Assembly: GCF_014695775.1 (NCBI RefSeq)
Contig: NZ_JACJOX010000019.1
Location: 1 to 41,575, forward strand
From: Leptolyngbya sp. FACHB-60
GTDB lineage: Bacteria > Cyanobacteriota > Cyanobacteriia > Phormidesmidales > Phormidesmidaceae
Length of the DNA: 41,575 nucleotides
Direction of reading: 5' to 3'
Part shown: piece after piece, positions 1 to 41,575 of the stretch
Layout: each line of letters opens with the position of its first letter
Numbering within the stretch: the stretch's first letter is position 1
Notes under the pieces: generated by a model
Seen by the model: only the letters and a program-made list of their open reading frames with translations
The model's database searches: none
Told to the model about the DNA's origin: nothing
Made by a program: the position numbers and the translations under genes

Positions 1-50
1 TACTCATCAACGAAGCCCACGGTACGGACAGCAAGTCGAGGTGTCACCAT
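1..50 (-). CDS. 5' end of an unidentified leftward gene (partial)
   Basis: An ATG at 50-48 on the minus strand opens a frame that reads MVTPRLAVRTVGFVDE and leaves the window. A purine-rich GAGGG lies about eight bases upstream of the ATG, a good ribosome binding spacing. It would be transcribed in the same direction as ppx and start about 80 bases after the ppx stop, so it may be in the ppx operon. Too little sequence remains to name a family. Confidence 0.4.
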   Translation of the reverse strand, partial: MVTPRLAVRTVGFVDE

Positions 51-130
51 AGATACAGCCCTCTTCCATACTTTTTAGCTTTAGTTTACTTCGTCAATAG
101 TGACTAAAGAGGGATAACTATTGAAATGCC

Positions 131-1783
131 TCAACTCACCAGCTGGGCCGCCAGCTTCACCTCAAACACCTGCTCAAAGTAGGCCTTTTTATAATCCAGA
201 TTCCACAGTTCTGAGGCGCAGTCGTCGTTGGGGTTAGACGCCCTCACCTCTATGGTCAACAGGTTGGTGTCAGCATCAAAGTTGCAGTGAAAGCTCTCAA
301 CGGCCCCGATTCCACGGCGATCGAGGGCCACCGCTAGGCGCAGCAGGGCGCTGAGGTGAGTGATCATCTGCCGGTGGTAGCGGGTAGGCAGGTTGCGATA
401 ATTGTCGTGCTTCTTTTTGGGGGCGCTCTTGCGGTGGTAACGGGCGATGTTGGCGATCACTTCCAGCTCGGTTTCGGTATAACCTAGCAGCTCGCCGTGG
501 CGAATCAGATAGTAAGAATGCTTGTGGTGCGACGAGTGGCTGACAAAGTGGCCGCAGTTGTGCAGTATGGCGGCGGCCCAGAGCAGTTCTTTTTCTAAAT
601 TGCCCCAGGTGTGCAGGCTGCCGCGGGTTTGCTCAAACAAATCCATGGCAAACTCGGCCACCCGCTTTGAGCGGTCCAAATGCACTTTATACTTCTTGGC
701 GGTCTTGAGAATATTGCGCTGCCGCACCGACTTTTGAAACTGCATGCGGTCTTCGATCAGACCGTGGGTGAGCATCCAGTCCACCACCACGCCTTCCCGC
801 AGGGCGCGCTCGCAAATGGTGATGCTGTCGGCCCCCAACAGCTCCATTGTCTCCTGGAGAATCACCGCCCCCGCGACGACAATCTCGGCGCGGCGCGGCG
901 ACATCTCGGGCAGGGCCAGCCGTTCAGCGTAGGTGGCCTGGCGCAGGGTTTCAACCAGCCGCGAGATTTCGTCGTAGCTCATCTGAAATCCGTTGAGGGG
1001 GTTGGGCACCAAGCCCAGTCGCTCGGCGGCGATGACCGCCGCTAGACACTCAATGGTGCCCGAGGTACCCATCAGCTGCATCGGCTCTCCGTCTTGGAGA
1101 TGGTGCTTAAGCTTGGTGGTATTGGGTTCTATCATGCCCCGCACGTAGGCTCGCAGGGTGCTAAATTCGGCATCTGAAATGGGGTCAGTGGAAACAAACT
1201 GGGCCGTGAGTCGCACCGCGCCCACCTTAGTGCTGCTGAGAAAGCGATGGGGTTCACCGGTGCCCAAAATTAGCTCGGTGGAGCCGCCGCCAATGTCGAT
1301 GATGGCGTGGGGCTGGCCATCAAACTCTACGCCCGAGAGCACGCCTAGGTAAATGCGCCGCGCTTCTTCGGTGCCCGAAATCAGGTTGATGGCCAGGCCA
1401 ACTTCTGTGTAAACCCGCTCAATAAAGTCTTGGCCGTTGCTGGCCTCCCGCACGGCGCTGGTGGCTACCGCCACAATATCTTCGGCTTGGAGGCTGGTGG
1501 CGATCGCACAGCAGCGTTTTAGCGCCTTAATCGCCCGCTCCATAGCAGCTTCCGACAGCCCACCCGTGGCTGCATTGAAGTCGCCCAGGCGCACGGTCTC
1601 TTTTTCGCGGTCAATGATGCTGAAAGCGGGCAGATCGGGCTGAATTTTCACCACCACCATGTGGATCGAGTTGGTGCCCACGTCGATGGCGGCCAAAACG
1701 CGATCGCTAGTAATTTCTGGCGGGGCAAAGTCAGAAAAATCGGTAATCGATGCGAACTCGCGGGTAGTCGTGGTGCCTGTCAT
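131..1783 (-). CDS. ppx: Exopolyphosphatase (Ppx/GppA family)
   Basis: Releases terminal phosphate from inorganic polyphosphate (or acts on pppGpp in GppA-type members) in the cytoplasm. The 550-residue protein has the ASKHA ATPase-like phosphate-binding signatures: AIDVGTNS near residues 32-39 and DIGGGSTEL near 163-171, with the catalytic Glu region around SAVREASNG (109-116). The C-terminal third carries an HD-like region (HNCGHFVSHSSHHKHSYY, roughly 405-425), the layout of long bacterial Ppx enzymes. The first ~25 residues before the ASKHA fold are a variable extension, so the exact start is less certain than the rest. It is transcribed leftward, away from the oxidoreductase at 2062. The family call is firm; Ppx versus GppA substrate preference cannot be read from sequence. 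Confidence 0.9.
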   Translation of the reverse strand: MTGTTTTREFASITDFSDFAPPEITSDRVLAAIDVGTNSIHMVVVKIQPDLPAFSIIDREKETVRLGDFNAATGGLSEAAMERAIKALKRCCAIATSLQAEDIVAVATSAVREASNGQDFIERVYTEVGLAINLISGTEEARRIYLGVLSGVEFDGQPHAIIDIGGGSTELILGTGEPHRFLSSTKVGAVRLTAQFVSTDPISDAEFSTLRAYVRGMIEPNTTKLKHHLQDGEPMQLMGTSGTIECLAAVIAAERLGLVPNPLNGFQMSYDEISRLVETLRQATYAERLALPEMSPRRAEIVVAGAVILQETMELLGADSITICERALREGVVVDWMLTHGLIEDRMQFQKSVRQRNILKTAKKYKVHLDRSKRVAEFAMDLFEQTRGSLHTWGNLEKELLWAAAILHNCGHFVSHSSHHKHSYYLIRHGELLGYTETELEVIANIARYHRKSAPKKKHDNYRNLPTRYHRQMITHLSALLRLAVALDRRGIGAVESFHCNFDADTNLLTIEVRASNPNDDCASELWNLDYKKAYFEQVFEVKLAAQLVS

Positions 1784-1869
1784 AGTCGCCCATGCTGCGT
1801 TTGTTTCAAATCTTACCTGCCCCGCCGCAACCCATCAGGACGGGGCAGAAACTTTACTCAGACTAAATA

Positions 1870-2030
1870 GATGAGGTCGGGGAAGTGAGGAAGATGGAAG
1901 AGATGGGGAAAGTAGGGAACTAGAGAGATCTGCAGAAATCAGCAAATCCTCACCCCTTACCCCCACTCCCTCACCCTCCCCATCGCTCTCACCCTCCCCA
2001 CCTTCGTCAACTTCCCGCTAGCGCTGGCGC
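1870..2030. repeat. Purine-rich then pyrimidine-rich intergenic repeat
   Basis: The gap between ppx and the oxidoreductase holds a G/A-rich stretch (about 1872-1930, units such as GGGGAAGTGAGG) followed by a C/T-rich stretch (about 1948-2015, units such as CCCTCACCCTCCCC). The two halves can pair as an imperfect hairpin. Similar purine/pyrimidine pairs recur at 16921-17035 and around 27648-27830, so this is a dispersed element family rather than a single terminator. Confidence 0.55.
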
Positions 2031-2061
2031 TAAACTCATGGGAACACAAGGTGAAGAGACC

Positions 2062-3468
2062 ATGACCGTTGACTACGACGCAGTGATTCTCGGCGGCACG
2101 GTGCAGGGGCGTGAGGCCGCTGCCCTAGCGGCGCGGGAGGGCGCACGGGTAGCCCTGGTTGAGCCTCCGGGGGCAGTAGAGCAGCAGATTCGCCGGCAGA
2201 TTGTGCTTACTACCCTAGCTCAAGCTAGAGCCTCTCAGGGCCAAACCTGGGAGTCAGTGAAATCTCAGGTCAGATCGCTAGAGGCGATCGCCTACCCCCA
2301 CCTAAATCTCGATGGCCTGGCTACCAGCGGTGTGGATGTAGTGCTGGAACCCGGTCAATTTAGCCCTCGGCCGAATTTGGCGGTGACAACGTTGACGCGG
2401 CGGCTGCGATCGCGCGGCTACCTCCTCGCCCCTAGTACCGCAGCTACTGTCCCCGATATTCCTGGGCTGGCCGAGACCCCTTACCTCACCGTCGATACAC
2501 TGCTGGATTCGGCGGCATTGCCTGAGTCGGCGATCGTGCTGGGGCGGAGTGCGGTGGCGATCGCCTTGGCTCAATCCCTGGCCCAGATGAGTATTCCTAC
2601 TACTTTAGTCACCCGAGGCGATCAGCTACTCCCCATCGAAGACCCAAATATATCTGCCTTTGTGGAAGCACTGCTAGAGGCGGCAGGGGTAACCCTCAAA
2701 CTCAACACTCGATTAGACGCGATCCATTACAAAGATAGTTTTGAAGTCTCGCTGGCTGATGGCGACTTGCTTAAGGCTCAAACCCTGGTGCTGGCTACCG
2801 CTGCCCACTCCATCTTGGGGCCGCTCAACCTCGACAGCATCGGCATTCACCCCCAAATAGTTCATGGCGTTGCCACCGGTCTGCCAGTGAACGATCGCCT
2901 CGCCACCCCCCATCCCCGAGTGTTTGCCTGCGGCCCGGCCCTGGGTGGCTACTGGGCCGAATCAACCGATCGCCAGGAGGTGGCGATTGCCCTGCACAAT
3001 GCTCTTTATCTGCCGCTGCGAAAGGTTTCCTTTCTCAACCGTCCTGCCCTACTCCACACCAGGCCAGAATACGCGCGGATCGGACTCACCGCTGACCAAG
3101 CCCGTCGCTGGTACGGCAGCGAAGCGACTGTGGTGCAGGTAGCGTTTGGCCAAATTCTTAAAGCCCATTACGGTAGCGAGACCACGGGCTTTTGCCGGTG
3201 GATAGTGCGGGCCGACGGGCAGCTGCTCGGTGCCCAAATTTGTGGCCCTGGAGCCAGCGAACTTATGCACACCATAGCGCTGGCGGTACACCAGGAAATT
3301 CCCCTCCAACGCCTTGACCAGGTGCCAACGTTATCCCATAGCCAGGCGGAGATCATTCCCCTGATGGTGAGTGAGTGGCAGCGGCAGCGCTGGCAGCACG
3401 GCACCTGGCGGCGCGACTGGGCCGAGAACTGGTTTAACTGGCGGCGAACTCGGCGGCGACTAGGATAA
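2062..3468 (+). CDS. FAD/NAD(P)-dependent oxidoreductase, disulfide-reductase-like but lacking the redox CxxxxC
   Basis: The protein has the two-dinucleotide-fold plan of the lipoamide dehydrogenase/mercuric reductase superfamily. An FAD-binding strand-loop-helix is at its N terminus (DAVILGGTVQGREAA), an NAD(P)-type fold in the middle (IVLGRSAVAIALAQSL), an FAD motif with RVFACGPALGGY, and a C-terminal dimerisation domain ending in a VPTLSHSQAEII segment. The redox-active CxxxxC that normally follows the first beta-alpha-beta unit is absent; the stretch after EPPGA reads VEQQIRRQIV. It is therefore unlikely to be a classical disulfide reductase, and the substrate is unknown. An upstream in-frame ATG exists at 2038. 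I prefer 2062 because AAGGTGAAGAG sits just before it and because the family starts close to the FAD strand. Confidence 0.8.
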   Translation: MTVDYDAVILGGTVQGREAAALAAREGARVALVEPPGAVEQQIRRQIVLTTLAQARASQGQTWESVKSQVRSLEAIAYPHLNLDGLATSGVDVVLEPGQFSPRPNLAVTTLTRRLRSRGYLLAPSTAATVPDIPGLAETPYLTVDTLLDSAALPESAIVLGRSAVAIALAQSLAQMSIPTTLVTRGDQLLPIEDPNISAFVEALLEAAGVTLKLNTRLDAIHYKDSFEVSLADGDLLKAQTLVLATAAHSILGPLNLDSIGIHPQIVHGVATGLPVNDRLATPHPRVFACGPALGGYWAESTDRQEVAIALHNALYLPLRKVSFLNRPALLHTRPEYARIGLTADQARRWYGSEATVVQVAFGQILKAHYGSETTGFCRWIVRADGQLLGAQICGPGASELMHTIALAVHQEIPLQRLDQVPTLSHSQAEIIPLMVSEWQRQRWQHGTWRRDWAENWFNWRRTRRRLG

Positions 3469-3488
3469 GTCAAACTAATTTGTCGCCT

Positions 3489-3511
3489 CTCAGATGTACT
3501 GAGTTTATAGT
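3489..3511 (+). promoter_or_regulatory. Candidate promoter with CTCAG-N5-CTGAG dyad upstream of the CHAT/sigma cassette
   Basis: A perfect five-base inverted repeat, CTCAG (3489-3493) and CTGAG (3499-3503), lies two bases before a TATAGT hexamer (3506-3511) that resembles a -10 box. The coding start is at 3550. No convincing -35 hexamer stands at the usual distance (TTGTCG at 3480 is 20 bases away), which fits an operator-controlled or alternative-sigma promoter. This is an inference from pattern only. Confidence 0.3.
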
Positions 3512-3549
3512 TAAGAAAAATTTGCTCTACCCCAGGCTCAGATCATGTT

Positions 3550-4908
3550 ATGCAAAAAAAGATTTTGTTCTTAGCGGCTAACACCGCAAATGACACCCGC
3601 CAACGCTTAGACGCAGAACTACGTGATATCGAAGAGGGACTGAGACGCTCACAACATCGCGATCAATTTACCTTGATCCAGAGGCTAGCAGTGCGGCCAC
3701 GTGACATTCAGAGGGCTATGCTAGAAGAAACACCACAAATCGTACATTTTTCTGGTTACAGAGAAGGGTTAGAAGGTTTAGTGTTTAAGGATGAAAACGG
3801 TAAGGCTAGTTTAGTATCTGAAAAAGCTCTAGAGGGGCTGTTCGAACTATTTTCAAACCCAGCAGAATTCACCGATCCAGTAAATTGTGTAGTACTCAAT
3901 GGTTGCTACTCTCAGATACAGGCAGAAGCCATTGCCAAACATGTTCCCTACGTAGTAGGTATGACCAAAACGTTTGAAGGTCACACTGCTATTGAATTTG
4001 CAGTGGGGTTCTATGATGCTTTAGGGGCAGGGCGGTCGGTGGAGTTTGCATATAAAGTAGGCTGCACGGCAGTTCAGCTATCCGGAAATGAGCAAGCTCT
4101 CCCAATAATGATTGATAGCACAGCACCTAAAGCTATGCTTCAAAGAAGGCAGCTGGCTAATCGAACAAAAGAGATAGAACAATTCTATCGAATGGTAAAC
4201 CGAGAGTGTTTTCAACGCATTCTTCTGGTCGAAGCCCCATCGGGCTACGGTAAAACGTCGTTGCTAATGCGTTTTGAAGCTGAATGTCCAAGAACCTTAA
4301 AGTCAGCTTGGGTGGACCTGAAAGCTGCAAAAACGGGTGCGCCTTACCTCTTTTCCCGTATTCGAGAAAAGTTAGGAGTTAGACAATTACCTAACTTTGA
4401 TCAAATGATCGAGGAATTTGTGGATGCAAGATTAGGGATTAAAAATAGAGGCGAAAAGAGTCAAGAGAATCAGATTAAAACAATTTTAAACATCCAAGAC
4501 GAAGACTCAAGAAGTTTTGTATTGACTGAGCTAGGAAAAGCTTTTTTTACAGATTTATCAAACATGCCTTGCTCGATTTTAATAATCTTAGACACATTTA
4601 ACGCTGCACCTGAAACCTTAGCCAATTGGATCGCTGGAGGTTTCTTAGCAGAAGTAGCTGACTCTGAAAATGTGCTTGTAATTTTAGCAGGTCAAAAAGT
4701 GCCTGAACCTAGCGGTGAGTGGAAACGTTTTCATCAACATTGTAGACTTGATAGCATCTTAGAAGTTGATGCTTGGCAAGACTATGCCCAAGATATAGGA
4801 TTATCCTTTAATCGGGATGAAATCCGTACAGCAATTCGCATCCTTAAAGGACAACCCTCAGAGATTGTTAAAGCTTTTGATGTGATGGCTAAGGATGTAG
4901 AAGCATGA
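3550..4908 (+). CDS. CHAT-domain protein fused to a P-loop (STAND/AAA-like) NTPase, CHAT dyad degenerate
   Basis: A 452-residue signalling protein. Residues 1-180 match the CHAT (caspase-like) domain type often found at the N terminus of cyanobacterial NTPase sensors (KKILFLAAN start, LRDIEEGLRRS, AVRPRDIQRAML, EFAVGFYDALGAGRSVEFAY). The catalytic Cys position is kept (VVLNGCYS, C119). The usual SGHGEG, which supplies the His, reads SGYREG, so Tyr70 replaces His. Residues about 200-450 form an NTPase: Walker A EAPSGYGKTS at 228-237 and a Walker B-like ILIILDTF at 343-350. It has no winged helix or sensor repeats of its own; those occur in the next gene, whose ATG overlaps this stop (ATGA). 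GC content is far below the flanks. The protease may be inactive and serve as a binding module. Confidence 0.85.
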   Translation: MQKKILFLAANTANDTRQRLDAELRDIEEGLRRSQHRDQFTLIQRLAVRPRDIQRAMLEETPQIVHFSGYREGLEGLVFKDENGKASLVSEKALEGLFELFSNPAEFTDPVNCVVLNGCYSQIQAEAIAKHVPYVVGMTKTFEGHTAIEFAVGFYDALGAGRSVEFAYKVGCTAVQLSGNEQALPIMIDSTAPKAMLQRRQLANRTKEIEQFYRMVNRECFQRILLVEAPSGYGKTSLLMRFEAECPRTLKSAWVDLKAAKTGAPYLFSRIREKLGVRQLPNFDQMIEEFVDARLGIKNRGEKSQENQIKTILNIQDEDSRSFVLTELGKAFFTDLSNMPCSILIILDTFNAAPETLANWIAGGFLAEVADSENVLVILAGQKVPEPSGEWKRFHQHCRLDSILEVDAWQDYAQDIGLSFNRDEIRTAIRILKGQPSEIVKAFDVMAKDVEA

Positions 4909-7145
4909 ATACTGAACTTCTATATCGGTTAGGCCAAGCTCAGAGTGATGACGAGCGCACTTGGTTGGTAACAGAAAGTCTTCTAGAAACACTTTCACCA
5001 GAAATGCAGCTAGCCGTGTGGGCCGCAGCAATACCTCATTGGTTTAATAGCGATATTTTATTAGAATTGCGCCCAGAAATAGCTGGTCAAGCTGAAAATC
5101 TTTGCAACCAATTGCAAGGGTTATCTTTTATAGAATTATTTCCAGGGCGAGGTCATAATATTCATGACCTGACACGCGAGGCTATGCTTTCTAAATTATG
5201 GAAATCTAATCAAAGTGAATATCTCAAGTTGTCTATAAGGGCCGCGAATTACTTCTCGAAACAAATTGATGAATATTGTAAAATTGAGAGCATATATCAT
5301 TTGGTTGTATCTGAAAGAGATTCAGCAGATATCATAGTTTGGGACTATACCTCTAACTTGAAAAGCAATTTTCAGTATGCTGAACTTGATGCTCTTTTAG
5401 ACTTGTTGTTAGAACACGATAATAGCGATCGTTTGTCGTGCTCAGCAAAAGCAGTAACTTACTATCGGAAGGGCGAAACCCTTAATCGAACTTATAGATA
5501 TGACGCTGCTCTTGAATACTATGTTTCCTCGCTTGATCTCTTCTGCGAAGTAAGGAGCTCTTTTGGAGAGGCAAGTGTCCGAAAATCTATTGGTGATACG
5601 CTAATATTCCTAAATCAAACTAAAAATGCGTTAGAGAGCTATGAACAAGCGGCTGTGTTATTTCACCAAACAGGTGACTATTCAAAAGAAGCTGACACCT
5701 TCAGCGCCATTGGTGATGTTCTCGCATTACTAGGTAGTAGGAAAGAGGCACTGGAAAGCTATGAGCAAGCAGTTGTATTATTCCAGAGCGTAGATGATCG
5801 GTTAGGAGAAGCTAATGCTCTCACTGCAATCGGTGATCTAATGTATTCTCTTGGGCACAAAGATGTTGCATTAGTAAAGTCTCAAGAAGCTATTAGCTTA
5901 TTTGAAGCAATAGACTCTCGACTTATGGAGGCCAGTACTTTTACAACTATTGGTGATGTACTTCAATTTCTCGATAGAATAGATGAAGCATTAGAAAGTT
6001 ATGCGCAGGCCATAAAGCTTGCTCAAGCAGTTGGAGATCGTTTAGAAGAAGCTAATATTTTAAAGGCTGTTGGCAATGTATTAGGATTTCTAAATCGAAG
6101 ACATGAAGCATTAGAAAACTTCATGCATGCAATCAAGATCTTCCGTGAAGTAGGTCATCGCTTAGGTGAGGCTAATACGCTTATCTTGATTGGTGATACA
6201 TTGCATTTTTTGGACAAACAGCAAGACGCACTAACAAACTATAGGCAGGCAATTGAGATATTTCATGATTTGGGCTACCGAGTAGGGAAAGCTATCGCCC
6301 TCGCAGCTGTTGGCGATGTGCTTCAATCTTTTGATTGTGAAGATGAGGCAATAGCGCATTACGAGCAAGCGATCGAAATCTTCAACAATGAAGGTTATAC
6401 CGGGCAAGAGAGCAAAGCTCTCATGTCTATGGGTGATACATTACGTTCTCTTGGTCGAATAGATGCAGCAGCAGCAAGTTATGCGAAAGCATTTGCAATA
6501 TCAGCATCAGGTGGCGCGGAGAGACCTCTAGATGACCGACAAGCGGTACAAGATTTTAATCGTGATGTACAATTACTTCTTAAACCTAATAACCCTCATG
6601 CGCGATCATTGCTAGCGTTTATTAAGCGCACAATTCATCAGTTTGGGCTACAGGCCTATGTTACCGAAATTGATATCTTTGTTGAGGCTTACCTGCGGGG
6701 GATTCGATATACTCAGCAGAGTCCGGAAGGGATCCGACAACCTAAGGCATGGATGCGCCGCACTGCCTATAATATTATTCGTGAATTTAAACGCGACCGT
6801 TTACGATACTCAAAGGCTTCCTTCAATGAGACGATGAGTGATGATCATCCAATAAGTGAGGCTCCAGAGATTCCTGCTACAGACGATACTTTGAGTACTG
6901 CTATAAATTCGGTACTACAAGCTTTAGATACACTTTCACCAAGTGATCGTGACCTGATTCAGTGGAAAGTTGTTGAAGGATTAACATGGAACGAGGTGCA
7001 GGCCCGGCTTGTGGACAAGGGAGAAGACCGCGTTTCTCAAGCTACCCTACGTAAACGTGGTAAGCGCGCCTTAGAGCGTCTTAGAAGAGCTTATCGTAAA
7101 GCCTCTAACGGTGAATCAACTTCCCCTAGACTTCCAGAAAATTAA
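4905..7145 (+). CDS. Winged-helix-like/TPR protein with C-terminal sigma-70-type domain
   Basis: A 746-residue partner of the CHAT-NTPase. Residues 20-130 resemble the winged helix that ends a STAND NTPase module (SLLETLSPEMQLAVWAA, then IHDLTREAML). Residues about 183-540 are nine TPR units at an exact 40-residue period, marked by KGETL 189, IGDTL 229, IGDVL 269, IGDLM 309, IGDVL 349, VGNVL 389, IGDTL 429, VGDVL 469 and MGDTL 509. Residues about 560-640 read as sigma region 2 (FVEAYLRG, PKAWMRRTAYNIIREFKRDR), and 668-735 as sigma region 4 with a helix-turn-helix (LDTLSPSDRDLI, LTWNEVQARL, SQATLRKRGKRALERL). AAGGA lies nine bases before the ATG and the frame is closed 15 bases upstream, so this is a true second start. 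Likely output: transcription controlled by the upstream NTPase. No homologous function is known to me. Confidence 0.85.
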   Translation: MNTELLYRLGQAQSDDERTWLVTESLLETLSPEMQLAVWAAAIPHWFNSDILLELRPEIAGQAENLCNQLQGLSFIELFPGRGHNIHDLTREAMLSKLWKSNQSEYLKLSIRAANYFSKQIDEYCKIESIYHLVVSERDSADIIVWDYTSNLKSNFQYAELDALLDLLLEHDNSDRLSCSAKAVTYYRKGETLNRTYRYDAALEYYVSSLDLFCEVRSSFGEASVRKSIGDTLIFLNQTKNALESYEQAAVLFHQTGDYSKEADTFSAIGDVLALLGSRKEALESYEQAVVLFQSVDDRLGEANALTAIGDLMYSLGHKDVALVKSQEAISLFEAIDSRLMEASTFTTIGDVLQFLDRIDEALESYAQAIKLAQAVGDRLEEANILKAVGNVLGFLNRRHEALENFMHAIKIFREVGHRLGEANTLILIGDTLHFLDKQQDALTNYRQAIEIFHDLGYRVGKAIALAAVGDVLQSFDCEDEAIAHYEQAIEIFNNEGYTGQESKALMSMGDTLRSLGRIDAAAASYAKAFAISASGGAERPLDDRQAVQDFNRDVQLLLKPNNPHARSLLAFIKRTIHQFGLQAYVTEIDIFVEAYLRGIRYTQQSPEGIRQPKAWMRRTAYNIIREFKRDRLRYSKASFNETMSDDHPISEAPEIPATDDTLSTAINSVLQALDTLSPSDRDLIQWKVVEGLTWNEVQARLVDKGEDRVSQATLRKRGKRALERLRRAYRKASNGESTSPRLPEN

Positions 7146-7192
7146 GTCAGCCTAAAAAATTTAAATTACTGTTTTCATTCAAATAACGAGTT

Positions 7193-8053
7193 TTAGCGAA
7201 GGCTTTCGCAGGCAACGCCATCACTATCCCCATCCAGACTGTGAGGGTCACTGGGGGCGGCATTCAAAACAGCCTGAGCCTGTTCCCAGGTGGCGAAGTC
7301 GCCACAGTCGCAGTCACGAGAGGCACAGGCAGGCAGGTTGGCTGGGGTCGTTGCCGAAGGCGGGCTAACGGGAGCTGGCACAACAGCCAGGGGTGGAGCG
7401 GTTGGGGTTGGGGATGCTCCGCCCCGGCGAAAATCCCAGGGCATGGTGGGGTTGGGCTGGCTCCAAAAGTTGCGGCGGGCGTTGCGGGCGGCAGATTCCG
7501 CTTGGCGGTAGTCGTCAGCGGTGGCGGCACAGCCAGAAATGTATTGCTCATAGACAACGGCGTAGCCCTCATGCACCAGCTGTAGCCCCGCCGATTGGCC
7601 GCCGCTATAGATCTCAGCTACGGTTCTGCCGTAGCGATCGCGCTCAATCGCCCGCACCTCCACCGGCTGCCCGGTCGAAAGCAACTGCCGCAGCCGCAGC
7701 GTTGCCTCTGAGCCAAAGGCTTGACTGCTTTCAGGCGCATCTACACAGGCCAGACGAATGGTGAGCGGGCCATCCTGCCCCTGCACGCGCAGCGTATCGC
7801 CATCGCCTACAAAAACTACGGTTGCGGTGGGTAGGATTTTAGCGGCAGCTTGGTGCGCGTCTTGATCAGTGACGGCTGGTAAGGAGTTTTGCTCACTGGT
7901 TAAAGCCTCGGCAATCTCTGGCTCTCTAAATTGGGCACCAACAACCCCTGCCTGAGGCAAGGCCGAGCACCCAGAGAGCAAGATTAGCAATCCTAAACCA
8001 GACACCCCCTCAATTAGGGCCGTCACATATCGACTTCGGATTAGGGGCATCAT
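7193..8053 (-). CDS. Thermonuclease-family (SNase-like) lipoprotein with C-terminal excalibur domain
   Basis: A predicted secreted or outer-face nuclease of 286 residues. A lipobox ends the signal peptide (LLILLSGC, Cys29). The staphylococcal-nuclease fold spans about 75-195 with its active-site segments: DGDTLRV (84-90), RLACVDAPE (100-108) and [11 protein letters not shown] (137-147), which hold the Arg, Asp and Glu residues used for calcium-dependent phosphodiester cleavage. A Pro/Ala-rich linker (about 210-240) leads to an excalibur calcium-binding motif ([24 protein letters not shown]) at the very end. It converges with the sigma-domain gene, with only 47 bases between stops and no clear terminator there. 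It returns to the GC-rich composition of the chromosome. Confidence 0.88.
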
Positions 8054-8164
8054 TCGGGCCAGTTATGCGATCGCTAGTTTCACAGAGAATGTCACCCTCT
8101 ATACCAAGGATACCTATCCCAGTGATGCAGTTCAGGAAAGAACGCACTCAATCTAGCTAGACAA

Positions 8165-8225
8165 AGAGACCGCGATTCGCGAAGCGTTCGGGAACCGACT
8201 CGAAACGAGTATCCGTTCCGGAATC
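8165..8225. repeat. Palindrome-rich small dispersed repeat downstream of cupS
   Basis: The segment holds CGCGATTCGCG followed by GCGAAGCG and a hairpin, GGAAC/ACTCG with CGAGT/GTTCC (8191-8202 against 8206-8219, loop AAA, one internal mismatch bulge). It lies about 20 bases past the cupS stop in the cupS direction but has no T-tract. It looks more like a cyanobacterial dispersed palindrome than a standard terminator, though it may end the transcript. Confidence 0.4.
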
Positions 8226-8243
8226 GCTTCCCCAGCCCCAGGT

Positions 8244-8654
8244 TTACCCCATCAACATAACGGTATCCAGCACGTGAATGATGCCGTTGTCGGCCTCAAT
8301 GTCGGCGGCGAGCACCGTAGCATTTTTTACCTCGAACGCCTCATCATCAAAAGGGCTGTGGATGGGGATAGGCGCACCTTCGAGAGAATCCACTGTGCCG
8401 AGTTGGATCAATTCATCCTTGGTATATTTGCCCGCCACCACATGAAACTTGAGAATGCGGCCCAGCTGGGGCGGATTTTGCACCAGGGTTTGCACGGTGC
8501 CGGGGGGCAGCTTGGCAAAGGCGGCATCATTCGGCGCAAAGACCGTAAACGGGCCAGGGCTTTGCAGCGCTTCGACCAACCCTGCGGCCTGAACGGCGGC
8601 GACTAGGGTGGAGAAACCTTCGGTGTTGACAGCGATATCGACGATGGTAGGCAT
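8244..8654 (-). CDS. cupS: CupS-type fasciclin-domain subunit of the NDH-1MS CO2-uptake complex
   Basis: A 136-residue single fasciclin domain: [17 protein letters not shown] start, [17 protein letters not shown] core, [15 protein letters not shown], and a [14 protein letters not shown] end. Fasciclin proteins are common, but the position directly after cupA in an ndhF3-ndhD3-cupA cluster matches the known gene order of cupS, whose product has a fasciclin-like fold and sits on CupA at the thylakoid membrane. The reading frame continues upstream to 8774, but that extension only translates a tandem DNA repeat (Pro/His/Ser/Thr-rich), so I place the start at the ATG at 8654, where the conserved domain begins. 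No signal peptide is seen, as expected for a cytoplasmic-face subunit. Confidence 0.85.
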
Positions 8655-8676
8655 GGGGGTGGATGGGTGAGGGGTG

Positions 8677-8740
8677 GATGGGTGACAGGGTGACAGGGTA
8701 GATGGGTGACAGGGTGACAGGGTAGATGGGTGACAGGGTG
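8677..8740. repeat. 24-bp direct tandem repeat between cupA and cupS
   Basis: The unit GATGGGTGACAGGGTGACAG plus GGTA is present at 8677-8700 and 8701-8724, with a partial third copy at 8725-8740. Degenerate GGATGGGTGA units flank it on both sides (about 8660-8798). The array lies in the cupA-cupS gap and includes the region where a cupS ribosome binding site would be. Confidence 0.85.
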
Positions 8741-8798
8741 GATCGGTGACAGGGTGATCAGGACGCTGACTCATCCACCCATCTACTCATCCACCCAT

Positions 8799-10094
8799 CT
8801 ACCGATAGTCCTGCCGCTGAACATCGCGCAGTCGAGCTTCAGGGCGCACAAAGCGATCCATCTGGGCCTCGAAGAATTGGCGGTTGGCCATCAGGTGGCG
8901 AGGGTTTTGATCATCTAGGGGGTAGAGCAGCGCCGCCCGCAGGGCCTGAATCACCGCTGAGGTGACGTTGTACATCGATCGCTGAAAGGTGATCCCCAGC
9001 TGAATCAGCATGTCGTCTTCGCCACGACAGTGCTGCTGGTAATACTCCAATAGGTAGGGCGGCAAAAAGTGGAGCATGTCCTGCATCAACAGGGTGGGGG
9101 GAATGCCCGCGCTGCCCACGGGGAAAACATCGGCGTAGAGAATGCCGTAGTGGAAGTCGTTTTGATCCTGGGGCACCTGCCCAGCTTGAGCGTTGTAGGA
9201 TTTGGTGCCTCGGAAGGGGGCGGTGCGGTAAAACACGGCTTCGACGTAGGGTAAAGCCGCTTCATAAAGCCAGGTAAACCCGCAGGATTTGGGGATCAGC
9301 TCGAAGCATTCGTCGCCCACATAGACGTGGTGGTAGATGGGCCGACCGGCCACGGCAAAAATGCCGTTGACCAAAAAGTCCATGGCGGCGGGCACGCCCG
9401 CAAAGCCACCTTCGTCGTAGATGTCGCTCATCTCAAAGAAGACCGGAGCCATCACTTCCCAAAACAGACCGAGGTTGGAATAGTAGGAGAGCTCACGGCA
9501 CTTTTCGTAAAACATTTCGGGGAAGAGTTTGTGCAGCCCCAGCATGGCGGGGTTGCCCTTGAAATAGGCGCGAATGGCGCGATCGCACGCCACCTTATAT
9601 TCCTCTGTGTACAAATAGTCATTGAACCGCCCGCCCATATCCTGGTGCCAAAGCATGGCTTGCATACAGGCTTCGGCAAACTCCATGTTGACGCGATCGT
9701 GCCAGAGGTGAAGAAACAGCTTCGGCAGCTTGCGTTTCGTCTCCCCCTTGGCCATGAACTCCAGCAGTTCTGGGTGGGCTGTGGCCTCGCCCCGCCAGAT
9801 CCGTAGATCCGCTGTATCCCCGGCATAGTGGTTAGGCAGATCTAGATATTCTTGGGGCAAGAAATATTTAAAGGCCGGTATCGGATTCAAAAATACCCGC
9901 TCGGCAATGTAGAGCAGGTCACGCCAGTAAAAATCCATCGGCACGGCGTAGGCCTTGTAGATACCGATGATCTGCATCAGGTTTTCCGGCGTGTCGGGCA
10001 GCATCGAGCCACCTGCCTCTAGCCGGTGAATCACGTCGGCGTGGGGGTGGGTGGAGGGGGGAATCAGGGTTTGGGGTTGGGTAAGGGTGGGCAT
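8799..10094 (-). CDS. cupA: CO2 hydration protein CupA (ChpY/ChpX family)
   Basis: The hydrating cap of the NDH-1MS complex: it converts CO2 to bicarbonate on the cytoplasmic side of the thylakoid, driven by NDH-1 electron flow and proton pumping. The 431-residue sequence is the typical length and has the family blocks AVPMDFYWRDLLYIAER, KLFLHLWHDRVNMEFAEA, FKGNPAMLGLHKLFPEMF and a C-terminal FHYGILYADVFPVGSAGIP. The His129/His132/Arg134 cluster in LHLWHDR lies where I recall zinc ligands being reported for CupA. The choice of CupA over CupB rests on the neighbours: ndhF and ndhD of the D3/F3 type upstream and cupS downstream. It is separated from ndhD3 by a Nudix gene on the other strand, so it may need its own promoter in 10095-10200. 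Confidence 0.9.
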   Translation of the reverse strand: MPTLTQPQTLIPPSTHPHADVIHRLEAGGSMLPDTPENLMQIIGIYKAYAVPMDFYWRDLLYIAERVFLNPIPAFKYFLPQEYLDLPNHYAGDTADLRIWRGEATAHPELLEFMAKGETKRKLPKLFLHLWHDRVNMEFAEACMQAMLWHQDMGGRFNDYLYTEEYKVACDRAIRAYFKGNPAMLGLHKLFPEMFYEKCRELSYYSNLGLFWEVMAPVFFEMSDIYDEGGFAGVPAAMDFLVNGIFAVAGRPIYHHVYVGDECFELIPKSCGFTWLYEAALPYVEAVFYRTAPFRGTKSYNAQAGQVPQDQNDFHYGILYADVFPVGSAGIPPTLLMQDMLHFLPPYLLEYYQQHCRGEDDMLIQLGITFQRSMYNVTSAVIQALRAALLYPLDDQNPRHLMANRQFFEAQMDRFVRPEARLRDVQRQDYR

Positions 10095-10126
10095 AGGGGT
10101 AGAGGAGTAAGGGCGTTATGAATGTT

Positions 10127-10200
10127 TAGTTGTGAGTTTTGAATTAGATTTGTTCCAGGAAGAACTAAGAATTAAACCCTCAAAATTCAAAACTTTCGAC
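10127..10200. repeat. AT-rich GAGTTTTGA-type imperfect palindrome (copy 1)
   Basis: TGAGTTTTGAATT (from 10132) is followed after about 40 bases by CAAAATTCAAAACTTTCG (ending near 10198). The halves are complementary in part. The same element type occurs at 12250-12327 and 27710-27780. It extends the Nudix reading frame upstream artificially to a GTG at 10132. Confidence 0.55.
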
Positions 10201-10629
10201 ATGGGTAAAAAAGCACGAATTCGGCCAATTTCGATCTGTCTGCTGCGGCGGGGCGAGGAGATTCTTGTCCACGAAGCCTACGACTCAGTAAAAGAGCGGG
10301 GTTTTGCGCGCCCTCTGGGGGGCGGCATTGACTTTGGCGAAACCGGTGCGGCGGCGGCGATTCGCGAAATCAAGGAAGAGCTGGGGGCCGACATTACCGA
10401 GGTTGAGTTGCTGGGCATCGTGGAAAACATCTTTGTCTATGAGGACAAGCCAGGGCACGAAATCGTGTTTGTCTACGATGGGCGGTTTGTGGATCAGTCG
10501 CTCTATGGGCAGGAAAGCCTTGATGTAGTAGAGGGAAAGCGGCAGTTTAAGGCAGTTTGGCGATCGCCCGCAGCCCTCCGCAATGGCCCCCACCGCCTAG
10601 TTCCCGAACAAATCTGGGATTTCCTCTGA
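10201..10629 (+). CDS. Nudix hydrolase
   Basis: A 142-residue protein whose Nudix box is complete: GGGIDFGE, then TGAAAAIREIKEELGA, matching G-x5-E-x7-REUxEExGU. It would hydrolyse a nucleoside diphosphate linked to another group; the substrate cannot be read. The beta strand ARIRPISICLLRRG precedes the box, as in ADP-ribose/NTP-type members. I start at the ATG at 10201 because the upstream 23 codons lie inside a dispersed AT-rich repeat. It lies on the opposite strand inside the ndhF3-ndhD3-cupA-cupS cluster and converges with ndhD3 (48 bases between stops), so it is likely an independent insertion, not part of the CO2-uptake system. Confidence 0.85.
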   Translation: MGKKARIRPISICLLRRGEEILVHEAYDSVKERGFARPLGGGIDFGETGAAAAIREIKEELGADITEVELLGIVENIFVYEDKPGHEIVFVYDGRFVDQSLYGQESLDVVEGKRQFKAVWRSPAALRNGPHRLVPEQIWDFL

Positions 10630-10677
10630 TTTCAACCGATCACCCGTAGAGGCTGCGTTGGCCTATGGGGTTCTGGG

Positions 10678-12243
10678 TCACAGCAGTGGAGGGAGTGTGG
10701 CGACGGGGAAAGCGATCGCGGCTTCGGGTTGAACCTCATCGGGGATCTGCTGAATGTCCTCATTAGCGACGACCTTGGTGGTCATGATAGGAATATTAGC
10801 CACCATCAAGCTGGCGGTAGGTTCGCCCCACTTCACCAGCCAGTTGGGCTGAATGCCAAGGAAGAGAATCAGACTCGCCAGCACATAGGCGGGCAGCTTT
10901 TCGGAAAAGGTGACTTTGGGAAAGTAGGCGATCGCATTGTCTAGCCGCCCAAAACAGGTGCGGTTGAGCAAAATCACGAAGTACACCGCCGTCAGGCCCG
11001 TGCCAATTACCCCCAGCAGGGTCTGCACTGGGTAGGCCGCATAGCTGCCCTGGAACACCAAAAATTCGGTCACAAACCCCACCAGTCCGGGGATGCCGGC
11101 GCTAGCCATGCCCCCCAGCACCAGCAACGCGCTGACCATGGGCAGCCCCCGCACTGGGTTCATTAGCCCGTTGAGCACATCTAGGTTGCGGGTGCCGACC
11201 TTGGTTTCGATCACCCCCACCAGATGAAACAGAATCGCCAGAATCAGACCGTGGGAGACCATTTGGCTGAGAGCCCCGGTCAGCGCCAGGTCGGTCATTG
11301 CCGCGCCGCCCAGCAGCACGTAGCCCATGTGGCCGATCGAGCTATAGGCCACCATGCGCTTGATGTCTTTTTGAGCGATCGCCGTCACCGCCCCATAGAG
11401 CACACTCACCGCTGCCCACCCCGCCAGGTAGGGCGAAAACTGCGCCCAGGCATCGGGGAACAGCCCCAGGCCAAAGCGAAACAGCCCATAGGTGCCCAGC
11501 TTGGCCAGCACCCCACCCAGCATCATCGCCACCGGGGTCGAGGCCGACACATAGGTATCAGGCAACCAGGTGTGAAACGGCACCAAGGGAATTTTGATGC
11601 CAAAGGCCACCAGCAACAGCCCCAGCAGCACTCCCTGCCACACCATTGGCAGGTCATGGCCCATCACGGCGTAATAGGTAAAGTCTTTCGCGCCGCTGAG
11701 CCAGACCGTGCCCAAAAATCCGGCCAGCATCAGCGCTCCCGACAGCGCCGTGTAAAGCAAAAACTTGGTGGCCGCATAGGCTTTCTTCTCGCCCCCCCAG
11801 ATGGCAATCAGCAGATATAGCGGCACCAGCTCAATCTCGTAGAGCAAGAAGAACAGCATCAGGTTCTGGGCCACAAAGGCCCCCGCCACCCCGCTGCTCA
11901 CCAGCAGCATCAAGCTGTAAAAGAGTCGGGGCCGCTCAATGGTTGGATCACTGCTCCAAATGGCGATCCAGGTGATCAGGCTGTTCAGGGCCACCATCAG
12001 CAGCGAGAGGCCATCCAGGCTGAGTTCGTAGTTGAGCCCCAGGGCGGGTAGCCAGGGCAAAAATTCGTGGAACTGAAAGCCGCCAAAAGCCAGGTCAAAC
12101 TGGGTAAACAGCCAGAGAGTCCACAGCAGGGCAGCCCCGGAGGCGATCAGGGCACCGTAGCGGGCCTTCTGGCTGGAGAGGCCGGGCCAAAGGGAGATGG
12201 CGATCGCGCCGAGGAGAGGAATTAGGAGGAGGGGGGTAAGCAT
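10678..12243 (-). CDS. ndhD3: NDH-1 subunit 4, NdhD3 type (CO2 uptake)
   Basis: Antiporter-like proton-pumping subunit of the thylakoid NDH-1 complex; the D3 isoform is used with NdhF3, CupA and CupS in the inducible NDH-1MS form. The 521-residue product is a polytopic membrane protein with the conserved NuoM/MrpD blocks FFLLYEIELVPLYLLIAIWGG, PLVPFHTWLPDTYVSASTP, and IAQKDIKRMVAYSSIGHMGY. The frame runs upstream to 12318, but that part is translated AT-rich repeat (Asn/Ser/Lys-rich), so the ATG at 12243 (MLTPLLLIPLLGAI) is the likely start. The gap to ndhF3 is 87 bases and is filled by the repeat. Isoform assignment is by gene context rather than by alignment. Confidence 0.9.
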   Translation of the reverse strand: MLTPLLLIPLLGAIAISLWPGLSSQKARYGALIASGAALLWTLWLFTQFDLAFGGFQFHEFLPWLPALGLNYELSLDGLSLLMVALNSLITWIAIWSSDPTIERPRLFYSLMLLVSSGVAGAFVAQNLMLFFLLYEIELVPLYLLIAIWGGEKKAYAATKFLLYTALSGALMLAGFLGTVWLSGAKDFTYYAVMGHDLPMVWQGVLLGLLLVAFGIKIPLVPFHTWLPDTYVSASTPVAMMLGGVLAKLGTYGLFRFGLGLFPDAWAQFSPYLAGWAAVSVLYGAVTAIAQKDIKRMVAYSSIGHMGYVLLGGAAMTDLALTGALSQMVSHGLILAILFHLVGVIETKVGTRNLDVLNGLMNPVRGLPMVSALLVLGGMASAGIPGLVGFVTEFLVFQGSYAAYPVQTLLGVIGTGLTAVYFVILLNRTCFGRLDNAIAYFPKVTFSEKLPAYVLASLILFLGIQPNWLVKWGEPTASLMVANIPIMTTKVVANEDIQQIPDEVQPEAAIAFPVATLPPLL

Positions 12244-12249
12244 GGAAGT

Positions 12250-12327
12250 CAAGAAGAGTTTTGAGTTTTGAGTTTTAAGTTTTGAGTTTGAATTCAACAT
12301 TAAGAACTCAAAACTCAAAACTTTCGT
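12250..12327. repeat. AT-rich GAGTTTTGA-type imperfect palindrome (copy 2), ndhF3-ndhD3 gap
   Basis: Three or four TTTTGAG/TTTTAAG units (12255-12285) face AACTCAAAACTCAAAACTTT (12302-12321), giving a hairpin of about 20 pairs with a short loop around TTGAATTCAA. It fills nearly the whole space between ndhF3 and ndhD3, so it must be transcribed and could act on mRNA stability or coupling. Confidence 0.7.
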
Positions 12328-12330
12328 GAT

Positions 12331-14184
12331 CTAGAACAGCGCCGCTAGCGCCTGCCAGTTCATCAAAATCCCGAGCCCAGCAACGCCCAGGGCAATGGTG
12401 AGCACGTAGAACTGAAACTGCCCGGTGTTGCCATATTTGAGGGTTTCGCCACTGAAGAGCGAGGCCAAGCCGACGGCATTAACCAGGCCATCGACCACGT
12501 AGCGATCGAGCCAGTCGGTCATGCGCGACAGCACATCTACCCCCAATACAAAGGTGTTGCGGTAGAGCTTGGGGGTGTAGAAGTCGTAGGCCAGCAGGTT
12601 TTGCAGGGGCTTTTGAATCAGCTTGCTCGGGTCTTCAACCATGCGGTTGACGTAGAGCAGGGTACCGACCGCCGCACCGAGAATGCTCGACCAGGTGAGC
12701 AGCAGAGCCATGTCTTGGCTCACCTCAGCCCAGGCGGGCAGCAGGTTGAACTGGGCCATGACCAACGGCAGGTGCAGGGCGAAACCAGCGACGATCGCCA
12801 GCGGCAGCACAATGAACCAGATCGGCTCGGGCGATCGTATCGTCATCTGCTGGGTCTTGCCCGCAAAGATCAGACCCAGCAGCCGGGCTAAGCTAAAGGC
12901 CATCAGCCAGTTCACTAGCAGCACGATCGCGACCAGCAGACCACGATCGCTATGCCAGAGGCCAGACACCAGCGAGAGCATGGCCCAAAACCCACCCAGG
13001 GGAGGCAGGGCCACCAGGCTAACGGCACCCGTAATCATGGCGATCGCGGTCACGGGGCGACGGCCCCACAGCCCGCCCATTTGGGTTAGGTCTTGGGTGG
13101 TGATATTGATAATGATGGAGCCTGCGCCCATGACCAGAGCCGCCATGCCCAGGGCGTAGATCAGGGCCAACAGCAAGGCAGCACCGGGTTGGTGAGCGCC
13201 GAGGGCGATAAACATCAGCCCCATGTAGGCGCTGCTTAGGTACGAGAGCACCCGCTTGATGTCGATTTGGGCCGCAGAGATCAGCGTTGCGCCGATCGCC
13301 GTCACCGCTCCCACCGCAATGGCAAAGGCCGAGGCCGTCGGTGACAGGGCAATCACGGGCTCCATCTCCACCAGCACCCAGATGCCGGTCGTGACGACCA
13401 CCGAGTTGCGCAAAATGGTGCTGGGCAGCGGCCCTTCCATTGCCTCATCCAGCCACAGGTGCAAAGGGAACTGGGCGCATTTGCTCATCGGGCCAGCAAT
13501 CAGGCCAATGCCAATCAGCGTGATCAAACCAGGATCCACATTTGCGGTTTGAGCCCAGGCCGCTAGCTCCCGAAAGTCCCAGGTGTGGGCGAGGGGGTAG
13601 ATGGCTAGCACTGCCATCAGCAGCACCAGATCGCCCACCCGCTTCGTCAAAAACGCGTCTCGTGCCCCGGTCACCACTAGGGATTGGTTGTACCAAAAGC
13701 CCACTAGCAGGTAGGTACCCAGGGTCAAAATCTCCAGCAGCATGTAGGCAAACAGCAGGGAGTTACACAGCACCAGAGCACAGAGGCCGGCCTCAAACAG
13801 GGCCATCATGGCAAAAAAACGACCCCAGCCCCAATCCATCTCCAGGTAGCCCACCGCGTAGATCTGGGCCATCAGGTTTAGCCCGGCAATCAGCACACAG
13901 GCCCCAAGGGTAATCAGCGACGCCTCTAGAGGAATAGCCAGACTTAGCCCCGCCACATCTAGCCAGGGGGCAAAGAAAAATTGAGGCGACGACTTCCCCC
14001 AGAGGGCCAAAAATGCCAGCAGGCTGTGAACCAGGGCCGTCACCGTCATTACGATATTGATGTACCCCGCCGGGCGCGGCCCAGTGCGACGAATAAAGGC
14101 CGGTGACCAGGGAATAGTCAGCAGCGCCCCGAGCAAGGGGTATAGGGGAATTAGCCAGCTGGTTTGGGCAATAATTGGAGTCAT
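12331..14184 (-). CDS. ndhF3: NDH-1 subunit 5, NdhF3 type (CO2 uptake)
   Basis: Distal antiporter-like subunit of NDH-1MS, with many transmembrane helices and the long lateral helix typical of NuoL/NdhF. Recognisable blocks include LEMDWGWGRFFAMMALFEAG, KCAQFPLHLWLDEAMEGPLPST (the quinone-side proton channel region), AAQIDIKRVLSYLSSAYMGLM and a C-terminal DFYTPKLYRNTFVLGVDVLS. Length is 617 residues from the ATG at 14184, which is preceded by GAGG about 12 bases upstream. An in-frame ATG at 14205 would add seven residues, but the family normally begins close to the first helix (SWLIPLYPLLGALLTIPWSP). First gene of the leftward CO2-uptake cluster; the operator-like dyads at 14279 and 14404 lie upstream. 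Confidence 0.92.
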   Translation of the reverse strand: MTPIIAQTSWLIPLYPLLGALLTIPWSPAFIRRTGPRPAGYINIVMTVTALVHSLLAFLALWGKSSPQFFFAPWLDVAGLSLAIPLEASLITLGACVLIAGLNLMAQIYAVGYLEMDWGWGRFFAMMALFEAGLCALVLCNSLLFAYMLLEILTLGTYLLVGFWYNQSLVVTGARDAFLTKRVGDLVLLMAVLAIYPLAHTWDFRELAAWAQTANVDPGLITLIGIGLIAGPMSKCAQFPLHLWLDEAMEGPLPSTILRNSVVVTTGIWVLVEMEPVIALSPTASAFAIAVGAVTAIGATLISAAQIDIKRVLSYLSSAYMGLMFIALGAHQPGAALLLALIYALGMAALVMGAGSIIINITTQDLTQMGGLWGRRPVTAIAMITGAVSLVALPPLGGFWAMLSLVSGLWHSDRGLLVAIVLLVNWLMAFSLARLLGLIFAGKTQQMTIRSPEPIWFIVLPLAIVAGFALHLPLVMAQFNLLPAWAEVSQDMALLLTWSSILGAAVGTLLYVNRMVEDPSKLIQKPLQNLLAYDFYTPKLYRNTFVLGVDVLSRMTDWLDRYVVDGLVNAVGLASLFSGETLKYGNTGQFQFYVLTIALGVAGLGILMNWQALAALF

Positions 14185-14278
14185 AGACGAGGCATCCTCG
14201 GGCAAAAGGACAGCGAAAGCATTACCTGGCAGGGGTTGGCGGCGGTTTTAATCCCCGATATTGGTCACCCAGGACAAG

Positions 14279-14294
14279 ATTGACAAAGGTCAAT
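14279..14294. promoter_or_regulatory. Perfect ATTGAC-N4-GTCAAT dyad upstream of ndhF3
   Basis: ATTGAC (14279-14284) and GTCAAT (14289-14294) form a perfect inverted repeat around AAAG, about 95 bases upstream of ndhF3. The size and AT-N-AT shape suit a LysR-type regulator. ndhF3 clusters are known to be controlled by NdhR/CcmR, so this is a candidate operator; the link to that protein is inferred. Confidence 0.45.
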
Positions 14295-14403
14295 TGGATC
14301 GCTAGCTGAATAGACCTGGGCCTATTTTCAATAGAGTTTAGCCAATGCCTGACCCAAAAAGAAAGGGGTAAATTGATTGAATACTATTTGTTTTTTGTTT
14401 CTG

Positions 14404-14419
14404 ATTGATAATTTTCAAT
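14404..14419. promoter_or_regulatory. Second dyad ATTGA-N6-TCAAT in the ndhF3 upstream region
   Basis: ATTGA (14404-14408) and TCAAT (14415-14419) form an inverted repeat, about 220 bases upstream of ndhF3 and 160 bases before the divergent gene at 14581. It shares the ATTGA/TCAAT core of the dyad at 14279. The surrounding 14185-14580 gap of 396 bases holds no gene that I can see; both divergent promoters should be in it. Confidence 0.35.
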
Positions 14420-14580
14420 AATGCTTGTCTGGTTTACTACTTTACTCCCCTAGCTTCTCACCAAAAACATCCTGACGTCGCGATCGCTTCTCGAAGAGTA
14501 AACCAGTAGCGATGCAGCCCCCTTGACGCCCCCTCAGGCATCGCCACGCCTCAGCGGTTTTAGTCATCAGGGGAAACAAC

Positions 14581-16920
14581 GTGGCCGATAATCATTGGTT
14601 GACAAGGGCCGAACGCGCCCTGGTTGTAGGGTCTGGCGTCGGTGCCGTGGCATCGATTGCCGCCCAAAACATTGCGCTGGCCTCGGCACCGCTCACGGTG
14701 CTGGCGGCGGTTGGGATACTCAACCGCAACCGCGTTGAGCAGCAGCTCGAAGAAGCCCAAGAAAAGCTCGCCCGCCAGCACCGCCAAACCGGGCACCGCC
14801 TCACCAACCTGAGCAAACAGGTGACGGCCATGCCTTCGCCCGAGGCGCTGACCAATTTTCAGCGGGCGGTGATGGAGCGCAACAACCATTCTTTCATCCG
14901 CCTTGCTAAGCAGATCAACGGCCTTAAAGCCCACGTTGACCAGCGCATTGAGGCGCTGCCCACCCCCGACCTGACTGACATTCACCAGCAGATTGCCCAC
15001 CTCCAGGAGCAGTCGGCTGCGGCCCAAGTGAGCTTCGAAAACCTCAACACCTATATACAGCGGCTAGCCACCACGCCTCGGGTAGAGGCTGCCGAAAACA
15101 AACTTTCCCAGGTCAAAACCGACCTGATGCAGACGCGAGTGAGCTTAGAAAACCTGCGTTCAGAAACACGCATTCTGGTCACCAATCTGCAAGACGCCCT
15201 GGGGCAAATCGATCGCCGCTGGCAGGAGTTTCCCCAGAGCAGTGCCCCTGGCCAGTACCGATCTGAACTGGGAGAGGTCGTCAAGGCCATGGCTGCCTTG
15301 GTGCCCCAGTCAGAATTTAGCCGACTAGTAGACCATGTCAAAGACCTGACTCGCCAGCAAACCCGCTTAGAGCAAGCCCTGACCAAAATTCCGGTGGGCA
15401 CGGTGAATGGGCTTCCGACGGCACCGCCCAGCACCGCCGAGCTAGAGCGCCTGACCGCTGAGGTGCAGCATTTGCAGCAGCAGGTCAACCGCCAAGAAAC
15501 CGCTGGCCAGACTCAGGAACAGGTACAGCAGGTAGTGTCACAGTACCTGGGGCAGGTGAAGGCCCAGGTAGCTCAGCTGGAGGGGGTGACGCGATCGCTC
15601 TCCGAACGCCAGCAGCAGTTCACTAGCCAGCTGGTCACCGCCCCCGACGACGCCGCCAACCGTAAAGCCCTGATGCAGCTAGCCCGACGGGTGCAGCAGA
15701 CCGAAACCGAGATCAAAACCTCGCGCCAAGAACCCGTGGCCACGGCCAAGCCGCTGCCCTTGCCCCAGCCCGAGTGGATCATTGACCTCCCCGTGGTCAA
15801 CGCCACCGAACCCCAGGCGATGGCCAGCCGCCATGCCCTAGAGACGGCCCTAAGAACGGCCACGCGGCGGGTGCTGCTGGTGTGGCCCTGGGCTAGCTAC
15901 GTCACCATCGACGACAGCCTGCTAGAGCAGTTTCGCCAGCTGCTCGATCGGGGCGGCCAGCTCGAAATTGGCTGGTGCCACCGGGGCGACCAGCACGACG
16001 GCCGCCTGGCCTGGCGCATTAGCCAGCGCTGGGGCACCGAGTCGAGCCAGCTCCAGTTGCTCAAGGCCTCCCTCAATCAGCTTTTGCCCCTGCGAGAAAA
16101 CTACCCCGATCGCTTCAAATTCAGAATCATGGGCACGGCTGAGAGCTATCTGGTCTGCGACAGCGGCAGCAGCACCCCCGCTGACAACACCCTAGGGAAC
16201 ACCTACGCCATCGTCAGCCTTAAGGCACTGCCCACCCAGAGCGCTGCCATCCCTGACCTAGATGCCAAGCTGCGCACCGCCGAACCTGCGGTCGTCCATG
16301 CCCTCATGCAGCGCTTCCACAACCCGACTATTCCCCCAGGGAACACGGTAGCTTTCTTTAACCGGGGCACCACCCGCCATGACCTGCGCGACCAGCCCGG
16401 CGCGATTAGCGACTACAGCCAGGTGATCAACCTCCAGCCCGACCACGCCATTGCTCTCAACAACCGCGGGGTGGCCCAGCTCGAACTCAACCAGGCCGTG
16501 GCCGCCGAGGCCGATCTAAGCGAGGCGATTCTGCAAAACGGCAAACTGTTTGCCCCCCTCTGCAACCGGGGCTGGCTGCGCCTAGAGCAGCGCCGCTACG
16601 CGGCGGCGATCGCCGACTTTACCCAGGCCATTGCCCTCAAGCCCCACCTGCCCATAGCCTACGTGTATCGGGGCAGCGCCCTGCAAAAGCTGGGCGACCT
16701 CAAAGGCGCAGTGCGTGACTACAGCGACGCCATTGCCTGCGGCGACCCCATTGCGCTGCCCTACTGCTACCGCAGCGCCGCCTACCAGAGCCAGGGCGAC
16801 CAGGCTAGGGCGATCGCCGATCTGGAGCGAGCCAGCGCCTACCTCGAAGCCCAGGGCGATCGCCAGGGGTTGTCCTCAGTGCAGCGCACCCTGAGCCGGT
16901 TGCAGAGTATGACGGCGTAG
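14581..16920 (+). CDS. Membrane-anchored coiled-coil protein with degenerate PLD-like region and TPRs
   Basis: A 779-residue protein starting at GTG, with AGGGG seven bases upstream. Residues 13-46 are hydrophobic (two short helices), probably a membrane anchor. Residues 50-385 are Gln/Glu/Leu-rich and almost continuously helical, a long coiled coil. Residues about 398-580 form an alpha/beta domain (WIIDLPVVNA, RRVLLVWPWASYVTID, GGQLEIGWCHRGD, FKFRIMGTAESYLVCDSG) that resembles half of a phospholipase-D fold but lacks the HxK motif. Residues about 589-765 are four to five TPRs (AFFNRGTTRHDLRDQPGAI, ALNNRGVAQLEL, YVYRGSALQKLGDLKGA). It is probably a scaffold or sensor at the membrane. Function unknown; no operon partner is apparent. 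Confidence 0.75.
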   Translation: MADNHWLTRAERALVVGSGVGAVASIAAQNIALASAPLTVLAAVGILNRNRVEQQLEEAQEKLARQHRQTGHRLTNLSKQVTAMPSPEALTNFQRAVMERNNHSFIRLAKQINGLKAHVDQRIEALPTPDLTDIHQQIAHLQEQSAAAQVSFENLNTYIQRLATTPRVEAAENKLSQVKTDLMQTRVSLENLRSETRILVTNLQDALGQIDRRWQEFPQSSAPGQYRSELGEVVKAMAALVPQSEFSRLVDHVKDLTRQQTRLEQALTKIPVGTVNGLPTAPPSTAELERLTAEVQHLQQQVNRQETAGQTQEQVQQVVSQYLGQVKAQVAQLEGVTRSLSERQQQFTSQLVTAPDDAANRKALMQLARRVQQTETEIKTSRQEPVATAKPLPLPQPEWIIDLPVVNATEPQAMASRHALETALRTATRRVLLVWPWASYVTIDDSLLEQFRQLLDRGGQLEIGWCHRGDQHDGRLAWRISQRWGTESSQLQLLKASLNQLLPLRENYPDRFKFRIMGTAESYLVCDSGSSTPADNTLGNTYAIVSLKALPTQSAAIPDLDAKLRTAEPAVVHALMQRFHNPTIPPGNTVAFFNRGTTRHDLRDQPGAISDYSQVINLQPDHAIALNNRGVAQLELNQAVAAEADLSEAILQNGKLFAPLCNRGWLRLEQRRYAAAIADFTQAIALKPHLPIAYVYRGSALQKLGDLKGAVRDYSDAIACGDPIALPYCYRSAAYQSQGDQARAIADLERASAYLEAQGDRQGLSSVQRTLSRLQSMTA

Positions 16921-17035
16921 GGGAACGGGGAAGATGAGGGAGATGAGGGAGGTAGGGGAGGTGGGGAAGTAACCGTTTCTTGTCTTCCTAATCTCCCCCA
17001 TCTCCTCTTTACCCATCTACCCCCTACTCCCTCAC
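16921..17035. repeat. Purine/pyrimidine intergenic inverted repeat
   Basis: A G/A-rich half (GGGGAAGATGAGGGAGATGA, 16925-16970) faces a C/T-rich half (TCTCCCCCATCTCCTC, about 16990-17035). The halves pair imperfectly around AACCGTTTCTTG. It lies between convergent genes and could end both transcripts, but its relation to the element at 1870 suggests a dispersed family. It extends slightly into the end of the membrane-protein gene. Confidence 0.6.
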
Positions 17036-17691
17036 GCCCCTACGCCCTCTACTGCCGGACTCTCCTCAATAGACGGCCTCAGCGCTAGATACAAACACGC
17101 GCCTATCAGAGGCAGGGCCAGTACCACCGCGACCACCCAGGGCTGACTCATGCCCCGGCGGGCCATATCGTCGCGCAGCAGCACCGGGAACAACAGCCAC
17201 AGGGCAACAAAGTCCAGCGACATAACGTGAATAAAGCGGCTGGTCTGCCACTGCTGCCAAAAATCGAGCCAGTCTCCTTTAAGTAATGCAAAGGCTGCCA
17301 GGGCGATCGCCCCCGCTGCTAGGGCCGCCCCCAGCCAGCGAGACTCGACCAGTCGCAGCAGCACACTTTTGGGGCCGCTAAAATTTGGGTTGGGCTGGCG
17401 CAGGGCCAGGTAGGGCAACAGCGCAAAGGCTCCTACCGCAAACGACACCAGCACAAAGGGCCAGGCCCGCTGCTTTTGTCCGTGGCCGTCTGTTAAAGCC
17501 ACCGCAGCATAGGCCATCGGCCAAATTCCCATGGCGTTAAATAGGGCAACAACGGTAGGGTTAATGCCCTCCCACGCGCCTGTGGAAAGTTTTAAGATCA
17601 GATCAGCGGTGTCAGGGTGATTGGGAGGAGCAAGTATAAACGCATACAAAATAAACCCGAGCCAAAGGCCCCAAAAAATAAATCGATTCAT
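17032..17691 (-). CDS. Polytopic membrane protein, DUF2834/Ycf49-like C-terminal part
   Basis: A 219-residue integral membrane protein with about six hydrophobic segments: FIFWGLWLGFILYAFIL, NAMGIWPMAYAAVAL, FVLVSFAVGAFALLPYLAL, LGAALAAGAIALAAFALL, FVALWLLFPVLL, and VVAVVLALPLIGACLYLAL. The C-terminal block SRFIHVMSLDFVALW followed by LLRDDMARRG resembles DUF2834/Ycf49-type proteins of cyanobacteria and plastids. Function is unknown. Its last codons overlap the neighbouring repeat, giving a low-complexity tail (EGVGA). It starts at an ATG facing the pentapeptide-repeat gene across a 324-base gap. Confidence 0.6.
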   Translation of the reverse strand: MNRFIFWGLWLGFILYAFILAPPNHPDTADLILKLSTGAWEGINPTVVALFNAMGIWPMAYAAVALTDGHGQKQRAWPFVLVSFAVGAFALLPYLALRQPNPNFSGPKSVLLRLVESRWLGAALAAGAIALAAFALLKGDWLDFWQQWQTSRFIHVMSLDFVALWLLFPVLLRDDMARRGMSQPWVVAVVLALPLIGACLYLALRPSIEESPAVEGVGA

Positions 17692-18015
17692 GCCTTGTCA
17701 AGTGCTAAGTTTCTCACCAAATTATCAAACAAAAGCAACGAAGTCTGTCAGCCTAGAAGAAAGCAAATAAGCTGTACTCAAGCCGCACAGACCCTATGGG
17801 CGGTGTTTGTTAAAAAATAATTAAACACATTTTGAACTGTAAATTTATGTTCCTGAGTCGTAGTTAAAGAAGCGTTAACCTTACTCATAAACCTCATTTT
17901 TAAGGTTGCTTTTCATACCCTCTTCACAGCCTGTATGCCCCAATTTTGGGAACCTGCCGTGCCCTTAGTCGCCCCCCGTGAGTCTGGCGCTTCCCCGGCT
18001 CACCATAGAAGCATT
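17692..18015. other. Divergent intergenic region, AT-rich, no gene seen
   Basis: This 324-base gap separates the leftward membrane-protein gene from the rightward pentapeptide gene and must carry both promoters. It is AT-rich around 17805-17900, with AACCTT/AAGGTT inverted arms near 17878-17913. An in-frame ATG at 17935 could extend the pentapeptide protein by 27 residues, but that part does not look conserved. I see no RNA gene. Confidence 0.5.
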
Positions 18016-18951
18016 ATGCACATTAAGTATTTTCTCGAGCTTTACGAAGCTGGCTATCGTGACTTCACCGGCGTTAGCCTGGCCGGTGGTGACTTTAGCC
18101 ACCACATTTTGGTAGACGTTGACCTCAGCCGCGCCAATCTCAAAGGTGCCAACCTCAGCCGCTCTTTTCTCACCCAGGCCAACCTCGACTACGCCACCCT
18201 CAACTGGGCGAACCTGAGCTTTGCCAAAATGAGCGAAATTCACCTGAACCAGGCCGATCTCACCAAAGCAAATCTGCGTGGATCCTTTTTAGTGCGGGCC
18301 GACCTGCGCAAGGCCAAACTTAGCGGCTGCGACCTGTGCCATGCCAACCTGCGCAATGCCGATTTGCGGGAGGCCAATCTCTGTGGCGCCAACCTGACCG
18401 GAGCCAATTTGCGCGGCGCGAATCTGAGCGGGGCCAACCTATCTTGGGCGCATCTCACCGGAGCCCGACTCAGTGGGGCCGACCTAGAGCGCACCTGCAT
18501 GGATGCCGTCAACCTGGAAGGAGCCTGGCTCAACGGCGTAGACCTGCACGGCATGAATTTGGCCGGGGCGAACCTCAAAGAGGCCAAACTCAACGGGGCC
18601 AATCTCGATCACGCCAACCTCAGCTCGGCCAATCTCACTCACACCACCATGCGCGGGGTGAGCCTAGTGGGGGCCAACCTCAGCGGTTCTGACCTCACTG
18701 GGGCCATATTGTGGAACGGCATGCTTGACGGTGTAGACCTTTCGCGGGCTGACCTCACCCGTGCCCACTTGGGGGAAGCGTCTCTCAAGGCAGCGGTGGT
18801 GGTGGGCACTGAGTTCACCGAGTCGGTGCTGCCGGCAGAAGCTCGTGCCTACCTCTACGAAACGGTGCAGGGGGAAACCCGTTGGACCCATCGTCCGGCG
18901 CGGGAAACCCTGAACCAGTCGCAGTTTGTCGATCGCATTCCCCAGCAGTAA
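18016..18951 (+). CDS. Pentapeptide-repeat protein
   Basis: From the ATG at 18016 the protein has 311 residues: a short N-terminal cap (MHIKYFLELYEAGYRDFTGV), then roughly 45 consecutive A(N/D)LxX pentapeptides (DLSRANLKGANLSRSFLTQA and similar) that would fold as a right-handed quadrilateral beta helix. It ends with a non-repeat tail (YLYETVQGETRWTHRP). Such proteins are abundant in cyanobacteria and mostly of unknown role. The regular Ala/Leu/Asn phase makes the minus-strand frames look falsely coding. The stop overlaps the next start (TAATG), so it is translationally coupled to cutA, which is an unusual partner. Confidence 0.85.
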   Translation: MHIKYFLELYEAGYRDFTGVSLAGGDFSHHILVDVDLSRANLKGANLSRSFLTQANLDYATLNWANLSFAKMSEIHLNQADLTKANLRGSFLVRADLRKAKLSGCDLCHANLRNADLREANLCGANLTGANLRGANLSGANLSWAHLTGARLSGADLERTCMDAVNLEGAWLNGVDLHGMNLAGANLKEAKLNGANLDHANLSSANLTHTTMRGVSLVGANLSGSDLTGAILWNGMLDGVDLSRADLTRAHLGEASLKAAVVVGTEFTESVLPAEARAYLYETVQGETRWTHRPARETLNQSQFVDRIPQQ

Positions 18952-19277
18952 TGTCGCCCCCATCGTTAGGAGTCGTTCTAGTCACTGCTGGTTCTGAGGC
19001 TGAGGCCGAGAGCCTGGCCCGCCATTTGGTAGAGGCCCGTCTAGCGGCCTGCGTCAGCGTGTTGCCGGTGCGTTCTGTTTACCGTTGGCAGGGCAGAATC
19101 CACGCCGAGCCCGAGTGGCAGCTGATCATTAAAGCCGACCTCAGCCAGTTTGATGCGCTCACCCAAGCCATTACCCAACACCACAGCTATGAGGTGCCCG
19201 AGATCATCGCTCTACCGATTGTGGCTGGTTTGCCCGATTACCTAACCTGGCTCCAGGCCCAGGTGCAGCCGTCCTAA
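18951..19277 (+). CDS. cutA: CutA-family protein (divalent-cation tolerance homologue)
   Basis: A 108-residue trimeric ferredoxin-like-fold protein. The family blocks are present: VLVTAGSEAEAESLARHLVE, ARLAACVSVLPVRSVYRWQG, EWQLIIKAD and YEVPEIIALPIVAGLPDYL. The start ATG overlaps the stop of the pentapeptide gene by one base. A longer frame from 18882 lies inside that gene and is not conserved. CutA was named for copper tolerance in E. coli, but in cyanobacteria its role is not established; the PII-like fold suggests a signalling or structural role. Confidence 0.92.
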   Translation: MSPPSLGVVLVTAGSEAEAESLARHLVEARLAACVSVLPVRSVYRWQGRIHAEPEWQLIIKADLSQFDALTQAITQHHSYEVPEIIALPIVAGLPDYLTWLQAQVQPS

Positions 19278-19281
19278 GAGC

Positions 19282-19310
19282 AAAAAAAGGGACCGGCCAA
19301 CGGCCAGTCC
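19282..19310 (-). terminator. Rho-independent terminator of the small exported-protein gene
   Basis: Read leftward, GGACTGGCC and GGCCGGTCC form a nine-base stem (one mismatch) with a three-base loop, followed directly by seven T (A-run at 19282-19288 on the plus strand). It ends the gene at 19356-19736. It may also slow transcription from cutA, which ends at 19277. Confidence 0.8.
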
Positions 19311-19355
19311 ACAATTTAACTACTCAAGGAGATTTGTAACCACAGTCAAGCCGAT

Positions 19356-19736
19356 CTAGCGGCGGTAGGCCAAAGCCACCTCACTCTCAATCTCAGCTGG
19401 CTCAGATACCAAAACTGTCTCAGTCTCGGTGGTTAGGCTCAGGTCAACTTCAGCCTCCAGGGCTGCCGCTTGGGCTTGCCAGCGCTGGCGCATTAGCAGA
19501 GTGCCACCGGATAGCAGAGCGGCGATCGCCCCTAAGCCACCCAGAGCTACGCCCAGAGCGTTACTGTTAGGCGAGGCCGCCCAAAAGCCACCAGGTCCAT
19601 CGCCCAACGTCGAAATTCCAGAATCACCCAAGTTAGACAGGGCACAGCCAGAGTATGCAATTCCAGGGCCAGCAGTAGCCAGAAGACCGGTCGCTACCAC
19701 AGAAGCCACCAGGGCAGAACGAGACAGGAGTTTCAT
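19356..19736 (-). CDS. Small exported or membrane protein of unknown function
   Basis: A 126-residue protein starting at ATG 19736. An upstream GTG at 19757 is in frame but less likely. The N terminus is a classic signal peptide (MKLLSRSALVASVVATGLLA, then TAGPGIAYS). After a Gly/Ser/Asp-rich stretch with two Cys-free turns comes a transmembrane helix (LGVALGGLGAIAALLSGGTL), then MRQRWQ and a Glu-rich tail. The layout of cleaved signal, short luminal or periplasmic segment, single helix and acidic cytoplasmic tail resembles PEP-CTERM-like or VPXXXP-type cyanobacterial surface proteins, but I do not see a defined sorting motif. A strong terminator follows it. Confidence 0.65.
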   Translation of the reverse strand: MKLLSRSALVASVVATGLLATAGPGIAYSGCALSNLGDSGISTLGDGPGGFWAASPNSNALGVALGGLGAIAALLSGGTLLMRQRWQAQAAALEAEVDLSLTTETETVLVSEPAEIESEVALAYRR

Positions 19737-20177
19737 GTCAGATAGAAAGAACGCCACAACGTAACGTCATTGTTGCGGCACTTGCACAATTCCACAGCTG
19801 CAAGGGCTACAGAATCTCAGAAAAATTACGGAAGGCGGTGGGAGAGATAGGGAAGAACGCCCTGAATGGTTAGGGCTGACATCGATTACGGCTCTCCTAT
19901 ACTCTTCACCTACAGACCAACCGTAAGCAGGGGCTGAAAAGCCGAATTCTGCACCTGGGGTGGATACCAGCTGCTATGAGGTCAGGAATTCCTGGCTTTT
20001 GGGCCTTACACCTAAAGAAAACCTTTGGGAGCATGGCCATCCCGAAAAAGTTGTTTAGGCTGTTGACAGTTTTGAGGGCAGCGGCATTCCGTTAACGTCC
20101 CACTACCCGCCCACCCTATAGTTTTCCGTAGAAACCCGTTTTAGACCTCCGACCGAACCGTTACCGAGAATATTGAT
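19737..20177. other. Intergenic region upstream of gnd with a 12-bp palindrome
   Basis: This 441-base gap holds no reading frame that I trust. It contains the perfect palindrome CAGGAATTCCTG at 19983-19994, flanked by CTGCTATGAGGT and GCTTTTGGGCC, and a TTGACA at 20063 that could be a -35 box for gnd. Short GC-rich arms in 19930-20010 (GGGGCTGAAAAGCC, CCTGGCTTTTGGGCC) could allow folding, so a small RNA is possible but not shown. Confidence 0.4.
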
Positions 20178-21602
20178 ATGGCACAGAGTTTTGGTGTAAT
20201 TGGGCTCGCCGTTATGGGCGAGAACCTAGCGCTTAACGTCGAGAGTAAGGGCTTCCCGGTGGCCGTGTACAACCGCACTGCCGCCGTGACCGAACGTTTT
20301 ATGGAAAAGCGTGCCCAGGGCAAAAATGTCAAGGCCACCTACAGCCTGGAAGAGTTTGTGCAGTCTCTAGAGCGGCCCCGACGCATTTTGGTCATGGTCA
20401 AGGCCGGGGCTCCGGTAGATGCTGTGATTGATCAGCTGCGCCCCCTGCTGGATGACGGCGACATGATTATGGACGGCGGCAACTCGCTCTACGAAGACAC
20501 CGAGCGCCGCACAAAGGATCTGGAATCTACGGGGCTGCGGTTTATCGGCATGGGGGTCAGCGGCGGTGAAGAGGGAGCGCTGCTTGGCCCCAGCTTGATG
20601 CCTGGCGGCACCCGCGCGGCCTACGACTCGATCGAGCCCATCGTCAAAAAAATTGCGGCTCAGGTGGATGACGGCCCCTGTGTCACCTACATTGGCCCTC
20701 GCGGCGCGGGTCACTACGTCAAAATGGTGCACAACGGCATTGAGTACGGCGATATGCAGCTGATTGCCGAAGCCTACGACCTGATGAAAAATGTGCTGGG
20801 TCTCGACCACAACCAGCTCTTTGACGTGTTTGCCGAATGGAATCTTACCGATGAGCTAGATTCCTTCCTGATTGAAATCACAGCCGACATTTTCACTAAC
20901 ATCGACAGCGAAACCAACAAGCCCCTGGTAGAGCTGATTACGGATGCGGCGGGTCAGAAGGGTACTGGTCGCTGGACGGTGATGAGTGCCCTGGAATTGG
21001 GAGTAGGCATTCCTACCATTACTGCGGCGGTCAACGCGCGGATTATGTCATCGATTAAAGAGGAGCGGGTGGCGGCCTCTAAGGAGCTGAGCGGCCCCTC
21101 GGCTAAGTTTGACGGCGATACTAAAACCGTGATCAACAAAATCCGCGACGCACTGTACTGCTCGAAGATCTGCTCCTATGCCCAGGGCATGGCGCTAATC
21201 GGCACCGCGTCTAAGGCTTATGAGTACGATGTCAACTTGGGTGAAACAGCCCGCATTTGGAAGGGTGGCTGCATTATTCGCGCGCGTTTCTTAAATAAGA
21301 TCAAGCACGCCTACGATGAAAACCCCAGCCTGCCCAACCTACTGCTGGCTCCCGAGTTTAAGCAGACGATTCTCGATCGCCAGACGGCCTGGCGAGAGGT
21401 GATCGCGATGGCGGCAACGTTTGGCATTCCGGTGCCGGCGTTTAGTGCGTCGCTGGATTATTTTGACAGCTACCGGCGCGATCGCCTGCCGCAGAATCTG
21501 ACTCAGGCGCAGCGCGACTACTTTGGGGCGCATACTTACCTGCGGGTCGATAAGGAGGGCACGTTCCATACCGAGTGGAAGAAGGCTCCGGCTCGGGTCT
21601 AA
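20178..21602 (+). CDS. gnd: 6-phosphogluconate dehydrogenase, decarboxylating
   Basis: Oxidises 6-phosphogluconate to ribulose 5-phosphate with NADP in the oxidative pentose phosphate pathway, the main route of glycogen use at night in cyanobacteria. The 474-residue length is standard for the long (E. coli-type) enzyme. Present are the NADP-binding GLAVMGENLA at the N terminus, the substrate-binding GVSGGEEGALLGPSLMPGG, the catalytic Lys segment GAGHYVKMVHNGIEYGDMQ, and the C-terminal helical dimer domain ending in FHTEWKK. It is followed by its own terminator, so it is probably monocistronic. Confidence 0.97.
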   Translation: MAQSFGVIGLAVMGENLALNVESKGFPVAVYNRTAAVTERFMEKRAQGKNVKATYSLEEFVQSLERPRRILVMVKAGAPVDAVIDQLRPLLDDGDMIMDGGNSLYEDTERRTKDLESTGLRFIGMGVSGGEEGALLGPSLMPGGTRAAYDSIEPIVKKIAAQVDDGPCVTYIGPRGAGHYVKMVHNGIEYGDMQLIAEAYDLMKNVLGLDHNQLFDVFAEWNLTDELDSFLIEITADIFTNIDSETNKPLVELITDAAGQKGTGRWTVMSALELGVGIPTITAAVNARIMSSIKEERVAASKELSGPSAKFDGDTKTVINKIRDALYCSKICSYAQGMALIGTASKAYEYDVNLGETARIWKGGCIIRARFLNKIKHAYDENPSLPNLLLAPEFKQTILDRQTAWREVIAMAATFGIPVPAFSASLDYFDSYRRDRLPQNLTQAQRDYFGAHTYLRVDKEGTFHTEWKKAPARV

Positions 21603-21639
21603 GGCGTTTCCTAAGGCTAAAGACCTCACTCACGCTTTT

Positions 21640-21673
21640 GCCGTCGATTCCACTAGGATCGGCGGCATTTTTT
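21640..21673 (+). terminator. Rho-independent terminator of gnd
   Basis: GCCGTCGATTCC pairs with GGATCGGCGGC (one bulge and a G-T pair) around a short ACTA loop. Six T follow at 21668-21673. It lies 38 bases after the gnd stop. Confidence 0.75.
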
Positions 21674-22035
21674 GCCTGTAGGGGTGAATGGTTATTCGCC
21701 CGATGCAATGTCTATGGCTTTGCTCAGGCTAGATGCTGTATCAGCATTGTCGCTTTGTGGAGGCTTGGGTTGTTGCGGCGCACAGTTATGGGTAGAGGCC
21801 AGATTTGCCGCCGGGGCCATTTCGCTGGCCCCAGACCCCCATCAAGAAGGACGTTCCGTCGTCCTTCACCTCACGGAAAGGAGTTATTTAATATCGGTTT
21901 AAACCCCTGTGCTGCAAAGTGGCCTTTAGGCAACTCCGGTAGACCAAGCAATGCTTTCCCATAGGGTAGGTAATGCTTACCCTTTTAACCACCGCTGCCT
22001 CGGTATAGTGAAGGCATCCCCTAGCTAAGAGTGTT
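21674..22035. other. Structured intergenic region between gnd and the glutathione transferase
   Basis: No convincing gene is seen in these 362 bases. There is a perfect stem-loop at 21846-21867 (GAAGGACG, loop TTCCGT, CGTCCTTC). An AAAGGAG follows at 21878-21884 without a following start codon. A small hairpin GGTAA-TGC-TTACC runs into CTTTT at 21969-21986. The series of folds just before the transferase gene could be a leader or a small RNA. Short frames here lack codon bias and family resemblance. Confidence 0.35.
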
Positions 22036-23019
22036 ATGGCTGGTCTCCCGCCGGGTTTGCTGATTCGCACCGCTAAGCAGATTTGGACGACGCTGTGGCA
22101 AACTATGATGGGGCAGATGGCCCCCAGCAGCAAGAGCGGTGACTACCAGCGGCCCGAGAGTGAGTTTCGGCAATGGATTCAACCGAATGGCCCCTATCCA
22201 CCCGCCGCAGGGCGCTATCAATTGATTGTGGGGATGGGCTGTCCGTGGGCGCACCGAACTTTGGTGACGCAGGCTTTGAAGGGATTGGAGGAGGCCATTT
22301 CAGTTCTCCCCGTCATCCCCTCCCCTGACGAAGGCTGCTGGGTGTTTGAAGCCCCCTTTCGCAGCTGTCGCACTCTGCCGGAACTCTACCGTCAGGCCCA
22401 GCCAGGTTACAAAGGGCGCGCCACAGTGCCGGTGCTGTGGGATACGCAGACGGCCAGCATTGTGAACAACGAAAGTGCCGAGATCATTGTGATTTTGAAT
22501 GAGGCCTTTAATGAGTGGGCGACTCAGCCAGAGGTCGATCTCTATTCAAGCCCACTAAAGGCAGACATTGACCAATGGAACGATCGCACCTACCAGGCCA
22601 TTAACAATGGCGTCTATCGCTGCGGCTTTGCCCAGACCCAGGCTGCCTACGATCGCGCCGTCACCGAGCTATTTGATGCGCTAGATGCGATCGACCAGGC
22701 TTTGGGGAATCGCTCCTACCTCTGCGGCGATGCGGTAACGCTAGCCGATGTACGGCTGTTTACCACGCTCTTTCGCTTTGATGTGGTCTACTACAGCCTG
22801 TTTAAGTGCAACCGCCGCCGCGTTCAAGACTACGCCCATCTCGGCCCCTACCTGCGGCGTCTGTATCAACTGCCTGGGGTAGCGGAGACCTGCGACATTG
22901 AGGCAGTCAAGCGCGACTACTACGGCAATCTGTTTCCCCTTAACCCCGGTGGCATCATTCCCTTCGGCCCAGATTTGGAGTATTTGAAAGCTCCCACTGA
23001 AGTGCTGTCCAGCCTGTAG
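22036..23019 (+). CDS. Glutathionyl-hydroquinone reductase (Xi-class glutathione transferase)
   Basis: Reduces glutathionyl-hydroquinones to free hydroquinones with glutathione. The 327-residue protein has the Xi-class signature GMGCPWAHRT, with catalytic Cys69 in CPWA, an N-terminal thioredoxin fold extended before it, TVPVLWD and VNNESAEII for glutathione binding, and an all-helical C-terminal domain (GDAVTLADVRLFTTLFRFD). The last residues, LNPGGIIPFGPDL, are also typical of the YqjG/ECM4 family. It stands alone between two intergenic regions. A role in quinone repair is plausible in a phototroph, but that is inference. Confidence 0.9.
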   Translation: MAGLPPGLLIRTAKQIWTTLWQTMMGQMAPSSKSGDYQRPESEFRQWIQPNGPYPPAAGRYQLIVGMGCPWAHRTLVTQALKGLEEAISVLPVIPSPDEGCWVFEAPFRSCRTLPELYRQAQPGYKGRATVPVLWDTQTASIVNNESAEIIVILNEAFNEWATQPEVDLYSSPLKADIDQWNDRTYQAINNGVYRCGFAQTQAAYDRAVTELFDALDAIDQALGNRSYLCGDAVTLADVRLFTTLFRFDVVYYSLFKCNRRRVQDYAHLGPYLRRLYQLPGVAETCDIEAVKRDYYGNLFPLNPGGIIPFGPDLEYLKAPTEVLSSL

Positions 23020-23132
23020 CAATTTCGCCCAATCTGAGCTAACCCCTTGAAGGTAAAGGAATTGGCGAGAGCCCGATGCCCAATTCATTGTTTCGACTGA
23101 ACTGGTGACGGCTACATACCAAAAAATTAGCT

Positions 23133-24092
23133 TTACTGTTTTACTAAGCCTTCCTCCTTCATTTCATACCCTAAAAGCTGAGAAAAATAATCGAACGCGT
23201 CTTGATGCCGGTCATACATATGTACAACCGGCATCAATTTGCCATCGGTAGTAAATACTCCATCGGGACGTACTCTAAAGCGATCCCAGGATTTTTGAGT
23301 CTGTGTGAGAACAGGCCCGCTGGCGTTTTCATAAATCTCAAGGGAAATATGGTTAAACGCATTATTATAAAAGAGATGATTGAAGACTGACTGCTCAATT
23401 CCTATAAAAGGAGTTTTCAGAATCTCTCCGCATAGAACGTTAAGGAAAGCATTTACACCTTTTGAATTACCCATGATTGTGCCTATGCAGAGAGCAGGTT
23501 TGCCCTCCACGGCCTTCAAATTCTTTGAACCGTAACTTTCGTGATACCACCTGGTATCCCAGTTGTTGTCATCGCCGTATTGAATATCCTGCTTAAAAAA
23601 ATATAGATCCGAGGCACTAATCTCTTCAAAGAAGGGTGCCTGAAACGCCACATCTTTGACGTCGGACATCAGTATCTTTTGATAGTGAGGATTCGCTTCT
23701 AGAAAGTCTTTGTAGCTAAACCAGCGAACAAAGTGGGGATGGTGCCACAGCTTCAAGAGCTGAAGGTACATTTCGTAAAATATAATCCTTAACGACGGCG
23801 TATTTTGAGTCGCCAAGGCCAACCCCCTAGCTGGGTAGAGTATGCTTCTATTTAAAAGCTTTGAGAACTTGCTGACGCTGGGGGAATAATTATTTGCAGT
23901 ATGCAGAAATGTTACTGAGTATTGTTTTCCAATCTCACAGAGCTGATGGTCAACCTTGTTGGTGTAAATAACTAAATCACACGTCTGAGGAGAATAGACG
24001 CAGCGTAGAGTTTTTGCAAACAACTCCAGCCTTTCTGGGTGAAGATTAGTCGCAAATCCAAGGACAACGTTTTCAGCTGGATGATTAAACAT
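23133..24092 (-). CDS. Putative glycosyltransferase-like protein of low GC content
   Basis: A 319-residue soluble protein. The N terminus (ENVVLGFATNLHPERLELFAK, then TCDLVIYTNK) looks like the first strand-helix of a GT-A type nucleotide-sugar transferase. KILMSDVKDVAFQAPFF near the middle looks like the DxD-containing strand, followed by a FIGIEQSVFNHLFYN segment often seen in sugar transferases acting on surface glycans. I cannot identify the donor or acceptor. The gene is clearly AT-rich (19 of 60 G/C in the line at 23341) against GC-rich neighbours, and it lacks HIP1 sites that I can see, suggesting horizontal arrival. It is alone, with no polysaccharide cluster beside it. Confidence 0.5.
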   Translation of the reverse strand: MFNHPAENVVLGFATNLHPERLELFAKTLRCVYSPQTCDLVIYTNKVDHQLCEIGKQYSVTFLHTANNYSPSVSKFSKLLNRSILYPARGLALATQNTPSLRIIFYEMYLQLLKLWHHPHFVRWFSYKDFLEANPHYQKILMSDVKDVAFQAPFFEEISASDLYFFKQDIQYGDDNNWDTRWYHESYGSKNLKAVEGKPALCIGTIMGNSKGVNAFLNVLCGEILKTPFIGIEQSVFNHLFYNNAFNHISLEIYENASGPVLTQTQKSWDRFRVRPDGVFTTDGKLMPVVHMYDRHQDAFDYFSQLLGYEMKEEGLVKQ

Positions 24093-24128
24093 AATGGTTA
24101 AAATCTTTACTTGAAATACACAACTCCC

Positions 24129-24269
24129 CTACTGAGAAATAAACCCCGTCACCAGCAGGGGCAGCAAAATCAGCGCGGTCAAAATTACCATCAGCGTTGG
24201 CACGTCGATTTTCAGGACGTTTTTTTCGGAAGCTGAGGGATTGCGTTTGGAAGAATTGGGGTCAGCCAT
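24129..24269 (-). CDS. 46-residue single-helix membrane protein
   Basis: An ATG at 24269 opens a 47-codon frame ending at TAG 24129. It has a polar N terminus (MADPNSSKRNPSASEKNVLK) and one clear transmembrane helix (LMVILTALILLPLLVTGFI) near the C terminus, as in small photosynthetic or secretory accessory subunits. The ATG lies five bases after the stop of the decayed asparaginase copy, and it precedes the glycosyltransferase-like gene on the same strand after that gene's start. I do not recognise the family. Ribosome binding site is weak (GGAG 13 bases upstream). Its well-formed hydrophobic segment and GC-rich codons support a real gene. Confidence 0.55.
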   Translation of the reverse strand: MADPNSSKRNPSASEKNVLKIDVPTLMVILTALILLPLLVTGFISQ

Positions 24270-24274
24270 AGCGG

Positions 24275-24415
24275 TTACACCACTCCGGTGAAGGTATCTG
24301 AGTTTAGCTCCAGGGTATCCCCCACGCCATCGCTCCTATGGTAGGCCGCACCTTGCTGATTCGCCCTCCCCCGATCGCTGCGGGCGATCGCCCCAACCTT
24401 TCGCCCGATGCTACC
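24275..24415 (-). pseudogene. 3' remnant of a second isoaspartyl peptidase/asparaginase copy
   Basis: Read leftward this stretch ends AAYHRSDGVGDTLELNSD plus TFTGVV and a stop, closely matching AAYHTGEALGDTLELSPG plus TSTGVV at the end of the intact gene at 25618-26571. Upstream it still reads VGAIARSDRG where the intact gene has FGAIALSQWG, then deletions remove several residues and a TGA at 24418-24416 closes the frame. DNA identity is obvious over the last 80 bases (TTACACCACTCCGGT in both). No catalytic region remains. Confidence 0.8.
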
Positions 24416-24590
24416 TCAAGGCGGCATCGGGTCTAAAACACTACCCTTGGGGCAATCAACACTCGCTCTCGCTGCGTCAAACCTCATCCTTCAACGGGCC
24501 TCAGGGTTGCTCTTGCGATGGAGATGCGGCCAAGCCTCGCTGACTACGCTGTACAGATAATCGTTTTTCTAATCAAGGAAAATACAACCT

Positions 24591-25487
24591 ATGAAGCCAG
24601 TCATTATTGTTCATGGTGGAGCAAAAGACATTTCAGCCGACAAAGTGGCCGCAAATCAGGCGGGTTGTTTAGCTGCGGTAGAGGCGGGTTGGAATGTGCT
24701 GCACCGAGGTGGTAGCGCTGCTGCCGCTGTTGAAGCCGCTATTTGCGTCCTCGAATCTGACCAAACGTTTAATGCAGGCTTTGGCTCAACCATGAATAGC
24801 GCCGGAGAAGTTGAAGCCGATGCCGCCATGATGGCAGGGGCAACCCTAGCCTGGGGAGCAGTGGCGGCGGTGCAGGGAGTGCGGCATCCCATTAGTGCGG
24901 CCCGTAAAATTATGGAAGATAAACCCCGGTTTTTGGTGGCTAAGAGTGGGGAGCGCTTTGCCCTAGAACACGGATTAGAAATGTGCGCCAAAGAAGATTT
25001 GGTTAGTCAGGAGCAGTACCAGGAGTGGAAAGCGGAAGTTGAGGTTTTAGATCGCCCCAATACTGTGGGCTGTGTCGCTTTGGATGTCAACGGTAACCTA
25101 GTAGCGGGCACCTCTACCGGTGGCACAACAGGTCAACCTCAGGGTCGAGTAGGGGATACTGCCCTGGTGGGCTGTGGGTTGTACGCCGATAACCGCCTGG
25201 GGGCTTGCTCAACTACAGGCGATGGCGAGTCCATTATTCCAGTGGTGCTGGCCAAGACCGCAATTGATGGGTTAGCGGGGGGAAGCCATCCCGATCAGGC
25301 CGCGCAGCGGGCAATCGACACGCTAGTGGCTCGGGTAGAAGGAGAAGCGGGCTGCATTTTGCTCGATCGCCAGGGCAGAATGGGTTGGGCTTACAACTCG
25401 TCAGATATGGCGGTTGCCTATATGGCCGAGGACTTGCCAGAACCGGTTGCATTCACCGGCAAGAATCGACCCGCTGCGATCGCTTAA
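24591..25487 (+). CDS. Plant-type (Ntn-hydrolase) isoaspartyl peptidase/L-asparaginase
   Basis: Cleaves isoaspartyl dipeptides and asparagine after autoprocessing into alpha and beta chains. The 298-residue precursor begins VIIVHGGA, has FNAGFGSTMNSAGEVEADA (sodium/substrate region) and the autocleavage site before Thr158 (NTVGCVALD), followed by GNLVAGTSTGG and the ADNRLGACSTTGDGE loop, all typical of the EcAIII/plant family. It is a diverged paralogue of the gene at 25618, and the two converge tail to tail over 130 bases. AAGGAAA precedes the ATG by about nine bases. Confidence 0.92.
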   Translation: MKPVIIVHGGAKDISADKVAANQAGCLAAVEAGWNVLHRGGSAAAAVEAAICVLESDQTFNAGFGSTMNSAGEVEADAAMMAGATLAWGAVAAVQGVRHPISAARKIMEDKPRFLVAKSGERFALEHGLEMCAKEDLVSQEQYQEWKAEVEVLDRPNTVGCVALDVNGNLVAGTSTGGTTGQPQGRVGDTALVGCGLYADNRLGACSTTGDGESIIPVVLAKTAIDGLAGGSHPDQAAQRAIDTLVARVEGEAGCILLDRQGRMGWAYNSSDMAVAYMAEDLPEPVAFTGKNRPAAIA

Positions 25488-25617
25488 ACTATTCACCTAA
25501 CCACAATCGCTGCCCCAGCAGTCTAAAACCTGTTGAATGGTTAGCACGACCGGCTGGCGTAGGCGAATTGTCGCAGGTGCTAACGTGCAGCTCAGTTAAA
25601 GCGTTAAGTCCAAAATG

Positions 25618-26571
25618 TTACACCACTCCGGTTGAGGTACCTGGGCTTAACTCCAGGGTGTCACCCAGGGCCTCGCCTGTGTGGTAGGCCGCGATCAGCA
25701 CCTCGCTGGTTTTGCCCCAGGCAATGTCTCCCCATTGGCTCAGGGCGATCGCCCCAAAATCCCGCCCGTGGTTCGTCGCTTCCGCAAAGGTTTTTTCAAA
25801 CGCCGTCGCAATCTCCATGCCATCGGTCACCCGCACGACAATGCGGGCTGCCAGGCATTCGTCAAGAATGTCTTCGCCAATGCCCGTACAGCTCACCGCC
25901 GCAAACGCGTTGGCATAGGTACCAGCTGGGGTAGCTGAGTCACTCACCCGCCCCAGCCGCTCTAGCCCTTTGCCGCCGGTAGAGGTGCCCACGGCCAAGC
26001 GTCCTGACCCATCCAGCACAATCACACCAATCGTACCCCGCCGACTTTCGGAATCGGCAGGTACATCCACAGTCTCGGCCACCACCCCAGCCATGGCGCT
26101 TTGAAAGTTGGTGGCCCGCTCCCTCATCCATTCTTTCAGGCGTAGATCGGTCACCGGGTCAAAGGGCACCAGGCCCATCTCGCGGGCTAGCTCAGCCGCG
26201 CCATAGTCGGAGACGATGCGATCGGCAGCAGGTTGTAGGTAAGCGGCTAGATCAATTGGATGCCGCACCCGCGACACATTGATAACGCCGCTAAACCGTT
26301 GAGCCTCACCATCCATCAGGCCCGCACTCATGCGCACCTGGCCGTCAGATTGCAGCACCGACCCATACCCAGCATTAAAGTGGGACGAGTCTTCCATCAG
26401 CTGGCAGCCCAGCACGACGCAATCGCGGGCGCTAGCCCCCGACTCAGCTTTGCCATAGACCTCGTTAACAATACTGTGTAAATCTTCCTGCAGGGTCAGC
26501 AGTCTTTCCTTGTGGCCCACTGAGCTACCGGCTCCTCCGTGGATGATTACCTTGGGTAAGGGCTGAGTCAT
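25618..26571 (-). CDS. Plant-type isoaspartyl peptidase/L-asparaginase, second paralogue
   Basis: A 317-residue Ntn hydrolase precursor. It shows VIIHGGAGSS at the N terminus, FNAGYGSVLQSDGQVRM, the nucleophile Thr180 at the cleavage point (RRGTIGVIVLD), GRLAVGTSTGG and GRVSDSATPAGTYAN, and an AVSCTGIGEDIL loop. All catalytic elements are intact. Compared with the paralogue at 24591 it is closer to isoaspartyl peptidases with the GTYA motif. A decayed copy of its 3' end lies at 24275-24415, on the far side of the other paralogue. A CCTTAAG/CTTAAGG dyad stands just upstream of its start. Confidence 0.92.
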   Translation of the reverse strand: MTQPLPKVIIHGGAGSSVGHKERLLTLQEDLHSIVNEVYGKAESGASARDCVVLGCQLMEDSSHFNAGYGSVLQSDGQVRMSAGLMDGEAQRFSGVINVSRVRHPIDLAAYLQPAADRIVSDYGAAELAREMGLVPFDPVTDLRLKEWMRERATNFQSAMAGVVAETVDVPADSESRRGTIGVIVLDGSGRLAVGTSTGGKGLERLGRVSDSATPAGTYANAFAAVSCTGIGEDILDECLAARIVVRVTDGMEIATAFEKTFAEATNHGRDFGAIALSQWGDIAWGKTSEVLIAAYHTGEALGDTLELSPGTSTGVV

Positions 26572-26580
26572 AGCAGCTGT

Positions 26581-26607
26581 CCTTAAGAATGCTTTCCTAT
26601 CTTAAGG
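26581..26607. promoter_or_regulatory. CCTTAAG-N13-CTTAAGG dyad upstream of the asparaginase gene
   Basis: A perfect seven-base inverted repeat (26581-26587 and 26601-26607) starts ten bases before the start of the leftward asparaginase gene. It could be an operator or a 5' mRNA hairpin; its role is unknown. Confidence 0.3.
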
Positions 26608-26754
26608 GGTTGATTATTAGATAACTGTAGCGAGGGCGATCGCACCGCTAGCTCAATTCGCTAGGTTCACCGGGGTTAAAATCTCCATCCAGCATCCTTG
26701 CGAGGCAACAGACAGCAGGCAAGGCTGGCGAGAACGCCTTTTCAGGTTAAGGCT

Positions 26755-26898
26755 CTACTGGCGACGACGGCGGCAGCGATCGCTGCAATACTTCACCTCA
26801 TCCCAGCAGTCAGCCCACTTCTTGCGCCAGGTAAACGGGCGCTGACAGACCGGGCAAACCTTGGTAGGCAGGTCGGCCTTAGCCCGCTGCTTCGGCAC
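26755..26898 (-). CDS. DUF2256 small zinc-ribbon-like protein
   Basis: A 47-residue protein: basic N terminus ([10 protein letters not shown]), then [19 protein letters not shown] and [15 protein letters not shown]. The CxxC and CxxxC pairs with FTWRKKW and YCSDRCRR are the hallmark of the DUF2256 family, probably a zinc-binding knuckle. It starts at GTG at 26898, immediately after the TAG stop of gun4 (26901-26899), so the two are translationally coupled, with AGGGG about six bases before the GTG. Function is unknown; such a small basic protein may bind nucleic acid. Confidence 0.85.
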
Positions 26899-27603
26899 CT
26901 ATGCCCCTTCGTTCCACGCGGGGTGAGTCAGGAGCGATGACATCATTCGTACGCCGCGCAGCTGGTTTGACAGGGGTAAGTGACCGTCAGGAGCGCTCAA
27001 ATCCCAAATAAAGCCGCCGGGGTAGCGAGTCCAGATGTTGTCGTCCTTCCAGGCGATGCGGGGCCAAAACTTATCCCAATTTTGACCCAGGCTGAGCCAG
27101 AGACGGCGCTGCACCGAGAAGCCAAACTTACCCTCCGAGTAAAGCAGCCACAGCCGGTCAATGGTGTGCAGATCCACCACCGGAAACTGTTCCACCTCAG
27201 TGAAGTAGATCCACTTGCGCTTCACCGCCGTCGGCCCTGCCAGCTCACACAGCTTGGCCAACGTCAGCCGATCGGCCTCTTCAAACTCCTGCTGAATTAA
27301 CACCTCTTGCAACGGCCCGTAGTCTACGCCCTGCTCTGACGGCATCTCCAGCCGCCCCTGGGGCCAGTGCTGAGCCAAAACTCCGCGCAGCTCACTCTGA
27401 TCAGTGGCGTAGAGTACCTGAAAAATCTTGCCGTCTAAAATCGTGGGTGGCTCATCTTTGCGCTCCACTATGGTAGCGGTCAACACCTCCAGCCCCTCTT
27501 GCCCCAGGGCCAACAGCTCATGCACCGCCGAAAGCTGCTTTTTCAGCGAATCGCCCTGGAGCTGAGCGCGCAAATTCATCAGTGTGTCGCCGTCCGAAAC
27601 CAT
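26899..27603 (-). CDS. gun4: GUN4, regulator of magnesium chelatase
   Basis: Binds protoporphyrin IX and Mg-protoporphyrin and stimulates magnesium chelatase (ChlH) at the first committed step of chlorophyll synthesis. From the ATG at 27603 it has 234 residues, the usual cyanobacterial length: an N-terminal helical-repeat domain (LKKQLSAVHELLALGQEG) and the C-terminal porphyrin-binding GUN4 core (QEFEEADRLTLAKLCELAGP, KWIYFTEVEQFPVVDLHTID, GKFGFSVQRRLWLSLGQNW, YPGGFIWDLSAPDGHLPLSN). The frame continues upstream to 27753 but that is repeat-derived Pro/Ser/Leu-rich sequence. Its stop touches the DUF2256 start. Confidence 0.95.
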   Translation of the reverse strand: MVSDGDTLMNLRAQLQGDSLKKQLSAVHELLALGQEGLEVLTATIVERKDEPPTILDGKIFQVLYATDQSELRGVLAQHWPQGRLEMPSEQGVDYGPLQEVLIQQEFEEADRLTLAKLCELAGPTAVKRKWIYFTEVEQFPVVDLHTIDRLWLLYSEGKFGFSVQRRLWLSLGQNWDKFWPRIAWKDDNIWTRYPGGFIWDLSAPDGHLPLSNQLRGVRMMSSLLTHPAWNEGA

Positions 27604-27639
27604 AGATACCGCATGAAAGTGCCCGTTCTCAATGATAGA

Positions 27640-27826
27640 ACGTGTTGGGCAGGGAGGTGAAGTGGGGGGTGGGGGAGATAGGGAGGATAGAGAAGTTTGG
27701 GCAGAAAGCTTTAAGTTTTGAATTTTGAGGGTTGAATGCCTGGTGTATAGCAAAACTCAAAACTAAGCACTCAAAACTCTCCATCCTCACCTCCCTCATC
27801 GTCCTCACCGTCCCTATCAACTCCGC
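27640..27826. repeat. Nested dispersed repeats between gun4 and the response regulator
   Basis: A G/A-rich stretch (27646-27690) and a C/T-rich stretch (27781-27825) form the outer arms. Nested between them is a third copy of the AT-rich element, TTTAAGTTTTGAATTTTGAG (27711-27730) facing CAAAACTCAAAACTAAGCAC and ACTCAAAACT (27752-27779). So one element appears to sit inside another. The arms reach the stop of the regulator gene. Confidence 0.65.
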
Positions 27827-28458
27827 TCCAACTCCTCCGGCATCCGATATCCGCGCTCAAAGGCAAAGCGCACGATCTGCGATCGGTTCTCGAGATTGAG
27901 CTTAGCCAGCATGTTGCTGAGATGGGTTTGCACCGTGCGGGGGCTCAGAAAGAGATGTTCGCCGATCTGCTTGTTGGTGAAGCCTTGGACAACCTCCCAA
28001 AACACCCGCTCTTCGGCTGGGGTCAAGGGTAGAGGGGGGGGCTGAAGGGCAGACTGGTCAAGCAGGCGCTCTAGGGTGCTGTGGAGACGCTGCGATCGCG
28101 CGATCGCCCCCCTTACCTTGGCAATCAGTTCCTGAGCCGAGAAAGGCTTGACTAAATAGTCATCGGCTCCCAGCATGTGGCCCTGCACCCGGTTAGTTAG
28201 CTCTCCCAGGCTAGAGAGAAAGATAAACGGCACCATTTCTCCAGCGGGGCTAGAGCGCAGATGATGGCAGAACTCAAACCCGTTCATGCCCGGCATCATC
28301 ACGTCTGACACCACCACATCCGCAGGTTGGTTGCTCAACAAATCTAGCGCCTCTTGACCTGAGGTCGCGCTGATTACCTTAAACCCCTGAGCTTCCAAGC
28401 GCCGGGTCAGCGTCATTTGCAGTATGGGATCATCGTCAACAATTAAAACCGTATTCAT
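27817..28458 (-). CDS. NarL/LuxR-type response regulator
   Basis: A 213-residue two-domain regulator. The receiver domain has the acidic pocket (Asp8-Asp10 in IVDDDP), phosphoacceptor Asp52 (VVVSDVMMPGMNG), Ser82/83 and Lys104 (YLVKPF). The C-terminal LuxR helix-turn-helix is complete (LTPAEERVFWEVVQGFTNKQ, LSPRTVQTHLSNMLAKL). No histidine kinase gene adjoins it, so its partner is unknown. It faces icd divergently across 262 bases. Likely binds DNA as a dimer after phosphorylation. I cannot name the regulator. Confidence 0.9.
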   Translation of the reverse strand: MNTVLIVDDDPILQMTLTRRLEAQGFKVISATSGQEALDLLSNQPADVVVSDVMMPGMNGFEFCHHLRSSPAGEMVPFIFLSSLGELTNRVQGHMLGADDYLVKPFSAQELIAKVRGAIARSQRLHSTLERLLDQSALQPPPLPLTPAEERVFWEVVQGFTNKQIGEHLFLSPRTVQTHLSNMLAKLNLENRSQIVRFAFERGYRMPEELERS

Positions 28459-28720
28459 ACATTCAAGATCTCAACAGCAAGGCAGACTAGGGTTGAGGGC
28501 AAAGGCAAAAGCACAGCGACAGCAATCTGTCGCGTTACCGCCACCGCTAGACCCCAACGACTACAGCAAATAAGTGCCATCTCGCTACCTAGAGAGGGTT
28601 AGGGGCCAAAGACTCTCCAGACGGTTTAACCCCCAGATCTAAATCGTTGCTCAACGAGCAAAAATGTGGGTTAAAGCGCATTAGACTATGGGATGTTTTG
28701 TCGTTTGCGGGCAATTTGCG

Positions 28721-30148
<1,428 letters not shown>

Positions 30149-30196
30149 GGTGTAGGGCGGAGGGTTTAGGGTGGTATTTCCCCTAAACCCTACACC
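30149..30196 (+). terminator. Stem-loop after icd
   Basis: GGTTTAGGG (30163-30171) pairs perfectly with CCCTAAACC (30181-30189), and the outer GGTGTAGG and CCTACACC extend the stem after an internal bulge. It begins at the icd stop. No T-tract follows, and the repeated TAGGG/CCCTA pattern resembles the other intergenic repeats, so it may be a dispersed element acting as a 3' end. Confidence 0.45.
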
Positions 30197-30253
30197 TCTA
30201 AACCTTATCCCTTACCCTTTTGTGATATCCTAGAAAAGTTGTCAAAAACCACA

Positions 30254-30317
30254 CATTCGAATTTTCGGGTCTTCCCTTTGGGAAGCACGTTCGAATGGAG
30301 GATTAACCCGAAAGGAG
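30254..30317 (+). promoter_or_regulatory. rpsB leader with possible pseudoknot over the ribosome binding site
   Basis: CATTCGAA (30254-30261) pairs with TTCGAATG (30290-30297). Inside the loop CTTCCC (30271-30276) pairs with GGGAAG (30280-30285). The loop segment TTTCGGGT (30263-30270) is also complementary to ACCCGAAA (30306-30313), which overlaps the AAAGGAG ribosome binding site (30311-30317) ten bases before the rpsB ATG. The three helices can coexist as a pseudoknot that would hide the binding site, a plausible S2 autoregulation element. Confidence 0.6.
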
Positions 30318-30327
30318 TCAAAACCAA

Positions 30328-31104
30328 ATGCCCGTTATTACTCTCCCTGAGCTACTAGAATCTGGGGTTCACTTCGGCCACCAAACCCGCCGCTGGAATC
30401 CCAAGATGGATCAGTACATCTTTACCTCCCGCAACGGCGTTCACATCATTGACCTGGTGCAAACTGCCCAGCTGATGGAAGAAGCCTACAAATTTGTTCG
30501 CGGCGCCGCCGAGCAGGGGCAAAAGTTCCTGTTCATTGGCACCAAGCGCCAGGCGGCTGGCATCGTGGCCCAAGAGTCTGCCCGCTGCGGCTCCCACTAC
30601 GTCAACCAGCGCTGGCTGGGCGGCATGCTGACCAACTGGGAAACCATCAAGTCGCGCGCTAACCGCCTCAAAGAGCTTGAGCGCATGGAAGAATTGGGAG
30701 CCATTGACCTGCGTCCTAAAAAAGAAGCCGCCGTGCTGCGCCGCGAGCTAGAGAAGCTGCAAAAGTACCTGGGTGGGATCAAAACCATGCGCAAGGTGCC
30801 CGATGTCGCCATCATCGTTGACATCAAGCGCGAATACAACGCGGTGTCGGAATGCCACAAGCTGGGTATTCCCATCATTTCGCTGCTAGATACTAACTGC
30901 GATCCCGACCTGGTAGATGTGCCCATTCCTGGCAACGATGATGCTATTCGCTCCATCAAGCTGATTCTGGGCAAGCTGGCCGACGCCATCTACGAGGGCT
31001 CCAATGGTGCCAAAGCTCGTGGTGCTGATGACGACTACGAAGACTACGACGGCGGCGAAGACGACGAGTACGGCTACGACGCTCCCGCTGCCAGCGACGA
31101 CTAG
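30328..31104 (+). CDS. rpsB: 30S ribosomal protein S2
   Basis: A 258-residue ribosomal protein with the standard S2 start ([22 protein letters not shown]), [33 protein letters not shown] and the conserved C-terminal [20 protein letters not shown]. It ends in an acidic Asp/Glu/Tyr/Gly-rich tail (from about 230), typical of cyanobacterial S2 proteins. It is followed by tsf in the universal rpsB-tsf order, with an intergenic stem-loop between. Confidence 0.98.
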
Positions 31105-31152
31105 GACTCAGTCTGCACCATCTCGTGCGAGAGATTCCTAAAGCCAAATTAT

Positions 31153-31188
31153 GTTAGGCAAAGACAGAATATTCTGCCTTTGCCTAAC
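31153..31188. other. Stem-loop between rpsB and tsf
   Basis: GTTAGGCAAAG (31153-31163) pairs with CTTTGCCTAAC (31178-31188) over eleven bases. The loop contains a second inverted pair, CAGAA/TTCTG around TA. There is no T-tract after it, so it is more likely a partial attenuator, an RNA-processing site or a 3'-end stabiliser than a full terminator. Confidence 0.7.
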
Positions 31189-31292
31189 AACTGCCTTAGT
31201 TGAGGTGGCCCCTGGGGTTTAAGCTGAACTAGGGCCTTTCCCTGTAAGTTTGTATTGAGTTTGACGATAGCGCGTTAGGACGGTAGATCACC

Positions 31293-32042
31293 ATGGCAGA
31301 AATTTCTGCAAAGCTCGTTAAAGACCTGCGCGACAAGACTGGCGCGGGCATGATGGATTGCAAAAAAGCCCTCAAAGAAAACGATGGCAACATCGAGAAA
31401 TCAATTGAATGGCTGCGCCAAAAGGGCATTGCTTCGGCCTCTAAGAAAGAGGGTCGGGTAGCTGCCGAGGGCCTTATCGGTCAATATGTTCACACGGGCG
31501 ATCGCGTTGGCGTGCTCGTGGAGGTTAACTGCGAAACTGATTTTGTGTCCCGTCGCGAAGAGTTCAAGACTCTTGTTCGCGATATTGCGATGCAGATTGT
31601 AGCTTCCTCCAATGTGGAATACGTTCGGGTCAGTGACATTCCGGCAGAGATCGTCGCCAAGGAAAAATCCATCGAAATGGGCCGCGACGATATCGCCAAC
31701 AAGCCCGAGGCCATGCGTGAGAAGATTGTGGAAGGCCGCATTCAAAAGCGCTTGAAAGAACTAGCTTTGATGGATCAGCCGTTCATCAAAGACCAAAACA
31801 TCTCGGTAGAAGAGTTGGTCAAGCAGGCCGTTTCTAAGCTGGGCGAAAACATTCAGGTGCGCCGCTTCTCCCGGTTTGTGCTGGGTGAGGGTATTGAGAA
31901 GGAAGAGAGCAACTTTGCGGAGGAAGTCGCGGCTCAGGCTGGTCTCAACAAAAAAGAGGAACTCGTAGCCGAGGCCGAGCCGACAGCCGAGCCTAAAGCA
32001 GAGGCCGCACCCAAGAAAGAAAAAGGCAAGAAGAAGAAGTAA
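31293..32042 (+). CDS. tsf: Translation elongation factor Ts
   Basis: Guanine nucleotide exchange factor for EF-Tu. The 249-residue protein has the UBA-like N-terminal domain ([20 protein letters not shown]) and the core TDFV exchange motif ([18 protein letters not shown]), then [20 protein letters not shown]. It is the short cyanobacterial/plastid form, without the second long coiled-coil repeat of E. coli EF-Ts. It ends with an Ala/Glu/Lys-rich tail (KKEKGKKKK). Second gene of the rpsB-tsf pair. Confidence 0.97.
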
Positions 32043-32195
32043 GGCGAGAATTAGCTAACTTCAGGCTAGGAGCTAACGGCTGAGTTAGCGATGGTCACAG
32101 ACCGATCCTTAGCCATTGCCAATAGCGGGGGTGCAGGTATCGTGCCCCCGCTTTCAATATTTCCCTATAATCAGGTATGGCGTGGGGAAGGCGGT

Positions 32196-33395
32196 ATGGT
32201 AAGGCCAGTTGAAAGCATTCGCAAAGATCTCAATGGGCTAGAGGGTGCTACCGCCACCCTGGCCGAAGAGTTTAGCCAAATTTATGCTACCTATCTGACG
32301 GTGCTGGGGCAGACTGTGCGGCGCCAGGTCGTTATGGCCACCTACCATCTTTGTACCCAGGTCTACCCTGAAGAATTTTTAGCCCTGACCGTGAGCGATC
32401 GCGGCCGCTTGCAGCAGGGCATGCAAACCCTGGGTCACAAAGCCCAAGGCTGGCTACAGCAGCTTATGGAGCCCGACTCATCCCCAGCTGAACCCAATCT
32501 TGACCGCGACGACCTCAGTCGCTTAGAAACTGCTCTGGTGGCCCTCACCCAGCCTTCCACAGACTCCTCTGACGATGAAGTTTCGGAGCAGGAGGAGCAA
32601 GCAGACGCTGACGAAGCCGATGCCGAGGCGATCGAGGGGCCTGTAGAAGTCGCCTTTGTAGAAGCAGTAGAGGGGACAATCATCGAAAATTCCGATGGGG
32701 ATCCGGTGTCAGAGTCTGCTGAAACCCCGCCACCGTCCTCAGAAAACGAATTATCCTCTGACGGTGAAGCTTCGGCTCTTGACCCTAAGCAGCTCATCCA
32801 GTCTGTTCTAATGGCGGCTATTTCTAGCGACATAGATGACGTATTTCGCGATCGCCCTTTTACCGGCGACCCACTGACCCCTACCTTAGTCGCCAAGCAC
32901 CACCTAATTTTAGAGCAGAGAATCCGCGACGTACTTCAGCGCGTCTCCAGGAAAGCTAATCGGCTGTTGCGCAAGGCCCAAGTTATTCCTGACCTGCCCG
33001 AGTCGGTATTAGAGGTCGCCTCCGACGCAGACATGGCAGTGCCTAAGGGACGCGCCGTCCCCAACGTGCTCAATGTGCTGGTGGCTATGGCTGGAGACGT
33101 AGCCGCAGAAGTTGACCGTCAGCAAACCGAACGCGACGAGGACGACACCGATGGCTCAGACGAGGAGGACGAGGCCCTAGAAGGCACCATGACCCATTTG
33201 GCCGCCGTTCAGCTGCGTCTGGCCGATCTAGAGTTGGGGGATGTGCAGACTGCTCTATGGCGCAGCAAACTACGGACTGCTGTAGGACAACTGCGCAAGC
33301 TGGGCAAACAGTACCAGCGGGCCGAGCGTGAGCTAGCGATCGCCCAGGCCGAACAAGCCTGGCGAGCAGTCTGGTACGACGATTCCTCCCGGTAG
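32196..33395 (+). CDS. Acidic hypothetical protein located between tsf and recG
   Basis: From the ATG at 32196, with GGGGAAGG upstream, the protein has 399 residues; the frame extends to 32091 but the first ATG region is not conserved-looking. It has an N-terminal helical domain (VESIRKDLNGLEGATATLAE, TYLTVLGQTVRRQVVMATYH), a very acidic low-complexity middle (residues about 150-220, Glu/Asp/Ser/Ala), a second helical region (VLQRVSRKANRLLRKAQVIP), another acidic strip (ERDEDDTDGSDEEDEALEG) and a basic coiled-coil C terminus. Only 18 bases separate it from recG, so the two are likely co-transcribed. Function unknown; no enzyme motif is seen. Confidence 0.7.
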   Translation: MVRPVESIRKDLNGLEGATATLAEEFSQIYATYLTVLGQTVRRQVVMATYHLCTQVYPEEFLALTVSDRGRLQQGMQTLGHKAQGWLQQLMEPDSSPAEPNLDRDDLSRLETALVALTQPSTDSSDDEVSEQEEQADADEADAEAIEGPVEVAFVEAVEGTIIENSDGDPVSESAETPPPSSENELSSDGEASALDPKQLIQSVLMAAISSDIDDVFRDRPFTGDPLTPTLVAKHHLILEQRIRDVLQRVSRKANRLLRKAQVIPDLPESVLEVASDADMAVPKGRAVPNVLNVLVAMAGDVAAEVDRQQTERDEDDTDGSDEEDEALEGTMTHLAAVQLRLADLELGDVQTALWRSKLRTAVGQLRKLGKQYQRAERELAIAQAEQAWRAVWYDDSSR

Positions 33396-33413
33396 AGCGC
33401 TGGGGAAGCATCC

Positions 33414-35960
33414 ATGTCAGAAGCACAGACCTCCCTACCCGACTGGGTACGGCTCCAGCGAGCCCTCTCAGTCGAGGCCGAAACCGGCTTCAACAATTTG
33501 GTGGGCAAACAGCAGAGCTTCAACGAATTTCTGCGCGACAGCCTGCAACAGGCTCCAGCCGTTCTTCCCAGTGATCAACAACAATCCTGGCAGAGCCTGG
33601 CCCAAAAGTACGACGTCTACATCGACCTCAGCTTTTCGCAACGCCAACACCTAGTGGCTGAAACCCGCCGCTTTCTCCACGGTACTCAGCGCCTGCTGGA
33701 AAAATATGCCGAGACCAAATCCCTCCGTACCCGTGAAGACAGCGCTTCAGACGTTCAGAAGTCAACCGCGACTAAGACAGCTAAAACGTCCAAAACGTCC
33801 AAAGCCGCCTCCAAAACTACTCAGCTAGCCGAGGCCTCTGGCACCGGCAGCTTTGGCTTTAGCCTTGACCAGCCCGTCACTTACTTGAAGGGCATCGGCC
33901 CCAAAAATAGCGAGCGCTTGGCCAAGCTAGGCCTGTTCACTGTGCAGGATGTGCTCTACTATTACCCTCGCGACCACATCAACTACGCCCAGCAGGTCAA
34001 AATTCGCGATTTAGAACCGGGTGAAACCGTCACCATCGTTGGCACCGTCAAGCGGGTCAACTGCTTCACTAGCCCGCGCAACAAAAAGCTCACCATTTTT
34101 GAGCTTCAGCTCTCCGACGGCAGCGGCACCCTCAAGCTCAACCGCTTCTACCCCGGCAATCGCTACGCCGCCCCCGGCTGGCAGCAGCAGCAAAAGCGCC
34201 AGTATCCCCAGGGGGCGATCGTTGCCGCCTCCGGCCTGGTCAAAGACAGCAAATTTGGGGTAACGCTGGAAGATCCGCATTTGGAGGTGTTGGATAGCTT
34301 GAGCGATCGCATCGAATCCCTCACCATTGGTCGCATGGTGCCGGTATATTCCCTCACCGAGGGGGTTCCGGCGGATCTGGTGCGCAAAGCTGTAGCCGCT
34401 TCCCTACCGGCGGTACCGGAACTCCAGGATCCCCTGCCGGTAGATCTGCGGCAGCGGTATGAGCTAATAAAGGTGGAGGATGCGATCGCCCAGATCCACT
34501 TCCCCGACGATGAAGAGAACCTAGCTCAAGCCCGTCGCCGCCTAGTGTTCGATGAATTTCTCTATCTTCAGCTAGGCCTTTTGCGTCGTCGTCAGCAGCA
34601 GCAAGCCCAGCAAACCGCGATCGCCCTTGCCCCCACCGGGAAGCTCATCGACCAGTTCTACAGCGTCATTCCCTTTAGCCTCACGAGTGCCCAGCAGCGG
34701 GTGGTCAACGACATCCTCTCTGACCTGCAAAAGCCCATCCCTATGAACCGTCTGGTGCAAGGGGATGTCGGCTCTGGTAAAACCGTCGTAGCCGTAGTCG
34801 CCACCCTCGCTGCAATTCAGTCAGGCTATCAGGCTGCCATCATGGCCCCTACCGAGGTGCTAGCCGAGCAGCACTACCGCAAACTGGTGGAATGGTTCAA
34901 CCAGCTGCACTTACCGGTCGAACTGCTCACCGGCTCAACCCGCGCCGCCAAACGTCGCAAAATGCTGGGCGAACTGGCCACTGGTGAACTGCCCATTCTG
35001 GTGGGTACCCACGCCCTGATCGAAGACCCGGTGCAGTTCCGCGACCTCGGTTTAGTGGTGATCGATGAACAGCACCGCTTTGGCGTCCAGCAGCGGGCAA
35101 GACTGACCCAAAAAGGCGCAAACCCCCACGTGCTCACCCTTACGGCCACCCCCATTCCCCGTACGCTCACGCTGACTATGCATGGCGATTTGGATGTGAG
35201 CCAAATTGATGAATTGCCGCCAGGGCGCAAAGCAATTCAAACAACCCTGCTGACCAACAAAGAACGCCCCCATGCCTACGATCTCATCAAGCGTGAAATT
35301 GCCCAGGGTCGACAGGTTTACGTGGTGCTTCCTCTAGTCGAAGAGTCCGAAAAACTCGATCTTAAATCCGCTGTCGAGGAGCACCAGCGGCTAGCGGAGG
35401 TCATCTTTCCAGAATTCACCGTCGGCCTGCTCCACGGCCGCATGTCTTCCGCCGAAAAAGACGCCGCTATCACCACTTTCCGCAACCAGGAATCCCACAT
35501 TTTGGTGTCTACAACGGTAGTGGAAGTCGGGGTAGACGTTCCCAACGCCTCAGTCATGCTGATTGAGCACGCCGAGCGGTTTGGCCTCTCTCAGCTTCAC
35601 CAGTTGCGGGGCCGGGTGGGGCGCGGTGCTGCGCAATCCTTCTGCCTACTACTCAGCGGCAGTCGCAGCGAAAACGCCATTCAGCGACTCAAGGTGCTAG
35701 AGCAATCCCAAGACGGCTTCTTTATCGCTGAGATGGACCTGCGCTTTCGCGGCCCTGGGGAAGTGCTAGGTACCCGCCAGTCTGGCTTACCCGACTTTGC
35801 CCTAGCCAGTTTGATCGAAGATCAGGACGTGTTGATGATGGCCCGCGAAGCAGCAGAAGCCATGCTGAAAGAAGATCCCGAACTAACCCGCTGGCCCAAG
35901 ATGGCAAAGGAACTCCAGCGGCGCTACGAAAAACTCATGGGCGGCACAATCATGACCTAG
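33414..35960 (+). CDS. recG: ATP-dependent DNA helicase RecG
   Basis: Branch-migration helicase that remodels stalled forks and Holliday junctions. The 848-residue protein has a cyanobacterial N-terminal extension of about 150 residues ending in a Lys/Thr/Ser-rich linker, then the wedge/OB domain (VTYLKGIGPKNSERLAKLGL, ETVTIVGTVKRV), Walker A GDVGSGKT (450-457), the DEQH box (551-554, VVIDEQHRFGVQQR), TLTATPIPRTL, and the helicase C-terminal motifs (VSTTVVEVGVDVPNASVMLI, HQLRGRVGRG) followed by the RecG-specific FRGPGEVLGTRQSGLPDF. It overlaps no gene and ends at a perfect hairpin. Confidence 0.97.
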   Translation: MSEAQTSLPDWVRLQRALSVEAETGFNNLVGKQQSFNEFLRDSLQQAPAVLPSDQQQSWQSLAQKYDVYIDLSFSQRQHLVAETRRFLHGTQRLLEKYAETKSLRTREDSASDVQKSTATKTAKTSKTSKAASKTTQLAEASGTGSFGFSLDQPVTYLKGIGPKNSERLAKLGLFTVQDVLYYYPRDHINYAQQVKIRDLEPGETVTIVGTVKRVNCFTSPRNKKLTIFELQLSDGSGTLKLNRFYPGNRYAAPGWQQQQKRQYPQGAIVAASGLVKDSKFGVTLEDPHLEVLDSLSDRIESLTIGRMVPVYSLTEGVPADLVRKAVAASLPAVPELQDPLPVDLRQRYELIKVEDAIAQIHFPDDEENLAQARRRLVFDEFLYLQLGLLRRRQQQQAQQTAIALAPTGKLIDQFYSVIPFSLTSAQQRVVNDILSDLQKPIPMNRLVQGDVGSGKTVVAVVATLAAIQSGYQAAIMAPTEVLAEQHYRKLVEWFNQLHLPVELLTGSTRAAKRRKMLGELATGELPILVGTHALIEDPVQFRDLGLVVIDEQHRFGVQQRARLTQKGANPHVLTLTATPIPRTLTLTMHGDLDVSQIDELPPGRKAIQTTLLTNKERPHAYDLIKREIAQGRQVYVVLPLVEESEKLDLKSAVEEHQRLAEVIFPEFTVGLLHGRMSSAEKDAAITTFRNQESHILVSTTVVEVGVDVPNASVMLIEHAERFGLSQLHQLRGRVGRGAAQSFCLLLSGSRSENAIQRLKVLEQSQDGFFIAEMDLRFRGPGEVLGTRQSGLPDFALASLIEDQDVLMMAREAAEAMLKEDPELTRWPKMAKELQRRYEKLMGGTIMT

Positions 35961-35974
35961 TCTAGAAGTCCAGA

Positions 35975-36014
35975 ACCCAAGTTTTCCTGGAAGTAGCTAT
36001 AGGAAAACTTGGGT
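35975..36014. terminator. Perfect 14-bp bidirectional hairpin between recG and the DUF790 gene
   Basis: ACCCAAGTTTTCCT (35975-35988) and AGGAAAACTTGGGT (36001-36014) are exact complements around a 12-base loop. It lies 14 bases after the recG stop and 13 bases after the stop of the convergent gene. No long T-tract follows, but its position suits a shared terminator. Confidence 0.75.
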
Positions 36015-36027
36015 GGTCGTCAATGAT

Positions 36028-37251
36028 TCAGTCTCCCAATACCTCCAACACCACCTTGGGCTGAAGCTTCGTCTTAAACCACACCACCTGGGCCGGAACG
36101 TTCGCAATATCCACCCCAGCATTTTCCAGGTTAAGCCGTTCTGAAACCGCCAAAATTAGGTTATTGCGCCCCGACTTGCGCACTTGGGCGAATTTCTTAC
36201 GTAGGTATTCAGGCCGCCAGTAGCCGACAATCTCCAGCAAATACTCGCGCCCGTCGGGGTGCACCAGGCGAAAGTCAGGGATCATCACGCTGCCGGGCAG
36301 GGGAACCAGATCCACCTCCCGCTCTAGTCGCCAGGGGGTTTTGGCGGGCCAGCGGCTGACGAAGGACTCTTCAATCATGCTGTCGTAGGTTTTGCCGGGA
36401 GGATAGTGGGTGACCAGACCACAGTCGCTGTCGAGGGTAAACTGGCGGGGTTTTACCTGTTGGGTAAAGTTGTCCTTCATCTGCAAGGTTGCCGTCAGCC
36501 GCCACTTACTGACGTGGAGAATAGCGGGAATCAGCTTGGCAATATCGACCCCATAGCGTGTGCTGGGCTTAAACAGGCTGGCGGGGCCGTCGATGGTGAT
36601 GGTAAACCCCTGATCGGCATCGCCCTCGATATAAGTCATTAGGCGAAACAGTTTCAGGTAGCGAAACATGAGCTTGTACTCGCCGGGGTCGTTGCGATAC
36701 AAGTGCATCACCAGGTCGCTGGCCTTGTAGAACACCCCCTGGGTCTGCGACAGGTTGTAGCGATGGAGCAGCGCATCGGGGGCAGGGGCGTCAAACTCGA
36801 TCAGAATGTGATTGTCCTGGCGATCGGCGTAGAGCCCCTGGCGCAGGTCAGCTACTAAGACTTCGCGATCTAGCTCTTCAGCAAGCTGCTGGCCCAGAGT
36901 TGTCAAATGAGCCTCGGCAGCTGTGGGAGACGGAATTGATTGGGCGGACAGCGCAAATACCCGCCGCCGCAGTTCAATGGGCTCTAGCGGACTCACCACA
37001 TCAAACGTGGCAAAGCTGTTACGTAGAATGTGAGCCAGCCCACGCTTGATGCGGTAGTTGGTGTCTTCGCCTTCTAGCTCTTGCAGCTGGCGGTTGAGGT
37101 CACCCTGGGTACGGCCCACCTGCTGCTGAAAAAGCTGGATGAAATCGGCGGCGATCGCGCGATTTGCTCCATCCAGCGCTAGCCGCTTGGGCTGTAGCCC
37201 CTCCCCCTGAAATCGATAAATTAATAGCTCGCTCGGTAACGTTGACCTCAC
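36028..37251 (-). CDS. DUF790 nuclease, Bax1-like (XPB-partner type)
   Basis: A 407-residue protein of the DUF790 family, which in Archaea is Bax1, a structure-specific nuclease that works with XPB helicase. The N terminus (LPSELLIYRFQGEGLQPKRL), the middle block MFRYLKLFRLMTYIEGD and the C-terminal PD-(D/E)xK-like core (MIPDFRLVHPDG with Asp326; YLLEIVGYWRPEYLRKK with Glu340) all fit. No XPB-type helicase adjoins it here. The start is odd: the frame opens at GTG 37251 inside a strong AGGAGGTGAGG, while the usual family start (MLPSELL) falls at an ACG (37242-37240), eight bases after AGGAGG. An ACG start is possible. Confidence 0.8.
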   Translation of the reverse strand: MRSTLPSELLIYRFQGEGLQPKRLALDGANRAIAADFIQLFQQQVGRTQGDLNRQLQELEGEDTNYRIKRGLAHILRNSFATFDVVSPLEPIELRRRVFALSAQSIPSPTAAEAHLTTLGQQLAEELDREVLVADLRQGLYADRQDNHILIEFDAPAPDALLHRYNLSQTQGVFYKASDLVMHLYRNDPGEYKLMFRYLKLFRLMTYIEGDADQGFTITIDGPASLFKPSTRYGVDIAKLIPAILHVSKWRLTATLQMKDNFTQQVKPRQFTLDSDCGLVTHYPPGKTYDSMIEESFVSRWPAKTPWRLEREVDLVPLPGSVMIPDFRLVHPDGREYLLEIVGYWRPEYLRKKFAQVRKSGRNNLILAVSERLNLENAGVDIANVPAQVVWFKTKLQPKVVLEVLGD

Positions 37252-37356
37252 CTCCTAAAAGAATTCAAATGGGCGGCAGAGGCCCTTAGATTAGCCCTAA
37301 GATTGAATCACAGCGCGGGGCTAGCCCTATGTCCACGAATCTTAGCGAATATCACC

Positions 37357-38256
37357 ATGCTTAACTTCCAGCCGCTGGGCTTTATTCAGCAGGCCCTTGC
37401 CACAGACCTAGGGGTCATGGCCTACTACACCCCCGGCGGCTGGCCTTGGCAAGGGGAAAGCCACACGACCCGTCCGCCCCTCGTTTTTCTACACAGCTTG
37501 GGGGGCGGCTCTTCAGCCTTTGAGTGGTCTAAGGTCTACGCCGCCTTTGGCAACACCCACCAGGTGATTGCCCCCGATCTAATTGGCTGGGGGCAGTCAA
37601 CCCATCCACCCCGCACCTACTCGACCGAAGACTATTTCTACATGATCACCCACCTGCTGGAGTCGGTGGCCCAGCCACCGACCTTAGTAGCCGCCACCTC
37701 GCTTACCGCTGGTGTAGTGATCCGCTTGGCGGGACTGCGGCCCGATTTATTCAAAGGCCTGTTTCTGGTGTCACCCTCTGGCAACAGTGACTTTGGCCGC
37801 GACTACAAAGCCAGCCTACCCGCTCTGCTGGCCAGTACACCTGGCATAGATAAGGTGCTGTATCAGGTAGGGGCAGCCAACGAACTGGCGGTGCGATCCT
37901 TCCTCTCTACCTTTCTCTTTGCCGACTCTCGTCGCATCACCCCAGAGACGGTGCAAGGCTATCTCACCTGCACCCAGCAGCCCAATGCCGAATATGCCGC
38001 CTTGGCGTCCCTGACTGGGGCCATCAGCTTTGACCTATCGCGCTACATTCACCAGCTTCAAACTCCCACCACCATTGTGCTGGGGTCAGGGTCGCGGTTC
38101 ACAGCACCGGCCACGGTCAAACGGCTCGCGAGCCTCAACCCCAAAGCGGTACAGCAGGTGATCGAAATCCCCGACTCCGGGGTACTTCCCCATGTTGAGC
38201 ATCCTGCCGTAGTCGTCGGCTTGCTCAAGCAGTTCCTAGCCAAGCACTCGGCCTAA
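37357..38256 (+). CDS. Alpha/beta-hydrolase-fold protein with altered catalytic residues
   Basis: From ATG 37357 the protein has 299 residues in the order of a hydrolase of the menH/haloalkane type: oxyanion loop LVFLHSLGGGSS (43-53), VIAPDLIGWGQS (70-81), nucleophile elbow, cap helices and a C-terminal strand. The elbow reads AATSLTAG (Ser115), without the usual G-x-S-x-G glycines. The late Asp strand reads VLGSGSRF without Asp. The loop that should be GHLPHVEHP reads GVLPHVEHP, with Val276 where His is expected. Only the Ser of the triad seems kept, so hydrolase activity is doubtful. An upstream in-frame ATG at 37303 is less likely. Confidence 0.75.
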   Translation: MLNFQPLGFIQQALATDLGVMAYYTPGGWPWQGESHTTRPPLVFLHSLGGGSSAFEWSKVYAAFGNTHQVIAPDLIGWGQSTHPPRTYSTEDYFYMITHLLESVAQPPTLVAATSLTAGVVIRLAGLRPDLFKGLFLVSPSGNSDFGRDYKASLPALLASTPGIDKVLYQVGAANELAVRSFLSTFLFADSRRITPETVQGYLTCTQQPNAEYAALASLTGAISFDLSRYIHQLQTPTTIVLGSGSRFTAPATVKRLASLNPKAVQQVIEIPDSGVLPHVEHPAVVVGLLKQFLAKHSA

Positions 38257-38346
38257 GAACGACTTACTAGGCCTATTTATTCCTTCTTAGCCGGATTCTT
38301 CGTCAAGAACAAGCCTAAAGCATCGCCTGTTCAACCGCCTACTCAC

Positions 38347-38901
38347 TCAATTTCGCGCCAGCCACTTCTGACCGTTGAGCCGTCTTAGAGTAAATAGAAC
38401 CAGCAAATCTAATGTGATTTTACGCTCGTCACCCATGAACTGCTCAATGGTGCTGGGCTGCGATCCCCTATCGGCATAGTAGAAAAGCTTCGGGCTAGAG
38501 ATATTGTCCTTAGTAAAGGCAATATTGAACTGGCGATCGCCCCGCTGCCACTGTCCCTTCACATGCCAATACTGCTCATCATCACTGACCCCAAACACCT
38601 CTAAGGGCCGCTGATCGAGGGTGAGTTGAATATCGTCAATGCCCTTATCCTTCAGCGCCGATTCTAGCGTTGGAATAAAGTGCTGCTCGATGAATTCAGT
38701 GAACGGCTTGTCTTCTAGCGCCGGAGGCTTTTCCTTCTTAGGGGCTGCTTTAGGGGCAGCTTTGGGCTCAGCTCCAGCCTCTGCCTTAGGGGCAGCTTTA
38801 GCAGCTTTGGGCGCAGCATCTGCCGTTTGAGCCTCTGCCTGAGGAGCAGGAGTATCCTCGGCTGGGGCAGAGTCTACTCGGGGGGTCTTTTCGTCAGCCA
38901 T
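38347..38901 (-). CDS. DUF2996-family protein (possible NdhV-like)
   Basis: A 184-residue protein of two parts. Residues 1-60 are an Ala/Pro/Lys/Glu-rich low-complexity arm (APKAAKAAPKAEAGAEPKAA). Residues 61-184 are a compact domain (FTEFIEQHFIPTLESALKDK, LEVFGVSDDEQYWHVKGQWQ, RQFNIAFTKDNISSPKLFYY, KITLDLLVLFTLRRLNGQKW) matching the DUF2996 family of cyanobacteria and chloroplasts. As I recall, this family includes NdhV, a peripheral NDH-1 subunit, but I cannot confirm that from sequence alone. It is monocistronic, facing the hydrolase tail to tail. Confidence 0.75.
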   Translation of the reverse strand: MADEKTPRVDSAPAEDTPAPQAEAQTADAAPKAAKAAPKAEAGAEPKAAPKAAPKKEKPPALEDKPFTEFIEQHFIPTLESALKDKGIDDIQLTLDQRPLEVFGVSDDEQYWHVKGQWQRGDRQFNIAFTKDNISSPKLFYYADRGSQPSTIEQFMGDERKITLDLLVLFTLRRLNGQKWLARN

Positions 38902-39013
38902 ACAAAGGAAAACCTACAACAGCAATCCGGGCAGAAGACTCAGTGGGTTGAGCCACTTACCCAGTTGTTCTTTCCCATACTAGAGGAAAGGTCTCCAAAA
39001 CGCATGCCCTGCT

Positions 39014-39060
39014 AACTAAAAAACGGTATCTATCCTCAAGACAGATACCGTTTTTTAGTT
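39014..39060 (-). terminator. Strong terminator of gmd, perfect 18-bp stem
   Basis: AACTAAAAAACGGTATCT (39014-39031) and AGATACCGTTTTTTAGTT (39043-39060) are perfect complements with an 11-base loop. Read leftward the stem ends in CCGTTTTTTAGTT, so a T-run follows the GC-rich core. It lies 17 bases past the gmd stop. By symmetry it would also block rightward transcription. Confidence 0.9.
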
Positions 39061-39077
39061 ATTAACCGATCTAGATG

Positions 39078-40151
39078 TTAGCCCTGGGGTGCCAAATGCA
39101 TCATCTCTTTGCGGATAGTCGCCATATCAGAGGGGGTACCGTTGCCATGACGAATACCGATAGCCTCTAGGTCGCTCTCCACCATCAGGTGAACTAGCTC
39201 CTCAAAGGTGACGCTAGGCTCCCAGCCCAAAGCCTGGCGGGCTTTAGTTGAGTCGCCGATCAGCAGTTCCACTTCAGCAGGCCGAAGGTAGCGGGGGTCA
39301 AACTCTACATAATCGTGCCAGTCGAGGTTGACATGGCCAAAGGCAATATCTAAAAATTCGCTGATGGCGTGGGTCTCGTTGGTGGCTACCACATAGTCAT
39401 CAGGCTGATCTTGCTGCAGCATCAGCCACATAGCCTTGACGTAGTCTTTGGCATAGCCCCAGTCGCGCTTGGCATCAAGATTACCGAGATACAGTTTTTT
39501 CTGCTGACCGGCCACAATGCGAGCTACCGCTCGGGTAATTTTGCGAGTCACAAAGGTTTCGCCACGCCGGGGCGACTCATGATTAAACAGAATGCCGTTG
39601 CAGGCAAACAGGTTATACGACTCTCGGTAGTTAATCGTTTGCCAGTGGGCAAAGACCTTAGCACAGGCGTAGGGGCTACGGGGATAAAATGGCGTCGTTT
39701 CCGTCTGGGGAATTTCTTGCACCTTGCCAAACATCTCAGAGGAGCCAGCTTGGTAGAAGCGCACTTCTAACCCTGTGCGTTGCTGATAGTCGCGAATTGC
39801 TTCAAGAATCCGCAGCGTACCCATACCAACACAATCTACGGTGTATTCGGGCGAATCAAAGCTCACCCGCACGTGGGACTGAGCACCCAGGTTGTAAACC
39901 TCCTGGGGCTGCACCTGTTCGAGAATGCGCCGCAGCATGGTGCCATCGGTCAAATCGCCATAGTGCAAAAACAGACGCGCTTCGGCACTGTGGGGATCAA
40001 CGTAAACGTGATCAATGCGGTCAGTATTGAATGTAGAGGTGCGGCGAATAATGCCGTGAACCTCGTAGCCTTTATCTAGAAGTAATTCTGCTAAATAAGA
40101 TCCATCCTGACCGGTAATACCAGTAATCAGGGCGCGTTTAGGTTGGCTCAT
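39078..40151 (-). CDS. gmd: GDP-mannose 4,6-dehydratase
   Basis: Converts GDP-mannose to GDP-4-keto-6-deoxymannose, the precursor of GDP-fucose and related sugars for surface polysaccharides. The 357-residue short-chain dehydrogenase has the NADP-binding [40 protein letters not shown], the catalytic set AGSSEMFG and Tyr161-x3-Lys165 (SPYACAK), and [14 protein letters not shown]. No GDP-fucose synthase (wcaG/fcl) adjoins it in the window; the next gene upstream is ygfZ. It has a strong dedicated terminator. Confidence 0.97.
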
Positions 40152-40257
40152 AGGGTATAAATCTGTACGGCAATGCTTAGCTGACCAAGCTTAATACAAT
40201 CAGTGCGTTACTTAAATACAATCAAGTGAGTTCACCTAAAAATACCCAAATTACTGC

Positions 40258-41319
40258 TTAGACAGGTAGATTATTTGGTGTCAAGTACCCTCGAGCTAGA
40301 TAGGGCACATCAACCACCACACCGTTAGCCGCACCAACACTGACTTTTAAGCCGGCTCCACCAGCCTTGGTACGAATATAGCCCAACCCCCTTAAACCAC
40401 CGGGAGTTTCAACTACGCTGGTGAGTAAACCTACTTTTTCGTCCTCAGCGAAAATAGCCTCCCCTGGATCAACTGTGCCGCTAAGCTGAAGGCCCCAGAG
40501 CTGTTGCTTAACCCCCTGATAGGTATTTAACCGAGCAATAGTCTCTTGACCGATATAGCATCCCTTATCAAAGGAAATCGCGTTCCACAGCCCCGCTTCG
40601 AGAGGGTTGTAGTCATCGGTGAGTTCGCGCTCTGGGGTAGGTCGCCCCTGCTGCACCCTCAACTGCTGCCAGAGCAATTCTCCTACTGGGATGAGGCCAG
40701 CATCCGTAAGCTGTTGCCACACGGATGCTGCGCCTTCTACCGGTATCAAAAGGGTGTAACCAGCCAGAGCAAGACCACTGCCTACCGCCAAGCGCAGAGC
40801 CATATCACCGAGGTCAATGCTCCGGTGGTGGGCCGTAGGCAAATCAGGCTCTAATTCAATACCCAAGTTCTTAAGTACAGCAGCGCTCCCAGAGCCAACG
40901 AGGGAAAAAACAGCTATTTTTTCGGTTAAGTTAGCCAACGACACCTGATCGGCCGGAAAAATGTAGCGATCCATCCAGGTCATCAAGCGCTGCTCTTGAC
41001 CAGGGGAGGTGAGAATTAGCAGCGCCTCATCGGTTAGGTAGACGGTGGTCAGGTCAATAGTTCTGGCAGTAGAGGTAACAAATACGGTGTCGCAGCCTTC
41101 ACCGGGCTGGCGCTGGGTAAACGTATTGGTGGTCTGATTGTGAATGAATCGCAGGCGATCGCCCCCAGACATCTGAAGCAGGCCCCAATGGCTGCGATCG
41201 AACAGCACGGCTCCAGTTTTCACCGTTTCTAAATCAGCAGCATTATTAAACGTAGTGGGAATCCCCTCTGACGAAAAAACTGCGCCCTGGCTTTGCTGTA
41301 AATTCCGAAGTGCTTGCAT
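40258..41319 (-). CDS. ygfZ: YgfZ/GcvT-type folate-binding protein (iron-sulfur cluster repair)
   Basis: Folate-dependent protein involved in maintenance of iron-sulfur enzymes and related to the glycine cleavage T protein. The 353-residue sequence has the diagnostic YgfZ motif KGCYIGQETIARL near 255-265, with its conserved Cys, and the GcvT-like N-terminal domain (GAVLFDRSHWGLLQMSGGDR, LRFIHNQTTN). ELTDDYNPLEAGLWNAISF precedes the motif, as usual. It starts at ATG 41319 and is separated from gmd by 106 bases, so the two may share a transcript but no overlap is seen. Confidence 0.92.
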   Translation of the reverse strand: MQALRNLQQSQGAVFSSEGIPTTFNNAADLETVKTGAVLFDRSHWGLLQMSGGDRLRFIHNQTTNTFTQRQPGEGCDTVFVTSTARTIDLTTVYLTDEALLILTSPGQEQRLMTWMDRYIFPADQVSLANLTEKIAVFSLVGSGSAAVLKNLGIELEPDLPTAHHRSIDLGDMALRLAVGSGLALAGYTLLIPVEGAASVWQQLTDAGLIPVGELLWQQLRVQQGRPTPERELTDDYNPLEAGLWNAISFDKGCYIGQETIARLNTYQGVKQQLWGLQLSGTVDPGEAIFAEDEKVGLLTSVVETPGGLRGLGYIRTKAGGAGLKVSVGAANGVVVDVPYLARGYLTPNNLPV

Positions 41320-41398
41320 TATGGACGTCTTATCTCGCTTGGGTTTGCTTGCCGATGGGCATTGCTTATTTTAGAACGTAGCGATCGCCAACACCAAA

Positions 41399-41435
41399 GC
41401 AAAGAGCACCCCCCTTGCGGAGAGCGCTCTTTTGC
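41399..41435 (-). terminator. Terminator of psbA
   Basis: Read leftward, GCAAAAGAGC and GCTCTTTGC pair (one bulged A) around a GC-rich loop (GCTCTCCGCAAGGGGGGT), and the run ends CTTTGCTTTGG. It lies 30 bases past the psbA stop. The T-run is short. Confidence 0.6.
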
Positions 41436-41464
41436 TAATCAATCAGTAGGGTAGCCGCTAGGGA

Positions 41465-41575
<111 letters not shown>

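What the first reader, a model, noticed from the sequence alone, without database searches (positions are those of the whole stretch)
3550..7145. Two-gene CHAT-NTPase / TPR-sigma cassette: a possible undescribed signalling or defence system
Seen: CHAT domain plus P-loop NTPase in one protein, then a start-stop-coupled protein with winged-helix-like, nine TPR units and a sigma-70-like region 2 and 4. Known: type III-E CRISPR loci pair a TPR-CHAT protease (Csx29) with an RpoE-like sigma factor, where proteolysis controls transcription; CHAT-NTPase fusions occur widely in cyanobacterial conflict systems. Inference: here a STAND-type sensor may directly steer RNA polymerase, because the sigma domain is fused to the TPR sensor. 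No CRISPR array or cas gene is present, so it would be an independent system.
Basis: partly seen in the sequence, partly recalled or inferred. Interest (0 to 1): 0.85.

Follow-up and report, generated by a model that had tools for sequence, protein, structure and literature searches.

The report
Split NLR-like switch with sigma factor
A two-gene insert in a cyanobacterial genome encodes what are predicted to be the two halves of a sensor switch of the kind used in bacterial and plant immunity, one bearing a caspase-like domain whose predicted catalytic histidine is a tyrosine and the other ending in a sigma-factor-like domain, so it likely answers a signal by redirecting transcription rather than by cutting proteins.

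Summary
Observation confirmed: CHAT–NTPase (3550-4908) overlaps WH–nine-TPR–sigma (4905-7145) by 4 bp. NTPase and WH-TPR look like one STAND machine split over two genes: the NTPase lies directly upstream in 31 of 32 related loci. There the first gene is usually a small membrane protein (26 of 27 testable); CHAT or sigma on the two genes was seen in none, though 7 loci are cut off before the C-terminus. The sigma tail is ECF-like by sequence: 18 of 18 PDB sequences matched by its profile are sigma factors; such fusions arose at least twice. The CHAT lacks the His of the His-Cys dyad (Tyr70; Cys119 kept) in both known CHAT–NTPase–sigma versions, which speaks against a Csx29-like protease. The cassette is a precise 3.73-kb insertion: ten same-genus genomes have the empty site, two carry other genes there. 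Best reading: a MalT/NLR-like switch whose output is transcription through a fused sigma, with a non-cutting CHAT. Ligand, regulon and any defence role are untested. Sigma modules in cyanobacterial conflict systems were already predicted (Kaur 2021), hence a new variant of a known kind.

The parts
3459..7191 (.). whole cassette: 3.73-kb insertion between two genes that are neighbours in relatives
   Evidence: homology of ten empty sites stops at 3453-3468 and resumes at 7192-7194
3550..4908 (+). gene 1, CHAT–NTPase, 452 aa
3550..4113 (+). CHAT domain, aa 1-188
3757..3759 (+). Tyr70 at the position of the catalytic His
3904..3906 (+). Cys119, kept nucleophile position
4159..4905 (+). P-loop NTPase, aa 204-452
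4234..4260 (+). Walker A, aa 229-237
4579..4602 (+). Walker B, aa 344-351
4905..4908 (+). 4-bp overlap of the two genes
4905..7145 (+). gene 2, WH–TPR–sigma, 746 aa
4998..5207 (+). winged-helix-like core, aa 32-101, inside the conserved N-terminal domain (aa 1-178)
5439..6506 (+). nine TPR helix pairs, aa 179-534
6534..6833 (+). sigma2-like helices, aa 544-643
6882..7106 (+). sigma4-like helices, aa 660-734
2038..3468 (+). left flanking gene, pyridine nucleotide-disulphide oxidoreductase
7193..8053 (-). right flanking gene, SNase-domain protein

Best explanation
The cassette likely encodes a STAND (NLR/MalT-like) switch split over two overlapping genes, CHAT–NTPase and WH–TPR–sigma, whose products would assemble into one ATP-driven complex that senses a still unknown ligand and would pass the signal to RNA polymerase through the fused sigma domain, with the CHAT domain predicted to serve as a non-cutting scaffold or lid. 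Shown: the domains, the overlap, the conserved NTPase/WH-TPR pairing, the sigma homology, the missing His, the precise insertion. Inferred: that the two proteins bind each other (the WH that a STAND NTPase needs lies on the partner); that resting WH-TPR packing hides sigma and that ligand plus ATP exposes it; that sigma binds core RNA polymerase and a promoter set. CHAT probably holds the slot that a small membrane protein has in most relatives; in the sigma-bearing version it would have exchanged killing or anchoring for regulation. Whether the trigger is a phage is open.
Confidence: 0.5

Rival explanations
1. The sigma tail is an integrated decoy: a copy of a host sigma factor at the sensor end, which phage anti-sigma or polymerase-seizing proteins bind, so that the STAND is triggered; the output is then made by the first-slot protein.
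For: The tail is at the end where STANDs usually sense; its nearest relatives are stand-alone sigmas of the same family of genomes (39 of 63 genomes hold the family; window tail 73% to P0257); fused at least twice; fused tails carry more changes; in the Calothrix version a membrane protein, a candidate effector, precedes the NTPase.
Against: In the window the candidate effector CHAT lacks its His, so a decoy would have no obvious killer; sigma2 and most near-invariant positions are kept; no phage partner known.
Confidence: 0.15
2. Csx29-like release: an active CHAT protease cuts its partner or an inhibitor and so frees the sigma domain.
For: CHAT and ECF sigma work together in Craspase (PMC10028731, passages); Cys119 is kept in the window and P0122; residues 644-659 and 537-541 are low-confidence, possible cut sites.
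Against: The His of the dyad is Tyr in both versions; in Csx29 the H615A/C658A double change abolished cleavage.
Confidence: 0.12
3. A regulator without polymerase function: the sigma-like tail is only a DNA- or protein-binding adaptor, and the system is an ordinary stress regulator or is decaying.
For: Single-sequence sigma scores are below curated cutoffs; recognition-helix changes in P0002 and in the TRADD-N copy of this genome; rarity.
Against: Both ORFs are intact; CHAT, NTPase and sigma2 are 69-75% identical between the two versions while linkers are 6-20%, which fits constraint; mobile insertion.
Confidence: 0.18

Closest known systems
MalT-type STAND transcription regulators (MalT, AfsR)
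   Different: split over two genes, a sigma2-sigma4 pair instead of a DNA-binding HTH, and a CHAT domain in front
EAD/TRADD-N/EACC2 conflict systems with ECF-like sigma (Kaur et al. 2021, PMC8195603; passages read)
   Same: ECF-like sigma as predicted output beside caspase and TPR proteins; the same sigma family is fused to TRADD-N in this genome and in two relatives
   Different: no TRADD-N, EACC2 or EAD-like tail found in the cassette; sigma is fused to the TPR half of a split STAND
Type III-E CRISPR Craspase (Csx29/Csx30/CASP-sigma; PMC10028731, passages read)
   Same: CHAT, TPR and ECF sigma parts together
   Different: Csx29 has a working His-Cys pair (H615/C658) and cuts a separate inhibitor; here no CRISPR array, no His, and sigma is covalently attached to the TPRs
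ECF42 sigma factors with TPR extension (PMC8999054, passages read)
   Same: sigma and TPR in one chain, TPR thought to control sigma
   Different: ECF42 has sigma first and about 200 residues of TPR behind; here WH and nine TPRs precede sigma, with an NTPase partner
ECF54 sigmas and the anti-sigma factor DdvA
   Different: DdvA is a transmembrane anti-sigma factor (entry title); here CHAT is fused to an NTPase and no transmembrane part was seen
Avs and plant NLR immune STANDs
   Same: Foldseek matches of the gene 1 model to RPP1 and to Avs3/Avs4; effector–NTPase–WH–repeat order (recalled)
   Different: single chains with C-terminal sensors and other effectors; no sigma

Membership tests
STAND NTPase switch (MalT/NLR class) | P-loop NTPase with Walker A and B | tested here: met
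   aa 229-237 and 344-351
STAND NTPase switch (MalT/NLR class) | NTPase fold of the STAND clade rather than other AAA+ | tested here: inconclusive
STAND NTPase switch (MalT/NLR class) | winged helix and repeat sensor after the NTPase | tested here: met
   on the adjacent overlapping gene; pairing in 31 of 32 loci; WH assigned from predicted secondary structure only
STAND NTPase switch (MalT/NLR class) | ligand- and ATP-driven oligomerisation | not testable with these tools
   needs biochemistry
ECF-type sigma factor | sequence relation over sigma2 and sigma4 | tested here: met
   single sequence below NCBIfam/Pfam cutoffs
ECF-type sigma factor | sigma2/sigma4 fold by structural comparison | tested here: inconclusive
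   helices as expected, but the fold search barely covers residues beyond 538
ECF-type sigma factor | binds core RNA polymerase and starts transcription | not testable with these tools
   none
active CHAT/caspase-like protease | catalytic His-Cys dyad | tested here: not met
   Cys119 present, His replaced by Tyr70
type III-E Craspase | CRISPR array beside the genes | tested here: not met
   six direct-repeat families in the window, none CRISPR-like: an 8-bp tandem repeat, pentapeptide-gene repeats and two-copy pairs
type III-E Craspase | gRAMP/Cas7-11 gene | not tested
   no cas-specific search was run
EAD/TRADD-N systems | TRADD-N, EACC2 or EAD domain in the system | tested here: not met
   Pfam scan of both cassette proteins at E<=1 lists no EAD or TRADD-N model; EACC2 not tested as such
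known anti-phage system of PADLOC-DB 2.0.0 | match to system-specific models | tested here: not met
   cassette proteins match only generic chat, SAVED_CHAT and TPR models and a TPR protein model C3a198
ECF42 | sigma N-terminal, TPR extension C-terminal | tested here: not met
   the order is reversed

The most novel reading that the evidence does not exclude
A bacterial immune receptor with an integrated decoy: a copy of a host sigma factor, fused to the sensor end of a split STAND at least twice, is bait for phage proteins that seize sigma or RNA polymerase, the bacterial counterpart of plant NLRs with built-in transcription-factor decoys.
Probability: 0.15. Interest if true: 0.92.

Novelty: new variant of a known kind. 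Interest (0 to 1): 0.64.

Why it matters
STAND receptors are known to kill cells or, in MalT, to act on promoters through an HTH (recalled). A STAND that carries its own sigma factor would couple sensing to promoter choice with no intermediate, and its pairing with a CHAT domain that lacks the catalytic His suggests that killing was exchanged for transcription. The versions seen here (membrane protein, intact CHAT or Tyr-CHAT in the first slot; nothing, PadR or sigma at the end) make that exchange testable. It also brings out a three-gene family (membrane protein, NTPase, WH-TPR) whose NTPase has no PADLOC match in the two members scanned (P0126, P0171).

Tried and rejected
Csx29-like protease release: weakened by the missing His. 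A shared autoregulatory promoter: the block conserved upstream of 16 sigma loci (two of them TRADD-N fusions) and own copy C15b matches only once in the genome with up to 3 mismatches, upstream of C15b, not at the cassette. A leader element TCTACC-CAG…TTATGC at 3526-3553 has no match in 100 shuffles, but I wrote that pattern after seeing the sequence, so it is not evidence. Fold search of the whole second protein returned TPR proteins and says nothing of sigma. The sigma-70 promoter scan was at chance (9 against 7.6). Papers: ten searches listed no paper whose title or abstract start describes this CHAT–NTPase/TPR–sigma pair; the library lacks most subscription journals.

Own errors: alignment A3 holds one wrong row (L011:9686-10306, the TRADD-N/EAD end of a 447-aa protein, not its sigma part). 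It was used; its hit C15:29677-30261 is an artefact. I rebuilt it as A8 without this row and without the distant L013 row, and repeated the PDB and hhalign tests: same outcome, weaker best E-value (SigW 2.8e-4 instead of 2.1e-5). The local sigma HMM never held that row. The genome counts 11 of 244 and 39 of 63 still rest on A3; the weak hits include what look like ordinary ECF sigmas. In one search the script picked the NACHT neighbour instead of the C17 CHAT gene; one search gives the right one. In one search only 3 of 20 listed reference CHAT proteins carried the motif used and were aligned, so the claim on G266 rests on those three.
Full report
WHAT IS THERE. Gene 1 (452 aa) is a CHAT domain (1-188) followed by a P-loop NTPase (204-452). 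Gene 2 (746 aa) has an N-terminal domain with a winged-helix-like core (32-101), nine TPR helix pairs (179-534) and two helical bundles, 544-643 and 660-734, around a low-confidence linker (AlphaFold, mean pLDDT 88.8; gene 1 mean 83.3, pTM 0.52).

SIGMA BY SEQUENCE. Single-sequence scores are weak (TIGR02937 38.8 of 42.9 bits; Pfam region 4 17.9 of 25.7). The family profile A8 (30 sequences) matches 18 distinct PDB sequences at E<=1 and all 18 are sigma factors, best E 2.8e-4. Profile-profile comparison with six ECF-like sigmas from cyanobacterial loci (A6) gives 98.5%, E 1.5e-15, while three unrelated alignments give at most 0.6%. The aligned part runs from region 2.2 to region 4 (region names recalled). 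The window keeps 73 of 80 positions that are at least 95% conserved in 46 relatives, P0002 63 of 80, one of its misses being an end that I had trimmed. A structural test of the sigma fold was not achieved.

ONE STAND OVER TWO GENES. With the N-terminal domain of gene 2 as query, 32 loci were found in genome contigs. In 31 of 32 an NTPase of gene 1 type lies directly upstream, within 14 bp in 26; L020, L025 and L028 hold only NTPase fragments and L046 none. L031 and L036 share an identical match under two organism names, so at most 31 loci are independent. In 26 of the 27 loci with at least 300 bp upstream of the NTPase the preceding gene is a small protein with a strong hydrophobic helix (in L028 and L050 it lies about 160 bp away, and L028's looks unlike the rest); by eye most carry a repetitive tail of the type VSGNRMIGK. 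Sigma appears in 0 of the 32 and CHAT in 0 of the 32 on the strand examined; 7 of the 32 are cut by the contig end before the C-terminus, and L019 has a 70-aa CHAT fragment on the other strand downstream. So the conserved core is membrane protein, NTPase, WH-TPR; CHAT and sigma are plug-ins. NTPase fold comparison does not by itself separate STAND from Cdc6/Orc1 or TnsC.

THE CHAT SLOT. CHAT proteins P0169 and P0200 end in that same repetitive tail and list the same longest-contig length as the NTPases P0126 and P0129 (113590 and 2817 bases), which suggests, without proving adjacency, that CHAT takes the place of the membrane protein. Both keep His and Cys. In the window and P0122 CHAT is fused to the NTPase and the second His is Tyr. 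Of 120 CHAT rows 109 are His-His-Cys; six rows have Tyr there, five of them distinct because P0121 is the window's own protein (window, P0122, P0164, P0236, second copy of P0182); the other five rows are gapped or otherwise changed. In SAVED-CHAT the aligned residues are 355 and 402 of the construct, which with the entry's own numbering (offset 20) are H375 and C422; that these are its catalytic pair is recalled. For Csx29 the H615A/C658A change abolished cleavage (PMC10028731, passages); another TPR-CHAT uses H585/C627 (PMC9729208, passages). CHAT is nevertheless the best conserved domain between window and P0122 (75.5%; NTPase 70.7%), so it is likely kept for a non-catalytic task. Kaur 2020 reports that about 70% of caspase domains in the effector position of vWA systems are inactive (PMC7159879, passages).

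SIGMA AND CHAT MEET ELSEWHERE. In this genome the same sigma family occurs alone (208 aa) and as sigma–TRADD-N with an EAD-like tail (447 aa) in tandem. The same tail is on a CHAT protein with intact His and Cys at C17, next to a NACHT protein, and tail-only matches lie in seven further places, one of them that sigma–TRADD-N protein. Two genus genomes have the sigma–TRADD-N fusion too (L138, L142). In G266 one 1160-aa chain reads sigma, NB-ARC, CHAT (NB-ARC 45.2 of 23.5 bits, CHAT 27.1 of 24; sigma by the local HMM), with other letters at the His and Cys positions (three references). Kaur 2021 described ECF-like sigma as an effector of TRADD-N proteins and ECF sigma genes beside EACC2-caspase genes. 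Thus sigma as an output of cyanobacterial conflict systems is known as a prediction; its fusion to the TPR half of a split STAND is the new part.

TWO ORIGINS. A tree of 80 sequences places the window and P0002 tails among stand-alone sigmas of this family and the Calothrix tail (P0015, L015) with a different one (L059); in 0% of 200 bootstrap trees do the three form one group (long branches are flagged there). PadR at the same place in P0020 and P0023 shows that the C-terminal slot receives transcription modules; P0038 has a glycosyltransferase there, which may be a chance fusion.

MOBILITY. The flanking genes are neighbours 9-494 bp apart in 10 of 25 other genus genomes; in 2 (G263, G271) the site holds other genes, in G263 a Mrr restriction enzyme (PF04471 126 bits); in 13 the flanks were not found side by side. 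In all ten empty sites homology stops at window 3453-3468 and resumes at 7192-7194. I saw no integrase gene in the cassette; target-site duplications were looked for by eye only. The NTPase is in 5 of 63 family genomes, own included, the WH domain in 5 of 244 of a phylum sample, own included; the sigma family is in 39 of 63 family genomes.

MECHANISM. MalT couples NTPase, WH and repeats to a DNA-binding tail (recalled); here the tail is a sigma pair. The most economical model: at rest the WH-TPR body hides sigma; ligand and ATP open and multimerise the complex; sigma then engages polymerase. CHAT would be a scaffold or lid; DdvA, an anti-sigma factor, carries a domain of the same fold. This is inference. 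The main rival is the decoy model, since the C-terminus is the usual sensor end. Conservation of sigma2 does not decide between them. Changes in the recognition helix of P0002 (R716L, R721L in window numbering) and of the TRADD-N copy in this genome (R716H, K717T, R718W) may mean altered or lost promoter binding in those copies; the window copy lacks these changes.

ORGANISM. The assembly is listed at 100% completeness and 5.48% contamination.

Noticed in passing
L011 8519-11026 (own genome, C15): Tandem sigma-like genes: 208 aa alone and 447 aa sigma–TRADD-N with an EAD-like tail; the recognition helix of the second is changed.
   Followed up: partly
L157 3480-6959 (genome G266): One 1160-aa protein with sigma, NB-ARC STAND and a degenerate CHAT.
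   Followed up: partly
L068 808-1971 (genome G167): PIN domain (PF13470 31.7 of 27 bits) fused to a relative of the same sigma family.
   Followed up: no
L144-L156, L012 8377-9935: A second stand-alone sigma subfamily (about 220-230 aa) often lies next to a divergently read small gene with a motif like YCQLSVQP; possibly its regulator.
   Followed up: no
upstream of sigma in L056, L128-L142: Strongly conserved promoter-like block AAACTTGATnCnGnTACATTAGAACTTAA before the stand-alone sigma orthologues; one copy in the genome with up to 3 mismatches.
   Followed up: partly
L015-L055, upstream of the NTPase: Family of small proteins with one or more hydrophobic helices and a repetitive glycine/asparagine tail shared with some CHAT proteins; no Pfam match for the two scanned.
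   Followed up: partly
L103, L104: The insertion site of the cassette holds other genes in two relatives (Mrr enzyme plus a 264-aa protein; DUF1295 protein plus a 335-aa protein without Pfam match): a small integration hotspot.
   Followed up: partly
L118-L127 (own genome): An EAD-like tail recurs on CHAT, Roc-COR, trypsin–EAD1, NACHT, NB-ARC and TRADD-N–sugar transferase proteins of this genome.
   Followed up: partly
window 3526-3553: Leader sequence before gene 1 resembles the leader of stand-alone sigma orthologues; pattern written after the fact.
   Followed up: partly
L019 8247-8456 (-): A 70-aa CHAT fragment lies downstream of an NTPase/WH-TPR pair that has the membrane protein in front.
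   Followed up: no
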